Assembly: GCF_007752535.1 (NCBI RefSeq)
Contig: NZ_CP036426.1
Location: 2,666,001 to 2,730,000, forward strand
DNA: 64,000 nt
DNA from: Tautonia plasticadhaerens
GTDB taxonomy: Bacteria > Planctomycetota > Planctomycetia > Isosphaerales > Isosphaeraceae
Direction of reading: 5' to 3'
Positions within the stretch are counted from its first letter, which is position 1; every line of letters begins with the position of its first letter. The notes under the pieces are model-generated. The model searched no databases and was not told the DNA's origin. It saw nothing but the letters and a program-made list of their open reading frames with translations. Of this stretch, positions 1 to 64,000 are shown in pieces. The translations under genes and the position numbers were made by a program.

Positions 1-326
1 TCCTGCTCCTGGTCGTAGGAGACCCGGATGGCGTCGAGCTGGAAGCCGGAGACGCCGATGAATTCGCGCAAGCCCGGGGGCTCGGGCGGGATGAATGGGA
101 CGAGGTAATCGGGGTCATCCGGTTCGGGAGTGAGGACCACGACACCTGGACTTGTGGTAGCGGGGAAATCGGTTACAACGTTTCCCGTGAAGTCGACGCT
201 CATGAGCTGTCGATGATCCAGATGCTCGACTGCGGCGCGCCGGCGTCGCCGCGCCATGGGCGCGGTCGGTCCCCGGCGCGGTCGCCAGGAAAGCACGGCC
301 TGGAGGATCTTCCTGATCGCGGTCAT
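1..326 (-). CDS. N-terminus of a large planctomycete surface/extracellular protein (truncated by the window edge)
   Basis: A leftward reading frame opens at ATG 326 and stays open to base 1, giving 108 residues. A Shine-Dalgarno-like GAAAGGACGAGG lies just upstream. The N-terminus begins MTAIRKILQAVLSWRPRR, followed by MARRRRRAAVEHLDHRQLMSV. The VEHLDHRQLM core preceded by a basic run resembles the LEPRxLL-type N-terminal sorting motif of large planctomycete surface proteins. The following Thr/Pro/Asp-rich stretch looks extracellular. It diverges from the PEP-CTERM gene at 617, with 290 bp between them. In-frame ATGs at 257 and 203 are alternatives, but only 326 has a good ribosome site. The function of the missing body is unknown. 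Confidence 0.75.
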   Translation of the reverse strand, partial: MTAIRKILQAVLSWRPRRGPTAPMARRRRRAAVEHLDHRQLMSVDFTGNVVTDFPATTSPGVVVLTPEPDDPDYLVPFIPPEPPGLREFIGVSGFQLDAIRVSYDQEQ

Positions 327-616
327 GGCGTCCTCGTCCTTTCTCACGGGAGGCCCGCGCCGGAAGCGGCCCCGGGCATGACGCGAACTGGGCCGCCGGG
401 ACGGCGGCCGGGCCGGCGCGCGACCCGGGCGGCCGACGACCCCGAAGGGGGGCGTCGGCGGACCTGGTCGCCGGGGGGGGGATCGAAGGCGAGCCGGCCA
501 GCGGCCCGGTCCGTCCCAAGGCCTCCCCTCGCATGATCGTTCGGCGAGCCGGGCTGCCCCTCCGGGGCGACCCGAGCCTCGCCGATCAGCCGCCGAAGCG
601 TGGAAGGAGACACGGC

Positions 617-1474
617 ATGCGGCAGAGGAACTGCCCCATCTTGTTCACGGTCGGATTCGGCCTGTTCCTGGCTTCGGCCGGGACGGCCTCGGCCGGCGCC
701 ATCGGGACGATGACCGGGGATGTCGAGGTCGACTTCCCGATCGCCCCGAAGAACGGCGTCGTGGCCATCGTCGACAACCCCGGTGCGGACGGCGGCGCCA
801 GCCCCTGGGACGTGGCCCAGCACCAGAAGCTCCCCGGCACCACCGGCTGGAACATCAAGGACCTCCGCCTGGCCTACGATGATTCCGCCGACCGGATGTA
901 CCTGGGGCTGAATTTCTTCGGCATCGCCGGGGACGCCGACGGCGACGGCGACCCCGGCTCCCTGTCGGTCGGCATGGGTAAGGACATGCCGAGCCTCGGG
1001 GGCATGGAGTCGATCGTCGTGGCGCTGGACCTGAACCTGGACGGCGTCCCGGACGTGGTCTCCGGCGTGCCGACCCAGAAGTCCGGTGGCGCCCCGGGCA
1101 CCTCCGCCTTCACGGTGGCGAAGTACCAGCACGCCGAGGCCGGGCTCGGCTTCAGCTTCGGCGACACGCTGGCCGATCACGTCGGATCCCTGGCGTTCGA
1201 CCCCTCGGCCGAGCACCCGGACTTCCAGTTCACGATCGACAACTTCATGAAGCTCGAGGGGCTGGTCCCCGAGGACGGCTTCATCATCAGCGCCTTCGCC
1301 GGCGCCCCGGACGACGTGATCGCCGGCGAGGACTTCATCGCCAGCACCCGGATTGCCTTCCCGGGCAAGGGCAACCAGAACGTGCCGGAGCCGGCCACCC
1401 TGCTGGGCTGGGCCCTGATCGCGGGCGGGGCGATCGCCTACCGGGGGCGCAACCGGGTCTCCCGGGGGCGCTGA
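617..1474 (+). CDS. Secreted protein with C-terminal PEP-CTERM sorting signal
   Basis: This encodes 285 residues. ATG 617 is chosen because AAGGAGA precedes it and a clean signal peptide follows (MRQRNCPILFTVGFGLFLAS...ASAG). The middle contains Asp/Gly-rich stretches (DADGDGDPG, DLNLDGVPD) that may bind calcium. The C-terminus has the exosortase signal: VPEP at about residue 256, a hydrophobic segment, then a basic tail (RGRNR). In PEP-CTERM proteins this tail directs cleavage and surface anchoring by an exosortase. No exosortase gene lies in this window. The central domain is unrecognised. A strong terminator follows the gene. Confidence 0.85.
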   Translation: MRQRNCPILFTVGFGLFLASAGTASAGAIGTMTGDVEVDFPIAPKNGVVAIVDNPGADGGASPWDVAQHQKLPGTTGWNIKDLRLAYDDSADRMYLGLNFFGIAGDADGDGDPGSLSVGMGKDMPSLGGMESIVVALDLNLDGVPDVVSGVPTQKSGGAPGTSAFTVAKYQHAEAGLGFSFGDTLADHVGSLAFDPSAEHPDFQFTIDNFMKLEGLVPEDGFIISAFAGAPDDVIAGEDFIASTRIAFPGKGNQNVPEPATLLGWALIAGGAIAYRGRNRVSRGR

Positions 1475-1524
1475 GCCGGCAGGCTTGGTCCAGGCGAGCA
1501 TTCTTCGGACTCCGTTCCGACTGG

Positions 1525-1560
1525 GCGGGGCCCCCTCCGTGGGGCTCCGCTCTTTTTTTT
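1525..1560 (+). terminator. Rho-independent terminator of the PEP-CTERM gene
   Basis: A 10-bp GC-rich stem (GCGGGGCCCC pairing with GGGGCTCCGC, one G-U pair) with a 6-nt loop is followed directly by a run of eight T. It lies 51 bp after the PEP-CTERM stop codon. Confidence 0.85.
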
Positions 1561-1768
1561 CGGCCGATCCCGGCCCCGAATCCGACCGACCGGGCCCCGA
1601 TCGCACCCGGCCGCCATTTCCTCCGGCACAGCCCCCCAGGTCGACGCGACCGGGCCCGCCCGACCGTCCCGTCCCGTTGCCGAGGACCGGGGAGACGGGG
1701 TACGCTGCCTCGGTCGCGAGGCCGGGGCGACCGATCCGCCCCGGATCCGCTCGACGGGGGCGCAACCG

Positions 1769-2350
1769 ATGTCAGACCACCGATCCCGATCGAATCCCCG
1801 GCCCCGGGCGACGGCCCCGTCGCTCCTCCCGCTGCTGCTGCTGCTGGGGCCGTTGCCGGTCGCCCCGGCGGCCGGGCCGGCCCCGGTCGACGACCCCCCG
1901 ACGGCCTCGACGGCCCCCCGGCACCCCGACCTGACCGGGCCGATCGTCTGCCTCTCGGTCCGGGGCTTCCGGGAATTCGTCCCCCGGGAGGAGCCGAGTC
2001 TGACGAAGGACGAGAAGCTCCAGGTCTACTACGAGCCGTTCAACTTCACGATCGTCCGGCTCGAGGGCGGGGAGGGCTTCCGGGCCCACCTCACCCAGGA
2101 CGTCCGGATCCGGAAGGCCGGGCAGGGCAAGGTGATCCAGGAGATCGAGGGGGTGATCGACTACGCCCCCGAGTCGGACGACCCGCCGACCTCCTTCTAC
2201 ATGTTCACCACGCTGGAGCTGAAGCGGCTCCCGGTCGGCCCCTACGAGCTGGACCTGGTCCTCCGGGACGAACTGGCCGAGGGGACCCCCGAGACGGTCC
2301 AGGTCGTCCCCTTCGAAATCGTCTCGCCGCCCCCGCCCGACGGCCGATGA
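1769..2350 (+). CDS. Secreted protein of unknown function
   Basis: This encodes 193 residues. A basic N-terminus and a leucine-rich hydrophobic core (about residues 18-37, ending VAPAAG) form a signal peptide. The mature part looks like one beta-rich domain: 'GPIVCLSVRGFREFVPRE' near the start and 'LPVGPYELDLVLRDEL' near the end suggest a periplasmic domain of about 130 residues. It has no recognised catalytic motif. It converges on the gene at 2396, 45 bp away. The family was not identified. Confidence 0.7.
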   Translation: MSDHRSRSNPRPRATAPSLLPLLLLLGPLPVAPAAGPAPVDDPPTASTAPRHPDLTGPIVCLSVRGFREFVPREEPSLTKDEKLQVYYEPFNFTIVRLEGGEGFRAHLTQDVRIRKAGQGKVIQEIEGVIDYAPESDDPPTSFYMFTTLELKRLPVGPYELDLVLRDELAEGTPETVQVVPFEIVSPPPPDGR

Positions 2351-2395
2351 GGGCCCCGGGGGGCCGGGCCCGCTCGGGGGGAAATCGGCCGGGGG

Positions 2396-2926
2396 TCACT
2401 CCTGGCCGAGCAGGTAGCGGCCGAACCCGGGGCGGCGGACCGTGCCCTCGGCGGGGTTGTACTGGAACCGGGTCGGGATGAGGCCGGTGTCCCGGTACTG
2501 TCGGGGGTCGGTGTACCCGTAGGTGATGGCCGTCGAGGTCGGCCGGAGCACGCCGTCATACCCCCGGGAGTAGGTGACGACCTCCTCGGGGACCGGCCGT
2601 AGCCGGGAGAACGGGCCGTAGAAGGCCATGGCCGCGGTGTTCGTCGGCAGGCCGGCGGGCATGTAGGAGCCGGTGACCCCGGGGCCGGTGTAGGAGACCA
2701 GCGTCGGGTCGGGCCGGAAGGTGCCGAGCGAGGGGCGGCGGTAGGCGGCCGGCATCGGCCCGACGATCGCAGTCGGGGCCGGGACGACGTACGAAGCCCC
2801 CGGGGTTGCCGGGAGGGCCCGGGCGTGGTCGTGCCCGCCGGCGATCGCCCGGGGCCCCGGGCCGATCGACAGCAACAGCAACAGCAGCGGCAGGGCGCCC
2901 GCCGACGGGGGGAGGGGTCGCGTCAT
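2396..2926 (-). CDS. Small secreted Tyr/Pro-rich protein of unknown function
   Basis: This encodes 176 residues. ATG 2926 has GGAG 9 nt upstream. A long hydrophobic signal peptide (LPLLLLLLSIGPGPRAIA) is followed by a low-complexity mature region rich in Tyr, Pro, Gly and Thr, with short motifs such as PSLGTFRPDPTLVSYTGPG and RYLLGQE at the C-terminus. It is probably exported and may be structural, but no domain was recognised. The divergent gene at 3164 leaves a shared 237-bp promoter region. Confidence 0.7.
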   Translation of the reverse strand: MTRPLPPSAGALPLLLLLLSIGPGPRAIAGGHDHARALPATPGASYVVPAPTAIVGPMPAAYRRPSLGTFRPDPTLVSYTGPGVTGSYMPAGLPTNTAAMAFYGPFSRLRPVPEEVVTYSRGYDGVLRPTSTAITYGYTDPRQYRDTGLIPTRFQYNPAEGTVRRPGFGRYLLGQE

Positions 2927-3163
2927 GGTTGCAAGCTCCGGATGCGGTCGCCTCGGCGGCGAAGCTCAAGGTGTACTGCCACTCTACCACGCGAATCGGG
3001 CCGACTCGGCCCGATCGGCATGATCCGTGCCGTCGTCCCGGGGAGACGACCGGCCGGTTGACCGCCCCGGCGGGGGCGAGTCCAATCGGTACGGCCGGCG
3101 GGCCGTCCCGACCGAGGGGCCGGCCCCCCGATCGGACCGAAACACCCCAGGGGGAGACGAACG

Positions 3164-3940
3164 ATGGCAGACCAGAATCGATCCCGGATCCTCGGCCTGG
3201 CGGCGGGCCTCGGCCTGATCGTCGCGTCGGCGGGCGGCTCGCACGCCGGGGAGATGGTCGAGTTCAAGAACGCGATGGGCCAGCCGACCCGCGCCTACCT
3301 CGCCGCCCCCGAGGGAGACGCCAAGGCCCCGGCCGTGCTCGTGATCCAGGAGTGGTGGGGACTGACCGACTGGATCAAGGAGAACGCCGACCGCCTGGCC
3401 GAGGACGGCTACGTCGCCCTGGCCGTCGACCTCTACGACGGCAAGTCGACCGACGACCCCGGGGAGGCCCACGAACTCATGCGGGCCCTCGACCCGAGCG
3501 AGGGGGTGGCCGACCTGGAGGGGGCCATCGAGTTCCTCCGCTCGCACGACCGCGTCGACCAGGGCAAGAAGATCGGCTCCGTCGGCTGGTGCATGGGGGG
3601 CATGTACTCCCGGCTGATCGCCCAGCAATCCGACCAGGTCGGCCCGACGGTCATCTGCTACGGCAGCGTGACCACCGACCCGGAGCAGGTCGGGGCCCTC
3701 GCCGGCCGCCCCGTGCTCGGCATCTTCGGCGCCCAGGACCGGGGCATCCCCGCCGACCGCGTCCGGGAGGTCTTCGAGGCCCTCCGGGAGGGCGGCTCCG
3801 AGGTCGACCTGCACCTCTACGACGACGCCGGCCACGCCTTCATGCGCCCCGGCGGCGACCAGTACGTCGAGTCCGACGCCGACGACGCCTGGCAGCGGAT
3901 CGAGGCCTTCTTCGCCGAGCACCTGAAGGGCTCGGACTGA
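3164..3940 (+). CDS. Dienelactone hydrolase family protein, exported
   Basis: This encodes 258 residues of an alpha/beta hydrolase. GGGGGAGA precedes ATG 3164. Residues 1-28 form a signal peptide (ending SHAG). The family hallmarks are visible: QEWWG (Glu about 63), nucleophile Cys143 in GWCMGG, Asp192 in FGAQDRG and His224 in DDAGHAFM. These form the Cys-Asp-His triad of dienelactone hydrolases, which open lactone rings. In planctomycetes the true substrate of such exported homologues is unknown. The next gene starts 32 bp downstream on the same strand, so the two may be cotranscribed. Confidence 0.9.
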   Translation: MADQNRSRILGLAAGLGLIVASAGGSHAGEMVEFKNAMGQPTRAYLAAPEGDAKAPAVLVIQEWWGLTDWIKENADRLAEDGYVALAVDLYDGKSTDDPGEAHELMRALDPSEGVADLEGAIEFLRSHDRVDQGKKIGSVGWCMGGMYSRLIAQQSDQVGPTVICYGSVTTDPEQVGALAGRPVLGIFGAQDRGIPADRVREVFEALREGGSEVDLHLYDDAGHAFMRPGGDQYVESDADDAWQRIEAFFAEHLKGSD

Positions 3941-3972
3941 TCGGGGGGTCGGGCGATCGAGGGGGACGGGGG

Positions 3973-4617
3973 ATGTGGCGCTTCCGGATCGAGGAACTCG
4001 ACCCCGGGGCGGGCCGGGGCCAGCGGTTCGCCCTGGAGCGGGGAGGCCGGGCGGCCCCCGTCATGGAGGCCGTGCTCGGCTGGAAGGAAGACCCGACCTT
4101 CCGCTCCTGGTTCAACGAGACGCTGGCCGAATCCCCGTTCCTCGCCTTCCGCTGGGAGACGCCCGCCGTCACCGCCGAGACGGCGGACCTCCCCTTCGAG
4201 TTCGTCCTGCTCGACAGCCCCGGGCTCGCCCGGGACGCCGACCCGGCCGCCTTCGCCGACCACTTCGAGTGCGCCGAGGGGAGGGAGGTCCTGGTGTTCC
4301 CCAACCTCGGCGGCGACGCCCTGCTGATCGTCCCCTGCCCGATGGTCGAGCCGACGGCCTACGGCCACCTCGCCTCGTTCGTCAGTGGGGCCCCCGAGGG
4401 CCAGCGTCAGGCCCTCTGGCAGGCCGTCGGCGAGGCGATGGCCAGGAGGCTGGACGACCGCCCCGTCTGGCTCAACACCGCGGGGTGCGGCGTCCCCTGG
4501 CTGCACGTCCGGCTCGACGACCGGCCGAAGTACTACGGCTTCGGGCCGTACCGGGCGACCGACCGGCAGGTCCTCCCGCCCGAGGCTACTCCGGGTCGGC
4601 CCGCTCCAGGACGATGA
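3973..4617 (+). CDS. Conserved protein of unknown function (possibly DUF6940-like)
   Basis: This encodes 214 residues and lacks a signal peptide, so it is probably cytoplasmic. ATG 3973 follows GAGGGGGAC. The conserved-looking blocks are FRSWFNETLAESPFLAFRWETP near residue 40, FPNLGGDALLIVPCP near residue 110, and a C-terminal block NTAGCGVPWLHVRLD...YYGFGPY. This layout recalls a widespread uncharacterised family that I tentatively associate with DUF6940. No activity is known to me. Its last 32 bp overlap the 3' end of the convergent gene at 4586. Confidence 0.8.
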   Translation: MWRFRIEELDPGAGRGQRFALERGGRAAPVMEAVLGWKEDPTFRSWFNETLAESPFLAFRWETPAVTAETADLPFEFVLLDSPGLARDADPAAFADHFECAEGREVLVFPNLGGDALLIVPCPMVEPTAYGHLASFVSGAPEGQRQALWQAVGEAMARRLDDRPVWLNTAGCGVPWLHVRLDDRPKYYGFGPYRATDRQVLPPEATPGRPAPGR

Positions 4618-5056
4618 GCCCCAGCCCGCTCTCCGGCGCCGTGGCGAATTCGGAGGGGCGTCCCTTCGAGTCCGAGGCGAGGTCCCTCAGGCAAATCGTC
4701 AGCCGATCCCCCTCGATCTTGTAGATCCCCCGCATGACCTTGCCCTCCTGGGGCCCGTCCAGGCCGATCAGGTCGAGCGACCGGGGGTCCGTCGCGAGAT
4801 CGAGTTCGACCCTCGACCGGATGGGCGGGATGCGGGGGTCTTCGAAGGAGACGACGTCCCCCTCGAAGGACCATCCCCCGTCCTTCATCGCCTCGATTTC
4901 CGCCTCGGTGGCCTTGCGGCCGTCCGATTCGAGGGCCACGCCCTTCCAGTGCCCCTGGAGGCGATCGAACTCGGCCTTCGCCCCGTCGTCGGCGCGGGCC
5001 GTCGGGCCGAGGACGACGGCCACCAGGATCACGATTGATTGCCGCGTGAACATCAT
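4586..5056 (-). CDS. TIGR03067 family planctomycete secreted protein
   Basis: This encodes 156 residues. AGGAG lies 5 nt before ATG 5056 (8 nt before the second ATG at 5053). A short signal peptide (ending GPTARAD) precedes the typical TIGR03067 pattern: FDRLQGHWKGVALESDG, then SLDLIGLDGPQEGKVMRGIYKIEGDRLTICL, and a late PSEF block. The family is abundant in planctomycetes, is exported, and has an unknown role. The 3' end overlaps the convergent gene by 32 bp. Confidence 0.85.
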   Translation of the reverse strand: MMFTRQSIVILVAVVLGPTARADDGAKAEFDRLQGHWKGVALESDGRKATEAEIEAMKDGGWSFEGDVVSFEDPRIPPIRSRVELDLATDPRSLDLIGLDGPQEGKVMRGIYKIEGDRLTICLRDLASDSKGRPSEFATAPESGLGLIVLERADPE

Positions 5057-5103
5057 CGCATCTCCTATTCTTGGATATGGGCGAGGTCGGGCCGGGGCCC
5101 GCG

Positions 5104-6450
5104 TCAATCGGCCATCGCGATCGACAGGCCGCCTTCCTCGGGCTCGGTCGGCTCGGGGACGGGGGGGGCGTCGGAAGGGGCCCGGAGCGATTCGAGGAAG
5201 CGGATCAGGGCCCGCTCGTCGGACTCGTCGAGCTTCTCGAAGGCCCGGGTGACGGGGCTCGCGTCCCCCTCGTGGCGGATGATCGCGTCGCGGAGGGTGG
5301 GGCTGGTGCCGTCGTGGAAATAGGGGGCGGAGTCGGCCACCCCCCAGAGCGCGGGGGTCTTCCACTCGTCGGGGGTGGGGTGCTCCCGGGGGATCGGGGC
5401 GCCGGTGAGCACGTCCCCGTAGCTGGATCGGCCCTGGCGGTCGACCAGCCGGTGCAGGAGCAGGTCGCTGTAGATGCCGGCCACGCCGCCGAGGTCCGGG
5501 ACGTGGCAGACGGCGCAGCCGACCTGGTCGAACAGCAGGCGGCCCCGGGCGACCTCGGCCCGGGACTCAAGGTCCGCCGGCGGCACTTCCTCGGGCCGGG
5601 GCAGGGTGTCGACGAAGGCGACGAGGGAGCGGAACTGGCCCCGGTCGAGATCCGGCGGCATGTCGGGGTAGGGCAGCTCGACCCGGGGCTTGGCCTGGGG
5701 CATGTGGGGGGTGCCCAGGCCCAGCTCGTTGGCGCAGGCGGCGGCCACGAACTCCTCCAGCGTGGCGAACTGCGCCTTCCAGCCGAACTTGCCGATCCGG
5801 CCGTCGGGCAGGACCCGGTAGCGGCCGGGGGGGATGCCGTCGAAGTCGGCGGCCAGCTCACGGCCCACCGCCTCGATCGACCGGGCCAGGTTGCGCCGGG
5901 AGATACTCCGGCCCGAGATTCGGTCGATCCAGCCGGCGCCGAAGAGGGCGGTGGAGTTGACCCGCTCGGTCTGCACCGGGTCGAAGTCCTTGACCACGAC
6001 GTAGCAGCCGTTGGTGATCCGGATCGCCTCCGGGACGATCGGGAAGTACTCGCGGAGGTCGGAGAGGTCCTCGAGGTAGTGGTTGGCGACGGCGAACCTG
6101 TGGACCAGCCCGGCGGCGATCTCGGGGCGGTCCTCGGTGGGCTTGGCCTCGAAGGCGAGGACGTTGTGCTCGACGGTTCCGCCGCCCCCGGCGCCCCCCT
6201 GGAAGTGGCACTCGACGCAGGACCGGCCGTTGAAGACCGGCCCGAGGCCGTCGGCGTTGGCGAGCGGGTCGTGCGGCAGCCAGGTGCGGACGAACAGCGC
6301 CTCGCCCTCCGCCTTCCTCTCCTCGCCGGCCGAAGGGGCGCGGAGCACCGGCACGCCGGGCATGGCGACCCAGCCGACCGCCACCGCCACCCCCCCGAGG
6401 ATCGCCACGCCGACCCGCCGCCGTCCCCGCTCCAGCTCGTTGGCTCGCAT
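5104..6450 (-). CDS. Di-heme c-type cytochrome / di-heme oxidoreductase (DUF1111-like)
   Basis: This encodes 448 residues. GGGAGGG precedes ATG 6450. An N-terminal hydrophobic segment (GVAILGGVAVAVGWVAM) anchors or exports it. Two heme c motifs are visible: SCVECH at about residue 68 and GCAVCH at about residue 310. The family-typical 'TPALWGVADSAPYFHDG' block and the 'ADGLGPVFNGRSC' block are also present. Proteins of this COG3488-like group are periplasmic di-heme electron carriers or peroxidase-like oxidoreductases. The exact reaction is unknown. The gene diverges from tatC. Confidence 0.85.
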   Translation of the reverse strand: MRANELERGRRRVGVAILGGVAVAVGWVAMPGVPVLRAPSAGEERKAEGEALFVRTWLPHDPLANADGLGPVFNGRSCVECHFQGGAGGGGTVEHNVLAFEAKPTEDRPEIAAGLVHRFAVANHYLEDLSDLREYFPIVPEAIRITNGCYVVVKDFDPVQTERVNSTALFGAGWIDRISGRSISRRNLARSIEAVGRELAADFDGIPPGRYRVLPDGRIGKFGWKAQFATLEEFVAAACANELGLGTPHMPQAKPRVELPYPDMPPDLDRGQFRSLVAFVDTLPRPEEVPPADLESRAEVARGRLLFDQVGCAVCHVPDLGGVAGIYSDLLLHRLVDRQGRSSYGDVLTGAPIPREHPTPDEWKTPALWGVADSAPYFHDGTSPTLRDAIIRHEGDASPVTRAFEKLDESDERALIRFLESLRAPSDAPPVPEPTEPEEGGLSIAMAD

Positions 6451-6829
6451 CGCGGTCCCTCCCTCGCGGCCCTCATCCGGGATGTCCGACCGTCCGGGCG
6501 ACGGTCTCGGACAAGTGTAGAATGGCGGGCGCGCGGAATCAAGACCGGATTCCTTCGGAGGAGGAGGACGACGACTCCGGGGAAAGGCCCTGGCGGGGGG
6601 GGCCCCGGTCCTGCTAGTCTGAGAGCGCAGGAACGCCCCCGCCCGACTTGCCGTCCCCGCGAGGCTCACGGCGGCGTCGACCCAGTGGCCCCCGGCCGAG
6701 TGACCGGCCGAGGCGGCCCGCGTCCCTCCCCGGACCCCATCCCTTCGCCGGCCCGGCCCGACCCGGATCGACCGACCGACCCGCACCCGGGCCGCCCCGG
6801 CCCCGATGCCCGCGGGGGATCGTCTCGCC
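6451..6829. other. Divergent promoter region between the di-heme gene and tatC
   Basis: These 379 bp without a convincing ORF must carry the promoters of both flanking genes. I could not pick out a credible -35/-10 pair. A small GGAATC/GATTCC inverted repeat lies near 6536-6555. Confidence 0.4.
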
Positions 6830-7855
6830 ATGCCCCACGACCGCGACCTATTCGACGAAGAGCAAGAGATGGTCGCCATGAGCTTCGGCGACCACATCGA
6901 GGAACTCCGGATGCGCCTGGTGCTGGCCCTGCTGGGGCTGGCCGTGGGGGTGATCCTGACCCTCGTGCCGCCGATCAACATCGGCTTCCACGTCATGCAC
7001 GGCATGCAGGACCCCGCGCAGCGGGCCCTGGATGAGTATCACGCCGAGCGGACCCGGGAGAAGATCGCCGAGGCGGTCATCGCCGCGACCTACACCCAGA
7101 TGCCCGCCCGGATCCCGGCCGCCGCCCTGCTGGAGGCCCTCCGGGAGATCGCCCCCACGCTGGAGCTGCCCGAGGAGGAGCCCTCCGGCCTGGAGGGCCA
7201 CTACATCGAGCTGCCGATGGAGGTGCGGGACGCCGCCGCCATCGACATGGTCAGCTCGAACGTCGAGCAGCGCAAGGCCCTGATCTCGCTCAGGCCGCTG
7301 GAGACAGCGGTCATCTTCTTCACCGTCTGCCTGATCACCGGGCTGGTGATCGCCAGCCCCTGGGTCTTCTACCACCTCTGGGCGTTCGTCGCGGCCGGCC
7401 TCTACCGGCACGAGCGGAAATATGTCTATCGGTACCTTCCGTTCTCGCTCGGGCTGTTCCTGGGCGGGGTCGGCCTCTGCTACTTCGGCGTCTTGCCGCT
7501 GACCTTGAGGTTCCTGCTCCAGTTCAACATCTGGCTGGACGTGGAGCCGAACCTCCAGCTCACCGCCTGGATGGGCTTCGCCACGCTGCTGCCCCTGGTC
7601 TTCGGCCTGGGGTTCCAGACGCCCCTGGTGATGCTGTTCGTCGGGAAGCTCGGCATCGTCTCGGCGACCGATTTCCGCGAGAAGCGCAAGTTCGCCGTGC
7701 TCGGGACCGTGGTCCTCGCGGCGATGCTCACCCCCGGCCCCGACGTCGTCAGCCAGCTTTTGCTGGCCGTGCCGATGCTCCTCCTCTACGAGCTGGGCAT
7801 CGTCATGGTCGCCCGGGGAGAGGCCGAGGCCGCCAAGGCCGAGCCGGCCGACTGA
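6830..7855 (+). CDS. tatC: Twin-arginine translocase subunit TatC with enlarged first periplasmic loop
   Basis: This encodes 341 residues; usual TatC is about 250. The N-terminal signature MSFGDHIEELRMRL is typical, followed by TM1. Next is an insertion of about 110 residues before TM2 (from about residue 45 to 155), rich in Ala/Glu helices. The remaining five membrane segments follow, including the conserved LTPGPDVVSQ loop. ATG 6830 is chosen because the HIEELR block then sits where other TatC proteins have it. TatC recognises twin-arginine signals. Two probable Tat substrates are near: the carotenoid-oxygenase-like protein (9429) and DUF1501 (14904). No tatA or tatB is in the window. Confidence 0.93.
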   Translation: MPHDRDLFDEEQEMVAMSFGDHIEELRMRLVLALLGLAVGVILTLVPPINIGFHVMHGMQDPAQRALDEYHAERTREKIAEAVIAATYTQMPARIPAAALLEALREIAPTLELPEEEPSGLEGHYIELPMEVRDAAAIDMVSSNVEQRKALISLRPLETAVIFFTVCLITGLVIASPWVFYHLWAFVAAGLYRHERKYVYRYLPFSLGLFLGGVGLCYFGVLPLTLRFLLQFNIWLDVEPNLQLTAWMGFATLLPLVFGLGFQTPLVMLFVGKLGIVSATDFREKRKFAVLGTVVLAAMLTPGPDVVSQLLLAVPMLLLYELGIVMVARGEAEAAKAEPAD

Positions 7856-7867
7856 GCAAAGCAACGC

Positions 7868-7901
7868 CGGATGGCGGATGGCGATTGCCATCCGCCATCC
7901 G
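7868..7901. terminator. Bidirectional hairpin between convergent genes
   Basis: This is a perfect 15-bp inverted repeat (CGGATGGCGGATGGC with its complement) around a GATT loop. It lies between the stop of tatC and the stop of the oppositely oriented carotenoid-oxygenase gene. It has no clear T-run, so termination is inferred from position and stem strength. Confidence 0.55.
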
Positions 7902-7923
7902 CCCCCTTCGCATCGGTCAACCG

Positions 7924-9429
7924 TCATCCGAGTACGTCCGACGGCAGCCAGGTGCCGTGGAAGCCGTAGGGAATCCTCCGGGGGATGAGCACCCGGGCGA
8001 CCGGGTCGTCGTCGAAGGCGAGCGTGTCGACGACGACCATCTCGCTGGTGTCCGCGTCTCGGTCGAACACGTAGGTGATCAGCCAGCCGTCGTCCTCGGC
8101 GGTGGCATCCGGTTTCGGGACGAAGACGCCCTCGCCGCCGAGGCGGCCGGGGCCGTGGCGGTGCCGGAGCGTAAGGCCCCCCCGGAGGTCGACCTTGAGG
8201 AAGCCGCCCATCTCCCCCTCCATCGCGTAGCCGAACCGGGTGGGACGGCCCATCCGGGCGTCGTTGATCCGGGGGAACTCGCAGGGGACGTCATGGAGCG
8301 TCTCCTCCCTCGTCTCGCCGCTGGCGAGGTTGAATCGCCATCGGTAGATCCGGGGGGCGTCGTCGTCCGACCCCGGCGCGTTCGGGTGCTCGTCCGAGGG
8401 CGGCCCTCCCATCCCCAGGGCGCCGGGGAACCGGCCGTATCGGCAACCGACGAGGACGACCTCCTCCCCCTCCTCGTACGCGTTCAGGGTGTGGAAGACG
8501 TAGCAGGAGGGGGACTCGAACCACTTCACCTCCGACCCCTCGCCGTGGCGGGGCAGGATGCCGAAGCGGGAGGGGAGGTCCGGCTCGTACTTCAGGAACG
8601 GCCCGCCGGTCAACAACCGGGCGAAGTCGAAGGTGGCGGGCAGGTCCATGAAGATCGAGTGCCGATCGGTGACGGCGAAGTCGTGCATCATCACCGGCCG
8701 GGGCAGGTCGATCGCCGTGGTGGAGCGGATGGTGCCCTCGGCGTCGACCACGCTGTATCGCAGGTACGGCGGCACCGGCTGGTAGCCGAAGCAGAGCATC
8801 TCCCCGGTGACGGGGTCGACCTTTGGGTGCGCGGTGAAGGCGTGCCTCAGGGCGCCGTCGAAGTCGTACGGGCCGACCGTCCCCAGGTCCGGCACCGAGA
8901 TGACGTGGGGTTCCCCGCCTTCCCAGAGGGCCATCAATTTCCCGTCGTGCCAGACGACCGAGGTGTTCGCCGCGTTCTTGAACATCGGCTTGCCCCGGGC
9001 GACCAGCCCCATGTTCGGCGGCTCGGCCAGCCCCCCCCAGATCGCCTTGCCGGATTTTCGCTCCTCGACGAACCCCCGGGTGCGGACCCATCGGTTGCGG
9101 TAGCTCGCCTTGCCGCCCCGGAGCAGGACGCCGTGCAGCATGCCGTCGCCGTCGAACCAGTGGTAGTTGCCGATCGGCGGGAACTGGGGGTTCGGCCCGT
9201 TGCGGACGAACATCCCTTCCAGGCCCTCGGGGATCCGGCCAACGACCGCAAGATCCTCGGCCTCGATCTCCTCGGAGACCGGCCCGTAGTTGCCGGTCAG
9301 GAACGGGGAATCGGGCCATTCGGCCCGTTCCCCGTCTTCGGCCCGGGCGGACCCGGCGCGGCCCATCGACACCCCGACCATCCCCGAGACGGCCGCCGAT
9401 CTGAGGAATTGCCTGCGATTGATCGCCAT
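7924..9429 (-). CDS. Tat-exported carotenoid oxygenase (RPE65/CCD) family protein
   Basis: This encodes 501 residues. AGGGAGG precedes ATG 9429. The N-terminus MAINRRQFLRSAAVSG is a twin-arginine signal, with a cleavage-like ARAED soon after. The beta-propeller family marks are present: FVRNGPNPQFPP and YHWFDGDGMLHG near the start. Four histidine contexts can bind the catalytic iron: FTAHPK, MMHDFA, VFHTLNA and YGFHGTW. Members cleave carotenoids or stilbenes with O2. The periplasmic location is notable, and the substrate is unknown. It lies tail-to-tail with tatC. Confidence 0.9.
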   Translation of the reverse strand: MAINRRQFLRSAAVSGMVGVSMGRAGSARAEDGERAEWPDSPFLTGNYGPVSEEIEAEDLAVVGRIPEGLEGMFVRNGPNPQFPPIGNYHWFDGDGMLHGVLLRGGKASYRNRWVRTRGFVEERKSGKAIWGGLAEPPNMGLVARGKPMFKNAANTSVVWHDGKLMALWEGGEPHVISVPDLGTVGPYDFDGALRHAFTAHPKVDPVTGEMLCFGYQPVPPYLRYSVVDAEGTIRSTTAIDLPRPVMMHDFAVTDRHSIFMDLPATFDFARLLTGGPFLKYEPDLPSRFGILPRHGEGSEVKWFESPSCYVFHTLNAYEEGEEVVLVGCRYGRFPGALGMGGPPSDEHPNAPGSDDDAPRIYRWRFNLASGETREETLHDVPCEFPRINDARMGRPTRFGYAMEGEMGGFLKVDLRGGLTLRHRHGPGRLGGEGVFVPKPDATAEDDGWLITYVFDRDADTSEMVVVDTLAFDDDPVARVLIPRRIPYGFHGTWLPSDVLG

Positions 9430-9662
9430 CCGCCGGGCCTCCCTGGGCGTCTCGTGTCGTGATCCCCGGCGCGATCGAGTCCGATCGGCCGATCCTGGCC
9501 GGGTGTTCGCGTCCCGCTCCTCCCTATTGTGCGAGCAGGTCCAGGGGGGCGGAACCGGGGCGCGCCCGCGACCTCGGCCGCCGTGGGCCGGTTGGGGTGG
9601 ACGGATGCATCCGGGTCGGCGAAGATCGGGGCGACCGACCAGGGAGGGGGGGGACGGCCTCG

Positions 9663-10235
9663 ATGGCATCGACCGCGCCGCAATCACAACCCGGATCGAC
9701 GGCCGACGGGGTGCCCGGCCGCGTGGTCGGCATCGACCCGGGGCTGGGCACGACCGGCTACGCCGTGATCGAGCCGGCCCCCCGGGCGGCCTCGGGGCTG
9801 ATGGGGCCCCCGCCGCTGGTGGTCGAGGCCGGGGTGATCCGGGCGAGGCGGGACGGGTCGCTCGGCGTCCGCCTCGACGCGATCTACGGCGGGATCATCG
9901 AGGTCCTGGAAGCCTTCCCGCCCCGGGCCCTGGCCCTGGAGCAGGTCCACAGCCGGGTCAAGCACCCCCGGACGGCGATCCTGATGGCCCACGCCCGGGG
10001 GGTGATCGTGCTCGCCGCCGCCCGGCGGGGCGTCCCCGTGATCGGCTACGCCCCCTCCCGGATCAAGAAGACGCTGACCGGCCACGGCAAGGCCCCCAAG
10101 GAGCAGATGCAGCACGCCATCCGCACCGCCCTGGGCCTGGACCGCCTGCCCGAGCCCCACGACGTGGCCGACGCCTGCGCCGTGGCCCTCTGCCACTTCC
10201 AGATCGACCGCAATCGGGGCGGCCTGCTGCCCTGA
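9663..10235 (+). CDS. ruvC: Crossover junction endodeoxyribonuclease RuvC
   Basis: This encodes 190 residues (family about 165-185). It resolves Holliday junctions with RuvAB in recombination repair. Catalytic acidic residues are visible in VVGIDPGLGTTGYAV (Asp about 25), LALEQVHS (Glu) and the C-terminal HDVADACAVALCH block. The basic DNA-binding segment SRIKKTLTGHGKAPKEQM is present. ATG 9663 is preceded by AGGGAGGGGG. No ruvA or ruvB is nearby, so this is a solitary ruvC. Confidence 0.93.
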   Translation: MASTAPQSQPGSTADGVPGRVVGIDPGLGTTGYAVIEPAPRAASGLMGPPPLVVEAGVIRARRDGSLGVRLDAIYGGIIEVLEAFPPRALALEQVHSRVKHPRTAILMAHARGVIVLAAARRGVPVIGYAPSRIKKTLTGHGKAPKEQMQHAIRTALGLDRLPEPHDVADACAVALCHFQIDRNRGGLLP

Positions 10236-10463
10236 CGCCCGGCGACGGCGGATGGGGGGAGACGGCCGACGGATGTCGGGTGACGGCGGACGGCGGAGGG
10301 ATCGCGCCCGGTCGGGCCCCCGCTCGTCGTCGGTCGGACTCCGTGAGGGGCCCGCCCCCGGCCACCCGCCCACCTCGATCCCCCGGCGGGGGGCGCGGTA
10401 CGATACTCCCTTCGTCTGCCCCCCGCGCCCATCATCGCCCCATCCATCGCCCGAGGTCCGTCC

Positions 10464-13292
10464 GTGCCCACCATCCCCGTCCCGTCCCGCCCCAGGAAGG
10501 AGGCCGGCGACGCCAGGGCCGCCGACCCGAGCCGCCTCAGGCTGGCCGACGCGGCGATCCTCGCGGCCTTCGCCGCGCTGGCCTTCCTGCTCGGCGTCTT
10601 CCCCCTGAAGGACGTCGACTTCTGGTGGCACCTCCGCACCGGCGACCTGATCCGGGAACTGGGCGCCGTCCCCCGGGTCGACCCCTATACCTATACCGTG
10701 CCCGACCGCTCCTGGGTGGACCTGCACTGGGGCTTCCAACTCCTCTTGAGCTACGGCTACGAGGCGGGGGGCGTGGTGCTGTTGAACCTGGGCAAGTGCG
10801 TGATCACCACGGCCGCGGTGCTGCTGCTCCTCACCTCCCGGCGGCGGGACTGGCCGCTCTGGGCGATGGTCCCCGCCTGGCTGCCGGCCCTGGTGCTGCT
10901 CGGCGGCCGGATGTACATCCGGCCCGAGACGTTGACGCTGCTCTACCTCGCCGTCTTCCTCGCCGTGCTCTCCCGGTGGGACCGCCGCCCCTGGCTCGGC
11001 CTGCTCCTGCCGATCACGCAGGCCCTCTGGGTGAACACGCAGGGGCTCTTCGTCTTCGGGCCGATCCTGCTCACCTTCGCCCTGATCGACGCCGCCCTCC
11101 GCCCCGGCGCCTTCGAGAAGGGCCGACGCCGATGGTGGCAGATCGCCCTGGGGGTGACGGGGCTCGTCGGCCTTGCCTGCCTGCTGAACCCGTACGGGAT
11201 CCGGGGGGCGGCCTTCCCGATCACCGACCTGCTCTTCGGCACCCTGAGCGACCCGATCTTCAAGGAGGAGATCGCCGAGCTGAGCTCGATCCCCAAGCTC
11301 ATCGAGGACACCGCCGGATACCCCCACTTCATGCTGATCGTCCACCTCTCGACGGTCGCCCTCGGCGGGCTGAGCTTCGTCCTCCCCCTGCTCTGGCGGG
11401 GGACGACCCGGATCGCCGACCTGAGGGGCGGGGGGGGGGACGCGGACCAGGGCGAACGCCCGAAGAAATCCAGGGGGAAGCGATCGAAACCATCAGCAGG
11501 TCCCAATCCCGGGGGACGGGGCAAGCGATCGGCCGCCGAAGCCCCGGGGCCGGGCTGGTCGCTCCGCCCGTTCCGCCTGCTCCTGTTCCTGGCGTTCACG
11601 GCGCTGAGCTGGCAGGCGACCCGGAACAGCCACCAGTTCGCCGCGGTGGTGGGCACGGTGACCGCCTGGAATTTCGGCGAGTGGGCCGCCGCCGTCCTCA
11701 GGCGCAGGGCCGACCGGGGGCTCGACGCCGGGCCCCGGCTCTGGCCCCGGCTGGCGGCGCTGGGGGTGACGGTCGCCCTGCTCGTGGCCGTCGCCACCGG
11801 CGGCCTCTACGCCGCGGCCGAGGAAGGCCGGACGATCGGCCTGGGGGAGGAGCCCGCCTGGTTCCCCCACCGCGCCGTCGAGTTCGCCGGCAGCGAGGGC
11901 CTGCCCCCCCGGTTCCTCGGCTTCCACATCGGGCATGATGCCCTGTTCATCTATCACCACGGGCCCGAGCGTAAAGTCTACGTCGACCCGAGGCTCGAGG
12001 TCATGGGGGCCGACCAGTACCGGGCCTACAGCACCCTGAGCCGGGCGATCGCCAACGACGCCCCCCGGTCCTCCTGGCGCAGCGTGCTGGCCGAGGCGGG
12101 CAACCCCGTCATCCTCGCCGACAACGACCTGGCGACCAAGGTCGGGGTCACCCTGCTGCTCGACCCGTCCTGGCGCTGCATCTGGTTCGACGAGGTCGCC
12201 TCCGTCTTCGCCCAGGAGGCCGACGCCCGATCGGGCGACTTCCCCGCCGTCGACTTCCTCGGTCGGCACTTCGGCACGCAGGCCGACCCCGCCCCCCCGA
12301 GGCTCCCCGCCGAGTGGCGGGCCTCGGTCAAGGGCCTGAGCAAGTACATCTTGATCTTCCTGGAGCAGCGCAACCGCCCCGACCAGGCCGCCGCCATGAT
12401 CCCCCTGGGCCTCTCCCGGGCCCGGCAGGCCCGGGCGGTGCTGCCCGGGGAGGCCGAGCCCTGGGCCTTCGCCGCCGCGATGGAGCTGGGCCGCGTCGGC
12501 CTCGCCTCCGCCGGCCCCGACCGCCGCTACCTGCACCCCTTCGAGCCGATCCGGGATCTGCACCCCGCCCGCGTCGCGTCCTTCGCCCGGAGTGCCCTGG
12601 CGATCGACCCCGACGCGACGATCGCCCTCTCCGCCCTGCTCGGCCTGGCGCTGCAACGCGGGATGGACGACGTGGCCGTCCCGCTCCTGGGGCGGGCCAT
12701 CGCCCATCGCCCGCGGTCCCCGACCCAGGCCCAGACCCGGGACGCCTATCGCGACCGCCTCTCCCAGGCCGTCGCCCGGCTCGGGGCCGAGCCGAGGGTC
12801 GACGTCTCCAACGGCGACCGCATCCGCCGGAGCGTCGACGCCCTGCTCGCCTCCGGCCGGGTCGAGCAGGCCGTCGACCTGCTGGAGCAGCAGTACCCGA
12901 TCGGCGAACGCGACTGGCCGACGGCCGACCGCATCGCCGCGCTCCTGATGCACCTCGGCCGCCCCGACCGCGCCCGGGCCTCCTGGCGATCGGTCGCCGA
13001 TCCCCCCGACCCGGCCCTCCGACAGGCCCGGGTCGCCGCCTCCTACTACGCCGAGGACGACCTCGACGCCGCCCGGGAGGCCTACGAGCTGGCCCTCGAC
13101 GCCGACCCCCGGTCCTTCGACGCCCAGTTCGGCCTCGCCCTGGTCGAGCACGACGCCGGCCGTGCCCCCGATGCGCTCTCCGCCGCCCGGGAGGCGATCG
13201 AACTCGCCCCCGACGAGCCCTCCCGGGCCGCCTCCCAGGCGATCGTCCGCCGGGTCGAGCCGTATTCCGACGCCGGGCCGGCCGCCCCCTGA
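10464..13292 (+). CDS. Large polytopic membrane protein with C-terminal TPRs, glycosyltransferase-C-like
   Basis: This encodes 942 residues. The N-terminal half has about ten hydrophobic segments with luminal/periplasmic motifs such as PLKDVDFWWHLRTGD and DLHWGFQLLLSYGYEAGG. This arrangement is seen in planctomycete proteins related to GT-C-type glycosyltransferases. A Lys/Arg/Gly-rich soluble loop sits near residues 325-365. After the last membrane span (about residue 455) there is a soluble domain (residues 470-620), then TPR-like helices (about 640-930), for example 'YYAEDDLDAAREAYELALDADP'. Enzymatic activity is not demonstrable from sequence. A small hairpin repeat follows. Confidence 0.8.
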   Translation: MPTIPVPSRPRKEAGDARAADPSRLRLADAAILAAFAALAFLLGVFPLKDVDFWWHLRTGDLIRELGAVPRVDPYTYTVPDRSWVDLHWGFQLLLSYGYEAGGVVLLNLGKCVITTAAVLLLLTSRRRDWPLWAMVPAWLPALVLLGGRMYIRPETLTLLYLAVFLAVLSRWDRRPWLGLLLPITQALWVNTQGLFVFGPILLTFALIDAALRPGAFEKGRRRWWQIALGVTGLVGLACLLNPYGIRGAAFPITDLLFGTLSDPIFKEEIAELSSIPKLIEDTAGYPHFMLIVHLSTVALGGLSFVLPLLWRGTTRIADLRGGGGDADQGERPKKSRGKRSKPSAGPNPGGRGKRSAAEAPGPGWSLRPFRLLLFLAFTALSWQATRNSHQFAAVVGTVTAWNFGEWAAAVLRRRADRGLDAGPRLWPRLAALGVTVALLVAVATGGLYAAAEEGRTIGLGEEPAWFPHRAVEFAGSEGLPPRFLGFHIGHDALFIYHHGPERKVYVDPRLEVMGADQYRAYSTLSRAIANDAPRSSWRSVLAEAGNPVILADNDLATKVGVTLLLDPSWRCIWFDEVASVFAQEADARSGDFPAVDFLGRHFGTQADPAPPRLPAEWRASVKGLSKYILIFLEQRNRPDQAAAMIPLGLSRARQARAVLPGEAEPWAFAAAMELGRVGLASAGPDRRYLHPFEPIRDLHPARVASFARSALAIDPDATIALSALLGLALQRGMDDVAVPLLGRAIAHRPRSPTQAQTRDAYRDRLSQAVARLGAEPRVDVSNGDRIRRSVDALLASGRVEQAVDLLEQQYPIGERDWPTADRIAALLMHLGRPDRARASWRSVADPPDPALRQARVAASYYAEDDLDAAREAYELALDADPRSFDAQFGLALVEHDAGRAPDALSAAREAIELAPDEPSRAASQAIVRRVEPYSDAGPAAP

Positions 13293-13305
13293 TCCGAATC
13301 CGTCC

Positions 13306-13331
13306 CCCTCTCCCCACGAGTGGGGAGAGGG
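13306..13331. repeat. REP-like palindrome (CCCTCTCCCCAC family)
   Basis: A perfect 12-bp inverted repeat with a 2-nt centre is followed by GGCCGGGGTGAGGGG. Related palindromes built on CCTCTCCCCG occur at 18894-18917 and 22825-22848, always between genes. This suggests a dispersed intergenic repeat family that may also act as a transcription stop. Confidence 0.55.
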
Positions 13332-13488
13332 CCGGGGTGAGGGGTCTTCGATTGAACGTATCGCCTTGCGAAACTCCGATCCCCCCCACCCGGGCTGCGC
13401 CCACCCTCTCCCCCGAGGTCGGGGATGCGGGGCGATCGTCCGCACGAGGGACGCGGCCGAGACTCGCGAGCAGAACGCGGGCAGACGC

Positions 13489-14904
13489 TTATTCGTACAA
13501 CGCCCCGATCGGCCTCCCGGTCGTCACATGGAAGGGCCGGTTCAGCGGGTCCCGGTACTCGGCGTGCGGGTCGACGCCCAGGCCGGCGAACATGGTGGCG
13601 GCCACGTCCCAGGGGCCGATGCGATCGGTGGTGGGGTAGGCCGCCATGCGGTCGGTCGCGCCGACGACCGCCCCCGGCGTGGTCCCGGCCCCGGCGACGA
13701 GGATCGAGTAGGCGTTGGCCCAGTGCTTGCGGCCGGGAGAGGCGCCGGCGAACCGCTTCTCCAGCGCCACCTTCGGGGCCCGGCCGAACTCCCCCATGCA
13801 GACCACGAGCGTCTCGTCGAGCAGGCCCCGGGCGTCGAGGTCTTCCAGCAGGGCCGAGAGGCTGTGGTCGAACCTCGGCAGGAGTTGATTCATGACGTCG
13901 AAGATGTCGTTATGCGTGTCCCAGCCGAGCCAGTCGATCGAGTCGGGCCGGGTGTCCTGGCCCCGGGCCGAGTGGTTCCAGGCCACGGTGATCCAGGGCA
14001 CGCCCGCCTCGACCAGCCGCCTCGCCAGCAGGCAGGCCTGGCCGGAGCGGAACCTCCCGTACCGCTCCCGGGCCGACTCGGGCTCGGCCGAGAGGTCGAA
14101 GGCGAGGCGGACGGACGGGTCGCTCATCAGTTCATATGCCTGCCGGTAGACCGCCCGCCGGTCGTCCTCCCCGGCCAGCCAGCCCGCCTCTCGGCGGGCG
14201 AGCTCGACGGCCTCCAGCAGCGACCGGCGGGCCTCCATCCGCACGGTCGGCACCCCGTCGGGCAATTCCAGGCTGGGGATCGAGCCCTCCGGGTCCGTCG
14301 GGTCTCCCACGACCAGCGGCATCTCGGCCCGGCCGAGGAAGCCGCCGTCCTGCCCCGGGGCGGGCAGCTCGGGGACGACGATCGGCATGTTGATGTGGGC
14401 CGCCGTGTAGGGCGAGGTGGCCGACGGCCGCACCCGCTTGAGCACGGCGGCGAGCGTCGGGGAGTCGTCCGGCGACGGTGCCGGGTTCGACGACTTCCTC
14501 GGGTGATACCGGCCCGTCAGCGCCAGGTAGGCCGCCGAGCCGTGGTCGAGGTCGTCGTGCGACATGCTCCGGACGACCGCGTAGCGGTGGGCCAGCCGGG
14601 CCAGCCGGGGCAGGTGCTCGCAGACGATCGTGCCGGGCACGCTCGTGGCGATCGACGAGAACTGGCCCCGGATTTCCGCCGGGGCCTCCGGCTTCGGGTC
14701 CCAGGTCTCGAGCTGGCTCTGCCCGCCGTTGGCGTAGACCAGGATGACCGATTTGGCCCGGCCGAACCCCGCCCCGCCGCCGGCCGCCCGGGACGGCCCC
14801 CCCGGGACGAGGGCGCCGAGACCGGCCAGGCCCCCGATCCTGAGGAACTCCCGGCGGCTCGCCGGCTCGCCCCGGTGCCGGGCGGGTGCGAGGAATCGGA
14901 TCAC
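13489..14904 (-). CDS. Tat-exported DUF1501 (sulfatase-like) protein
   Basis: This encodes 471 residues. GTG 14904 is preferred over the upstream GTG 14925 because GAGGGGGA lies 6 nt before it. A twin-arginine signal (SRREFLRIGGLAG) is at residues 15-30. The fold resembles alkaline-phosphatase/sulfatase: 'AKSVILVYANGGQSQLETWDPKP' near residue 55, 'SMSHDDLDHGSAAYLALTG', 'WDTHNDIF', and 'CMGEFGRAPKV'. DUF1501 proteins are numerous in planctomycetes, usually paired with DUF1553/DUF1549 cytochromes. No such partner is next to it here. Confidence 0.9.
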   Translation of the reverse strand: MIRFLAPARHRGEPASRREFLRIGGLAGLGALVPGGPSRAAGGGAGFGRAKSVILVYANGGQSQLETWDPKPEAPAEIRGQFSSIATSVPGTIVCEHLPRLARLAHRYAVVRSMSHDDLDHGSAAYLALTGRYHPRKSSNPAPSPDDSPTLAAVLKRVRPSATSPYTAAHINMPIVVPELPAPGQDGGFLGRAEMPLVVGDPTDPEGSIPSLELPDGVPTVRMEARRSLLEAVELARREAGWLAGEDDRRAVYRQAYELMSDPSVRLAFDLSAEPESARERYGRFRSGQACLLARRLVEAGVPWITVAWNHSARGQDTRPDSIDWLGWDTHNDIFDVMNQLLPRFDHSLSALLEDLDARGLLDETLVVCMGEFGRAPKVALEKRFAGASPGRKHWANAYSILVAGAGTTPGAVVGATDRMAAYPTTDRIGPWDVAATMFAGLGVDPHAEYRDPLNRPFHVTTGRPIGALYE

Positions 14905-14972
14905 GGCATCCCCCTCGGTTCGCACCCGATCGGATCAACACGGACGAACACGAATCGCCCTGATTCTACCGG

Positions 14973-15013
14973 AAAAAAGCCCCTCCCGTCGCGGCCTCCG
15001 GCCCGGGGAGGGG
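14973..15013 (-). terminator. Rho-independent terminator of the ACT-UPF0210-DUF1080-peptidase operon
   Basis: On the minus strand a CCCCTCCC/GGGAGGGG stem encloses an inner GGCC-rich hairpin and is followed by CTTTTTT. It lies 35 bp after the stop codon of the M14-S9 peptidase, so it closes that leftward operon. Confidence 0.75.
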
Positions 15014-15047
15014 GGGATTGGGGGGCCCTCGGGCCGGGCCTGCCGGC

Positions 15048-18000
15048 TCAGCGACCCGACCCGGCCGCGGCGGCGGGCTCGGCCTCCTCGGCCGAGGAGC
15101 GGTCCCTCGGCCCGCCGCCGAGGGTCCTCCGGATGAAGTCGAGCCGGAGGTCGGCGTAGTGGTCGCTGGAGATCCCGTGCCGTGACTCGGGGTAGACCAT
15201 CAGCTCGAACGGCTTCCCGGCCTGCTGGAGGTTGTGGATGAGCTGATAGGTGTTCCGCAGCGAGACGTTGTCGTCCTTCGCCCCGTGGACGATCAGGAGC
15301 CGGCCGTGCAGGTCGCCGGCCGCCCCGACCACGGAGGTACTCGCATACCCCTCGGGGTTCTCCTGGGGGGTGAGCATGTAGCGCTCGGTGTAGATCGAGT
15401 CGTAATTGCGCCAGTCGGTGACGGGGGCCCCGGCGATGCCGCAGGCGAAGCGGTCGCTGTGGGTCAGGGCGAAGGCGGTCATGAACCCGCCGTAGCTGTG
15501 GCCGGTCATGCCGATCCGGTCGGGGTCGACGTAGGGACGCTCCTTGAGCCAGTCGATCGCCGTCTCGATGTCCTCCAGTTCCTGGATCCCGAGCCGCTTG
15601 TAGGCCGACCATGCCGAGACCGCCCCCTTGCCGCTGGCACTCCTCGGATCGGCCCGGAAGACGATGAAGCCCTCCTGGGCGAGCGCCTGGTCGGTCGCCC
15701 GGGCGCCGGCCCAGGAGTCCCGGATCGTCGGGTAGTGCGGCCCGCCGTAGGTCTGGAACCAGACGGGGTACCGCTTCGACTCGTCCAGGTCGGGCGGCAG
15801 GATCAGCTCCCCTTCGAGCGTGAACCCGTCCGGCGTCTCGATCCGCACCAGCTCCCGGGGCCCGAAGGTGTACTTCTCCAGGTCGGGCAGCGGGTTGTCG
15901 TCGATTATCCGGACGATCGAGCCGTCGGCGGTGGAGCGGAGGGCGACCTTCGGGGGCGTCGTCACGCTCGACCACGTGTCGATGAAGTGCGTGCCGTCCG
16001 GGGCGATGCTGACCGAATGGTCCCCGTCCTCCTTCGTGAGCCGGTCGACGCACAGGTCGTCGATCGACACCCGGTAGAGGTTCTCGGCGACGTGGCTGTC
16101 GAGCGTGCCGGTCACGTAGACCGCCCGCCCCTCGGGGTCGAGGTGCTCGACGGAGCGGACCTCCCACTCGCCCATCGTCAATTGCTTGAGCAATTCGCCG
16201 TCGGCCGAGTAGTGATACAGGTGCTTCCAGCCGTCCCGCTCGCTGGGCCAGAGGAAAGAGCCGTCGGGCAGGAAGGTCGGGGCGCCGGGGCTCTCGACCC
16301 AGGCCTCGGTCGTCTCCCGGAACAGCGTCTCCGGCGGCCCTCCCGAGGTCGGCACCCGGAGGACGTCGAGCCAGGTCTGCGTCCGGTCCTGCACGTAGCA
16401 GAGCGCGGCCCCGCCGTCGGGCAGCCAGCCGACGTGGCTGATGAGGAACGAGCCGTCGAGGTAGTTCGAGAGGTCGGCGAAGCGGGGCTCGCCGCCCGCG
16501 CTGGGGACGACGGCCATCGCGACCTTCGGATTCGGGTCGCCGGCGAACGGATAGGGCGTCTCCTCCACCGCCCGTCGGGGGCCGGTGTCGTCGAGCACCG
16601 TGTGCGCGTCGAGCGGCCGGTCGTCGAGGCGGAGGAAGGCGAGGTGCTCGCCGTCGGGGCTCCACCAGAAGGCCTTCCAGCTCCGGCCGAACAGCTCCTC
16701 GAAGTAGACCCAGACCGCCTTGCCGTTGCGGACGAGGTCGGTCCCGCCGGTGGTGAGCGCCCGCTCGGTGGCCGTCTCCACGTCGACCACATAAAGGTCA
16801 TTCGCCCGGACGAAGGCCACGAAGCGGCCGTCGGGGCTGAACTCGGGCAGTTCCTCCTCGCCCGGTGCGCTGGTCAGGCGGAGGGCCTTCGAGCCGTCGA
16901 GCGCGACGTAATAGAGGTCCTCGCCGTGCTCGACCAGCGCCCCCGAATCCGTCGGGTCGGGGCCGGCGATCGCCCGGCGGGCCAGGCGATCGGCGTCCTC
17001 GGGGCCGATCGTCGGGAGCGTGGCGAGGGCCTCGGCGATCGGCTCGGGGTCCAGGTAGGGCTCGGCCTCGCCGGTGGCGGCCTCCACCTTCATCGGCCGG
17101 CCGTCTCGGGTCTGGAGGAAATGACCGTCGTCGAGCCATCGCACCGACGACGGACGGCCGCCGAAGTCGGGCGCGTCTCGGCCATCGAGCAGGTCGAAGG
17201 TGATCGGCTCCTTCTCGCCCGAGTCCTCGTCCTCGTCGATCGGCGGGATCGGGCGGGTCAGCAAGGCCACCTGTTCCACGAGGCGGACGGCCGGGAAGTC
17301 GTCCCCGGCCTCGATCCCGTCGGCGAGCAGGCCGTGGGTCATGAGGTTGTCGTCCGACCCCGGCTCGAGCAAGTAGGTCGCCAGGGTCCCCATCGGCTGC
17401 GAGGTCCGGACCAGCACCGACCCGGCCTCGACCCGATAGGACTCCTGCCGGGCGGACGCCTCGGCCTCCACGGACGCCGGGCCGACGTAGCCGCCCCGGC
17501 GGCGTCGGACCTCGTCGAGTCGATAAATCTCGGCATCCACCTGGACGTCTTCTCGAACGTGTTCGAGCGCGATCCCGTGCCGGCGGAGCGTGTCGACCGC
17601 CCCGTCATGCCCCGGCGGGATCACGTACGCGAAGGGCCGGGCCACGGCCAGCGTCGGCTCGAAGCGGTGGACGAGCGAGACGGTGTAGTCCTTCGGCACC
17701 CCGACGGCGACGCTCTCCGAGGGCGTCGCGCCGGTCGTCTCCTCGAAGCCGAGGATCGTGACCGGAACGTCGAACGGCCTCGCCTCGGACCGGATCGCCA
17801 CCTCGGCACCGTCGGCGGCGATCGTCTCCGAGCGGGCCCGGTCGAGCAGCGAACAGATCTCCTCCTTACGCGACGCAGCCACGTCCAGGGCGGACCGAAC
17901 GAAGGCACGCGTGCCGTTTACGCGATCCTCGAACGAGGCGTAGGCGTACGCCTCGGAGAGCAGCGAAAGCCGATTGCGAAGCCCGGCGTAGGTGGTCCCG

Positions 18001-18830
18001 AACCGGGGATGGGCCGGGTAGGTGGTCCACTCCGAATGGTCGTCCTCGAAGTTGCCGTAGGAGAACGCGTGTTCGCCGGTGGCTTGGTGGAAGCCGTCGG
18101 CGACGGCGGGGAGGAATTGGTACCGGGAGAACGCGAGCACCTCGGGGTGGGTCGCCGGGTTCTTGGGGCCGTCGTAGGTGATCAGGTAGCGGTGGGCCGA
18201 GCCGTTGGTGGTGTGGGTGTCGAGGAACAGGTGGGGGTCCCACGCATCGAGGAACCGGACGAGTCCCCGGGTCTCGGGGGCGCTCAGCGCGACGAAGTCG
18301 CGGTTCAGGTCGAGCCCCTGGGCGTTCTGCCGTTCCCCCATGCCGTCCTCGGGCCCGAGCTGGCCGGGGCGGTTGTCGGGCGCGATCCGCTCGGCGCCGT
18401 CGGCGTTGAAAAGCGGGGCGACGCAGAGGATTATGTCGTCGAGCAGCGGGTGATCGGGCCGGTCGGTCAGCTCCCGGACGAGCATCGGGAGCGCCTCCTT
18501 GCCGCAGACCTCTCCCCCGTGAATCGAGCCGATCGCCAGCACGACCAATTTGCCCGACGCCCGGGCCTCCTCGGCCGAGGCGACCGGCGGGTCGCTGACG
18601 ATCAGCAGCGGGATCGACCGGCCCTCGGCGGTCGTCCCCAGGGAGTCGAGCCGCACCAGCTCGGAGCGGTCGTCGAGCCGTCGGCAGAGGTCGACCGTCT
18701 CGTCATAGGTCGCGGTCGCGGTGTAGCCGCTCCGCTCGGCGACGGTGCGGAGGTCGTCCGCGGCGGCGGCCGGCGCCGCCACGATCGACAGCATCAGCAG
18801 CGAGGCGACGGTCCGGGGGCGCATTCGCAT
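15048..18830 (-). CDS. Fusion of M14 zinc carboxypeptidase and S9 (dipeptidyl-peptidase-IV type) serine peptidase
   Basis: This encodes 1260 residues in one uninterrupted frame. GAGG precedes ATG 18830, and residues 1-24 form a signal peptide. Residues 35-330 are an M14 domain: zinc ligands His104 and Glu107 (SIHGGE), LDLNRD at 173-178, third ligand His206 (DTHTTN), and catalytic Glu293 (LLSEAYAY). After a linker (about 500-545), residues 550-1235 form an S9 enzyme: a beta-propeller with the Glu711-Glu712 pair typical of DPP-IV, then an alpha/beta hydrolase with Ser1112 (GHSYGG), Asp about 1187 (HGAKDD) and His1218 (SRHG). All catalytic residues of both peptidases are present. Together they could trim peptides from both ends outside the cytoplasm. 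It is the last gene of a leftward operon. Confidence 0.92.
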   Translation of the reverse strand: MRMRPRTVASLLMLSIVAAPAAAADDLRTVAERSGYTATATYDETVDLCRRLDDRSELVRLDSLGTTAEGRSIPLLIVSDPPVASAEEARASGKLVVLAIGSIHGGEVCGKEALPMLVRELTDRPDHPLLDDIILCVAPLFNADGAERIAPDNRPGQLGPEDGMGERQNAQGLDLNRDFVALSAPETRGLVRFLDAWDPHLFLDTHTTNGSAHRYLITYDGPKNPATHPEVLAFSRYQFLPAVADGFHQATGEHAFSYGNFEDDHSEWTTYPAHPRFGTTYAGLRNRLSLLSEAYAYASFEDRVNGTRAFVRSALDVAASRKEEICSLLDRARSETIAADGAEVAIRSEARPFDVPVTILGFEETTGATPSESVAVGVPKDYTVSLVHRFEPTLAVARPFAYVIPPGHDGAVDTLRRHGIALEHVREDVQVDAEIYRLDEVRRRRGGYVGPASVEAEASARQESYRVEAGSVLVRTSQPMGTLATYLLEPGSDDNLMTHGLLADGIEAGDDFPAVRLVEQVALLTRPIPPIDEDEDSGEKEPITFDLLDGRDAPDFGGRPSSVRWLDDGHFLQTRDGRPMKVEAATGEAEPYLDPEPIAEALATLPTIGPEDADRLARRAIAGPDPTDSGALVEHGEDLYYVALDGSKALRLTSAPGEEELPEFSPDGRFVAFVRANDLYVVDVETATERALTTGGTDLVRNGKAVWVYFEELFGRSWKAFWWSPDGEHLAFLRLDDRPLDAHTVLDDTGPRRAVEETPYPFAGDPNPKVAMAVVPSAGGEPRFADLSNYLDGSFLISHVGWLPDGGAALCYVQDRTQTWLDVLRVPTSGGPPETLFRETTEAWVESPGAPTFLPDGSFLWPSERDGWKHLYHYSADGELLKQLTMGEWEVRSVEHLDPEGRAVYVTGTLDSHVAENLYRVSIDDLCVDRLTKEDGDHSVSIAPDGTHFIDTWSSVTTPPKVALRSTADGSIVRIIDDNPLPDLEKYTFGPRELVRIETPDGFTLEGELILPPDLDESKRYPVWFQTYGGPHYPTIRDSWAGARATDQALAQEGFIVFRADPRSASGKGAVSAWSAYKRLGIQELEDIETAIDWLKERPYVDPDRIGMTGHSYGGFMTAFALTHSDRFACGIAGAPVTDWRNYDSIYTERYMLTPQENPEGYASTSVVGAAGDLHGRLLIVHGAKDDNVSLRNTYQLIHNLQQAGKPFELMVYPESRHGISSDHYADLRLDFIRRTLGGGPRDRSSAEEAEPAAAAGSGR

Positions 18831-18893
18831 GTGAATCCTCAAATGGGTGAGGGCGAGCGGGACGGATTCGGGCGGAGGGGAGAGGTGGCAACC

Positions 18894-18917
18894 CCCTCCC
18901 CGGCGATTCGGGGAGGG
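18894..18917. repeat. REP-like palindrome between operon genes
   Basis: CCCTCCCCG and its complement form a 9-bp stem in the 116 bp between the DUF1080 stop and the peptidase start. It belongs to the same CCTCCCCG palindrome style as 13306-13331 and 22825-22848. It could attenuate expression of the downstream peptidase. Confidence 0.4.
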
Positions 18918-18946
18918 AGGAGGGTTCGGCCGGGAGGCCGGTCGGG

Positions 18947-19642
18947 TCAGTCGAGTTCCTTGATGAAGAGATTCTTCCAGCGCACCTCGGCCGGGCTCTC
19001 GCCGTCGAAGGAGTGGACCTGGAGGCCGATGAAGCCCTCGGCGGTCATGCCGTCGGTCAGGTCGGCGACGGGATACCCGTTGACGAAGGTCCGGATGTGG
19101 TCCCCCTCGCAGACGACGACGTAGCTGTTCCACTCCCCGGGGCGGAAGGCGCCCCGCTCGACCTGGTTGGTCCGCTCAGTGGAGAGCCATCCTCGGCGTG
19201 ACTCGTCGTAGACGTAGCCCGAGTCGCCGTCGGAGTCGATCTCGACCTGGTAGCCGTGCACGCGGCCGTCCCGGTAGTCGGGGGTGCTCAGGCTGCGGAT
19301 CTGGACGCCGGAGTTGAGCCGGGGGTCGACCTTCACCTGGAACATGAGGAGGAAGTCGCCGTAGTCGCGGTCGGTGCAGAGGAACGAATTCGGGCTCCCC
19401 TCGGCCGTGGTGCCGACGACGCAGTCGTCCTCGACCCGGTAGTCGGCAGTGCCATTTTTCTGGACCCAGCCGGAGAGGTCCTCGCCGTTGAACAACGGGC
19501 GGAGGCCCTGGGTCTCCTGGGGTGCCGGGACCAGCAGGGCGAGCCCCGTGGCGCCCGTCCGGACCCGGACGGGGCGGGCGGCCTCCTCCTGGGCGGCGGC
19601 GGCGAGCAGCGGGAAGGCGAGCAGGGCGAGGGGGAGATGCAT
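18947..19642 (-). CDS. DUF1080 (3-keto-disaccharide hydrolase fold) secreted protein
   Basis: This encodes 231 residues. ATG 19642 has GAGG 9 nt upstream, and a signal peptide follows (LALLAFPLLAAAAQ). The DUF1080 concanavalin-like pattern is clear: GLRPLFNGEDLSGW, YGDFLLMFQVKVDPRLNSGVQIR, HGYQVEID, then EWNSYVVVCEGDHIRTFVNG and IGLQVHS. Proteins of this family bind or hydrolyse sugars in the periplasm of planctomycetes and Bacteroidetes. Only 28 bp separate it from the UPF0210 gene upstream, so it belongs to the same operon. Confidence 0.9.
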   Translation of the reverse strand: MHLPLALLAFPLLAAAAQEEAARPVRVRTGATGLALLVPAPQETQGLRPLFNGEDLSGWVQKNGTADYRVEDDCVVGTTAEGSPNSFLCTDRDYGDFLLMFQVKVDPRLNSGVQIRSLSTPDYRDGRVHGYQVEIDSDGDSGYVYDESRRGWLSTERTNQVERGAFRPGEWNSYVVVCEGDHIRTFVNGYPVADLTDGMTAEGFIGLQVHSFDGESPAEVRWKNLFIKELD

Positions 19643-19670
19643 CGGCGGATTCCTCAAGGTCGAGAGGCGT

Positions 19671-21047
19671 TCAATTCCTCAAACTCGACAGCGGCGCCGG
19701 GATCCGGCCGCCGTGGCGGACGAACGCCGTGCTGCCCCCGGCGGCGTGGATGGGCAGGATGTCCATCTCGCCGAAGAGGCCGCCGAAGACGGCCCGCTCG
19801 CCGGCCGCCTTTCCGGGCACGGGGATGACCCGGACGGCGGTGGTCTTGTGGTTGATCACGCCGATGGCGACCTCGTCGGCGATCAGGGCGGCCAGGGTCT
19901 CGGGGTCGGTGTCGCCGGGCACGGCGATCATGTCCAGCCCCACGGAGCAGACGGCCGTCATCGCCTCCAGCTTCGCCAGGGTGAGGTCGCCGCAGGCGAC
20001 GGCCGCGGCCAGCGCCGCGTCCTCGCTGACGGCGACGAACGCGCCCGAGAGCCCGCCGACGCTGGAGCTGGCGAACGAGCCGCCCTTCTTCACCGCGTCA
20101 TTCAGCAGGGCCAGCGCGGCGGTCGAGCCGGGGGCCCCCAGGCGTTCCACCCCCATCGCCTGGAGGATCTCGCCGACGGAGTCCCCCACCTGGGGCGTGG
20201 GGGCCAGCGACAGATCCACGATCCCGAAGGCGACGCCCAGCCGGGCCGCCACCTCCCGGCCGATCAGCTCGCCGACCCGGGTGACCCGGAAGGCGGTGCT
20301 CTTGATCTCCTCGGCGATCTCGCCGAGGGTCGGCCGGACGGCGGCGGACTTGACCAGGTCCTCGACGGCGGCCTTCACCACGCCGGGGCCCGAGACGCCG
20401 ATGTTGATGACGCAGTCGGGCTCCCCCGCGCCGTGGAAGGCGCCGGCCATGAAGGGGTTGTCGGTCGGGGCGTTGCCGAAGATGACGAGCTTGGCGCAGC
20501 CGAAGCCGTCGTGCGACCGGGTCCGCTCGGCGGTGTCCTTCAGGATGCGGCCCAGCAGGGCGATGGCGTCCATGTTGATGCCCGCCGCCGTGGTGCCGAC
20601 GTTGACCGACGAGCAGACCCGCTGCGTGGTCGAGAGCACCTCGGGCAGCGCCTCGATGAGCCGCTTCTCCGACTCGGTCCAGCCCTTCTGGACCTGCGCC
20701 GTGAAGCCGCCGATGAGATCCACGCCCACCTCGGCGGCGGTGGCGTCCATCGCCCGGGCGACGGCCAGCAGGCCCTCGGCGTCGTGGCCGGCGGCCACGG
20801 AGGCGATCGGGCTGACGGCGATCCGCCGGTTGACGATCGGGATGCCGTAGCGCCCCTGCACCTCCTGGCAGACCTCCCGGAGGCGCCCGGCGTAGTGGAT
20901 CAGGCGGTGGCGGACCCGGTCGCAGAGCGTCGCGACGTCGGGGGACGCACAGCTGTGCAAGTCGATCCCCATCGTCACGGTGCGGACGTCGAGCTTGTAG
21001 TGCCGGACCATCCCCAGCGTGGCCAGCACGTCCTCAGTGCGGTACAA
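19671..21047 (-). CDS. UPF0210 / PFL-family (DUF711) protein
   Basis: This encodes 458 residues. The frame starts at TTG 21047 with GGGAG 8 nt upstream. Beginning here gives MYRTEDVLATLGMVRHYKLDVRTVTMGIDL, matching the usual N-terminus of this family. Conserved blocks include INMDAIALLGRILKD, GVSGPGVVKAAVE and the Gly-rich VKKGGSFASSSVGGLSGAFVAVSED. UPF0210 proteins look related to glycyl-radical (pyruvate-formate-lyase-like) folds but have no known reaction. The start overlaps the ACT-domain gene by 14 bp, a pairing that is conserved across bacteria (UPF0237 with UPF0210). Confidence 0.92.
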   Translation of the reverse strand: MYRTEDVLATLGMVRHYKLDVRTVTMGIDLHSCASPDVATLCDRVRHRLIHYAGRLREVCQEVQGRYGIPIVNRRIAVSPIASVAAGHDAEGLLAVARAMDATAAEVGVDLIGGFTAQVQKGWTESEKRLIEALPEVLSTTQRVCSSVNVGTTAAGINMDAIALLGRILKDTAERTRSHDGFGCAKLVIFGNAPTDNPFMAGAFHGAGEPDCVINIGVSGPGVVKAAVEDLVKSAAVRPTLGEIAEEIKSTAFRVTRVGELIGREVAARLGVAFGIVDLSLAPTPQVGDSVGEILQAMGVERLGAPGSTAALALLNDAVKKGGSFASSSVGGLSGAFVAVSEDAALAAAVACGDLTLAKLEAMTAVCSVGLDMIAVPGDTDPETLAALIADEVAIGVINHKTTAVRVIPVPGKAAGERAVFGGLFGEMDILPIHAAGGSTAFVRHGGRIPAPLSSLRN

Positions 21048-21633
21048 CGACGTCGCTCCCCTCGGGGTTACGGGCGGAGCCGACCCGGACGGGGCGCGGC
21101 TCGTTGGTGGCGAGGAAGATGTCCTCGTGCTGGACGTAGGCCTCCAGGCCCAGTTCGGCGCCGAACTGCTCCAGCTCGGCCCTCAGCTCGGCCGGCTTCA
21201 GGTCGGGGGGCAGGAAAGCCTCCATGACCAGGCTGAACCGGGGGCCCTCGGTCCGGGCGTGCAGGTCGACGATGTTCACCCCGCGCCGGGAGAGGCTGCC
21301 GGCGATCCGGTGGATGTTCCCCGGCTTGTCCTCCCCCAGCACGGTGAGGATGAACTTGTCCCCCCCCGGCACGGGGTCGACGTGCCGGCCCTCGTCGGGC
21401 AGGACGGCGACGTTCAGGTCGAACCGCTCCCCCCGGGTGGCGACCGCCTCCCGGATGGCCTTGGGATCCCGGGGGCCGTCGAACTCGACGGCGAGGATGA
21501 TCGTGAAGTAACCCCTCAGGACCGTCTGGCTGAGTTCCTTGATGTTCCCGCCCCGCTCCGAGATCGCCCCGGTGACCGCGTGGACGATCCCCACGCGGTC
21601 GGCGGCGGTGACCGTCACGATATACGTGTGCAT
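21034..21633 (-). CDS. Two-ACT-domain regulator (UPF0237 / GcvR-like)
   Basis: This encodes 199 residues. GGGAG lies 4-5 nt before ATG 21633. The first ACT domain covers residues 1-85 (YIVTVTAADRVGIVHAVTGAI...ISERGGNI). The second covers about 90-175 (FILTVLGEDKPGNIHRIAGSLS...VNIVDLHAR). ACT domains bind amino acids. Tandem copies without an enzyme resemble GcvR and the UPF0237 proteins that accompany UPF0210. The start of the UPF0210 gene overlaps its end, implying coupled translation and a shared task. Sensing an amino acid is inferred, not shown. Confidence 0.9.
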   Translation of the reverse strand: MHTYIVTVTAADRVGIVHAVTGAISERGGNIKELSQTVLRGYFTIILAVEFDGPRDPKAIREAVATRGERFDLNVAVLPDEGRHVDPVPGGDKFILTVLGEDKPGNIHRIAGSLSRRGVNIVDLHARTEGPRFSLVMEAFLPPDLKPAELRAELEQFGAELGLEAYVQHEDIFLATNEPRPVRVGSARNPEGSDVVVPH

Positions 21634-21696
21634 GTGGCTCCCATCTGGATGTCCGTCCTCGTCAACACGGCGGCCGTGGTCGATGGTCCCGAGGTC

Positions 21697-21926
21697 TCAG
21701 GCGTCGGCCGCTTCGTCGTCGTGCTCGGGCGTCTCGGCCCGGGAACCCCCGGCCGCCTCGACGATTGCGGGTCCCCGTGGCGGAGGCTCCCGGCGATGGG
21801 GACGCCCGCGGACGCGATGCCCCGGCGGATCGAAGCCTGGGAGCCTTCTGTGACGCAAAGGACCAGGCCCATGCGGGACATGATCAACGGATCGATTCCC
21901 GTGGTCGAGGTCCGGTGGATCTTCAT
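21697..21926 (-). pseudogene. Candidate small coding region, possibly frameshifted
   Basis: This fills the 366-bp gap upstream of the ACT gene. ATG 21926 has GGAAGG 5 nt upstream. The first 47 codons (MKIHRTSTTGIDPLIMSRMG... to about GVPIAG) have the GC-rich third positions of a real gene. After about 21785 that frame loses coding character. The frame shifted by one base then looks coding (PAIVEAAGG...ETPEHDDEAADA) and stops at 21697. The unshifted frame instead runs to 21615 and overlaps the ACT start. Either a single-base indel broke a ~75-residue gene, or one frame is a coincidence. No family was recognised. Confidence 0.35.
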
Positions 21927-21999
21927 GGGGTCCTTCCGCCGCCATCCGGCATCCGCCGAGGATCGATCGGCCGAGGGCCCCGGCGACACGAGCGCCGGC

Positions 22000-22482
22000 T
22001 CAGGCCACCCGCTGCGGGTCCTCGGCCCCGACGCCCGCCCCATCCAGCTCCTCGGCCCCGGCCCCGGGGCCGAAGCGGTCGGCCCGGCAGGCGGACGCCA
22101 TCGCGAACCAGCCGGCGATGAGCGCGAGGCCGCCGATCGGGGCGATCATCCCCAGCCAGTCGGCCGTGCCCCCGGCGAGCACCAGCAGGTACAGGCTGCC
22201 CGGGAAGACGATCGACCCCACCAGGAACAGCCAGCCCGAGGCCGACAGCGCCCGGGACGCCCCCGACGCCGACCCGGAGCCGAGCCCGGTCCGCATCGCC
22301 AGCAGGCCGACGGCGATCAGGGCGAAGGCGTGGTACATCTGGTACCTGACGCCGACCTCGAACGTCTCCAGGTCGCCCGGCTCGACCTTCCCCTCCAGGC
22401 CGTGCGCCCCGAACGTCCCGGCGACCACCGCCAGCCCGCCCAGGATCGCCCCGACTCGGACCCAGGCCGCTCCGCCCATCAT
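22000..22482 (-). CDS. DUF423 membrane protein
   Basis: This encodes 160 residues with four hydrophobic segments. The family signature near the N-terminus (GGLAVVAGTFGAHGLEGKV) and the middle block (VRYQMYHAFALIAVGLLA) are typical of DUF423. So is the late WLGMIAPIGGLALIAGW. AAGGGG precedes the double ATG at 22482/22479. These proteins are found widely in bacterial inner membranes and their role is unknown. The C-terminus ends in a short hydrophilic tail, longer than usual. Confidence 0.9.
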   Translation of the reverse strand: MMGGAAWVRVGAILGGLAVVAGTFGAHGLEGKVEPGDLETFEVGVRYQMYHAFALIAVGLLAMRTGLGSGSASGASRALSASGWLFLVGSIVFPGSLYLLVLAGGTADWLGMIAPIGGLALIAGWFAMASACRADRFGPGAGAEELDGAGVGAEDPQRVA

Positions 22483-22890
22483 CGCCCCTTCCTGACCCAG
22501 CTCCGGATCGGCTCGCCCCCGGCGGGGGGACCGGGGCGGCAGCCAGTCGCCGCGCCTCCCGATCTCCGCATCCCGCCCGACCCGATCATTGTCGCCTCCC
22601 GGGCCCCGGCGCTCAACAGTTCCTGGGAGGGATCGACGACCGTCGCCGGATGCCTCGTGGCATCGGCCACCCGCCTACCGGTGCATCCGGGAAGATCCCC
22701 CGACGCGTTTGGAGGTACCCGACCCCCGCCACCGCGTGCGAGAGCGCGGATGGTCGGAGGCCGGGTGGGGAGGGCTCGGACGGGGCGCAAGGCGTGGCGA
22801 TCGCTCGAAGGCCCCTCGCCCCGGCCTCTCCCCGCTCGCGGGGAGAGGGGGACGGTTCCGGTCTGCCGACGAATGAGGCGGATCGACCGC
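22483..22890. other. Intergenic stretch with one palindrome
   Basis: There is no convincing gene in these 408 bp between DUF423 and the coiled-coil gene. The ORFs that cross it have random composition. It holds the REP-like hairpin at 22825-22848. Confidence 0.5.
22825..22848. repeat. REP-like palindrome (CCTCTCCCCG family)
   Basis: CCTCTCCCCG and CGGGGAGAGG form a perfect 10-bp stem 43 bp downstream of the stop of the leftward coiled-coil operon. It lacks a T-run, but it may stabilise or end that transcript. Confidence 0.5.
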
Positions 22891-24015
22891 TTACTGTCCC
22901 GACGACCGGGAGCCGTTCGGCCCACCCCGGATCGGCATCCCCTCGGGCAGCGGGCGGGCGGCCACGGTGAAGCCGAGGCGGTGCAGGGCGTCCCAGAGGC
23001 GGCGGTACATGGGGAAGCCGTCGGGGTAGACCCAGAGGGTGATCGTGGTCCGGGACGGGTTCAGGCGGTGGATCACCCGGCCGACCTCCGAGACGGGGGA
23101 GAAGGCCAGATCGAAGGTCTCCCCTCGCATTTCGCCCGCCGGGACGACCTCGAACCCTTGCAGCCCGATCGAGGCGGCCAGGCCCGGCCCCCTCAGGTCG
23201 GGGACCAGGCCGATCCCCGTCGGGCCGACCTGGTAGTCGAGCGAGAACGAGCCGACCGGCCCGACGCTGCCGGAGGCGGTCCTCGCGGTCGGCCCGGACA
23301 TCCGCAGGCGGAGCCTCGCGTCGGCCTGGGCCTTCTCCAGCAGGCGGTCGAGGTCGACGAAGGCGACCCGGTCGGCCCGGACCTCGAAGTGGAATTCCTC
23401 GCCGTCCACCATCCGGGCGACGGGGCTCCGGCTGGTGTTCAGGGCCTCCCTCGGCCGGGGTGCGGCCTCGATCTCGGCGATCACCCGGGAGAGCTGGTCG
23501 CGCTGGGCCTGCAAGGCGAGGACGTCCGCCTTCGCCCCCTCCAGCCGTTCGGCGGCGTCGGCCAGCCGTCGGGCCGACTCCTCCGCCGATCGCCCGGCGG
23601 CCAGCTCCCGGAGCTCGACCTCCTGCAAGGCGGCGTCGAGTTCGGACTCCTGCCGCTCGGCCTCCCGGAGCGACTCCCGGACCGCCTCCAGCTCGGCCCC
23701 GGCCGCCGCCAGCAGGGCCGGGTCGGGGCCGGTCGGTCTCGGCGAGACCGGCTCGGGCTCGGGCTCCGGGTCGGGCATCGCCTCGGGGGGGAGGGGATCG
23801 TCGATGACGGGCCCGGCGACCGTCGGCGTCTCCGCCTCGATCTCGACCGCCGCCTCGGCGGTCGGGCTCGGCTCGGCGGGCGTCGAGAGAAACAGCCGGG
23901 CGCCGACCGCCGAGAGCAGCACCAGCAGCCCGAACGCCTCGGCGACCACCCGGGAGATCGGTCGAGGGTTCGCGGGCCGGGCTCGAACGGGATCTTGGGT
24001 CTGTGCGGTGGTCAT
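22891..24015 (-). CDS. Single-span membrane protein with coiled coil and a repeated C-terminal module (second of a coupled pair)
   Basis: This encodes 374 residues. ATG 24015 shares its A with the TGA of the upstream gene (TGATG), so translation is coupled. A transmembrane segment (about residues 24-44) is followed by an acidic/Pro-rich stretch and a coiled coil (about 100-190, heptad-like Ala/Glu/Leu). The last 60 residues contain TTITLWVYPDGFPMYRRLWDALHRLGF. This same module (hydrophobic strand, PDG, aromatic-rich helix, Gly) appears twice in the upstream partner. The topology resembles MotB/ExbD-type envelope proteins, but no peptidoglycan-binding motif is seen. Function is unknown. Confidence 0.8.
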   Translation of the reverse strand: MTTAQTQDPVRARPANPRPISRVVAEAFGLLVLLSAVGARLFLSTPAEPSPTAEAAVEIEAETPTVAGPVIDDPLPPEAMPDPEPEPEPVSPRPTGPDPALLAAAGAELEAVRESLREAERQESELDAALQEVELRELAAGRSAEESARRLADAAERLEGAKADVLALQAQRDQLSRVIAEIEAAPRPREALNTSRSPVARMVDGEEFHFEVRADRVAFVDLDRLLEKAQADARLRLRMSGPTARTASGSVGPVGSFSLDYQVGPTGIGLVPDLRGPGLAASIGLQGFEVVPAGEMRGETFDLAFSPVSEVGRVIHRLNPSRTTITLWVYPDGFPMYRRLWDALHRLGFTVAARPLPEGMPIRGGPNGSRSSGQ

Positions 24016-26213
24016 CACCAGCGCTCCGATCCGAAGATGGTGAAGGTCCGGCGTTCGGTCGCCTGCCACTCGATCGGCCAGCCCAGGCCGGCCAGTTCCA
24101 CCTGGGCCCGGGCGTCCCAGTAGAGGCCGTACCCGCCCGGCTCGACCAGGAACCGGAGGGAAGGCACCGGGGAGGCCGACGGCTCCCGCCTCCTCCTCGA
24201 CGAGAGGACCGCGCGGAGGGTCTGCACCAGCCTCCCGTCGTCCTTCGCGATCACCTCCTCGCCGATCTTGTAGCCCCCCGGGTGGATCGTCACTCCCTTC
24301 GGGCCGCAGGCGACGACCATCTCGATCCGGCGTCCCGCCCCCCCCGACCCCGAGCCCGCCCCCCCGGGCGGCCCGCCGGGGCCCGAGGCCGACGACCCGA
24401 CGGCCCCCGCCTCGCCGGCCTCACGCGGCGAGGAGCCGGCCCCGGCACCGGCCGCGGCCGCGGCGTCCGAGCCTCCCGCCCCCGACCCGCCGGGGATGTC
24501 CCCCGGACCGACCCCCGACGCCCCCAGCCGGGACGCCAGGCCCCCGACGACCCGACCCAGGCCGCCCGCCGGGATCGACTCCGGGCCGCCGTCGAGCCGG
24601 CCGAGGCCCGTCCCGCCGGTCGATCCCGGTCGACTGGTCCCGGGGGGCGTCGGCCCCCGATCTCCCGGGAGGGCAGGGGGGATCGACCCTGCCCCGGCAT
24701 CGCCGGCGAACCGAACCCGGTCCGGGGAGGCGGGTTCCCCAGGCCCGGGCGCCCCCCCGGGGATCCCGGACGGATCGCCGAACCGACCGGGGCCGTGGGG
24801 CGACGCCCCGGGCGCCGGATCGCCCCCGTCGAGGCCGGCTAGCCCACCGGCTCCCGGCCCGGCCGGTTCGTCGCCGATGTCGCGACCGACCGGCCCTCCC
24901 GGCGTCGGCGATCCCCGACCGGGTCCCCGGCCGGATTCGGAGGCCCGACCGCCCGACTCCCCGGCCATCGGCCCCAGGCCGGGCCGTCCTCCGAAGCCCG
25001 AGCCCGCCCCGGCCGCCGGGCCGAGGTCGGCCGGGAGCAGGTCGCCGAAGCTCCGCATCGCGTCGGGCATCTCGGACGGGGACGGCGGGCGGGGCGGGAA
25101 GGTGCCGCCGTCGGGATCGGCCCCCCCCTGGCCGATCGGCCCCCCGGGCCCGGGGGGACCGGCGCCGACGGGGTCGACCTCGGCCAGCAAGGCGGGGTCG
25201 GCCATCTGGGTCTCGAGCGAATCCCAGATCGTCGGGTCGTCCCAGTCGGGGTACTCGATCTCCCAGTCCTGGTCGACCAGCTCGTAGCCGTAGGGGACGC
25301 CGATCGCGTCCAGGGCGGACCGGGCCTCGTAGAAGGGGCGGATGCCGTCGGGGCGGACCACGAAGAGGACGTAGGGCTCGACCCGTTCCCCGCCCGGGGC
25401 CCCGCGGGCCTCCAGGATCGAGGCGAGTCGCCGGACCGCGCCGCCGAACGGGCTGGTCCGGCCGGAGAGGCCCATCAGCTCGACCATCGAGAACCGCATC
25501 CCGCCCGGCTCCATCGCGGCCGAGCCGTCCCGGCACTCCACCGGGATCGGCCTCCGCCAGGTGCCGCTCGGCCCCCGGTAGGGGAGGATCGCGTAGCCGG
25601 GCCGCTCGACCGCCTCCCGGCGCCCCTGCACCGCCCGGTCCCGCTGGCGTTCCAGCACGTCCCGCTCCAGGGCCGCCAACTGGCGCTCGGCCTCCAGCCG
25701 ATCGGCCTCGGCGGCCAGCGCCGCCCGCTCGCGGTCCGCCTCGCTCGCCCGGGAGAGCGTGAGGTCGATCAGCCCTCCCCGGGCCTCCAGCTCGCTGGCC
25801 AGCGAGCTGGCCCTCCGGATCTTCCGCCCGGCCTCGGCGGCCAGCGCCTCCCGCTCGGCCTCGATCCGTGCCAGCGCCTCGGCCGTCGGGTCCACCTCCG
25901 GCTCGATCGGCGCCAGCGGCTCAAGCCGGGGCATGGGGGCCGAGACGGGGGGAGCCGGCTCGGCCGGGATCTCGGCCTCGACCGGATCCCCGGCACTCGG
26001 CCCGGCCTCGGCCGGGGCCGCGACCACCACCGCATCGACGGTGACCGGCTCGGGGCCGACCCGGTGATACGCCGAGATCAGCAGGGCGCACGTCCCCGAC
26101 ACGGCGATCAGCATCGCGACCAGGCCGAGCACCTCCGCCGCCACGACCGCCCCGCCGCCTCGGCCGCCGCCGATCGCCGGGCCGGTCGCCTCCCTGGGGC
26201 CGTCGAGTGCCAT
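24015..26213 (-). CDS. Single-span membrane protein with coiled coil, Gly/Pro-rich linker and two copies of a conserved module
   Basis: This encodes 732 residues. The order is: a transmembrane segment (about 24-49), an acidic/Pro-rich stretch, a coiled coil (about 110-200), and a domain with CRDG and PYVLFVVRPDGIRPFYEARSALD (about 205-340). A 260-residue Gly/Pro/Asp-rich linker (about 360-620) follows. The C-terminal domain carries ACGPKGVTIHPGGYK and SLRFLVEPGGYGLYWDARAQVE. The module in the first domain, the C-terminal one and the one in the following gene look homologous. The linker may span the periplasm. The gene is coupled to the next gene by a TGATG overlap and lies 161 bp below the pseudokinase gene. 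Confidence 0.8.
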   Translation of the reverse strand: MALDGPREATGPAIGGGRGGGAVVAAEVLGLVAMLIAVSGTCALLISAYHRVGPEPVTVDAVVVAAPAEAGPSAGDPVEAEIPAEPAPPVSAPMPRLEPLAPIEPEVDPTAEALARIEAEREALAAEAGRKIRRASSLASELEARGGLIDLTLSRASEADRERAALAAEADRLEAERQLAALERDVLERQRDRAVQGRREAVERPGYAILPYRGPSGTWRRPIPVECRDGSAAMEPGGMRFSMVELMGLSGRTSPFGGAVRRLASILEARGAPGGERVEPYVLFVVRPDGIRPFYEARSALDAIGVPYGYELVDQDWEIEYPDWDDPTIWDSLETQMADPALLAEVDPVGAGPPGPGGPIGQGGADPDGGTFPPRPPSPSEMPDAMRSFGDLLPADLGPAAGAGSGFGGRPGLGPMAGESGGRASESGRGPGRGSPTPGGPVGRDIGDEPAGPGAGGLAGLDGGDPAPGASPHGPGRFGDPSGIPGGAPGPGEPASPDRVRFAGDAGAGSIPPALPGDRGPTPPGTSRPGSTGGTGLGRLDGGPESIPAGGLGRVVGGLASRLGASGVGPGDIPGGSGAGGSDAAAAAGAGAGSSPREAGEAGAVGSSASGPGGPPGGAGSGSGGAGRRIEMVVACGPKGVTIHPGGYKIGEEVIAKDDGRLVQTLRAVLSSRRRREPSASPVPSLRFLVEPGGYGLYWDARAQVELAGLGWPIEWQATERRTFTIFGSERW

Positions 26214-26374
26214 CTCCCCTCCCTCCTGATCCGACGCGAATCGCCGGCGGGACCGTCCTGTCCGCCTGTCGTCTCCATCGGAAGGCGGGGCAAGCTGGCT
26301 TTAGTGGAGGATGCGGGGTGGAGGGAGAATCTGCATCCTGCGGTGAAGCTGGGCGCTCTGGAAAATCTGCCCGA

Positions 26375-28537
26375 CTAGGAGAAGATTCCGACGCCCAGAT
26401 CGATTGCGAGCAGGACGATTACGGCCGCCGCGATCGAGCAGAGGGCGGCCCAGCGGCCCGGGAAGGCGGACGAGGCCAGCAGGATCAGGGCGGCGAGGCC
26501 CGCGCCGGGCCCCCGGAAGAGGCGTGAGACGGGCTCGGGGGCCCCCCGGACCCGGAGCGGCCGGGCCCCCTCGGCCTGGGCCTGGATCCGCTCGCGACGG
26601 GAGTCGAGCGCGGATCCGAGCGCTTCGAGGTCCCCGAGCTCATCGCTCGACCGGGCGATCTCGTAGAGCTGCGAGACGTCCTCGCCCCGGATCAGGCGGT
26701 TCTGGTGGGCCCAGGCGAGGAAGCCGACCAGCAGGGCCAGGCCCGCCAGCAGCCGGGCCCGGGGCCCGGTGATCGCGTCGACCAGCCGGAGGGCCCGGCG
26801 CTTGAGGCGATCGGCGGCCGATTCGGCCTCGGCATCGACCAGGACGTGCTCGGGATCCCGGACGGCGTCGAGCAGCCCGGCGGCGAGCGTGCCGCCGGGC
26901 ATCGGCGCCCCCGCCTCGAAGTCCCGGAGTCGGGAGAGCAGGGCGGGGGCGATCCGCCACGATCGCCGCCGGGCGGTCAGCTCGAAGACTCCCAGGGCGA
27001 TCAGCCGACGTTCCTCCAGCCTGGTCAGCAGCGCCCGGTCCCGCTCGTCCCTCCGGGCCCTCAATCGGGCGTCGATCGCGTCGATCGCCCGGCCCGACAG
27101 CCCGACCCTCGCGAGCCGTCCGGTGGCCGACACCCCCCGGCGGTTGAGGGCCTCGCGGTAGGCGTCGACGCCGAAGAGCTCGAGAAAGATCGGCCCCCAG
27201 CGCCCGCCGCCGTGGTCGACGGCGAAGGCCCGGACCCGGTCTTCGGCCAGGCCGTGGTGGCGGAGGTCCTTCAGCAGGGCGGCGGCTCGGTCGAGCGGCC
27301 CCCGGCGTTCGTCGTCGATCCAACGATCGAGGAACGCCTCCTGGAGCCCGGCCAGGGCCGCCGCCACCACCCCCAGCACGACCGACAGGCCGAGCAGCCC
27401 CGCCGCCTCCAGGCCGGCGATCGAGAGCACGACCGCCGCCCCGACCGTCGCCAGGTCCCTCGCCCGGCCCCCGAGCACGAGCCGGCGGGCCCGGTCGAAG
27501 ACCGGCCCCCCCCGGGCCAGGCCCCCGACCACGAACGAACACCCCGCCGTCATCGCCACCAGGCCGATCAGCCCGATCGCCAGGCTCGACAGCCCGAGCA
27601 GCGTCGCCAACGCCGCCAGGCCCGCCGTCCCCCCGTACGAGGCCCGCAGCACCGTCCGCTTCACCCGGGCCGTCGGGGCGTCGGCGAATTCGGAGGCACA
27701 CTCCCGGTACGCCTCCACCAGCTCCTCCCTCGGCAGGAAGGCGCCCGGCTTCGGCGCCCCCGCCAGGCGTTCCAGCTCTCCCACCGCCTCGACGATCGTC
27801 GCGTACCCCCCCGACCCCTCCGGGGTCATCAGGCGACGGATCAGGGCCGAGAAGGCCGACGGCACCCTCGGGTTGATCGACTCCGCCGGGGGAGACGCCC
27901 CCGGATCGCCCGAGGGGCCCGGCGGGGAGCCCGAGGCCAGCTCGAACAGCACCCGGCCCAGCGCGATCCGGTCCTCCCTCGCGGCGGAGGGGTCGGGCAA
28001 CCTCACCGGCCCGGCCGCGTCCGGGTCATCCTCCGCCGGGGGGGCGACCCGGCCCAGGCCGGTCAGCGTCACCCGCCCGTCCCCTCGGACGGACAGGAGG
28101 TCCGGGCGGAGGTCCCCGTGGATCAGCCCCAGCCCGTGCAGGGCCTCCAGCCCCCGGGCCGCCTGGAGCCCGATCGCCAGGGCCCGTCGGACCCCCGAGG
28201 GCCCCGGCCGACCCCCCTCCTCGTCGCCGACCACCGGGGGCCCTCCCGAGATCCGCTCGATGACGGCCAGGCGCCCCGAGTGGTCGGCCAGCCGGACGAC
28301 CTCCGCCAGGTTCGGGTGCCGGACCCGGGCCAGGGCGACCGCCTGCCGGGCGAGCCGCTCGGCCCGGACCGGGTCGTCGTCGACCCGGGCGGCGTCGACC
28401 CAGAGGGCCACGTCGTCCTCCTCCCCCGGCGACCACGCCCGGTAGGAGACGCCCGAGGCGTCCTGTCGGATCGGCCCGAGCACGAGCACCCCGGCCCGGG
28501 GCCTCGGGATCGGGGAGGGGATCGGGAGGCGGATCAT
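26375..28537 (-). CDS. Membrane protein with a degenerate Ser/Thr kinase domain (pseudokinase)
   Basis: This encodes 720 residues. Residues about 20-270 have a kinase-like layout, but the key residues are lost. The ATP-binding lysine position reads VALWV, the catalytic loop reads IHGDLRPDLLSV (Asp kept, HRD Arg replaced), and the metal-binding DFG reads TGLG. Four or more hydrophobic segments follow (about 310-400), then a helical soluble region (420-580) and two more spans near the C-terminus (about 600 and 690). It probably binds or scaffolds rather than phosphorylates. It lies directly upstream of the two coiled-coil membrane proteins in the same orientation, suggesting one envelope assembly. 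Confidence 0.85.
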   Translation of the reverse strand: MIRLPIPSPIPRPRAGVLVLGPIRQDASGVSYRAWSPGEEDDVALWVDAARVDDDPVRAERLARQAVALARVRHPNLAEVVRLADHSGRLAVIERISGGPPVVGDEEGGRPGPSGVRRALAIGLQAARGLEALHGLGLIHGDLRPDLLSVRGDGRVTLTGLGRVAPPAEDDPDAAGPVRLPDPSAAREDRIALGRVLFELASGSPPGPSGDPGASPPAESINPRVPSAFSALIRRLMTPEGSGGYATIVEAVGELERLAGAPKPGAFLPREELVEAYRECASEFADAPTARVKRTVLRASYGGTAGLAALATLLGLSSLAIGLIGLVAMTAGCSFVVGGLARGGPVFDRARRLVLGGRARDLATVGAAVVLSIAGLEAAGLLGLSVVLGVVAAALAGLQEAFLDRWIDDERRGPLDRAAALLKDLRHHGLAEDRVRAFAVDHGGGRWGPIFLELFGVDAYREALNRRGVSATGRLARVGLSGRAIDAIDARLRARRDERDRALLTRLEERRLIALGVFELTARRRSWRIAPALLSRLRDFEAGAPMPGGTLAAGLLDAVRDPEHVLVDAEAESAADRLKRRALRLVDAITGPRARLLAGLALLVGFLAWAHQNRLIRGEDVSQLYEIARSSDELGDLEALGSALDSRRERIQAQAEGARPLRVRGAPEPVSRLFRGPGAGLAALILLASSAFPGRWAALCSIAAAVIVLLAIDLGVGIFS

Positions 28538-28768
28538 GGGGCGCTCGGACCGGGTCGGGGGGGATCAGGGGCCGCCCCTCGATCGCCGGGCGTCGGCGAC
28601 CGAGACGACCACGCATCCTATCGCCCGACCCATCCCCGGGGGAGCGGCCCGGCCCGATCCCCGGGGAGGCGGCGGGGCCCCCGGGCCCGAGCATCGGGGC
28701 CGGGGGCCTCGGCCGGATCGCGTGGCGTCGGGTCGTCGAGGGCGGCCGGAGGGCCGCCCGGCCCGGGC

Positions 28769-29872
28769 TCAGTACTGGTCTGCGGAGACGACCTCCCCTC
28801 CGTTGCGGGTCCCCAGGGCCCACCAGATGTCCAGGTTGATGCTGTCCTTGACGAACCGGACCGAGCCGTCGCCCATCGCCACGTTCACCCCGCCCGGGTG
28901 GGCGCTGGAGGCGCCGACGACGAAGGCGTTGTCGGGCCAGCCGTTGACTTCCGACTGCCCGGTCCGGCAGCCGCCGAAGACGTCGTTGGGCGGCTGGATC
29001 GTGTTGAACATGGCGAAGGCCGAGGCGCCGTGCGACCAGCGCCAGCCCTTGAAGTCGTGGCGGCCGCCGTTGCCGTTGCGGAAGTCCTGGCGACAGGCCT
29101 CGACGGCCGCCAGCACGTCGACCTTGCTCTGGAAAGCATTGATCACGAACGGATTGCCGCCGGGGCTGGTGCCGGTGATGAGGAAGTTGCCCCGGTACGA
29201 CGAGCCGGGGGCGACCCCGTCGTAGTTGGTCCCCTGCTCGCCGGTGAGCCACTCGGCGAAGGCGATGGTGTTGCTGGTGCCGTCCCGCGCCGCCGCGATG
29301 TTGTACGACTTGCCGAAGGTGAACATCCCCGAGGAGTCCGCGGGGACGGCGTTCCTGGGCACGGGGACGGTCTGGGCCGGGTCGACCCAGCTCGACAGCG
29401 ACGTCGTGGTGGCGCCGTAGCTGGCGGCGTAGCTGTTGGTGTGCCGGGCGTCCGCGTTGGGGTCGGACGGGCAGAGGAAGCTGCTGATCAGCGAGAGGTA
29501 GACCGTCGGGCTATTGGCGCGCACCTCGTAGGGGGACCAGCTGAAGTTGGTGGCGGAGTAGAGCGGCTGCTGCTCCAGGTAGGGCAGCAGCTGGGCGTGG
29601 GCGCTGAAGCCGGTCCAGGGCCCGCCCCACTCCAGGCCGCCGCCGCCCTGCTGCGGGGCGTCGGTGATGCCCATCGGGAAGGCGTCGTTGGCGCTGTGGT
29701 AATTGTGCAACGCCAGGGCGATCTGCTTCAGGTTATTCGTGCATTGCGACCGCCTCGCCGCCTCCCGGGCGCTCTGCACGGCGGGCAGCAGCAGGGCGAT
29801 CAGCACGCCGATGATGGCGATCACCACGAGCAGCTCGATCAACGTGAATCCTCGATCGGCACGAGACCTCAT
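28769..29872 (-). CDS. DUF1559 prepilin-type protein, copy A
   Basis: This encodes 367 residues. AGGAGA precedes ATG 29872. The N-terminus [18 protein letters not shown] is a type IV prepilin-like cleavage/methylation signal. The DUF1559 pattern follows: [22 protein letters not shown], then FLCPSDPNA and the C-terminal [21 protein letters not shown] block. DUF1559 proteins are the most multiplied family of planctomycetes and are thought to be processed by a prepilin peptidase and displayed as pseudopilins. It follows the 65-residue lipoprotein gene (68 bp gap) and is closely related to copy B at 31415. Confidence 0.95.
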
Positions 29873-29940
29873 CGGGGGCGTCTCCTGTGCGGGGAAGGGG
29901 GTCAGGGCGGGGCCGGCTCCGGCCCCGAGGTCAGGCGTCC

Positions 29941-30138
29941 TCATTGGCCCCCCCGGTACTGCTTCGAGTACTGCTCGGCGTAGTTCTGGGTGACCTGATC
30001 GAGGTGCTGGTCCATCTCCTCGGTCTGGACCGCCTGGTCCCCCTCGCCGCCGTCCCCGCAGCCCGCCAGCGGCGCGGCCAGGGCCAGGGCCGAGGCGAGG
30101 GCGAGTCCCTTCGCGACGAACGGCCTCAAATCAAACAT
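29941..30138 (-). CDS. Small lipoprotein preceding DUF1559, copy A
   Basis: This encodes 65 residues. AAGGAG lies 7 nt before ATG 30138. A hydrophobic signal ends in the lipobox LAGC (Cys about 27), followed by [18 protein letters not shown] and a Gln/Tyr-rich tail [13 protein letters not shown]. Copy B (32595) has the same length and the same QAVQTEEM core. It is probably anchored by lipid in the envelope. It sits just ahead of DUF1559 in both copies, so the two genes form a functional pair. Confidence 0.85.
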
Positions 30139-30468
30139 TTCCGACTCCTTTGATGGAATCCTCGTCCCCCCCCTCGACGGCACGTCTCGCGGGACGCGAG
30201 GGCCGGGCGACCTGGAGTGATCAAGAATCGTCGAACGACCCGGGGACCAGGACATGAAGACGGGAGTGTGCAGGGTAGAACCGCTGGGGTGCCGACGCAA
30301 CGGTGCCGCAAACCATGCGCCGACCCGACGCCGGGGGGGCCGGGACGCGGACGAGCCTCCCCGTTCCGCGCCGGGCCGGGCGCTGATACGCTCGGGGTCG
30401 CGGGGCCTTCGAGGCGCCCCGATTCGGCTCCACCGCCGGGGGCCCCAGACGCGCCGGGGAATCAAGCC
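30139..30468. other. Divergent intergenic region, lipoprotein A versus the membrane protein at 30469
   Basis: These 330 bp without a supported gene must hold the promoters for both directions. I did not find a counterpart of the clear -35/-10 pair that precedes copy B. Confidence 0.4.
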
Positions 30469-31266
30469 ATGAACGCATCAGATCGCGATCGCGATGACGG
30501 ACTCTCCCTCCCCCCCGCCCGGCCCGCCGACGGGCCGGACCGATCCCGACGGGTCTGGTCGCTCGCGCTGGGTGCGGGGCTGGTCGGGGGGCTGATCGCC
30601 TGGGCGGCCGGCGAGGCGGCCATCGCCGCCGTGAAGCCGGAGACGGAGATGCTCAGCGCCATGGGGGTCATGATGGAGACGGTCAGCCGAAAGGGGGAGA
30701 TCGAGGCGAACGCGACGAAGTCGCACCTGTCCTCCGGCGTGCTCGGCGGCGCGCTCGGGCTCTGCCTGGGGCTGGGGGGCGGGCTGGCCCGGCGGTCGGC
30801 CCGGCAGGGGGCGATCGCCGGTGCGGTCGGGCTGGTCGTCGGCGGGGCCGTGGGCACGGCCGGGTCGATGGCCCTGGCGCCGGTCTACCAGGCGCACCGG
30901 GACGCCGAGCCGCTCTCCACGGACCTCACCGTGCCGATGCTCGTCCACGGCGGCATCTGGACCCTCGTCGGCGCCGCCGGCGGGCTGGCCTTCGGGCTGG
31001 GCCTGGGGGCGGGCAGGGGGGACCTCGTCGCCGCCGTCGTCGGCGGGCTGATCGGCGCGGCCCTCGGCACGCTCGCCTTCGAGGCCCTCGGCGCCGCCGC
31101 CTTCCCCCTGGACAAGACGCACATGCCGGTCTCGGCCTCCGGCACCTCCCGGCTCGCCTCCCGGATGACGGTCGCCCTGCTGGCCGCCGCCGGCATCGGG
31201 GCGATGCTCACCCGGGAGCCTTCGAGGCGACGGCGGCCCGAACCCGGGCCCTCGCCCGCCCCCTGA
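30469..31266 (+). CDS. Glycine-rich polytopic membrane protein of unknown function
   Basis: This encodes 265 residues. ATG 30469 begins a hydrophilic Asp/Arg-rich head (about 30 residues). Six or so Gly/Ala-rich membrane segments follow, for example 'LALGAGLVGGLIAWAAGEAAI' and 'VGGLIGAALGTLAFEALGA'. A soluble loop after the first span contains MMETVSRKGEIEANATKSHL. It sits between the two lipoprotein/DUF1559 pairs on the opposite strand. No family was recognised. Confidence 0.7.
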   Translation: MNASDRDRDDGLSLPPARPADGPDRSRRVWSLALGAGLVGGLIAWAAGEAAIAAVKPETEMLSAMGVMMETVSRKGEIEANATKSHLSSGVLGGALGLCLGLGGGLARRSARQGAIAGAVGLVVGGAVGTAGSMALAPVYQAHRDAEPLSTDLTVPMLVHGGIWTLVGAAGGLAFGLGLGAGRGDLVAAVVGGLIGAALGTLAFEALGAAAFPLDKTHMPVSASGTSRLASRMTVALLAAAGIGAMLTREPSRRRRPEPGPSPAP

Positions 31267-31335
31267 ACTCGCGCCCGGGCGCGCCGGGCCTCGGGACGCT
31301 TCGACTTCCCACCCGAGGCCCCTCGGACGACGGCA

Positions 31336-31368
31336 ATGCCCCCGGCGGCCTCGGGCCCCCGGGGGCAT
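31336..31368. terminator. Hairpin between convergent genes
   Basis: ATGCCCCCGG and CCGGGGGCAT form a perfect 10-bp stem between the stop of the rightward membrane protein (31266) and the stop of leftward DUF1559 copy B (31415). It has no T-run. The stop function is inferred from its place. Confidence 0.5.
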
Positions 31369-31414
31369 CCGTCGGTCCGACCGACCCGGCGACGGGTCGG
31401 CGGAGGAGACGCGA

Positions 31415-32506
31415 TCAGTACTGGTCGGCGCTGAGGACCTCGCCGCCATTGCGGGTCCCCAGGGCCCACCAGACGTCCAGGTTCACGGTGTCCTTGATGA
31501 ACCGGACCGAGCCGTCGCCGAAGCCGACGTTCACCCCCCCCGGGTGGGCGCTGGAGGCGCCGACGGTGAAGGCGTGGTCCGGCCAGCCGTCCTGCCGGGG
31601 ATCATCCCGGCAGCCGCCGAAGGTGTCGTTGGGCGGCTGGATCGTGTTGAAGAGGCCGAAGACCGTGGCCCCGTGCGACCACCGCCAGCCCCGGAAATCG
31701 TGGATCCCCGCGGTGGCGGTCTTGAAGGCCTGCCGGCAGATCTCGACCCCTTCTCGGACGGCGACCTTGTTGGTGAAGGCGTTGATCTGAACCGCCCCGT
31801 CGGGCAGGGGCACGTCCTGGATCAGGAAGTTGCCCCGGTACTTCGCCCCGGGGTTCACCGCGTCGTAGTTGGCCCCCTGCTCGCCGGTGAGCCACTCGGC
31901 GAAGGCGATGGTGTTGCTGGTGCCGTCCCGGGCCGCCGCGATGTTGTACGACTTGCCGAAGGTGAACATCCCCGAGGAGTCCGCGGGGATCTGGACGTTG
32001 ACGGAGTTAGCCGGGACGTTGTTGTTCCAGTTGTAGAGGTTGGTCGTGGTGGCGCCGTAGCTGGCGGCGTAGCTGTTGGTGTGCCTCCGGTCGGCGTTCG
32101 GGTCCGAGGGGCAGAGGAAGACGCTGACCATCGCCTGGTAGACCGTCGGGCTGTTGGGGGGCTCGAAGCAGGCCCACTCGAAGTTGGTCGAGGCGTAGAG
32201 CTGATTCTGCTCCAGGAAGGGCATCAGCTGGGCATGGGGGCTGAAGCCGCTCCAGGGGCCGCCGTAGTCGAGGGCGCCCCCCTGGGGCGTCTGGGTGATG
32301 CCGATCGGGAACGAGTCATGGGTCGAATGGTAGTTGTGCAGGCCCAGGGCGATCTGCTTCAGGTTATTCGTGCACTGCGACCGCCTCGCCGCCTCCCGGG
32401 CGCTCTGCACCGCGGGCAGCAGCAGGGCGATCAGCACGCCGATGATGGCGATGACCACGAGCAGCTCGATCAGCGTGAACCCGCGACTCGTGCGGTGACG
32501 TCTCAT
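31415..32506 (-). CDS. DUF1559 prepilin-type protein, copy B
   Basis: This encodes 363 residues. GAGAGGAG precedes ATG 32506. It has the same prepilin signal ([19 protein letters not shown]) and DUF1559 body as copy A, with near-identical stretches such as [29 protein letters not shown] and EVLSADQY at the end. Differences concentrate in surface-like loops (LYNWNNNVPANSVNVQIP). Together with its lipoprotein it is a tandem duplicate of the 28.8-30.1 kb pair. Confidence 0.95.
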   Translation of the reverse strand: MRRHRTSRGFTLIELLVVIAIIGVLIALLLPAVQSAREAARRSQCTNNLKQIALGLHNYHSTHDSFPIGITQTPQGGALDYGGPWSGFSPHAQLMPFLEQNQLYASTNFEWACFEPPNSPTVYQAMVSVFLCPSDPNADRRHTNSYAASYGATTTNLYNWNNNVPANSVNVQIPADSSGMFTFGKSYNIAAARDGTSNTIAFAEWLTGEQGANYDAVNPGAKYRGNFLIQDVPLPDGAVQINAFTNKVAVREGVEICRQAFKTATAGIHDFRGWRWSHGATVFGLFNTIQPPNDTFGGCRDDPRQDGWPDHAFTVGASSAHPGGVNVGFGDGSVRFIKDTVNLDVWWALGTRNGGEVLSADQY

Positions 32507-32594
32507 CCCATTGCTCCTCTCTCGTTGGGATCGATCTCGGGACTCTCCTCGGACATCGGCAGGTCGGGCCGCCCCCCCTCGGGGACGGCCCCGA

Positions 32595-32792
32595 TCACTG
32601 CCCCTTCTTGCTGTACTGCTCGGCATACTGCTGGCCGTAGTTGCCGGTGACCTCCTGGAGATGCTGGTTCATCTCCTCGGTCTGAACGGCCTGGCCGTCG
32701 TCGTCGCCCCCGCAGCCGACGACCGCCGGCGACAGGCCCAGGGCCACGATCAGCGCATGCACGCGCGACGGCCCGAATCGCATCCAGATCAT
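32595..32792 (-). CDS. Small lipoprotein preceding DUF1559, copy B
   Basis: This encodes 65 residues, the same as copy A. The start ATG 32792 is preferred over 32807 because GAGGGAG lies 6 nt upstream and it gives equal length to its paralogue. The signal peptide ends at AVVGC (lipobox). The core [24 protein letters not shown] follows the copy A pattern and the tail ends in SKKGQ. A promoter-like element lies about 260 nt upstream. Confidence 0.85.
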   Translation of the reverse strand: MIWMRFGPSRVHALIVALGLSPAVVGCGGDDDGQAVQTEEMNQHLQEVTGNYGQQYAEQYSKKGQ

Positions 32793-33058
32793 GCGAAACT
32801 CCCTCATCGTTGCACGGATTCGCCCGTCGGGGAGGGCCTCGGGCGTGGCCGGCCCCGCACCCCGGGCCAGGGCCGGGGGCCGACCAATGTCGGCACCCCG
32901 GCGTCCGCCCCGACGCGCGCAGCCACGACCGCCGAACGTCCCCGAAGGACCTTCGACGACTCTTGGTCCCCGCCGCCTCGCCGGCGGCGTCCGGAATCGG
33001 AACGCGAACTCGACGCACGGAAGAATGGAGGGCCCCGGCATGCGGGTGCCCGCATCCT

Positions 33059-33087
33059 TCTATACGGGAGTCACGTCCCGATTGCAA
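33059..33087 (-). promoter_or_regulatory. Sigma-70-type promoter for lipoprotein/DUF1559 copy B
   Basis: On the minus strand TTGCAA is followed after exactly 17 bp by TATAGA, close to the sigma-70 consensus and striking in such GC-rich DNA. An ATGCGGG/CCCGCAT hairpin lies at the expected start of the transcript (33040-33055). It begins 10 bp after the stop of the 990-residue gene and points at the lipoprotein start. Confidence 0.5.
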
Positions 33088-33096
33088 GGGGATGGG

Positions 33097-36069
33097 TCAG
33101 TCGTCGTCGATCCGACCGGGATCGGCCGTCTCCCGGCCCCCCATCGAGGCCCGCCCGCCCGCGCCGAAGCCGGGCAGGGGCCGGGGGACGGGCTCGCCCT
33201 CCCGGATCAGGAAACCCGAGTCGACCGGCAGGCCCCCGAATCGGTCGACCCTCCCGGAGGGCCACCGGACCTCGACCGAGTCGACCCGGTCGGCGTCCCC
33301 CAGCCCGAAGTGCACCCGGGGATCCCCGCTCGACTGGTAGCTCCCCCCGCCGACCCGCCAGCCGACCCGCTCCCGGCCCCCGGCCGAGACGGTCACCCGG
33401 GCCCCCACCGCGTCCCGTCCCGACCCGGTCCCCTCCAGGGCGAAGGTCGCCCAGCGGCCGATCCCCCCGGACCGGTTCCGCAGCAGGGCCATCGGCGCGT
33501 CGAGCGACAGCAAGACCAGGTCCATCCGGCCGTCGTTATCAAGGTCCCCCTCGGCCATCGCCCGGCCCAGCCGGTCGACCGTCCAGGGCTCCCCGGCCCG
33601 GCCTCCCGCGTCGACCAGCCTCCCCGAGGGGCCGCCGAGCAGGAGCTGGGCGGGCATGGCGTAGGGGGATTCGGGACGGAAGTCGTCGACGTGCCCGTTG
33701 GCCTGGGCCAGGTCGTCCCAGCCGTCGTTGTTCGCGTCGAGGAAGGCGATGCCGAAGCCCAGGAGCGACCGGGTCGCGGCCGAGACGCCCGCCCGGGCGC
33801 TCGAGTCGTTGAAGATGCCCCGGCCGAGGTTCTGGTAGAAGGTCGTCCCCTCGTCGTAGAAGTTGGTCACGACGAGGTCCGGCAGGCCGTCTCCGTTCGG
33901 GTCGCCGCAGGAGACGCCCATGCCCGCCTGGTATCCCCCGTGCCCGCTGGCCGCCACCCCGGCCAGCTGGCCGGACTCCTCGAACCGCATCCCCCCGAGA
34001 TTCCTCCAGAGGAAGTTGGCCGTCTGGTCGTTGGCCACGTACAGGTCGATCAGGCCGTCGCCGTCGAAGTCGTTGGCGACCACCCCCATCCCCCGGCCGT
34101 GGGTGTCGACGATCCCGGCCTCCGCCGTCACGTCGACGAATCGGCCGTCGTCGTTCCGGTAGAGGTGGTCCGGCCGGGACGGGAAGAGCCCCGGGTTGCA
34201 GAGGCGGACCACCTCCTCGTCCGGCTCCTTGCAGACCCTCGGGTGCTCGGGATCCCAGACGAGGTAGTGGCAGACGTAGAGATCCAGGTCGCCGTCCCCG
34301 TCGAGGTCGGCGAAGGCGGCCGAGGTCGGCCAGTCCCGGTCGCCCCCCAGGCCCGACGCCTCGGTGGCGTCCCCGAACGTGCCGTCCCCGTTGTTCCGGT
34401 ACAGGGCATACGACCCCCATCGGGTCAGGAACAGGTCGGGGTCGCCGTCGTCGTCGACGTCCCCCACGGCGACGCCATGGCCGTAGCCGGCCGGGAGCCG
34501 GGCGATCCCGCTCGACTCGGTGGCGTCCTCGAAGGTCCCGTCCCCCCGGTTCCGGAACAGCCGGTCGCCGGTGCTGGGCGCGTCCGGGTCGGGCGGGAAG
34601 GTGCCGCCCTGGACGACGAAGACGTCGAGCAGGCCGTCCCCGTCGAAGTCGAGCAGGCCGACACCGCCCCCCATCGTCTCCGGGATCTGGCGCTCCGGGG
34701 TCTTGCCGCTCGCATAGGTGAACGTCAGCCCGGCCTCCGCCGCCTCGTCCTCGAACGTCGGCATCGGGCCTCCCGGGATGGCCGGGGCGTCCGAGGGGCC
34801 GATCGAGGTCCCCATCTCCTCCAGATCCGCCAGCAACTCCGGCAGCGAGGCGGCCGAGGCCCGACGCCCCTCCAGGAGGTCGAGCCGGGCGATCGCCCGG
34901 CGACGCTCCTCGGCCTCGTCCTCGCCGAGCGAACCGGCCAGCTCCCACCACCCCCTCGCCTCGAAGGCCCGGCCCAGTCGCTCCGCCCAGCCGGCAAGCT
35001 CGACGGCGTCCTCGATCGGGTCGGGCTCGAACATGCGGTCGAGATAGCGTTCGAGCAGGCGATCCAGCTCCCCCTTCCGGCCCCGGAGCCGGTCGACCTC
35101 CCCCGGCTCCCCGAGCCGGGAGGCCAGCCCGGCCAGGCGGTCGACGGCGTGGATCGCCCCCGGATCCAGCTCGACCAGCCGGCCCAGGGCCCGGCGCTCG
35201 GCCTCCGGGTCGCCGGCCAGGGAGGCGAACCAGGCGCGCAGCTCCAGCACTTCGGCCGGGGGCACGAGGCCCGGCGGCAGGTGCCCCAGCGCCTCCCGGG
35301 CCCTCGCCGGGTCCTGCACCGCCAGCGCCCGGTCGAGGGCCACCCGCCAGACGGCCGGGTCCTCGGGGCGGCGGGCCAGGCACTTCGAGAGCCAGGCCGC
35401 CGAGTCGTCGAACCGGGCCTCCCGGTTCGCCAGGTGGGCCCGGGAGAGCCAGACCCGGTCGTCCTCGGGGGCGGCCCGGGAGGCGCGATCGACGATCCGG
35501 CGGTGGTCCTCCAGCGCGATCGGGTTGGCGTTGTCCAGGTGCCAGAGCTGCTGGAGCGTGCCGACCTTGTCCGGGTAGCGGACCCACCCGTCCCGGACGA
35601 GCCGACGGGCCTCCTCGTAACGGCCCTGGAGCTTGTAGAGCAGCAGTAGCGACTCCCTCGCCTCGATCCCGAGCGGGCCCTCCGCCTCCAGCGCCCGGGG
35701 CAGGTGCCGCTCGGCCTCGGCCATGAGGTCGCCGGCCAGGGCGACCCGGGCGAGCATCATCGCCGCCTCGGGGCCGAACTCGGAGCCCCCCGGCACCCGG
35801 GCCCAGGCCGCCTTCGCCGCCTCGGTCCTGCCCATCGCCTGCTCGACGGCGCCGAGCAGGAACTCCGCCTCCCCCCGGCCCGGCCATCGCGAGGCGGCCT
35901 CCTCCAGCGTCCGGCGGGCCCTCGCCACCGAACCGCTCGACGCCTCCCGCTTGGCACCCTCGATCGCCTCGAGGTACCGCCGGGCCGACCACGACCGCCA
36001 CCCCCACCACCCCCCGGCGCAGCAGGAGACCCCGGCCAGGACGGCCACCACCAGCAGCAGTCGACGCAT
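33097..36069 (-). CDS. TPR plus FG-GAP (VCBS) plus ASPIC/UnbV protein
   Basis: This encodes 990 residues. GGAGGGG precedes ATG 36069. An N-terminal membrane anchor (LLLVVAVLAGVSCCAGGWWGW) is followed by TPR-like helices (about 30-430). Then come about seven FG-GAP/VCBS repeats with calcium-loop motifs: LLDFDGDGLLDVF, VGDVDDDGDPDLF, FADLDGDGDLDLY, NDFDGDGLIDLY and GDPNGDGLPDLV. The C-terminal ASPIC/UnbV domain ends 'VEVRWPSGRVDRFGGL'. This is a CRTAC1-like beta-propeller exposed outside the membrane, common in planctomycetes. Ligand binding is likely. No enzymatic role is established. Confidence 0.9.
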   Translation of the reverse strand: MRRLLLVVAVLAGVSCCAGGWWGWRSWSARRYLEAIEGAKREASSGSVARARRTLEEAASRWPGRGEAEFLLGAVEQAMGRTEAAKAAWARVPGGSEFGPEAAMMLARVALAGDLMAEAERHLPRALEAEGPLGIEARESLLLLYKLQGRYEEARRLVRDGWVRYPDKVGTLQQLWHLDNANPIALEDHRRIVDRASRAAPEDDRVWLSRAHLANREARFDDSAAWLSKCLARRPEDPAVWRVALDRALAVQDPARAREALGHLPPGLVPPAEVLELRAWFASLAGDPEAERRALGRLVELDPGAIHAVDRLAGLASRLGEPGEVDRLRGRKGELDRLLERYLDRMFEPDPIEDAVELAGWAERLGRAFEARGWWELAGSLGEDEAEERRRAIARLDLLEGRRASAASLPELLADLEEMGTSIGPSDAPAIPGGPMPTFEDEAAEAGLTFTYASGKTPERQIPETMGGGVGLLDFDGDGLLDVFVVQGGTFPPDPDAPSTGDRLFRNRGDGTFEDATESSGIARLPAGYGHGVAVGDVDDDGDPDLFLTRWGSYALYRNNGDGTFGDATEASGLGGDRDWPTSAAFADLDGDGDLDLYVCHYLVWDPEHPRVCKEPDEEVVRLCNPGLFPSRPDHLYRNDDGRFVDVTAEAGIVDTHGRGMGVVANDFDGDGLIDLYVANDQTANFLWRNLGGMRFEESGQLAGVAASGHGGYQAGMGVSCGDPNGDGLPDLVVTNFYDEGTTFYQNLGRGIFNDSSARAGVSAATRSLLGFGIAFLDANNDGWDDLAQANGHVDDFRPESPYAMPAQLLLGGPSGRLVDAGGRAGEPWTVDRLGRAMAEGDLDNDGRMDLVLLSLDAPMALLRNRSGGIGRWATFALEGTGSGRDAVGARVTVSAGGRERVGWRVGGGSYQSSGDPRVHFGLGDADRVDSVEVRWPSGRVDRFGGLPVDSGFLIREGEPVPRPLPGFGAGGRASMGGRETADPGRIDDD

Positions 36070-36198
36070 CCGGGCCCCTCCGAGCGAGCGATCGATCGAG
36101 ACGAGACGACCTGAGACGAGACGGGCGAGGGGCGGGCTCACCCCCCTCCCATTGTCCCGACGCCCGCCCGGGGCATCAACCACCGCCGCCGGGCCCGA

Positions 36199-36711
36199 TC
36201 AGGGCGGAGGCGAGGCCGAGGGGGACGACGGCGCTCCCTCCCCCTCGACGGCCCCCGCCGCCGGTTCCTCCGGTTCGGGGAGTTCGATCGAGCTGGAGGC
36301 CGACTTGCGGATCGTCCGCTGGGAGGGGGGGATCGGCCGGTCCCGCCGGGCCGCCCTGCCGGAGGTCTTCAGGCTATCGACGGCCATCGCGGCCATGATC
36401 GAGATGAGCACCACGGCGACCGGCCCGAGCATCAGGGCGTGGGGCGCATGGAACCGCATCACCACGGTGAAGAGCACGAACGCCGCGACCGCCAGCATCG
36501 CCAGGATCCAGATCTCGTCCGTGAACAGGTCCACGCTCGACGGGTCCCACCACGTCAGGGCCCCGGCCAGCAGCAGCGTCGACCCGCCCACCTTCAGCCA
36601 GGCGAGCGGCGTCACCTCGTCATAGAAGTGGTTCTGCCCCACCTCGGTGACGATGTAGCAGACCACGAACAGCAGCAGCCAGTAGATCAAGAACGTCCAG
36701 AGCCAGAGCAT
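36199..36711 (-). CDS. Small integral membrane protein of unknown function
   Basis: This encodes 170 residues. About four hydrophobic segments (near residues 3-22, 40-56, 67-85 and 93-112) are followed by a basic then acidic/Pro/Ser-rich cytoplasmic tail. Notable pieces are MLWLWTFLIYWLLLFVVCYIVTE and TWWDPSSVDLFTDE between spans. Family not recognised. It is the last ordinary gene before the integron. Confidence 0.7.
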   Translation of the reverse strand: MLWLWTFLIYWLLLFVVCYIVTEVGQNHFYDEVTPLAWLKVGGSTLLLAGALTWWDPSSVDLFTDEIWILAMLAVAAFVLFTVVMRFHAPHALMLGPVAVVLISIMAAMAVDSLKTSGRAARRDRPIPPSQRTIRKSASSSIELPEPEEPAAGAVEGEGAPSSPSASPPP

Positions 36712-36861
36712 CCCGCCCCCTTCGCCGATCGCGCCCGACCATCCCGGGCGGCCAACGCCCCCGATCGACCGGCCTCCCCGGCCCCGGCCGCCGCCCTCGA
36801 CGCCCCATCCTACACCACCATCCCCCTCCCGTCAGTCCGCTCCCGACCCCGGCCAAGCCCC

Positions 36862-37080
36862 TCACCACATTACCGGTTGCGGTATGATCGAGGGGCTTAC
36901 TCTGCCACGCACAACGGTGCGGAGTCGAGAGCCGTCCGACCGCACGAACTCGATGACGTCGCCGATGCGGAGTTTGAAGTGAGCTTTCGACACGGGGATG
37001 TCGGTCGCGACGACGAGGCCGCGCCCCCGGATGTCGAAGAGTTCAGCGACATGGAACAGCGGTTGTGCCGTCGCCTCCGC
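36862..37080 (-). pseudogene. Truncated eleventh cassette gene
   Basis: After attC-10 an open frame runs leftward for 72 codons to TGA 36862, but it has no ATG, GTG or TTG start (CTG 37059 is the best candidate). The peptide LFHVAELFDIRGRGLVVATD...LRIGDVIEFVRSDGSRLRT looks like one beta-barrel-type small domain seen in other cassette-like genes. After about 36910 the sequence reads as non-homologous tail and no attC follows. The array therefore appears to have been cut here. Confidence 0.6.
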
Positions 37081-37081
37081 C

Positions 37082-37181
37082 GCCTAACAATAAAGCTCAG
37101 CGGACCGGCCCGCCGAGAATGTGCTCCGCATCGGAGTCAGCGCGGGCGGCGGGCCGGGTCCGTTGCAGCGCGAGGTTAGGC
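37082..37181 (-). repeat. attC-10 recombination site
   Basis: The 100-bp site is bounded by GCCTAAC (37082) and GTTAGGC (37175), with arms CAGCGGACC and GGTCCGTTGCAG. It is the attC of cassette 10 and the last intact site of the array. One arm base differs from the others (GTTGCAG instead of GCTGCAG). Confidence 0.9.
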
Positions 37182-37184
37182 CGG

Positions 37185-37370
37185 CTAGGACCGGCTCCGC
37201 TTGCCCGCAAGCGAACGCATGAGTCCGACCGCGAGCCCGCCAACCATCATCGTGCCGCCGGCCAGGAACGCCAGGGGGACGGCCCCCTTGGCGCGGGCGA
37301 ACTCGCCATACGCCAGGACCGCGGCCGCGAAGACGAGGCCCAAGAGTGCGACGGTGAATGGTCGGGACAT
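37185..37370 (-). CDS. Cassette 10: two-span small membrane protein
   Basis: This encodes 61 residues starting at ATG 37370, with GGGAG about 12 nt upstream in the cassette leader. Two hydrophobic helices (about 4-20 and 31-50) are separated by a short basic loop (GEFARAKGA), with a basic tail (AGKRSRS). No known family. TAG 37185 lies 3 bp before attC-10. Its role cannot be told. Confidence 0.65.
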   Translation of the reverse strand: MSRPFTVALLGLVFAAAVLAYGEFARAKGAVPLAFLAGGTMMVGGLAVGLMRSLAGKRSRS

Positions 37371-37392
37371 CCGATCGTATAGCTCCCGAGCC

Positions 37393-37492
37393 GCCTAACG
37401 TCGAAGCTCAGCGGACCCGGCCGCCGAGGGATAGCTAGGACTGTCCACAAGACGCCGCGGCGGCCGGGGTCCGCTGCAGCGCGAGGTTAGGC
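37393..37492 (-). repeat. attC-9 recombination site
   Basis: Bounded by GCCTAAC 37393 and GTTAGGC 37486. Its arms differ from the main type (CGGACCCGGCCGCCG against CGGCGGCCGGGGTCC), but the differences compensate, so the stem and the extra unpaired base are kept. Confidence 0.9.
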
Positions 37493-37924
37493 GGCGGGAT
37501 CAGTCGGCCTTCGCGTGCTGCTCAAGCGGAACAGCGCGGAAATGCCGGCGGCGGCCCCGAGCGCCGTCGCGATGAGCAGCGTCGCGATCAGCACGCGGTC
37601 GATGCGATTCGCAGCCGAATGGTAGACGTTCGATCGGGCCGCATATCGAAGCTCGACCGCCTTGAGTCGCTCGACCTCGGCCCCCTGCGGCCCGAAGTCG
37701 AGCGGCGAGCTGGGCGGCGGCCACACCCCATTCGCCCGCGTGACATAATCGGACGCCCGGAACCGGAGCCGATCGCTGTGCGCCGCGAAGGCCAGCCACA
37801 TGCCCACGAGGGCCACCGCGACCATGAGGCGGCGGACGGTGAAGCGGGGTCGCGGCGGCCCTAGAGGTCGGCCTTCGAACCGGATCACCAGCGCTGCCGG
37901 GATGAACGGGATCGGAATCCGCAT
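37487..37924 (-). CDS. Cassette 9: planctomycete-type membrane protein
   Basis: This encodes 145 residues. AAGGAG lies 8 nt before ATG 37924. The segment RFTVRRLMVAVALVGMWLAFA (about 27-47) matches an N-terminal membrane motif frequent in planctomycete proteins. A second span lies near 110-130. The stop TAA (37489-37487) is inside the attC-9 core. The planctomycete motif suggests the cassette was built from the same phylum's gene pool. Function unknown. Confidence 0.75.
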   Translation of the reverse strand: MRIPIPFIPAALVIRFEGRPLGPPRPRFTVRRLMVAVALVGMWLAFAAHSDRLRFRASDYVTRANGVWPPPSSPLDFGPQGAEVERLKAVELRYAARSNVYHSAANRIDRVLIATLLIATALGAAAGISALFRLSSTRRPTDPAA

Positions 37925-37950
37925 CTACCCGCTCCTTGAGCGGAATTGCC

Positions 37951-38050
37951 GCCTAACTCCAAAGCTCAGCGGACCACCCCGCCCGAGCGACCTTCGATTG
38001 TACCAGCGAGCGCCGCGGCGGCGTGGGTCCGCTGTAGCGCGAGGTTAGGC
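37951..38050 (-). repeat. attC-8 recombination site
   Basis: Bounded by GCCTAAC 37951 and GTTAGGC 38044. It has the most divergent arms (GGACCACCCCGCC against GGCGGCGTGGGTCC), yet it still pairs with one extrahelical base at the same place. Confidence 0.9.
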
Positions 38051-38347
38051 GTCGGCCGCCGACACACGCTCGCGTATCTTGGACACAAGGCTACGGATGT
38101 ACGGTTCGGCCTCCTCGTCGGGTTCGTCGCCGTAGTGGCGCCAACGCTGGAACTCGAAGAACAGGCAAGTCCGCAGGTCGATCAGCGTGGCGTCTCGCTC
38201 TTGGTTGGCCACCTCGGCGCACTTCTCGAAGGAACCCCAATGCTGGTACCCATTGAAGGTGAGGGCGAGCCGCCAGATGTCGTCCCAAGATGCGTCCGGC
38301 GGCGGAAGGTCTTCAGCGCGGAGGTCGGAATCTTCGCCATCCGCCAC
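38045..38347 (-). CDS. Cassette 8: small soluble protein of unknown function
   Basis: This encodes 100 residues from GTG 38347, with GGGAG about 9 nt upstream. It is acidic and soluble. LRTCLFFEFQRWRHYGDEPDEE and YIRSLVSKIRERV form a helical core that recalls other small integron cassette proteins. The stop TAA (38045) lies in attC-8. Unknown function, no signal peptide. Confidence 0.75.
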   Translation of the reverse strand: MADGEDSDLRAEDLPPPDASWDDIWRLALTFNGYQHWGSFEKCAEVANQERDATLIDLRTCLFFEFQRWRHYGDEPDEEAEPYIRSLVSKIRERVSAADA

Positions 38348-38365
38348 GTCACCGACTCCCGAGAC

Positions 38366-38465
38366 GCCTAACGAAAAAGCTCAGCGGACCGGCCCGCCGA
38401 GAGAAGCCATTGCATGACCAATTAGCGCCGCGGCGGGCCGGGTCCGCTGCAGCGCGAGGTTAGGC
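38366..38465 (-). repeat. attC-7 recombination site
   Basis: Bounded by GCCTAAC 38366 and GTTAGGC 38459. It has the common arm type (CAGCGGACCGGCCCGCCG). It is the attC of the longest cassette. Confidence 0.92.
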
Positions 38466-38603
38466 GGCGAGGTTGCCCCGCTTGCGCAGTTCACCTCCAG
38501 AATTAGGAATGTCCCCTTTCCAGTCCTCAAGCGGGATCCGGGATGAGGCGCACTACCGGGAGGCGGCAAACATGCCCAGGTTGCTCGACCAGTCGCGCGA
38601 GGC

Positions 38604-38695
38604 GGCGGGGCGGCCGGGGTCGTCCGCGACCCCGGTCCGACCGGAGCGGCCGGGTCAATCGGGCTGGGGTCGCGGACGACCCCGGCTACCCCGCC
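38604..38695. repeat. Inverted repeat IR-A in cassette 7
   Basis: Two 30-bp arms (38604-38633 and 38666-38695) match at 28 of 30 positions around a 32-bp spacer. Each arm itself contains GGGGTCGTCCGCGACCCC-like partial palindromes. It may be a small mobile hairpin unit or a termination structure. Confidence 0.75.
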
Positions 38696-38707
38696 GGTGA
38701 ACCATCG

Positions 38708-38797
38708 GCGGGCGGGTGGCATGCTCTCGCGCAGCGTGAGCATGCAGGGGCAGCCGAAGACATGCTCACGCTGCGCGAGAGCATGCCACCCGCCCGC
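38708..38797. repeat. Perfect 37-bp inverted repeat IR-B in cassette 7
   Basis: Arms 38708-38744 and 38761-38797 are perfect complements over 37 bp, with a 16-nt loop. The right arm ends 9 bp before the stop of the cassette 7 gene, so it would form a very strong hairpin at the 3' end of that transcript. Confidence 0.85.
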
Positions 38798-38805
38798 ACC
38801 CTACC

Positions 38806-39468
38806 CTACTTCGGCGAGACCGTGATGTGGTAGGTGGTGTGGTAGTCGCCGAGTGGACCCTGCACGTCGATCACCAGCGTGTGCTCGCCGACGGGCAGTG
38901 GGTGGAACACCGCGCCGGTCCCGAAGACGAACGTGGCCGCGATGGCGTTCAGTCCGGGACCGCGAGGCTGTGGCTCCGCGTAGAAGATCGGCCCATCGAG
39001 CACGACGGTGCCAAAACTGTACGGCTCGTAATCGCTGGCGAAGCCCTGGAACAACACCTGGCCATCGAGCCGGGCATCGATGAAGGTGGCCTCATACAGG
39101 AACGAGTAATCGGCGTCGGGATCGTCCTGGGTGCCGTCGTCGTAGAGCTCTCCGTAGATGGGCAACACGGGGTGCGCGATCGCCGTCCCGGGCTTGACCC
39201 GGATGTCGAACTCGTCTCCCGCGAAATTGAATGGCATGAACCGGACCTTCTGGACCGTCCCGGGAAGATCCTGACCGCCCAGACTAGTAGCGATCTCCCA
39301 TTCGAGGGCCAGGACGTTCCACTCCGTAAACGACTTGCCGCGGAAATTCGCGTTCGGCGGCAGTAGCGGCGATTGGCCGCCCTGCCCAAACGAGAGCGTG
39401 GGGGCCATCGCGACGGCCACGAACCCCAAGAGCATGACGACTGCGGACTGCTTCGAGAGGCGACTCAT
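38806..39468 (-). CDS. Cassette 7: secreted protein of unknown function
   Basis: This encodes 220 residues. GAGGAAG lies 6 nt before ATG 39468. A signal peptide (MSRLSKQSAVVMLLGFVAVA...LSFGQ) leads a beta-rich mature domain with DDPDADYSFLYEATFIDARLDGQ and FHPLPVGEHTLVIDVQGPLG. This looks like an immunoglobulin- or cupredoxin-like extracellular fold. A 259-bp leader separates its start from attC-6, long for a cassette. Family not recognised. Confidence 0.75.
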   Translation of the reverse strand: MSRLSKQSAVVMLLGFVAVAMAPTLSFGQGGQSPLLPPNANFRGKSFTEWNVLALEWEIATSLGGQDLPGTVQKVRFMPFNFAGDEFDIRVKPGTAIAHPVLPIYGELYDDGTQDDPDADYSFLYEATFIDARLDGQVLFQGFASDYEPYSFGTVVLDGPIFYAEPQPRGPGLNAIAATFVFGTGAVFHPLPVGEHTLVIDVQGPLGDYHTTYHITVSPK

Positions 39469-39727
39469 CGGATGCTTCCTCGGGCCACAGAGCCCGTTCA
39501 AAGGGAAAGGCACCGCTTCGAACACCACTCGTCTCGACGCTGAGGCGAGGGCGGTAGCTGCCCGCGCAATTCCGAACATCGGCGACCGCACCTTATCATC
39601 GAGCAGCGTTGCTGCAAGCGGAATCAAGCAATGTCTCGGAAAAGCAACCCTCGATGCTGCCTGTCGCTCGGCACACGCAGACAAACCCACGTCCGAGGAA
39701 CCCCTGCGAGCAAGGGCTTCGGCCGCC

Positions 39728-39827
39728 GCCTAACGCCAAAGCTCAGCGGACCGGACCGCCGAGAGTGACCTCGATGTTACCAGGAAGCGCCGCGGCGGGC
39801 CGGGTCCGCTGCAGCGCGAGGTTAGGC
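39728..39827 (-). repeat. attC-6 recombination site
   Basis: Bounded by GCCTAAC 39728 and GTTAGGC 39821. It has the common arm type, with GGACC extended by GGACCGCC instead of GGCCCGCC in the left arm. Confidence 0.92.
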
Positions 39828-39847
39828 GACCTGAAGGCTCCACCCGC

Positions 39848-40033
39848 CTATACTTCGGCGTCGCTTCGCGACTTCTGCTCGCGTTCCCAGTACCAAACCA
39901 CGACGTGACTATTGGAGTGAGATATCGATATGAGTTGTTCCGGAGCGAGTTGCTCCGTGAAGTTCGTTGCCGCGTCGAAGTTGGGTTCGTCATCCCATTC
40001 GATGCGGAATGCCTTACATGCGACCTTCATCAT
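39848..40033 (-). CDS. Cassette 6: small acidic protein
   Basis: This encodes 61 residues. AAGGAGG just upstream favours the double ATG at 40033/40030, the second having the better spacing. MMKVACKAFRIEWDDEPNFDAATNF and HSNSHVVVWYWEREQ suggest a beta-alpha-beta small domain. No signal peptide. Similar short proteins occur as integron cassettes, with no known job. Confidence 0.75.
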   Translation of the reverse strand: MMKVACKAFRIEWDDEPNFDAATNFTEQLAPEQLISISHSNSHVVVWYWEREQKSRSDAEV

Positions 40034-40083
40034 CGCCCTCCTTCCGGTCACTCCACAGGTGCGGGAGACGCGACACCTCCGCC

Positions 40084-40185
40084 GCCTAACGACCAAGCTC
40101 AGCGGACCCGGCCGCTGAGTGTGAGCTTCGATGTTACCAGAAGCCGTCCACAGCGGCCGGGGTCCGCTGCAGCGCGAGGTTAGGC
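40084..40185 (-). repeat. attC-5 recombination site
   Basis: Bounded by GCCTAAC 40084 and GTTAGGC 40179, length 102 bp. It shares the alternative arm type with attC-9 (GGACCCGGCCGC with GCGGCCGGGGTCC). Confidence 0.92.
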
Positions 40186-40440
40186 GGAGTCGGCCGCCAT
40201 CCGCATGGCGCTGAACGCCAGGTACTCCGCCGAGAACTTTGGGCCATCGGCCTCCGAGCCGGCGAGCCAATCATCCAGGTCGTCGTCGTTCGCCTGGACG
40301 GCTGCCTTGAGCCGGGCAATCTCATGGGGCGACGCCGAGGAGACGAGCCGCTCGCGTTGGACATCATCGGTGACGCCGAAGCGCTCGGCAAGCGGGATCA
40401 GGTGCCGGAGGCTCGGAGGGACATTCGCGGAGCGAAGCAC
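40180..40440 (-). CDS. Cassette 5: small helical protein of unknown function
   Basis: This encodes 86 residues from GTG 40440. It is predicted all-helical and acidic: LIPLAERFGVTDDVQRERLV, then HEIARLKAAVQANDDDLDDWLAGSEADG and AEYLAFSAMRMAAD. The stop TAA is within attC-5. No clear ribosome site beyond the GGGGG of the cassette leader. Unknown role. Confidence 0.7.
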   Translation of the reverse strand: MLRSANVPPSLRHLIPLAERFGVTDDVQRERLVSSASPHEIARLKAAVQANDDDLDDWLAGSEADGPKFSAEYLAFSAMRMAADSA

Positions 40441-40458
40441 CGGCGTTGCACCCCCGCC

Positions 40459-40558
40459 GCCTAACGACCAAGCTCAGCGGACCGGCCCGCCGAGCGGAAC
40501 CGTTGACTGACCACCGAGCGCCGCCGCGGGCCGGGTCCGCTGCAGCGCGAGGTTAGGC
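40459..40558 (-). repeat. attC-4 recombination site
   Basis: Bounded by GCCTAAC 40459 and GTTAGGC 40552, common arm type. It follows cassette 4's gene by only 2 bp. Confidence 0.92.
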
Positions 40559-40560
40559 GA

Positions 40561-40839
40561 TCAACCCGGCGCATGCTCGTTGCTCACGACCTCTTGTGCT
40601 TTCTGGAGATCGACCTTCCTACGACCGGTCTCACCGCGGAGGATGATCTCCCCTTGCTCCCTCCGCCGCTCAAGCTCGCGAACGCGCTCTTCGAGGCGAC
40701 GGTTCTCCCGCTGAAGCGCCCGGACCTGCGAGCCCAATGCGGCCCCGCGCCGCTCCAGTCGCTGGCTCTGGAAGACGATCGCCAACCCCAGGGCCAAGAC
40801 GAGCACCAAGAGCATCAGCGTTCCGAGGCGATAACGCAT
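40561..40839 (-). CDS. Cassette 4: single-span membrane protein with coiled coil
   Basis: This encodes 92 residues from ATG 40839, with GGCGGGGGCG as the upstream ribosome-binding region. MRYRLGTLMLLVLVLALGLAIVF is a planctomycete-style N-terminal anchor. Residues 30-65 (LERRGAALGSQVRALQRENRRLEERVRELERR) form a heptad coiled coil. It is likely a small bitopic protein. No known family. The cassette leader carries an 87-bp insertion (see 40857). Confidence 0.75.
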   Translation of the reverse strand: MRYRLGTLMLLVLVLALGLAIVFQSQRLERRGAALGSQVRALQRENRRLEERVRELERRREQGEIILRGETGRRKVDLQKAQEVVSNEHAPG

Positions 40840-40856
40840 CTTCGCCCCCGCCGCCT

Positions 40857-40945
40857 GCTCTGTAAATGGGCCTCGAAGGCCGGTCCGTCCCCAGCCAGAT
40901 TGCCCATTTTCATGATCTCAGGGTGCCGCTTGCGGCATGACGACT
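40857..40945. repeat. Insertion in the cassette 3/4 junction
   Basis: Where other junctions read GCCGCCTAAC, this one reads GCCGCCT, then 87 bp, then CTAAC, so CT may be a duplicated target. The insert has a short inverted repeat (AATGGGC/GCCCATT) and leaves the attC core as GACTAAC, off the RYYYAAC consensus. No transposase is present. Confidence 0.6.
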
Positions 40946-41041
40946 AACGACCAAGCTCAGCGGACCGGCCCGCCGAGACAGAGCTTGATGTTACCACGAA
41001 GCGACGCGGCGGGCCGGGTCCGCTGCAGCGCGAGGTTAGGC
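40942..41041 (-). repeat. attC-3 recombination site (altered core)
   Basis: The right core GTTAGGC (41035) is normal, but the left core reads GACTAAC because of the insertion at 40857-40945. The arms are of the common type. It is probably poorer as a recombination site. Confidence 0.85.
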
Positions 41042-41070
41042 GGTCCCGGCGAGCCTCGACCGGCAGAGGC

Positions 41071-41307
41071 TCAAGGCATCTCCGAGTCGGGGGCATCGGA
41101 CGCGGCACGCCGATCGCGGTGCGGGGGGCCGCCGCCGCGTGGGACCGGCGAGCCGGCCGCATCGCCATCTTCCGGGCCTGGCCCTTCGTCGATCATCCGC
41201 ACGATCAGGGCGTTCAGCGACACCCGCTCGCGACGGGCACGCTCGGCGAGCCGATCGTGTAGCGCGGCCGGCATCCGAAGCATGAAGTGAGCGACCGTCT
41301 CCCGCAT
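41071..41307 (-). CDS. Cassette 3: ribbon-helix-helix DNA-binding protein
   Basis: This encodes 78 residues. GGAGG lies about 9 nt before ATG 41307. Residues 8-42 (FMLRMPAALHDRLAERARRERVSLNALIVRMI) fit the Arc/HicB ribbon-helix-helix fold: a strand with MLRMP, helix A, and helix B starting at the SLN turn. The remaining 35 residues are Gly/Pro-rich and probably disordered. It could regulate cassette or host genes or act as an antitoxin, but no toxin gene is in this cassette. Confidence 0.8.
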   Translation of the reverse strand: MRETVAHFMLRMPAALHDRLAERARRERVSLNALIVRMIDEGPGPEDGDAAGSPVPRGGGPPHRDRRAASDAPDSEMP

Positions 41308-41331
41308 CGGACACGCCCTCCGCCCCCCGCC

Positions 41332-41431
41332 GCCTAACGCCAAAGCTCAGCGGGCCGGCCCGCCGAGGGTTTGCTACGACTGACTAGCGAGCGCCGCGGC
41401 GGGCCGGGTCCGCTGCAGCGCGAGGTTAGGC
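41332..41431 (-). repeat. attC-2 recombination site
   Basis: Bounded by GCCTAAC 41332 and GTTAGGC 41425. The left arm has GGGCC in place of GGACC, a single-base change giving a G-U-type pair in the folded strand. Confidence 0.92.
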
Positions 41432-41890
41432 TCAGCCGCCGACAAGCTCTGCGCGAAAGACCGTGACCCTCGTCAGATCGCCGTCTCGGACCCGATGGAT
41501 GACGAGAGTCGTCAATGCGGACGTCGACTTGTGGGTAAATGCGACCTCTTCGACCCCGTCCATCGCTGCCGATGTGGACTTGACGATCGAGAATGACTCG
41601 CCGCTCTCGACCGAGCCGGAAAGCACACCGATCGCGCCGTCCGGGTCGGCCATGTTCCCCGGGTCGACCCCCAGCTTCTTGGCGTAATGCTTCAGGACGG
41701 TATGTACATCATCGGGTGTCTTGAACATCGTGTTGTAAAACGAAGGCTTCCCGGCGGAGAGAACGTCTGTCGCCTCGGGATAGACCCACGCGGCAGCGAC
41801 CTCGTCGATGTCCGGGCCATCGACGGCCAGCGTAGGCGTCGTTGGAAGGAGCAGGAGGAGGCCCGTGGCCGCCGAGACCAGGTGACGCAT
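41432..41890 (-). CDS. Cassette 2: secreted protein of unknown function
   Basis: This encodes 152 residues. AAGGAG lies 7-8 nt before ATG 41890. The signal peptide (MRHLVSAATGLLLLLPTTPTLA) leads a mature domain: EATDVLSAGKPSFYNTMFKTPDDVHTVLKHYAKKLGVD, then SGESFSIVKSTS and TLVIHRVRDGDLTRVTVFRAEL. The latter reads as a helix then a beta sheet. TGA 41432 directly follows attC-2. Unknown family. Confidence 0.75.
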   Translation of the reverse strand: MRHLVSAATGLLLLLPTTPTLAVDGPDIDEVAAAWVYPEATDVLSAGKPSFYNTMFKTPDDVHTVLKHYAKKLGVDPGNMADPDGAIGVLSGSVESGESFSIVKSTSAAMDGVEEVAFTHKSTSALTTLVIHRVRDGDLTRVTVFRAELVGG

Positions 41891-41907
41891 CGGTGATCTC
41901 CTTGTGA

Positions 41908-42007
41908 GCCTAACGACCAAGCTCAGCGGACCGGCCCGCCGAGACTGGGCAATGCATGTGAATGAGCGCCGGTGGCGGGCCGGGTCCGCTGCAGCGCGAG
42001 GTTAGGC
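41908..42007 (-). repeat. attC-1 recombination site
   Basis: Bounded by GCCTAAC 41908 and GTTAGGC 42001. The loop-side sequence GGTGGCGGGCC departs slightly from the common GCGGCGGGCC. It ends the cassette nearest attI. Confidence 0.92.
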
Positions 42008-42391
42008 GGTCGGCGCGAACACCAGCGGCCGCAATTGCTCGATCTTCGGGAGCGACCACGCAGTATCTTGGCCGTCGACCGACCACACCTCCAGACCAGC
42101 AAGCAGGCCGCCACGCGCGAAAACGAACACCCCGAACAACGGCCCTCCTGCCGCCTGCCACTGGTAGTCGGCCAAGACCTGCATCCCGGCACCGACCGGG
42201 GGAAGCTCCTGGCCGATGGAGAAGTCGACGCTGGGGCACCCGCACGGGCACCTGGACACCACTCTCGCCTCGGCGAGTTGCGGGAGGAATCCGGCGGCGT
42301 CCGGGTTGCCGTGCTCCAGCAGCCAGCGGACAAGGACCTGCTCTTGCGCGGTCAGTGGGCGGTCTTCCGAGATTGGCGGTGCTGCAGTCAT
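42002..42391 (-). CDS. Cassette 1: small protein with CPCGCP motif
   Basis: This encodes 129 residues. GGAGGTCGT directly before ATG 42391 is a near-perfect ribosome site. LVRWLLEHGNPDAAGFLPQLAEARVVSRCPCGCPSVDF contains a CPCGCP cluster that could bind zinc. VLADYQWQAAGGPLFGVFVFARGGLLAGLEVWSVDG is beta-rich. The TAA stop is in attC-1. It is the newest cassette in integron logic and the one best placed for expression. Family widespread but uncharacterised. Confidence 0.8.
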   Translation of the reverse strand: MTAAPPISEDRPLTAQEQVLVRWLLEHGNPDAAGFLPQLAEARVVSRCPCGCPSVDFSIGQELPPVGAGMQVLADYQWQAAGGPLFGVFVFARGGLLAGLEVWSVDGQDTAWSLPKIEQLRPLVFAPTA

Positions 42392-42403
42392 ACGACCTCC
42401 GCC

Positions 42404-42480
42404 GCCTAACCTTGTTTCGGCGCACGATTCGTCGCATTTGCGACAAACCGACGTCCGAAAATTCGTGGTGTAACACGCCT
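42404..42480 (-). other. attI-like primary recombination site
   Basis: The boundary of cassette 1 reads, on the minus strand, GCGCCGAAACAAGGTTAGGC, closely like the end of attI1 (CCCTAAAACAAAGTTAGGC). It lies directly between cassette 1 and intI. A GTCGCA/TGCGAC inverted repeat at 42431-42444 may mark integrase binding. The exact outer limit is not determined. Confidence 0.75.
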
Positions 42481-42489
42481 GAACGCTCG

Positions 42490-42495
42490 TATAAT
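42490..42495 (+). promoter_or_regulatory. -10 box for intI (possible overlap with cassette promoter)
   Basis: A perfect TATAAT stands 109 bp before the intI start in otherwise GC-rich DNA. The -35 region is weak. On the opposite strand the same place reads TATACG preceded 17 bp earlier by ACATTG, so the cassette promoter may overlap it. Both assignments are inferred. Confidence 0.45.
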
Positions 42496-42519
42496 CCCGG
42501 GCGTCGGATCCAATGTGGC

Positions 42520-42539
42520 TGCAATCGCCGGAGATTGCA
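42520..42539 (+). promoter_or_regulatory. Hairpin in the intI leader
   Basis: TGCAATC, a 6-nt loop and GATTGCA form a perfect 7-bp stem between the -10 box and the intI start. It could influence expression of the recombinase. Confidence 0.35.
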
Positions 42540-42603
42540 AGGGAATTGCCCGGGGTTCGACGTGCGAACGCGCACGAAGGGCACGAGCGAAAGGCGCACC
42601 CCG

Positions 42604-43566
42604 ATGGCGAAGCTGCTCGATCAGGTCCGGGAGGCGATCCGGGTCCGTCATCTCAGCATCCGGACCGAGGAGGCATACGTCGGCTGGATCACGCAGTTCA
42701 TCCGCTTCCACGGCACCCGGCACCCGATCGAGCTGGGGGAGGCGGAGGTCAACGCCTTCCTCACCTCCCTGGCCGTCGAGCGGAGGGTGGCGGCGTCGAC
42801 CCAGAACCAGGCGATGGCGGCCCTGCTGTTCTTGTACAAGGAGGTGCTCGGACGGCCCGTCGAGGAGCTGGGCGAGGTCGTCCGCGCCCGGAGGCCCGAT
42901 CGCCTGCCGGTCGTCCTGACCCGGGAGGAGGTCAAGGCCGTCCTCGACCACCTCACCGGCGAGAGATGGCTCATCGCCAGCCTGCTCTACGGCGCCGGGC
43001 TCCGCCTGCTGGAGTGCCTCCGCCTGCGGGTCAAGGACGTCGACTTCGGCCAGGCCCACCTGGTCGTCCGGGACGGCAAGGGGCAGAAGGACCGCGTCAC
43101 CCTGCTGCCGAGGGCGCTGGCCGACCCGCTCCGCAGGCAGATCGAGCACGCCGCCGCCGTCCATGCGAAGGACCTCCGCGAGGGATACGGCCGGGCCTAC
43201 CTGCCCGGCGCCCTGGCGACGAAGTACCCGGACGCCGACCGTCAGCCCGGCTGGCAATACGTCTTCCCGGCCTCGAAGCGGGGCGTCGACCCGCGATCGG
43301 ACGTCGTCCGGCGCCATCACCTGGCCGAGCGGGCCGTCCAGGCCGCCGTCTCGAAGGCGGTCCAGGCCTCGGGGATCGTCAAGCCCGCCTCCTGCCACAC
43401 CTTCCGTCACAGCTTCGCCACCCACCTGCTCGAATCGGGGAGCGACATCCGGACCGTCCAGGAATTGCTCGGCCACAAGGACGTGCGGACCACCATGATC
43501 TATACCCACGTCCTCCGGTCCGGCCCGATGGGCGTCCGCAGCCCGATCGACTTGCTGATCGGCTGA
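42604..43566 (+). CDS. intI: Integron integrase IntI (tyrosine recombinase)
   Basis: This encodes 320 residues. The catalytic set Arg134 (GAGLR), Lys159 (DGKG), His265, Arg268 (HTFRH), His291 (LLGHKD) and Tyr300 (MIYTH) is complete. The Arg/His/Arg/His/Tyr positions equal those of class 1 IntI minus exactly 12. The IntI-specific insertion lies at residues about 203-240 (TKYPDADRQPGWQYVFP...DPRSDVVRRHHL), which separates it from XerC/D. It excises and inserts cassettes at attC/attI. ATG 42604 is chosen, with a weak GAAAGG upstream. It reads divergently from the cassettes. Confidence 0.96.
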   Translation: MAKLLDQVREAIRVRHLSIRTEEAYVGWITQFIRFHGTRHPIELGEAEVNAFLTSLAVERRVAASTQNQAMAALLFLYKEVLGRPVEELGEVVRARRPDRLPVVLTREEVKAVLDHLTGERWLIASLLYGAGLRLLECLRLRVKDVDFGQAHLVVRDGKGQKDRVTLLPRALADPLRRQIEHAAAVHAKDLREGYGRAYLPGALATKYPDADRQPGWQYVFPASKRGVDPRSDVVRRHHLAERAVQAAVSKAVQASGIVKPASCHTFRHSFATHLLESGSDIRTVQELLGHKDVRTTMIYTHVLRSGPMGVRSPIDLLIG

Positions 43567-43823
43567 TCCGAAATGGCTCGGGACCCGGCCACCCGGGGGC
43601 GATGGGGCCGGGCGGTGCCGGATCACGCCTCGCGGAAAAGATGAATTTCGCCCGCCCTCGGCGTGATGATTAGGGTATGGGCCCGTCGCGCGCCGGAGGG
43701 GAGGGGTCCGCCCGGACCGGGGGCAGGAGGGGACCTCCGGTCGGCTCGGATGGGATGGGATCGGTTCGGTCCTCTCGGGACACGTTCAACGCACCTGGCA
43801 CCGCACCTCGTGGAGATCGCATC

Positions 43824-45398
43824 GTGGGCACGCCGTCGCCGAAGCAGGTCGAGGCCAACCGTCGGAACGCGCAGAGGTCGACCGGGCCGAGGACGCCCGG
43901 GGGGAAGCATCGGAGCCGATCCAACGGACTGAAGCACGGCTTCGCCGCGCTGGTGGTCGTGCCGGAGTCGGACCGGGCGGCCTACGAGGCCGAGCTGGCC
44001 CGATGGCGGAAGGAGGCCGGGCCGGAGAACGTGGTCGAGGACCACCTGGTCCTCCGGGCGGCGGTCGGCTCGGTCGCCCTGAAGCGGCTGGACCGGGCCC
44101 GGGAGGACTCCCGGCAGGAGGCGGCCCGGGAGGAGGTCCGGTCCTGGGAGGACCGCCAGCGGCACCGGGCCAGGCGGAGGGCCCAGGACCTGCCGAAGGA
44201 CCCGGGCCACGTCCTGTTCGACCTGGAGGCGTCCGCCTTCGGCTGCGACTGGCTGATCCGCCGCTGGGAATCGCTCGACGCCCCGCTCCGGCTCGGCAAC
44301 GGCTGGGACCAACGGACCGTCCTCCGGGCCCAGCTCCTGCTCGGCCTGCCCGAGGGGCTCCCCGGCCCCGACGCCGAGCCGGAGGTCCGCCTCCTCTGGA
44401 GGCTGGCCGCCTCCTGCTCCCCCTCGACCGTGACCCGGATCCCCGACGCCCCGGGGGAGGATCCCGTGCCCGCCGACCCGGCCGGGGCGAGGGCCGCGCT
44501 GCGGGCCTTCATCGCCGAGCAGGTCGACCGGCTGGTCGCGCTCCGGGAGGAATCCTGGGCGCAGGTCGAGGGGCCGTCCCGGGACGCGGTCGTCTCCCGG
44601 GCGATGGCCGCCGACCCCTCGACCGGCGGGCAGCTCCGCCAGCGCTACGCCCGAGACGCCGACCGGTCGGCCAACGCGGCCGTCCGGCTCTACCTGAATC
44701 TCCGGGACCGTCGCCGACGGGAGCTGCTGGAGCGCTCGAAGGAGGCCCGGCACTGCACCCTCCCCCGGGCCCCCGTCGGCGGCGGCTGGTGGCGGGAGCT
44801 GGACAGCGACCCCACCCCCCCGGGCTTCGAGCGGATCGGGGTCGACGCCGCTTGTCCCGGACTCGACCTCGGACCCGATCTCTCCCCCTCGATCGGGACC
44901 GGTCTCGCCCCCGGACCCGAGGCGATCCCGATCCCCCCCGAGCCGTCTTCGATCGGGGCCCGTCCCCGATCGGGACCCAGGAGCAGCCCCGGGAGCATCG
45001 GCCGACGCCCCCGCCCCCCTCCCCGATCGGGCCGGCCGTCCCCCCGTCTCCCCCGGCCGGACTCCGGGCCGAACTCCCCGGTGCGCCGCGACGGACCGAA
45101 CCCATTTCGGCGGCGAAACTCGCCGACGATTCGACGCAAAAGCCGAACCCAGGTCATGAGTTCCGACACCGGCTCCCGACCGGGCCTCCCGGCGAGCCGA
45201 GGCGCACCTTGCCATATCCGGCCCCCGACCGCCCCGGCCGATCGGGGGCCGATCGCCCCCCGGCCCGATCGATCCGGGGAGGGCCCTGCGGCTCCCCTCC
45301 CGGGGCCGTCGAGGCGTCCCGAGGGGCCTGACGGGCCGGGAGGCCCGGGGAGGGCCGCCGAGGGGCGTTCGCAGACGGGGGGCGGGCTGGTAGGATAG
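43824..45398 (+). CDS. Planctomycete multicopy-type protein (SPKQVEANRRNAQRSTGP family)
   Basis: This encodes 524 residues from GTG 43824 with GGAG 8 nt upstream; ATG 43755 would add 23 residues. The N-terminus PSPKQVEANRRNAQRSTGPRTPGGK...NGLKHG is characteristic of a family found many times per planctomycete genome. The next 280 residues are Arg/Glu/Asp-rich helices. From about residue 340 on, the sequence is low-complexity (Pro/Ser/Arg/Gly) and may be partly readthrough of GC-rich DNA. Function unknown. It sits next to intI, but 257 bp of non-coding DNA separate them. Confidence 0.7.
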   Translation: MGTPSPKQVEANRRNAQRSTGPRTPGGKHRSRSNGLKHGFAALVVVPESDRAAYEAELARWRKEAGPENVVEDHLVLRAAVGSVALKRLDRAREDSRQEAAREEVRSWEDRQRHRARRRAQDLPKDPGHVLFDLEASAFGCDWLIRRWESLDAPLRLGNGWDQRTVLRAQLLLGLPEGLPGPDAEPEVRLLWRLAASCSPSTVTRIPDAPGEDPVPADPAGARAALRAFIAEQVDRLVALREESWAQVEGPSRDAVVSRAMAADPSTGGQLRQRYARDADRSANAAVRLYLNLRDRRRRELLERSKEARHCTLPRAPVGGGWWRELDSDPTPPGFERIGVDAACPGLDLGPDLSPSIGTGLAPGPEAIPIPPEPSSIGARPRSGPRSSPGSIGRRPRPPPRSGRPSPRLPRPDSGPNSPVRRDGPNPFRRRNSPTIRRKSRTQVMSSDTGSRPGLPASRGAPCHIRPPTAPADRGPIAPRPDRSGEGPAAPLPGPSRRPEGPDGPGGPGRAAEGRSQTGGGLVG

Positions 45399-45474
45399 GC
45401 CCATCATCCTCCGGCCCCGCCGGTCGCGCCCGAACCGCGCCCCGGCCGGCCCCCGCCCCTCGGGACCGTCCCCC

Positions 45475-46299
45475 ATGATCTACCTGAGCGCCTTCGCCGA
45501 CGAGATCTCCGCCGACCCGACCGAGCAGCTCGACAACCTGCTGATCCACAGCATCCGCTTCGTCGAGTTCCGGTCGATCCACGACACGAACGTCCTGGAC
45601 CTGACGGCCGAGCAGCACGAGGAGTTCCGGGAGATGCTCCGGGAGCGGGGCATGGCGCTCAGCGCCATCGGCTCCCCCATCGGCAAGATCAAGGCCGACG
45701 AGCCGTTCGAGCCCCACCTGGAGCGGCTCGACGTCGCCCTGGGCCTCTGCGACTTCTACGAGTGCCCCCGGATCCGGATCTTCTCGTTCTACATCCCCGA
45801 GGGGGGCGCGCCCGAGGACCACCGCGAGGAGGTCCTCCGCCGGATGGCCGCCATGGCCGAGGTCGCCGAGAAGCGGGGGGTCACCCTGCTGCTGGAGAAC
45901 GAGAAGGGGATCTACGGCGACACGGCCGACCGGGTGAAGGAGATCCTCGACGCGGTCGACTCCCCCGCGCTGGGCCACGCCTTCGACCCGGCGAACTACC
46001 TGGAGGTCGGCCAGCCGGTCGACAAGGCCTGGACGATGCTCCGGGACCGGGTCGTCCACTTCCACGTGAAGGACTACGACACCAAGACCAAGAAGAACGT
46101 CCCCGCCGGGGAGGGGGAGGGCCAGATCCCGAAGCTCATCACCGACGCCGTCGCCAAGGGCTTCGAGGGGTACTGCGTGCTGGAGCCCCACCTGCTGGTG
46201 GCCGAGGCCAGCACCGGATTCACCGGCCCCGAGCGCTTCGGGGACGCCGCCGTCGCCCTGCAGACCGCGCTGTCCCGGGAGGGCGTCACCTACGCCTGA
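45475..46299 (+). CDS. Sugar phosphate isomerase/epimerase-like TIM barrel protein
   Basis: This encodes 274 residues of the xylose-isomerase-like (AP endonuclease 2) fold. MIYLSAFADEISADPTEQLD opens strand 1. Likely metal ligands lie in LLLENEKGIYGD (Glu about 142), HAFDPANYLEVGQPVDKAW, VVHFHVKDYD (His about 196) and CVLEPHL (Glu). Members isomerise or epimerise keto-sugars. Which sugar is not shown. No signal peptide, so it is cytoplasmic. It converges on terC. Confidence 0.88.
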   Translation: MIYLSAFADEISADPTEQLDNLLIHSIRFVEFRSIHDTNVLDLTAEQHEEFREMLRERGMALSAIGSPIGKIKADEPFEPHLERLDVALGLCDFYECPRIRIFSFYIPEGGAPEDHREEVLRRMAAMAEVAEKRGVTLLLENEKGIYGDTADRVKEILDAVDSPALGHAFDPANYLEVGQPVDKAWTMLRDRVVHFHVKDYDTKTKKNVPAGEGEGQIPKLITDAVAKGFEGYCVLEPHLLVAEASTGFTGPERFGDAAVALQTALSREGVTYA

Positions 46300-46312
46300 G
46301 CCGACGAGCCGA

Positions 46313-46342
46313 GGGCCGGGAGGCCGGGCGGGCTCCCGGCCC
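46313..46342. terminator. Hairpin between convergent genes
   Basis: GGGCCGGGAG and CTCCCGGCCC form a perfect 10-bp stem with a 10-nt loop between the isomerase stop and the terC stop. No T-run. Confidence 0.45.
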
Positions 46343-46407
46343 CGATCGAATCCCGGCCGGCGTCCCGCCGTCGAATCCGGGGCGGGCCGCCGGCCCCCGG
46401 GCGTCGG

Positions 46408-47328
46408 TCAGCCGGCCGACTGCGGCTTGCGGGCGGGGCTGAGGACCATGCTCATCACCAGGATCAGCAGCATCACGCCCCAGAAGAACCAGGGGGGCAT
46501 CTCCAGGTTCCGGGCGAACCAGTCGGGGACCTCGCCCCGCCAGCCGTCGGTCAGGCGGGCCTCCTCCCGGTAGAGGGCGTGGTGCAGGCCGGAGCCGATC
46601 AGCTTGATCCCGATCCAGCCGACCAGCACGTAGGCCCCGACCGCCAGCCCCTTGAACCGGTTCAGCAGCAGCAGGAAGTACCCGGCCACGTACCGCATGG
46701 TGATGATCCCCAGCACGCCGCCGATGTAGATCACCCAGGTCTCCAGCGGGAAGAAGACGAAATGCAGGTCCCGCAGGTGCTCCGGCAGGCCGTCGGCCAG
46801 CGCGACCGCCGCCAGGATCGAGTCGATCGAGAAGGCGATGTCGGCCAGCTCCACCCCGGCCACCGTCGCCCAGAAGCCCCCCTTCTTGCGCCTCCGCTTC
46901 CGAACGGAGGCCGGAGGGGCCGGCTCGTGCAGGGCCGGGGAGACCTGGGAGTCGGCGGAGTCGGGGGCGGGGTCGGGCAGGGCGTCGGCCTCGGCCTGCT
47001 CGAGGTGGTGGTCCTCCTCGCCGTGGATCAGGTGCCGGACGGCCAGTTGCAGCAGGTACAGCCCGCCGACGACCTCCAGCTGCCAGTAGTCCAGGATCTT
47101 CGCCGCCAGCAGGACCGCGATGAACCGGAAGACGAACGCCCCGATGATGCCGTAGCGCAGGGCCTTCTTCTGCTGGTCCCGGGGCAGGTGGCGGACCATC
47201 ACCGCCAGCACCAGGGCGTTGTCGGCGCTGAGCAGCCCTTCGAGCGCGACGAGCGTCAGGATCGTGCCACCGAGGGTCATCCAGTCGGCGGCGGAAAGGG
47301 CCTCGATCAAGGGGTCGGACTCCGGCAT
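46408..47328 (-). CDS. TerC family integral membrane protein
   Basis: This encodes 306 residues with about seven membrane spans. The family acidic motifs are intact: VALEGLLSADNALVLAVMV near residue 28 and VELADIAFSIDSILAAVAL near residue 160. A hydrophilic loop (about 105-150) is enlarged and holds a Lys/Arg run (KRRRKKGG). TerC/Alx proteins export manganese or protect against metal/tellurite stress. ATG 47328 is preferred to the GTG at 47373, which would add 15 Pro-rich residues. Confidence 0.92.
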   Translation of the reverse strand: MPESDPLIEALSAADWMTLGGTILTLVALEGLLSADNALVLAVMVRHLPRDQQKKALRYGIIGAFVFRFIAVLLAAKILDYWQLEVVGGLYLLQLAVRHLIHGEEDHHLEQAEADALPDPAPDSADSQVSPALHEPAPPASVRKRRRKKGGFWATVAGVELADIAFSIDSILAAVALADGLPEHLRDLHFVFFPLETWVIYIGGVLGIITMRYVAGYFLLLLNRFKGLAVGAYVLVGWIGIKLIGSGLHHALYREEARLTDGWRGEVPDWFARNLEMPPWFFWGVMLLILVMSMVLSPARKPQSAG

Positions 47329-47553
47329 CGGGGGGAGGACGGGCGAGGGGGTGGCATGAGGGCGGGGAGGCACCCCGGCCGTCGGCGGGGGGCCCGACCG
47401 GGCGTTCCATCATGCGAACCGGGCCCCCGTCTCGTCAATGAGCCCTCCGATCGATGCCCCGCCCCCGAGGGTGCGTCTCCACTCGGCATCGCCTCGATCC
47501 GCTCCGGCCATTCCCAGGCCCCGAGCCCCCACCCCCCCGAACCGGAGGGACCG

Positions 47554-48330
47554 ATGCCCCCGACCCGGCCCGCCCCGCCGCTCATCCCGGCCCTGTTGAT
47601 CGCCCTGATCGGCTGGGCGGCCCCGGCCCTCGCCGACGACCCCAAGCCTCCCCCGGCCGACGAGCCGAAGCCGGGCGCCGAGGCCGACGACGGGACCCAG
47701 GGGCCCGGGCCCGATCGCCCCCGGAGGGTGGTGGGGCCCGTGGTCCGGTCGTCGACCGAGGCGGCCGACCTGCTCCGGGATCCGGGTGAAGATCCCTACG
47801 ACCCGGCAATCGACTGGGCATCCCTCCCCCCCTGGCAGCGGACCTCCTTCTACGGGGTCCGGGCGAAGGGGACCTTCTTCGTCTTCGCCGTCGACTGCTC
47901 CGGCAGCATGGCCGACGACCTCCGCCTCTACCGGGCCAAGCAGGAGCTCCGCCGCTGCATCGGGGCCCTGCGGTTCCCCCAGCGCTACCTGGTCGTCTTC
48001 TACAACGACCGGCCGATCCCGATGGGCGGGGGCGTGCCGAAGTCGGCCGACCAGCGGGGGAAGGTGAACACCTATGCCTGGCTGGAGTCCGTCGACGCCA
48101 TCGGCGGCACCGACCCCAGGGGCGCCATGAACCTCGCCCTCGGCCTCCAGCCCGACGCCGTCTTCCTGCTCTCCGACGGCGAGTTCCCCCCCGGCACCGA
48201 GGAGGGCATCGCCGCCACCAACCGCTCGACGATCCCGATCCACTGCATCGACCTTGCCGGGGGCCTCGGCGCCGAGCAGCTCCGGACCATCGCCGGGGAC
48301 TCCGGCGGCCAGTACGCCCTGAGGCGCTGA
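47554..48330 (+). CDS. Exported von Willebrand factor A domain protein
   Basis: This encodes 258 residues. GGAGGGA precedes ATG 47554. A signal peptide ends at PALADD, followed by a Pro/Asp-rich linker (about 30-70). The vWA domain starts near residue 105 with FVFAVDCSGSM (MIDAS Asp-x-Ser-x-Ser). Later Thr/Asp positions lie in GGTDPRGAMNLAL and LLSDGEFP. Such proteins bind partners through a metal. Many planctomycetes have several, with unknown partners. Confidence 0.9.
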   Translation: MPPTRPAPPLIPALLIALIGWAAPALADDPKPPPADEPKPGAEADDGTQGPGPDRPRRVVGPVVRSSTEAADLLRDPGEDPYDPAIDWASLPPWQRTSFYGVRAKGTFFVFAVDCSGSMADDLRLYRAKQELRRCIGALRFPQRYLVVFYNDRPIPMGGGVPKSADQRGKVNTYAWLESVDAIGGTDPRGAMNLALGLQPDAVFLLSDGEFPPGTEEGIAATNRSTIPIHCIDLAGGLGAEQLRTIAGDSGGQYALRR

Positions 48331-48488
48331 CCGCCGACCGCTCCCACAGTCGTGTCGTCGACACCGCCCATCGAGGGGGACCGAGTCGCCGAATTTCGGA
48401 TGAGCCGCCGGACTCCACCCCGAAGCGATTCCCGGACCATGAATTCCCCGACCCGCCGCCCCGACCCGCCCGGCCGATCGGACCCGGC

Positions 48489-48511
48489 CCCGGGAGGTTC
48501 AGCCTCCCGGG
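48489..48511. terminator. Hairpin at the convergent 3' ends of the vWA and DUF1080 genes
   Basis: CCCGGGAGG and CCTCCCGGG form a 9-bp stem with a TTCAG loop, overlapping the last codons of the leftward DUF1080 gene. It is placed to stop transcription from the vWA side. Confidence 0.4.
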
Positions 48512-49527
48512 ATCGGGGCGATCCGGATGTCCCGGAAGCTGAGGTCGGTGGTCGGGTCGTGCCCCTGGATGCTGATGACCCCGGGCGCAGCCTTGTAGCC
48601 GTTGCGGCCGTTGTCGTCGGCAGGGCGATCGTCGGTCCAGTCGGTGACCTGGTAGCCATTCACCCAGACGGCGAAGTGGTTGTCGTGGGCGACGATCGTC
48701 TTGGTGAACCACTCGAAGTCGTCGGCCACGATCTTCCGGGCGGCCTGTCGGCGGTAGATGGCGCCGGTGCCGTAGTCGACGGGCTTATTCCGATCCTCTC
48801 CCTCATATTCGTTGCGGATCTGGGACTCGTACCCGCTCCAGAACTCGCCGGGGACGGCCCGGAAGAAGATGCCGCTGTTGAGGTGCTCCCCGTTGGAGAA
48901 GACGTCGAGCTGGAGGACGAAGTCGTCGTACTGCCCCTCGGTCTGGATGTCTCCCCGGCCATTCTTGACGTTGAGGTCGCCCTCGTCGGTGACCGAGTAG
49001 ACCGACTCTCCCCCCTCCAGCACATTCCAGCCGGAGAGGTCCTCGCCATTGAAGATCGGCTCCATCCCCCGGGGGAGCAGGTCGACCCGGTGCACCCGAA
49101 GCTTGCCGCCGCCCTCGACCACGATGACCACCGGGGAACGTTCCCCGCCCTCCGTCGAGAGTTCAAGCGTGCCGGTCCTGGAGATTCGACCCATTGGATC
49201 CGCCGTCTCGTCCCGGCCGAACCCCACGATCGCCCCGGCGATGCCCTCGCCATCGGCCTCGACCCGGAGCGTGGCGTCGCCGAACTCGGTGGTCGTCCGC
49301 ACCGTCGCCGGCCCGACGATCGTCAGCACGCCGTCCGCCACCGAGACGGCCTTCTCCGGATCCTCGGCCTCGACCGTCCAGCCGAAGGTCGTCTCGCCGT
49401 CGAACAGGCGGAGCCACCCCTGATCGATCTCCTCGGGAGTGAGCCCGTCATCGGCGGCGAACGCCGGGGGGACGGGGACGAGGCAGGCACAGAGCAGGGC
49501 GGCGACAATCGGCAGGCGATCGAACAT
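48499..49527 (-). CDS. Secreted protein with tandem DUF1080-like domains
   Basis: This encodes 342 residues. GAGGGG precedes ATG 49527, and a signal peptide follows (LLCACLVPVPPAFA). Residues 30-150 hold a degraded DUF1080 unit (LRLFDGETTFGWT). Residues 155-340 hold a full one (MEPIFNGEDLSGWNVL, YDDFVLQLDVFSNGEHLNSGIFFR, FAVWVNGYQVTDW, ISIQGHDP). The first unit probably lost catalytic or ligand residues and may pack against the second. It lies downstream of folC in the same direction. Confidence 0.88.
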   Translation of the reverse strand: MFDRLPIVAALLCACLVPVPPAFAADDGLTPEEIDQGWLRLFDGETTFGWTVEAEDPEKAVSVADGVLTIVGPATVRTTTEFGDATLRVEADGEGIAGAIVGFGRDETADPMGRISRTGTLELSTEGGERSPVVIVVEGGGKLRVHRVDLLPRGMEPIFNGEDLSGWNVLEGGESVYSVTDEGDLNVKNGRGDIQTEGQYDDFVLQLDVFSNGEHLNSGIFFRAVPGEFWSGYESQIRNEYEGEDRNKPVDYGTGAIYRRQAARKIVADDFEWFTKTIVAHDNHFAVWVNGYQVTDWTDDRPADDNGRNGYKAAPGVISIQGHDPTTDLSFRDIRIAPIPGG

Positions 49528-49611
49528 GGCGAGGGCCCCTCGGGTGCGGGTCGATCCGGTCAAATCCGCATCATACGAGGGGTGCCGGCGTCGGGCCAGC
49601 GTCCGGCAGGA

Positions 49612-51024
49612 TCAGGTCACCAGCCTGGGCCGGGCCGGGACGTTGGACAGGCCGAGCGCGGCGGCCCTCGCCTCGGCGGCCAGGAACAGCGAGCCGGTGA
49701 CGCAGACCAGACCGGGGACCGGCGACCGCCTTCGCGCGGCCTGCAGGGCCGAGGCGGGATCGGCCGAGACCTCGGCCGGGGGCCCTCCCAGCGCCGAGAC
49801 CGCCTCGGCGATCGCCGACGGATCGACCGCCCGGGGGTTCTCGACGTAGCGAGTGGCGATCACGGCGTCGAACAGTGGGAGCAGGGCCCGGAGCTGGCCG
49901 TCCAGGTCCTTGTCCCTGCTCGTGCCGAAGACGAGCGTCCGGGGGACGGACGGGAAGTTCGACCGCAGGGTCCCCGCCAGGGCCTCGGCCGAGGCCACGT
50001 TGTGGGCGCCGTCGATCACGACCCAGGGGGACTCGCCCACCACCTCCACCCGGGCCGGCCACCTCAGGCCCGAGACGCCCCGGGCGGCGGCCCCGGGGTC
50101 GACGTCCAGGGTGGGATCGGTTTCCGCCAGGGCGTCGAGGCTCGCCAGGGCCACGGCGACGTTCCTCGCCTGGTGTTCCCCCGGCAGGGGGGGGACGATC
50201 GGGCCCCAGTCCCTCCGCCAGGTCCGGACCCGGACGACGCCGTTGCTCGGCCGGTCGACCGGGGGCGTCGGCGGCTCGTAGTCGTACGAGACGTCGGGGC
50301 CGACCTCCCGGATCGGGCATCGCCTCGAGCGGGCCACCTCGCGGATGGCCGACAGCGGCTCGTCCCCCCGGACGCCGACCACCGCGGGCGTCCCCCGCTT
50401 CAGGATGCCCGCCTTCTCCCGGGCGATCTGGCCGAGGGTCGGGCCGAGCTGGCGGACGTGGTCGAAGGAGATCGAGGTGATCACCGAGACGCCAGGCCGG
50501 ACGACGTTGGTCGAGTCCAGCCGCCCCCCCATGCCGACCTCCAGGGCCACCGCCCGGCAGCCGACCCGGGCGAAGTGCAGCAGGCCGATCGCCGTGGTCG
50601 CCTCGAAGAAGGTCATCCCCCGCCCCTCGGGGTCGGGCCAGTCGGCCTCGACCGACTCGACGACCGGCAGGACCTCGTCGCACCGGGCGACCAGATCCGA
50701 GGGGCTCATCATCGCCCCGTCGACCTCGAACCGCTCCTCCAGCCGGTGCAGGTGCGGCGAGGTGAACAGCCCGGCCTTGATCCCCGAGGCCGACAGCGCG
50801 GCGGCCACCATCGCGGAGGTCGACCCCTTCCCCTTGGTCCCGGCGACGTGGACGATCCGGAGGGCGTCCTGGGGGTCGCCGAGGCGGCGGAGCAGGCGCC
50901 GCATCCTCCCCAGCTTCAGCTCGGTCGAGGAGGAGGAGGCGGGCATGCCGAGCCGCTCGTAGTCGAGCCGGGCGTAGAGCGCGTCGAGGCGTTCCCGGTA
51001 GGCGTCGGGGGCGGGTTCGGTCAT
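49612..51024 (-). CDS. folC: Folylpolyglutamate/dihydrofolate synthase FolC
   Basis: This encodes 470 residues. It adds glutamate to (dihydro)folate with ATP in the cytoplasm. The ATP loop VAGTKGKGSTSAM (about residue 60), FFEATTAIGLLHFA, LEVGMGGRLDSTN and SISFDHV are typical. So are the C-terminal-domain entry IDGAHN and FGTSRDKD. ATG 51024 shares its A with the TGA of the response-regulator gene (TGATG), so translation is coupled. Confidence 0.95.
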   Translation of the reverse strand: MTEPAPDAYRERLDALYARLDYERLGMPASSSSTELKLGRMRRLLRRLGDPQDALRIVHVAGTKGKGSTSAMVAAALSASGIKAGLFTSPHLHRLEERFEVDGAMMSPSDLVARCDEVLPVVESVEADWPDPEGRGMTFFEATTAIGLLHFARVGCRAVALEVGMGGRLDSTNVVRPGVSVITSISFDHVRQLGPTLGQIAREKAGILKRGTPAVVGVRGDEPLSAIREVARSRRCPIREVGPDVSYDYEPPTPPVDRPSNGVVRVRTWRRDWGPIVPPLPGEHQARNVAVALASLDALAETDPTLDVDPGAAARGVSGLRWPARVEVVGESPWVVIDGAHNVASAEALAGTLRSNFPSVPRTLVFGTSRDKDLDGQLRALLPLFDAVIATRYVENPRAVDPSAIAEAVSALGGPPAEVSADPASALQAARRRSPVPGLVCVTGSLFLAAEARAAALGLSNVPARPRLVT

Positions 51025-51512
51025 CAAGGTCGGTCGGGCCCGGAGGGGATGGGGTCTCGATGCGACGTCGAGCAGGAGGCGAGGCCCCCGTCGTCCCCCA
51101 GGTCGACGCCGAAGGGGGGGCCGAGGGCCCGGGCGGCGCCGTCGAGGACCTCCCCGACCAGTGCGTCGATCGAGCCCCCCTTGAGGAGGATCGAGGCCGC
51201 CCCCCCGGCCAGCGCGAGCAGGCGGCCGTCGGCCTCGCCGTCGCCGGTGAGCACGACGACGGCCAGCCGGGAGGCGACCGGGTCGAACCGCAGGGCGTCG
51301 AGCACCTGGAGCCCGTCGACCCCCGGCATCCAGAGGTCGAGCACCAGCACGGTCGGCCGGTGCTCCCGGACCAGCCGGAGCGCCTCGGCGCCGTCGCAGG
51401 CCTCCCAGACGGTCATGCCCGAGGCCCGGAGCCGGCCGGCGGCCACGAGCCGGAGGTCCGCGTCGTCGTCGGCCAGCACGATCGAGATCGAGATCGGGTC
51501 GGGAGGCGTCAC
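51024..51512 (-). CDS. Single-domain response regulator receiver
   Basis: This encodes 162 residues. GTG 51512 with AGGGGG 8 nt before it is preferred; ATG 51620 would add 36 low-complexity residues. Receiver marks: acidic pocket LADDDADLR, phosphoacceptor Asp in VLVLDLWMPGVDG, Thr in VVVLTGDG, and Lys in SILLKGG. No output domain follows, so it may relay or sequester phosphate. The coupling to folC is unusual and functionally unexplained. Confidence 0.88.
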   Translation of the reverse strand: MTPPDPISISIVLADDDADLRLVAAGRLRASGMTVWEACDGAEALRLVREHRPTVLVLDLWMPGVDGLQVLDALRFDPVASRLAVVVLTGDGEADGRLLALAGGAASILLKGGSIDALVGEVLDGAARALGPPFGVDLGDDGGLASCSTSHRDPIPSGPDRP

Positions 51513-51919
51513 GGCAGTTCCCCCTTCGCTCGGCCTCGCCCGGGGGACGGATCGGGCGGGCCCGGCCAATTCGGATCGTCCGGTGCGGCTCCTCCGAGGC
51601 TCGATCTCGGGCTTCAGCATACCCCGAGCCCCCCCCGGCCGCCATGTCGGATCCTCGGGCAGGCCGGGGCCGGGGCCCTCGCCGGGGGCGGTCGAGGCGG
51701 CGGCCCCGGCTCGCCGGGCGAATCCGAACGGGGCGGCCCGCCCCGGCGGCCTCGGCTCATCGTCCCCGGCCCGCCGGGACGGGCTCGCCCGTCCCGGGGT
51801 CGCTTGCCGATCCCGCCGATCGGCCGATAGACTCGCGGTTCGGGCACGGGATTTCCTCGGAGGATCGGGGACGCTCGGACACCTCGCCTCGGCAGCAGCC
51901 GACCGGACGGAGACCCACC

Positions 51920-53356
51920 ATGACTCGGACCCGATATCCCCGAATCCCCGGGGGGTGGCTCGCCGTCGTCGTTGTCGTCGCGATGGCCGTCCCCGGGCCG
52001 AGTCCGGCGGGTGGCCAGCTCGCCCCCCGGCCGGGGGTCTCCGCCCCGAGCCGTCCGGGGCCGGCGGACCTGCTCCGGGCGGCGCTCGCCTCCAACCCCG
52101 TGACGGCGCCCTACCCGATCGAGGTGGTCGACCGGGGGGGACGGGCCGCACTCCGGGGCGTGGTCGGCACGAAGGTCATCTATGATGCCGCCATCCGGAC
52201 GGCGATCGCCTCGGGAGTGCCCTTCGCCGACGAGCTGGTCATCGACACCCTGGCCGCGCAGGACGTGGCCCTCCGGGGGGCGGCGGCGATGGCCGAGGCG
52301 GTCCCGCCCGGGTTCGCCCCGCCGATGCCCGGGCCGTCCTACGGGGCGGTCGGCGGGTATCCTCCCCCGACGTACATGCCGTTCGGGCCCGTCCCCGGCG
52401 GGGCTCCGGGCCTCATCTACCCCCCTCCGCTGTTCGGGTTCGCGGACGAGCCGTTCTTCGGCCTCGAACCGCCGGTGATCAGCTACCCGCCCTACTGGGG
52501 GGCCCTCTCGGCCCGGAGGCTCGCCGAATACCGGGCGAACGGCCCGGCCCCGGCGCCGTTCCCGGCGGCCGGGGGCGAGTTGCCGCCCCCGGGGCTGGTC
52601 GACGTGGAGCTGGATCCCGACGGCGTGGCGACGATCCGGGGCCTCGTGCCGACGCTGGCCGACCGCGTCGCCGTCGGCCAACAGCTCGCCCAGACGCCGG
52701 GGATCACCCAGGTCATCAACCTGCTGGTCGTCGAGGCGGAGGCCACCTCCTCGGCCCCGGCCGACGCCGCCCCCCCGGAGCCGCCCGCACCGGGCCTGTT
52801 CATCGATCCCCGCCCGGTCCCCCCCGCCCGGCCCGGGCCCGGGCCGGTCCCGGGGCCAGAGGGAGGGGCCGGGCCGGGCGGGCCTGCTCCTCCGGAGGCC
52901 GACGCACCGGCCCCGGCCGAGGCGAGCCCGCCGGGCGACCTGCCCGAGCTGGCCGGCCTGCCGATCCGGGTGACCCTCCGGGACGGGACCGCGACCCTCT
53001 CGGGGGACGCCCCCTCCGCGGCGGCGGCGATGGCCGCCTATCTCGCCGTGAAGCGGCACCCGGGGGTGGACCGGGTGGTCGACCGCCTGAGGTTCTCCGT
53101 GCCGGTCGAGCCGGGGGAGAACCCGCTGCGGTCGGCCGCCGACCTCCGGGACGTGGAGGAATACCTCGGCGACCAGGTCCGCCGCCAGCTCGACGGCCTG
53201 GCCGAGGTCGACCGCGTCCGATTGCTGGGAGACCGGCTGGAGATCCGGGGCCGCTTGCTCGACCCGGCCGGCCTCCGGAGGGCCGAGGCTACCCTCCGAT
53301 CGACCCCCGTGCTGCGCGGGTTCACGATCGCCCCGGAGCTGGTGCCCGGGGGGTGA
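51920..53356 (+). CDS. Exported multi-BON-domain protein
   Basis: This encodes 478 residues from ATG 51920. A signal peptide (LAVVVVVAMAVPGPSPAGG) is followed by three BON-like units. The first (about 50-120) holds VVDRGGRAALRGVVGTKVIYDAAI. The second (about 225-275) holds VDVELDPDGVATIRGLVPTLADRVAVGQQL. The third and possibly fourth (about 350-470) hold VTLRDGTATLSGDAPSAAAAMAAYLAV and RVRLLGDRLEIRGRLLDPAG. Pro/Gly-rich linkers join them. BON domains bind membranes or phospholipids in the periplasm. Confidence 0.85.
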   Translation: MTRTRYPRIPGGWLAVVVVVAMAVPGPSPAGGQLAPRPGVSAPSRPGPADLLRAALASNPVTAPYPIEVVDRGGRAALRGVVGTKVIYDAAIRTAIASGVPFADELVIDTLAAQDVALRGAAAMAEAVPPGFAPPMPGPSYGAVGGYPPPTYMPFGPVPGGAPGLIYPPPLFGFADEPFFGLEPPVISYPPYWGALSARRLAEYRANGPAPAPFPAAGGELPPPGLVDVELDPDGVATIRGLVPTLADRVAVGQQLAQTPGITQVINLLVVEAEATSSAPADAAPPEPPAPGLFIDPRPVPPARPGPGPVPGPEGGAGPGGPAPPEADAPAPAEASPPGDLPELAGLPIRVTLRDGTATLSGDAPSAAAAMAAYLAVKRHPGVDRVVDRLRFSVPVEPGENPLRSAADLRDVEEYLGDQVRRQLDGLAEVDRVRLLGDRLEIRGRLLDPAGLRRAEATLRSTPVLRGFTIAPELVPGG

Positions 53357-53609
53357 TCGGGGGCACGACATGGCACCCTGGAAAAGCTGCGTCGACCTTG
53401 AGGCCCGGGGTCGGCGAGGCCATCGAAAAAACCCCCGGGGGCGAGGCATCCGGGGTCGGATTGGCCTTGATCGTTCAACAAAGGCAGGCTTAGGATGTGC
53501 CCCGCGCGATACCCCGGGACATGGATGTGCCGGTCGCGTCCGAGGTTCGATCGACAACACGGATGGGCATCGGGACGAACCACCTCAAGGAGGGGGGACC
53601 GAGACCGCG

Positions 53610-55661
53610 ATGATCGTCAAGCGCGAGGGTAGCAAGCTGGGGCGGGGTCCGGCCGCGGAGGCGACCCCGCGAGGCGTCGGGACTCCCCCCCCGGTCGACT
53701 CCGACGCCCTGGATCGCGGCCTGGCCGCCACGAGGGGCTGGCTGCTGGGTCAGCAGCGCGACGACGGCCACTGGGTCGGCGAGCTGGAAGGGGACACGAT
53801 CCTCGAATCCGAGTTCGTCCTGCTGCTGACCGCCCTGGGCCGGGAGGAGGACGAGGTCGCCGTCAAGCTCTGCAAGTACTTGTATGAGCAGCGGCTCCCC
53901 GAGGGGGGCTGGGCGATCTACCCGGGCGGCCCGTTCGACGTCAGCGCCTCGGTCAAGTCGTACTTCGCCCTGAAGCTGGCGGGCGTGCACCCGGACCACC
54001 CGGAGATGGCGAAGGTCCGCGACCGGATCCTGGAGGCCGGCGGCGCCGAGGCCTGCAACAGCTTCACCCGGTTCTACCTGGCGCTGCTGGGGCAGATGTC
54101 GTACGACGACTGCCCGTACGTCCCCCCCGAGCTGATCTTCCTGCCGACCCGGACGGGCCTGAGCCTCTACGACATGTCGTCCTGGACCCGGACGATGGTC
54201 GTGCCGCTGTCGATCCTCTCGGTTCTGCGCCCGGTGCGGCACCTGCCGCCGGAGAAGGGGATCGCCGAGCTGTTCCGGCCGGACCTGCCGCCCCCGTCGA
54301 GGAGGACGGAGCGGGCCTGTTCCTGGTCGAACTTCTTCGTCGCCCTGGATCGCGGCTTCAAGTGGGCGCACCGGGTCGTGCCGAAGGCGCTGCGCCGTCC
54401 CGGGCTGGCGGCGGCCCACCGGTGGATGATCCGGCACTTCGAGGGCTCCGAGGGGCTGGGGGCCATCTTCCCGGCGATGGTCTACTCGATCTTCGCCCTG
54501 CGGAGCCTCGGCTACGACGACGACCACGTGCTGGTCCGCCGGGCCCTGGGGCAGCTCGAAGACCTGATGATCGAGGAGGGCGGCGCGGTCCGGGTGCAGC
54601 CCTGCGTCTCGCCGACCTGGGACACGGCGATCGCCGCCATCGCCCTGGCCGACTCCGGCGTGCCGGCCGACGACCCGAGCATGACCGCCGCCGCCCGCTG
54701 GCTGCTGGACCGGGAGATCAGCGTCCCCGGCGACTGGCAGCGCCGTCGGCCCGGCCTGGAGCCGACCGGCTGGGCCTTCGAGTACCGCAACGACTTCTAC
54801 CCCGACATCGACGACACGGCCATGGTCCTGCTCGCCCTGGGCCGCACCGCCCTGGCGGGCCGACCCGAGGGGAGGCTCGCGACCGACCGGGCCGTCGCCT
54901 GGCTCCTGGCGATGCAGAACCGGGACGGCGGCTGGGCGGCCTTCGACGTCGACATCGATAATCAATTGCTCACCAAGGTCCCCTTCGCGGATCACAACGC
55001 GATCCTCGACCCGAGCTGCGCCGACATCACCGCCCGGATCCTGGAGATCCTGGGCACGATCGGCTATCGCCAGGACCACCCCGCCGTCTCCCGGGGGCTG
55101 GAATACCTCTGGGCCTCCCAGGAGCCGGAGGGCTGCTGGTACGGCCGCTGGGGGGTGAACTACATCTACGGGACCTGGCAGGTGCTGCTGGGCCTCCGGG
55201 CGATCGACTTCCCGATGGGCCACCCCTCGATCCAGCGGGCGGCCGACTGGCTGGAGTCGGCCCAGCAGGAGGACGGCGGCTGGGGCGAATCCTGCCGCAG
55301 CTACGACGACCCCGCCTGGATGGGCCGGGGCGTGACGACCGCCTCGCAGACCGCCTGGGCCGTCAACGGCCTGATCGCGGCGGGGAGGGCGCATTCGCCG
55401 AGTGTCCGGCGGGGCGTCTCCTTCCTGCTCCGGACCCAGAACGCCGACGGCACCTGGGACGAGCCGCAGTTCACCGGCACCGGGTTCCCGAAGGTCTTCT
55501 ACCTCCGCTACCACCTCTACCGCATCTACTTCCCGCTGATGGCCCTGGCCCGCTACCGGGCCGCCGTCTCCGGGCCGGCCGCCCCCCGGCTGGGCCGGTC
55601 GCTGCACTCCGGGGCCCTCGCCTGCGGCGTCCCGGCCGACCCGAGGCCGCTGGACGTCTGA
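53610..55661 (+). CDS. shc: Squalene-hopene cyclase
   Basis: This encodes 683 residues. It cyclises squalene to hopene. The catalytic DxDD motif reads DIDD at residues 399-402 (FYPDIDDTAM). QW repeats occur, e.g. QNRDGGWAAF, QQEDGGWGES and QNADGTWDE. The C-terminal block PQFTGTGFPKVFYLRYHLYR is typical. ATG 53610 is chosen. An AAGGAGGGGGG lies upstream, somewhat distant (about 14 nt). The product is the precursor used by the downstream hpnG-like enzyme. Confidence 0.96.
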   Translation: MIVKREGSKLGRGPAAEATPRGVGTPPPVDSDALDRGLAATRGWLLGQQRDDGHWVGELEGDTILESEFVLLLTALGREEDEVAVKLCKYLYEQRLPEGGWAIYPGGPFDVSASVKSYFALKLAGVHPDHPEMAKVRDRILEAGGAEACNSFTRFYLALLGQMSYDDCPYVPPELIFLPTRTGLSLYDMSSWTRTMVVPLSILSVLRPVRHLPPEKGIAELFRPDLPPPSRRTERACSWSNFFVALDRGFKWAHRVVPKALRRPGLAAAHRWMIRHFEGSEGLGAIFPAMVYSIFALRSLGYDDDHVLVRRALGQLEDLMIEEGGAVRVQPCVSPTWDTAIAAIALADSGVPADDPSMTAAARWLLDREISVPGDWQRRRPGLEPTGWAFEYRNDFYPDIDDTAMVLLALGRTALAGRPEGRLATDRAVAWLLAMQNRDGGWAAFDVDIDNQLLTKVPFADHNAILDPSCADITARILEILGTIGYRQDHPAVSRGLEYLWASQEPEGCWYGRWGVNYIYGTWQVLLGLRAIDFPMGHPSIQRAADWLESAQQEDGGWGESCRSYDDPAWMGRGVTTASQTAWAVNGLIAAGRAHSPSVRRGVSFLLRTQNADGTWDEPQFTGTGFPKVFYLRYHLYRIYFPLMALARYRAAVSGPAAPRLGRSLHSGALACGVPADPRPLDV

Positions 55662-55941
55662 GGGGAGCGGGGATGGTCGGCGGATGACGGATGACCGATG
55701 GCCGATGCTCGGGTCGCGGTGCCTCGCCGATCCGGGCGAGGCCGTCCGCGCGTCCCGGGTCCGGGCCGGCCCCGGCATTTGACGTCCGGCATCCGGCCGG
55801 GTCGGGTCCGAAGGGAAGGCCAGCCCCCGCGCCGAGGGTCGGAGTGCGGAGCCACCTTGATTTCCCCCCGCCCCACCGACGATCCTCGACGGGGCTCCGA
55901 ACGCCCCGCCACCCGCACCCCCCGCGACACGACCCACGCGC

Positions 55942-56715
55942 ATGACTCAACTGCTCCCGCCCCCGGTGCCGGCCGACGTGGGGATCGTGGCCGCCCTGCC
56001 GATCGAGATCGGCCCGACGATCGACCTGCTCCGGGACGTGCGGACCTATTCCGACCCCGAAGGCTCGCAGCGGGCCGTGGTCGAGGGGATGCTCGGCGAG
56101 AAGGTCGTGGTGATCGTCTCGGCCGGGGTGGGCCGGAAGGCCGCGGCGAAGGGGGCGAGGCGGTTGCTCGGCGGGCACCGGCCGCGCTGGCTCGTCTCGG
56201 CGGGGTTCGGGGGGGCGCTCGACCCGGGCCTGAGGCGGAACGACGTGGTCTTCGCCACCGAGATCGTCGACGCCGCCTCTCCCGACGCCCCGCCGCTGGC
56301 GATCGGCCTGACGCCCCCGGCCTCGACGCCGGGATCGAAGATCAGGTATTCGTCCGGCCGGCTGGTGACGGCCTCGAAGATCGTCCGCACGGCCGCCGAG
56401 AAGGCGGCGATGCGGGGGCGGTTCGCGGCCGAGGTGGTCGACATGGAGACGGCGAGCGTCGCCTCGATCTGCGCCGATCGGGGGCAGCGGTTCCTGGCGA
56501 TCCGGGTCATCAGCGACGAGGCCGGGGCCGACCTGCCCCCGGAGGTGATGACGGTGATGGGCCCGACCGGCGGCTTCCGCCTCGGCGCCACGATCGGCGC
56601 CCTCTGGAAGCGGCCCGGCAGCGTGAAGGACCTGTGGACCCTCCGGGAGCACGCCATCGAGGCGGCCGACCGCCTGGCCGAGGTGCTCCCGGGGATCATC
56701 CATCAACTGGATTGA
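55942..56715 (+). CDS. hpnG: Hopanoid-associated nucleoside phosphorylase (HpnG-like)
   Basis: This encodes 257 residues of the nucleoside phosphorylase fold. GIVAALPIEIGPTIDLL opens it. VIVSAGVGRKAAAKGARRLL, WLVSAGFGGALDPGL and the VVDMETASVASI substrate-binding Glu block are clear. HpnG removes adenine from adenosylhopane in hopanoid side-chain synthesis. The family also includes methylthioadenosine nucleosidases. Position 280 bp after shc supports the hopanoid role. The adenosylhopane synthase (HpnH) is not in this window. Confidence 0.78.
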   Translation: MTQLLPPPVPADVGIVAALPIEIGPTIDLLRDVRTYSDPEGSQRAVVEGMLGEKVVVIVSAGVGRKAAAKGARRLLGGHRPRWLVSAGFGGALDPGLRRNDVVFATEIVDAASPDAPPLAIGLTPPASTPGSKIRYSSGRLVTASKIVRTAAEKAAMRGRFAAEVVDMETASVASICADRGQRFLAIRVISDEAGADLPPEVMTVMGPTGGFRLGATIGALWKRPGSVKDLWTLREHAIEAADRLAEVLPGIIHQLD

Positions 56716-57065
56716 TTCCCAAGACCCGGCGGCGCCCGGAGGGGCGGCTCGCCGAGGGGGTGCGGCTCGACGCCGCCCTGGCCGATGCCGAGCGGGCGGC
56801 CCGGGCATCCCCCCTCGACCCCATCACCCTGAGCTACCGGGCCCGGGAGGACCTCGAATTCCTCGAATTCATGGCCCGGCTCGGCCTGATGATCGCCGAT
56901 CGGCCGGGGGACGTCGACCTCCACCGGCGGATGGGAGACCAGGCGGCCGAGTCGGGCCGACCGGTCCTTGCGGCCCAATCGTCTCGCGCCGCCCTGGAAC
57001 TCGACCCGAATTGCCGAGGGGCCCTCGACGGCCTGGCCGCCCTCAGGCGGGAGGCCGGCCCTTGA
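56712..57065 (+). CDS. TPR-like small protein coupled to hpnG
   Basis: This encodes 117 residues from TTG 56712, whose bases overlap the TGA of the hpnG-like gene (TTGA); GTG 56760 is an alternative start. The helical pairs DAALADAERAARASPLDPITLSYRAR and LHRRMGDQAAESGRPVLAAQSSRAALELDPN look like tetratricopeptide repeats. The coupling suggests it serves hopanoid metabolism, but no such role is known to me. Confidence 0.65.
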   Translation: MIPKTRRRPEGRLAEGVRLDAALADAERAARASPLDPITLSYRAREDLEFLEFMARLGLMIADRPGDVDLHRRMGDQAAESGRPVLAAQSSRAALELDPNCRGALDGLAALRREAGP

Positions 57066-57097
57066 CTCCGTCCGCCGCGCCTCGGGCGGGCCCCGAG

Positions 57098-57123
57098 GGG
57101 CCCGGCCGGCGGGGGCCGGGCCC
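57098..57123. terminator. Hairpin between convergent genes
   Basis: GGGCCCGGCC and GGCCGGGCCC are perfect complements around a 6-nt loop, between the TPR-like gene stop and the transglutaminase stop. A smaller CCTCGGG/CCCCGAGG hairpin precedes it. No T-run. Confidence 0.45.
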
Positions 57124-57137
57124 GGATCCGGATCGGG

Positions 57138-58661
57138 TCAACGGACCTCGATCGGCTCCAGCGAGAGGGTGTTGAAGACGCGGACCACGTCGAGGAACTG
57201 GGCGTAGGGGGAGACGCCGTCGAGGCTCGTGGCGTTGAGCTTCAGGTGGGTGGCGTCGACCTCGGTCTGCTTCAGGGCGGCGTCGACGGCGACCCATCGT
57301 CCGTTGACATGCACTTCATTCCACATGTGATAGCCGAAGCCGCCGAGGTCGTCGGCGTAGAGCAGGCCGACGACCACCCGGGCGGGCACGCCGGCGGCCC
57401 GGCACATGGCGGCGGTCAGCACGCTGTGCTCGCTGCAATCGCCGCTCAGGTCCCGGGCGACGTCGCGGGCGGTGGCGAAGGCGGTCTCGAAGTTCTTCTC
57501 GCGTACGTTCTCGGCCACCCAGTCGGTGATAGCCACGGCCTTGGCCCACGGGTCGTCGGCGGCGCCCCGGATGGCCTGCCGGGTGAGGGCGACGACCCCG
57601 GGATCCTCGCTGTTGAGCATCGGGTTGGCGGCGAGGTATTCGGGCTCGACGGTCGCCGGCCCTCCCGAGCCGTCCCGGGGCCCGGAGGTGTGGACGTCCA
57701 GCAGGGTCGAGCCGTCGGTCGCCCGCCGGACGGTCTGGCGGTCGTCGGCCGGGAAAACCTCCTCGATCGGGGTGTCCCCGCTGTAGGAGACCCGGTAGAC
57801 GGCCGACCTGGTGCCGGTGGAGTTGGTGATCTGGCGGGAGACGCGGACGATCGAGGCCTTGACGATGTCGAAGGAGCCGGAGCCGGGGGCCTCGGCGGCC
57901 TCCTTGGTGGTCCGGTAGGTGAGGATGCCGCCGAAGGCGTCGGTGTGGCTCTTGAGGATTTGGCCCCCGGAGTCGGCCCAGTAGGTGGCGTCCATGCCGG
58001 GCAGGGGCTTGCCGTCGGGGCCCTTCACCTGGGACTCGACCTTCAGCAGCGACATCGTGGTGTCGCCGCCGAGCTCGACCTCCTCGACCTCGCGGGCCTC
58101 GAGCACGGTCAGGCCGACCTGGTTGAGGTCGGGGATGAAGGTCTTGATCTCCCGGCGCTCGCCGGGGGTCATGGGGGATCGGGAGAGGCTCAGCTCGGGC
58201 CCATAAGGGCCCCGGACGTCGTCCCCCCAGGGGATCTCGACCCGTCGTCGCTGGCCGCCGGCCTCGAGGGTCAGGGGCAGGATGTCGTCCCGGGCGTCCC
58301 CGGAGATCCGCGTCTCATTCGGGCCGACGAGGCTCCGGGCGTCGAGCCGGAGGACCCGGCCGTCGTAGGTCTCGATCGTGCCGTACCGGGTGGCGATGAC
58401 CACGTCGTCGTCCAGCCGCTTGATGTTCAGCCGGGAGTCGACCTGCACTCGGAGCAGCTCTCGGCCGTCCCCGGCGGTGACGGGCTCGACGCGGAGGTGG
58501 ATGTGCCCGACCTTCCGGCCGCCGATGAAGACGGCGTCCCAGGCATCCCGGGCCTTGTCCGGGGCCGCGTCCTGGGCCTCGGCCCGGGGGGGGAGCAAGG
58601 TCGGCGTCGCCAGGGCGAGGGCCAGGGCGAGCGTTCGGGCGGCGAGATCGATCCCTCGCAT
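57138..58661 (-). CDS. Exported transglutaminase-like protein
   Basis: This encodes 507 residues. GGAGG precedes ATG 58661. A signal peptide (LALALALATPTLLPPRAEA) leads a long beta-rich N-terminal part (about 40-330). The transglutaminase-like core follows near 370-480: GDCSEHSVLTAAMCRAAGVPARVVVG (catalytic Cys), GYHMWNEVHV (His) and WVAVDAAL (Asp). The triad is complete. Such periplasmic enzymes act as proteases or crosslinkers. The substrate is unknown. Confidence 0.9.
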   Translation of the reverse strand: MRGIDLAARTLALALALATPTLLPPRAEAQDAAPDKARDAWDAVFIGGRKVGHIHLRVEPVTAGDGRELLRVQVDSRLNIKRLDDDVVIATRYGTIETYDGRVLRLDARSLVGPNETRISGDARDDILPLTLEAGGQRRRVEIPWGDDVRGPYGPELSLSRSPMTPGERREIKTFIPDLNQVGLTVLEAREVEEVELGGDTTMSLLKVESQVKGPDGKPLPGMDATYWADSGGQILKSHTDAFGGILTYRTTKEAAEAPGSGSFDIVKASIVRVSRQITNSTGTRSAVYRVSYSGDTPIEEVFPADDRQTVRRATDGSTLLDVHTSGPRDGSGGPATVEPEYLAANPMLNSEDPGVVALTRQAIRGAADDPWAKAVAITDWVAENVREKNFETAFATARDVARDLSGDCSEHSVLTAAMCRAAGVPARVVVGLLYADDLGGFGYHMWNEVHVNGRWVAVDAALKQTEVDATHLKLNATSLDGVSPYAQFLDVVRVFNTLSLEPIEVR

Positions 58662-58880
58662 CGGGCGAGATCCTCCCTGGGACTCGGGGCGGCGTCGGCC
58701 TGCTCGGGGCGACCGCCCGACGGGGCGATCGGCCCGGGTCACGCGATGGGGCCCCGGCCGGGGTCCGCTCATGCCGAGGCGGGTCGAGTCGATGGGTGCG
58801 GGGCCGGGCCCGGGGCGCGCGCCGCGACGACCGCCCGGCCCGACCACTATGGCGCATCGGTCGACCGGGCACAACCCGAG

Positions 58881-58934
58881 CCGGGCCCGCCCCGGCGGAT
58901 CCATCGGCCGATGGATCCGCCGGGGCGGGCCCGG
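58881..58934. repeat. Perfect 54-bp palindrome
   Basis: Two 27-bp arms are perfectly complementary with no loop. It lies between the stop of the small BON gene and the start region of the transglutaminase gene. In RNA it would end the BON transcript; in DNA it could form a cruciform. No T-run. Confidence 0.8.
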
Positions 58935-58967
58935 CGGTGTGGTTGGAGTTCCCGGGAATCGATCGCT

Positions 58968-59195
58968 TCAGGAAACGAGGATATTCATGTCGAAGCGATC
59001 GCTGGGCAGCAGCTCCAGCGCCGCATACAGCGCCAGTTGCTTGGTGTGATAGGACGGCACCCGGCCCCGGACGACGAAGCGGCCCTGGACCTCCTCGACG
59101 GCCAGGTCACGGATCCGACCGTGGGTTGTCTGCCTGATTGAATGCTCGACCTGCTCCAGGAGGGAGGTCGAACCATTCCCAAGGTTCCTCCGCAT
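58968..59195 (-). CDS. Small single BON domain protein
   Basis: This encodes 75 residues. AGGAG lies 9 nt before ATG 59195. The whole protein is one BON unit: LLEQVEHSIRQTTHGRIRDLAVEEVQGRFVVRGRVPSYHTKQLALYAALELL. No signal peptide was found, unlike the large BON protein at 51920. The 276 bp upstream (59196-59471) hold no gene I can support. Confidence 0.85.
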   Translation of the reverse strand: MRRNLGNGSTSLLEQVEHSIRQTTHGRIRDLAVEEVQGRFVVRGRVPSYHTKQLALYAALELLPSDRFDMNILVS

Positions 59196-59471
59196 AGTCC
59201 ATCACTCCTGAGATCTGTTGCGGGTGAATCGAGATCGCGAGGGGCTGCGATCCAGGAGGGAGTCTCAACATCCTTGGGGTGAGCACGCCCATTATCGTGC
59301 TCGCCTCGGGGAGAATGCAAGGGAAAAGGTTGACGGGTCGCCGGGGAACCGACCCCGCCGGTCGATCGTCGACCGATGGTTCGGATCGGGCGTGCCCGAT
59401 TGCATTGTCGTCATAGTAAACACGGCAGCCGGCGTCGGAGTCAACCGACCAGGCCAGATTGCGCCGGGAAG

Positions 59472-59768
59472 TCAGCCCGTTTCGGGCGGAGGCTCCGGGA
59501 GCGAGGCGGTCGAACCGGCCCCGCCCGGGCGGGGCCGCCTCGGCAATTCGAGTGCGAGCGCGCGGAGGGCGGGGCGGTCCCAGGAGGCGACCGGGCCCTT
59601 CCAGCGGTCCCAGAATGGGCCTCGGCCGGCCCCGGTCAGCTCGCTGAGGCGGCCGAGGTTGTAGCCGAGCTGCAGCAGGGCGCGGCGGTCGGGCTCGTCG
59701 AGGGCGGCAAGCTCCTCGACCTTCGAGACGCAGTGTGCGACGGCCTCGTCGTCCTCGCGGTCGCTCAT
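59472..59768 (-). CDS. Small protein of unknown function downstream of holA
   Basis: This encodes 98 residues from ATG 59768, 41 bp after the holA stop. The helical N-terminal half (DDEAVAHCVSKVEELAALDEPDRRALLQLGYNLGRLSEL) looks folded. The tail is Pro/Arg-rich. No family recognised. It is likely cotranscribed with holA. Confidence 0.6.
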   Translation of the reverse strand: MSDREDDEAVAHCVSKVEELAALDEPDRRALLQLGYNLGRLSELTGAGRGPFWDRWKGPVASWDRPALRALALELPRRPRPGGAGSTASLPEPPPETG

Positions 59769-59809
59769 CTGGGCGGTTCCCGGGTCCGGGGGGGAATCGG
59801 CCCGGCCGA

Positions 59810-60820
59810 TCAGTCTCCGCGGGGCCGGGCGAGGGAGACGATGAGCCGCTCCAGCACGGCCCGCTCGTCCAGGGTGGAGGAGCCCTTCAGCGCCAGGTCG
59901 GTCTCCAGCAGCAGGGCGGGGATGCGGTCGACGCGGTCGGGCCCGAGGTGGGCGTGCTGCCGTCCGGTCTTCTCCACGTCCCGGGGCCAGATGCCGGCCC
60001 GCTTGCAGGCGTCGGCCAGCTCCCTGCGGGCCAGCCGCAGCGCCCCGGCGTGGTGCACCTTGCGGAGGGAGATCGCCAGGGCCGCCAGCAGCCGCTGGGG
60101 GGCCTCGCCGGAGGCGAGCAGCCGGTCGAGCACGCCGAGCGCCCCGGGGGCGTCGCCGAGCGAGGCGCGGTCGATCAGGTCCCAGACCTCCAGGACCCGG
60201 CCGGCGCCGACGAGCTTCGCCACGTCCTCCCGGGTGATGGCCTTGCCGTCGCCGACGTAGGCGGCGAGCTTGTCGACCTCGGAGACGAGCAGACCCGGCT
60301 CGGGGCCGACCAGCTCGACGAGGAAACGGGCGGCCTCGGGGGGGAACTTCAGCCCCCAGCGCCCCGAGGCCAGCTTGCCGAGCCAGGAGGCCAGCTCCGA
60401 ATCCCTCGGCGCCTTGCACTCGACCGAGGCCCCCGACTGCTCGACCAGCTTGGCGAGCTTCGTGTTCGACGGCCAGGACTTCACCGACAGCACCAGCACC
60501 CCCGAGTCGGGCGGCCGGGCGGCGAACGCCTCCAGCTCCTTGCGGTGGGCGGTCACGAACGGGTCGGCGTCCTCGACGATCGCCACCCGCCTGGGCGCCA
60601 GGAACGGCAGCGTCCGGACCTCGTCGAGCACCCTCGCCAGCTCCGCCTGGGCCCCGGGGAACCGCGAGACGCCCAGCTCCTCCTCATCCTGGCCCCCCAT
60701 CGCGTTGCGGATGATGGCGAGGATCGCTTCCCTCCTGAGGTACGCGTCGTCGCCAAAAATAGCGTAGACCGGCAGGACTTCTCGCACCTTTCTCGGGTCG
60801 ACGAATTCGAACGCGTGCAT
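59810..60820 (-). CDS. holA: DNA polymerase III subunit delta (HolA)
   Basis: This encodes 336 residues. It opens the beta clamp as part of the clamp loader. PVYAIFGDDAYLRREAILAI is the typical start of the AAA-like module, and RVAIVEDADPFV and GVLVLSVKSWPSNTKLAKLV follow. The helical collar domain carries EPGLLVSEVDKLAAYVGDGKAITREDV. Length fits the family. No other replication gene is nearby. Confidence 0.9.
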   Translation of the reverse strand: MHAFEFVDPRKVREVLPVYAIFGDDAYLRREAILAIIRNAMGGQDEEELGVSRFPGAQAELARVLDEVRTLPFLAPRRVAIVEDADPFVTAHRKELEAFAARPPDSGVLVLSVKSWPSNTKLAKLVEQSGASVECKAPRDSELASWLGKLASGRWGLKFPPEAARFLVELVGPEPGLLVSEVDKLAAYVGDGKAITREDVAKLVGAGRVLEVWDLIDRASLGDAPGALGVLDRLLASGEAPQRLLAALAISLRKVHHAGALRLARRELADACKRAGIWPRDVEKTGRQHAHLGPDRVDRIPALLLETDLALKGSSTLDERAVLERLIVSLARPRGD

Positions 60821-61079
60821 GGGAGATGCCTGGGCTCGGGGGGGCGAATCCCGGGGTACTGAGCGTAGCGGCGAGGGGGGCCGGCCGCCAAGCCGGGATG
60901 TCGGAGTTGGACGCTTGACGACGCGAGTTCATGTCTGACGGAGGATGAAACGGGTGCGGTCGGGGGGTCGTCCGGCGGTCGATCCGGCCCGTTCCGCTCG
61001 ATCGAGGATCGGCCGACCGAGGCGGGACGATCGATCGAATGTCCATCATTCCCCATCCGGCGTCGACCCGCCCCGGGGA

Positions 61080-62228
61080 TCAGGCGGCGAGCCCGGCCGA
61101 GGTGTCGGCCCCGGCGGGGTTCCCGGCCGCATCGCCGAGGCCGAAGCGCTCGGCCAGGGCGAGGGCGATCCGGTCGGCGGCCTGGCCGTCGCCGTACGGG
61201 CTGATGGGGTGGGGAGGGGGGGCGGAGCCGGAGAGGATGGCCTCGGCCTCGGCGACGATCCGGGCCGGGTCGGTGCCGACGAGCCGGCAGGAGCCCATCG
61301 CCACCCCTTCGGGGCGCTCGGTGCGGTCCCGGAGCACCAGGACCGGCCGGCCGAGCGCGGGGGCCTCCTCCTGCACGCCCCCGGAGTCGGAGAGGATGAA
61401 GACCGAGGCCTTCATCAGCGAGACGAACTGGGGGTAGCTGACCGGCTCGATCCGCCGGACCCGGTCGAGCCCGGCCAGCTCCCGGTCGACGATCGCCCGG
61501 ACCGGGGGGCTCGGGTGGACGGGGAAGACGACGCAGAGGCCGGGGTCGCGGTCCAGGAGCGTCCGGACGGCCCGGCAAGCCCGCCGGAGGGGATCGCCGA
61601 GGTTCTCGCGGCGGTGGGAGGTCATCAGGATCATCCGATCCGTCGGCGGCTCGAAGGGCAGGGGGGCCGGGCGGGACTCGATCCAGCGGAGGGCGTCGAT
61701 CACCGTGTTGCCGACCACCCGGATCCGGCCGGCGGGGATCCCCTCCCGGAGCAGGTTCTCCCGGGAGGCGGCGGTGGGGGCGAAGTGCAGGTCGGCCAGC
61801 CGGGCGGTGAGGGCCCGGTTGGCCTCCTCGGGGAACGGCTCGGAGAGGCGGCCCGACCGGAGCCCGGCCTCGACGTGGGCGAACGGCACCCGACGGTAGT
61901 GGCAGGCCAGGGCGGCGGCGAAGACCGAGGTCGTGTCCCCCTGGGCGACAACGAGGTCGGGGCGATGGCGGCCGATCCAGCCGCCGAGCCCCTCCAGGCA
62001 TCGGGCGGTCAGCGCCGCCAGGTCCTGGCCGGGACGCATGAGGGCGAGGTCGTCGTCGACCCGGATCTCGAAGTCGGCCAGGGCGCGGTCGAGCAGTTCT
62101 CGGTGCTGGCCGGTCGAGAGGACGAGCACCTCGAAGCCGCTGCCCGGCCGCCGCAGCCGGCGGACGATCGGCGCCATCTTCACCGCCTCGGGGCGCGTGC
62201 CCACCACGCACGCGACGGTCGTCGCCAT
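61080..62228 (-). CDS. wecB: UDP-N-acetylglucosamine 2-epimerase (non-hydrolysing)
   Basis: This encodes 382 residues. It interconverts UDP-GlcNAc and UDP-ManNAc for surface polysaccharide synthesis. VVGTRPEAVKMAPIV, VLSTGQHREL, AQGDTTSVFAA, AHVEAGLRSG, HRRENLG and LSDSGGVQEEAPALGRPVLVLRD are the family marks. It stands alone here, with no other envelope sugar gene in the window. Confidence 0.94.
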   Translation of the reverse strand: MATTVACVVGTRPEAVKMAPIVRRLRRPGSGFEVLVLSTGQHRELLDRALADFEIRVDDDLALMRPGQDLAALTARCLEGLGGWIGRHRPDLVVAQGDTTSVFAAALACHYRRVPFAHVEAGLRSGRLSEPFPEEANRALTARLADLHFAPTAASRENLLREGIPAGRIRVVGNTVIDALRWIESRPAPLPFEPPTDRMILMTSHRRENLGDPLRRACRAVRTLLDRDPGLCVVFPVHPSPPVRAIVDRELAGLDRVRRIEPVSYPQFVSLMKASVFILSDSGGVQEEAPALGRPVLVLRDRTERPEGVAMGSCRLVGTDPARIVAEAEAILSGSAPPPHPISPYGDGQAADRIALALAERFGLGDAAGNPAGADTSAGLAA

Positions 62229-62333
62229 CGTCCCGGCCTCCTCGCCCCCGTCGCCGGGCGAGTCGAATCGCCCGAGGGGCGGGGGGATGATAGGCGAAGC
62301 GGCGGGATCGGGCCAGTCGAATCGGCCGACCGC

Positions 62334-62534
62334 TCAGGAGTCGGACTTCGAGCCCGACCTGCCCCGGCCGCCGCCGCCCGGCTTCTTGCCGCCTCCGTCG
62401 TCCTTGTTGACGGTGGCCCAGGCCCGACGCTCGGCCTCGTCCTGGGGCACTCCCCGCTCCTTGTACCCTTCCTCGATGTGCTCGGCCTTGCGCTTCTGTT
62501 TGTCGGTGTACTTGCTCTTGTCGCCCTGGGGCAT
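62334..62534 (-). CDS. Small hydrophilic KYTDKQKRKAEHIEEGY protein
   Basis: This encodes 66 residues. GGAGGA lies 8 nt before ATG 62534. The sequence MPQGDKSKYTDKQKRKAEHI...RAWATVNKDDGGGKKPG matches a widespread bacterial family sometimes labelled plasmid stabilisation protein. I doubt that label. Highly charged, no membrane segment. It lies between wecB and the TPR gene, same direction. Confidence 0.85.
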   Translation of the reverse strand: MPQGDKSKYTDKQKRKAEHIEEGYKERGVPQDEAERRAWATVNKDDGGGKKPGGGGRGRSGSKSDS

Positions 62535-62653
62535 GATCCCGTCCTCCGGTCGAGTCCCAGCCCTTCGCCCGATCGCCGACCCGATCGGCGTCGGGGGCCC
62601 GGACTGATCAGAGATGACTGGTGCAAGTCGCGGGCCGAGATGGGGAGAGCCGA

Positions 62654-64000
62654 TCAGGGAGACTCCAGCCGCCTCCGGAGCCGGGCGAACTTCTCGCGGA
62701 GCGCATCGCCGCCGAGGTCGGGGTGGAGGGCGGAGGTGCCGTCGATCAGTCGCCGGGCGTCGGAGGGGCGGCCGGTGCGGTAGTAGGAGACGGCCAGGCC
62801 GTATCGGGCCTCGAACCAGGGGGCCGAGCCGGGGGGGTGCGAGGCGATGATGGCGCGGTGGACGTCGGCCGACTGGGTGTAGAGGCCGAGGCGGTCGAGG
62901 GCGTCGGCCAGGGGCCCGAGCAGCCCGGGGGGGAGCCGGGAGGGGAGCAGGTCGCCGGCCCAGGACTGGGCCGAGGCCCGGGCGCCGTCGAGGTCCCCGG
63001 TCTCGAGCTGGCCCCGGAGGCGGACCACCCGGGCCCGGGCCCGCAGGCCGGGGTCGAGCCCGTCGGGTCGCGCCAGCACGCGCTCGGCCAGCAGCCGGGA
63101 GACGCCGGCGATCCGACGGCGGGAGGGCTCGGCCGTGGCGGCGGCGGCGGCCCGGTCGAGCCGCTCGGCCAGGGCGATGATCTCCCCGGGATCGGAGCGA
63201 TCCAGCTCCTCCCTGGCCTCGCGTTCGGCCTCGGCGGCCTGCTGGTCGAGGGCCAGGGCGACGATCCTGAGCCGTCGGGCACGGTCCCGTCGGGCGGCGT
63301 CGGACTCGGATGCGACGAGGCGGTCGAGCCGTCCGAGGGCCTGGCCGATCTCGGCCGACCGGAGCCCGGGGATCAGCTCCAGCTCGGCCCGGGCCAGGTC
63401 GAAGGCGTTGCGATCGCCGGGGTCGGCCGCCTCCTCGGCGAAGGAATCCAGCGCCGCCCGGGCCCGGAGCAGCCGGGCCCGGGCCTCGTCCTCCTTGCCC
63501 TCGACGAGCAGCGATTGCACGGCGTCCCGGTGAAGCTCGACAATCGCCATCCTCGACTCCCGCCACCGGGGGTGCGAGCGTGGCACGGCCGACCAGAGGG
63601 CGATGGCGTCCGCCTCCCGGGCCTCGGAGGCCTGGAGCCGGCCAAGGATCCAGCGGGCCTCGGAGGCCGACGGGTCGTCCGGGAAGGCGGCGATGTGGTC
63701 CTCCAGCGCCTGCTGGTAGGCCGGCTTCGCCCCCGACCCGCCCTGGGAGGACGCCAGCCTCCCCAGCGCCAGGGCGTGCAGCAGGCTGGCGTTGGCCCGC
63801 TGGTCGTCCGGGGCGGGGCTGCCGGGCGTCCGGGCGAGCTCGGCGAGCGGGCCGAGGGCCTCGGCGGCCCGGTCGAACCGCCCGGCTCGCACGAGGATGG
63901 CGGCGGCCCGGTAGCGCATCACCCAGGCCCGCCCGGGATCCCCGAGCCGCTCGGCGTGGTCGGCGCCGAGCTGGTTGACCCGGACCGCCTGGCCCACGTC
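62654..64000 (-). CDS. TPR-rich protein (truncated by the window edge)
   Basis: An open frame leads to the right edge; the GTG at 63997 is probably not the true start. At least 447 residues are tetratricopeptide-like helical repeats: AAILVRAGRFDRAAEALGPLAELA, AFPDDPSASEARWILGRLQ, and near the C-terminus HRAIIASHPPGSAPWFEARYGLAVSYYRTGRPSDARRL. It ends in a short Arg/Leu-rich tail. N-terminus and membrane attachment cannot be seen. Confidence 0.8.
   Translation of the reverse strand, partial: DVGQAVRVNQLGADHAERLGDPGRAWVMRYRAAAILVRAGRFDRAAEALGPLAELARTPGSPAPDDQRANASLLHALALGRLASSQGGSGAKPAYQQALEDHIAAFPDDPSASEARWILGRLQASEAREADAIALWSAVPRSHPRWRESRMAIVELHRDAVQSLLVEGKEDEARARLLRARAALDSFAEEAADPGDRNAFDLARAELELIPGLRSAEIGQALGRLDRLVASESDAARRDRARRLRIVALALDQQAAEAEREAREELDRSDPGEIIALAERLDRAAAAATAEPSRRRIAGVSRLLAERVLARPDGLDPGLRARARVVRLRGQLETGDLDGARASAQSWAGDLLPSRLPPGLLGPLADALDRLGLYTQSADVHRAIIASHPPGSAPWFEARYGLAVSYYRTGRPSDARRLIDGTSALHPDLGGDALREKFARLRRRLESP

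Follow-up and report, generated by a model that had tools for sequence, protein, structure and literature searches.

The extrahelical bases of attC sites steer the integrase to one strand, and both these extra bases and their role in strand choice are well established. The recognition rules that have been put to the test stem, as far as the literature cited here covers them, from Vibrio sites and resistance cassettes. According to the parts of PMC2727003 that treat the extra bases, the first of them sets the strand choice and is almost exclusively a G; its replacement costs at most a factor of two in an integration assay, a change from G to T brings the deletion assay down to about 1.5%, and at a distance of 6 to 8 bases a conserved T follows. 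The corresponding parts of PMC3053210 name T-N6-G as the best excised arrangement and describe the site of the dfrA1 cassette as A-N7-8-C, for which excision by IntI1 was 3% versus 33.5% for the N6 forms, and which IntI2*179E and SonIntIA excise well. For the attC sites of planctomycetes as a group, Ghaly et al. 2021 provided a covariance model (PMC8352920); the word extrahelical has no occurrence in the main text of that paper.

Here we analysed a window of 64,000 nucleotides (the whole stretch G000:C1:2666001-2730000, from a genome of 9.4 Mb), which in all likelihood contains a chromosomal integron whose attC bottom strands fold under selection and whose inner element is a lineage variant. 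The window sites resemble the VCR of V. cholerae, aadA7 and other tested attC sites in their R and L boxes, in an unpaired spacer and in the extra bases that a single arm of the folded bottom strand carries (cited parts of PMC2727003 and PMC3053210), and their outer extra base has the same distance from the end as G16 of the VCR. In contrast to these tested sites, the inner extra base is not a T but a G within a G run, the outer one is C or T where a G is almost always described, and the T at place 23 is paired. The attC site of the dfrA1 cassette shares with the window sites an outer C, an irregular inner base and a spacing that is not fixed by pairing, whereas its inner base is A instead of G and it represents one cassette rather than a whole lineage (PMC3053210, in the part cited). 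The portion of the open-licence literature that was covered holds no description of this inner-bulge form.

The integron and its ten attC sites

The integrase of the window scores 470.5 bits against TIGR02249 (cut-off 265), which identifies it as an integron-type tyrosine recombinase, and the V. cholerae integron integrase 2a3v matches it with an E-value of 2.1e-91. Beside the start of intI (42604), ten imperfect palindromes of 100-102 nt each extend over positions 37082-42007 and represent attC sites (Table 1). Their numbering starts at the integrase, and the three deviant sites attC5 (40084), attC8 (37951) and attC9 (37393) fix the order. The plus strand was taken as the attC bottom strand because the candidate cassette genes run on the minus strand. 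The integrase gene, the putative attI and the ten cassettes would form a functional unit in which the bottom strands, folded into hairpins, are recombined by the integrase.

Inverted core sites of the form RYYYAAC and GTTRRRY fit at both ends in nine of the ten sites, and one end of attC3 reads GACTAAC. The bottom strand folds with an unpaired spacer and carries its extra bases on the R''-L'' arm. Its fold energy is lower than that of the top strand in eight of the ten sites, a comparison that we did not use as evidence, and no family reached its gathering score in an Rfam search. Eight of the ten window sites and 101 of 117 sites of the family have a G as the first base after the AAC; the reason for the conservation of this base is called obscure in the part of PMC2727003 cited here.

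Table 1. Coordinates of integron features, counted from the first base of the window.
Feature	Positions	Strand	Remarks
intI, integron integrase	42604..43566	+	320 aa, open frame; TIGR02249; Phage_integrase and SAM-like domains; 2a3v match
putative attI	42404..42450	-	core GTTAGGC (42404-42410) and adjoining stretch; stretch kept in G002
cassette array	37088..42410	-	ten units, 311-1362 bp core to core; candidate genes on minus strand
attC1	41908..42007	+	bottom strand
attC2	41332..41431	+	T23 partner is G; T23 unpaired probability 0.44; irregular nearer the loop too
attC3	40942..41041	+	one R box mismatch
attC4	40459..40558	+	further irregularities nearer the loop
attC5	40084..40185	+	three doubly changed pairs; run of four G; irregular nearer the loop too
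attC6	39728..39827	+	one mismatch in the stem
attC7	38366..38465	+	top match to the model built from the ten sites
attC8	37951..38050	+	T as outer extra base; two doubly changed pairs and one mismatch; irregular nearer the loop too
attC9	37393..37492	+	two doubly changed pairs; run of four G
attC10	37082..37181	+	end of the array

Extra bases and covariation of the stem

The de novo alignment of the two arms, for which no structure model was used, places one outer and one inner extra base in every site. The outer base, 16 nt from the 3' end of the plus strand, is without a partner in all ten sites; it is a C in nine of them and a T in attC8. The inner element is one surplus base of the 3' arm within the G run at places 24-26 (24-27 in attC5 and attC9), again in all ten sites, and four sites (starting at 41332, 40459, 40084 and 37951) show additional irregularities toward the loop. 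Ensemble folding as DNA assigns the outer base an unpaired probability of 0.99-1.00 throughout and spreads the single bulged base over G24-G26 or G24-G27. The original prediction that two extra bases occupy equivalent positions on one arm, together with its proposal to fold each site as a single strand and to compare the structures, is thus borne out by both approaches in ten of ten sites. The G-to-T mutant of PMC2727003 bears on attC8, as far as that source is cited here, because the outer base of this site is a T.

Since the bulged G is shared over the run, the spacing of the two extra bases (7 to 9, or 10) is not fixed by pairing. The T-N6-G arrangement, an extrahelical T and G six apart, does not occur in the window, where a G is followed at a spacing of 7-9 or 10 by a C or T. 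All ten sites possess a T at the usual inner place (23), but it is paired because the opposite arm carries an A, or a G in the case of attC2. Its unpaired probability is 0.03 in nine sites and reaches 0.44 in attC2 owing to the G partner; forcing T23 out would, according to the folding model, cost 1.4 kcal/mol in these nine sites and nothing in attC2. We propose that the T, extrahelical in ordinary sites, would have been retained here facing an A, with the single surplus base of the arm shifted to the next G run (the shifted form). The outer C or T would serve strand choice like the G of tested sites. The claim that the extra bases are the signature for the choice of the bottom strand agrees with the position of the outer base, which lies where published mutants place the strand-deciding base (cited part of PMC2727003); it needs qualification for the identity of this base, C or T in place of an almost exclusive G, and for the inner element, a G in a run beside a usual T that is paired.

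A covariance model of the ten window sites revealed more arrays of the same genome near 2.05, 3.37 and 6.93 Mb as well as scattered sites, and one integrase among the matches listed for this genome passes the cut-off. The inner extra base of 36 sites of the genome is a G in 33 cases, an A in three and never a T; the register with a paired T and the surplus base at 24 likewise fits best in 33 of the 36. The outer extra base is visible in 29, the local alignment starting beyond it in the other seven.

Within the window, 98.2% of the 280 cells pair, compared with 95.0% in shuffles and 24.6-42.0% after the partner has been slid by 1-3 columns. Seven cells in four pairs are doubly changed versus 1.3 in shuffles, and 0 of 500 shuffles are as high, a control that does not remove the descent shared by the sites of one genome. 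The double changes are found in attC5 (A1 pairs 26-76, 28-74 and 33-69), attC9 (26-76 and 28-74) and attC8 (26-76 and 27-75). The arms of these three sites had been predicted to differ and still to pair, which agrees with the restored pairs and fails at one mismatch in attC8 (28-74). All double changes fall within A1 columns 26-33, nearer to the loop than the inner bulge. As 14 of the 21 stem pairs are invariant in the window, including both neighbours of the outer extra base, the compensatory changes of the window keep the inner bulge only, so that the idea of extra bases maintained through compensation has to be restricted to this bulge. A set of 35 genome sites, matches to the covariance model with E up to 1e-12 whose alignment was fitted to the structure and hence leans toward it, shows 94.7% pairing in 975 cells and 20 doubly changed cells in 10 pairs, versus 2.9 in shuffles and 2-9 in slid registers. 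One of the pairs flanking the outer base contains a single double change in this set and the other is invariant.

The covariation in the window and in the 35 genome sites speaks for selection on the folded form of the attC sites, as had been anticipated. It is very improbable that the pattern reflects common descent of one repeat without selection on the fold. The invariant pairs, and a stem that is mostly identical in all ten sites, would fit such an origin; the pair-restoring double changes far exceed the shuffled and slid controls, and the extra bases hold their places in integrons of many phyla with unlike arms.

Ordinary and shifted forms and the integrase

A comparison with other phyla was based on an integrase scan of public genomes, whose 80 loci are the best 80 of 358 and in which loci without a found site contribute nothing. 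The two nearest integrases among these named genomes, 68 and 69% identical, come from the planctomycetes L137 and L138, in a ranking from which records very near the window were possibly left out; this suggests a planctomycete host for the window. A scan of the 80 loci for attC sites without a model yielded 46 plus-strand sites under strict and 63 under relaxed settings, the latter versus none in loci shuffled by two-base blocks; the loosest setting, which was used for the base counts, gave 75 candidates versus six in shuffled loci. Of the 75, 58 were scored; the other 17 either stayed below a score of 22 or had as many extra bases on one arm as on the other. Upstream of intI, all 48 of the scored sites have the surplus on the 3' arm of the plus strand, and downstream all ten have it on the opposite arm.

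Eleven of the 58 sites depart from the pattern of exactly one outer and one inner extra base, and the remaining 47 from 24 loci represent many phyla. Their inner base is a T in 45 cases and a G in two, namely, in L138 from the family of the window and in a single L154 site (Rehaibacterium terrae). As outer base, G occurs in 31, C in 12 and T in four sites, C thus being commoner in this sample than stated in the part of PMC2727003 cited here, and the spacing amounts to six in 32 of the 47. The prevailing inner T agrees with the published T-N6-G arrangement. The T-N6-C sites of the planctomycetes G035, G039 and L137 and of G007 have the outer C in common with the window but no A opposite the T, so that the T itself is extrahelical. 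G007 and L237 share the 3' arm stem of the window sites; one example is L237:4457-4556, whose 3' stem arm equals that of most window sites and whose 5' arm stem, as far as read, departs from attC7 at a single position, the base opposite the T.

The aligned set comprises the best 150 of 312 model matches. Twenty of them were dropped for overlapping a stronger match on the opposite strand, and the remaining 130 include weak matches with non-aligning arms, e.g. three in L113; a further match list is represented only in part. Scanning the family loci for box patterns yielded no more than 63 sites, a set that was not used. With a threshold of at least eight of nine outer pairs, 96 of 117 family sites were kept. 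The T at place 23 is present in 94 of these 96 sites with a clean outer stem and in 32 of the 33 sites of four further arrays (G040, G041 and G043). It is retained where its partner is not an A in 7/7 cases of the family set and in 8/9 of the four arrays, which is weak evidence because some neighbouring pairs vary as little. The shifted form fits better in 27 of the 33 sites and the ordinary form in four (two ties), and both forms coexist in the arrays of G040, G041 and G043. G007 has a C as the opposite base, as do some sites of G014, G040, G041 and G043, and the T is then the extra base as a rule. A single C/A difference in the opposite arm separates the two forms, even within single arrays of relatives. 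The inner G is missing from this alignment in 4 of 28 sites of G002 (plus two with another inner reading) and in 3 of 5 sites of G003.

Evidence for the ordinary form comes from sites read inside arrays; the count of its motif, 15 places in 45 genomes and equally 15 in the reversed control, was discarded, as it proves nothing. The 5' arm motif of the shifted form has 94 occurrences, spread over 14 of 45 family genomes, and none in the reversed control. Among 392 sampled genomes of the phylum, which include one other family member, it was found in the window genome alone; being a sequence motif, it would miss a like fold with other letters. The shifted form might be a weak site that slows recombination and stabilises the array, an explanation in line with the 3% excision of the irregular dfrA1 site by IntI1 (PMC3053210). 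We consider it quite unlikely, given that 94 places in 14 genomes ask for active spread and that two other integrases coped well with the irregular site in the cited part of that study.

At the contacts to the two extra bases, the window integrase has K144, R156, K207, Y208, W217, P230, H238 and H239, which is the contact set of IntI1 according to the cited part of PMC3053210. The same residues are present in G002 and G020, which host the shifted form, and in L137 with its ordinary site. Judged from these sequences, the site has changed and the integrase is unchanged at its contact residues, which speaks for continued use of the T by the integrase, but the bulged G may take over this role. That the integrase recognises the sliding G as the inner base has only slightly less than an even chance. 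A bulge in about that place would then suffice, and the T would be kept for other reasons, e.g. its pairing with A. The folding favours the G bulge and leaves T23 almost always paired in nine of ten sites, the tested sites vary naturally in spacing from 6 to 8 (cited parts of PMC2727003 and PMC3053210), and IntI2*179E and SonIntIA handled A-N7-8-C well. The persistence of the T opposite C or G, the presence of ordinary T-bulge sites in the same arrays and the conservation of the T-holding residues of the Vibrio complex argue against a sliding G as the recognised base.

More tentatively, and on balance doubtful, the integrase may flip the paired T out of the stem, the sliding G bulge paying for the swap, and the one-base switch in the opposite arm would create gated sites within one array. 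We infer that the integrase of this lineage variant recombines both forms and that strand choice follows the tested integrons. By mixing two forms one base apart, such arrays offer a natural way to distinguish whether an integrase requires a T that is unpaired, a bulge in this place or no more than a weak spot in the stem, and could sharpen the prediction of attC sites in environmental bacteria.

Putative attI, cassettes and a second locus

The stretch adjoining the core of the putative attI is without clear alignment in G020 and L137 in the sequence comparison. It includes a palindrome, TCGCATTTGCGA, at 42432-42443, which differs in one central base in G002 and has lost full palindromy there. 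Another palindrome at 42555-42569 was considered as a LexA site and dropped, as it is not kept in G002.

The TAA inside the attC core GCCTAAC terminates the frames of cassettes 1, 5, 8 and 9 (42002, 40180, 38045 and 37487, respectively). The frame of cassette 3 (41071-41295, minus strand) gives a match to HicB (31.1 bits, cut-off 21) as well as to Arc-like DNA-binding families. Cassette 7 contains two inverted repeats at 38603-38797, one with perfect 37-nt arms, of which an exact 27-base piece has a single occurrence in the whole genome. Elsewhere on the same contig, at G000:C1:5998822-5999199, an attC-like site (E 1.3e-4) lies beside an integrase remnant whose match is confined to the end of the family, possibly a second, decayed integron.
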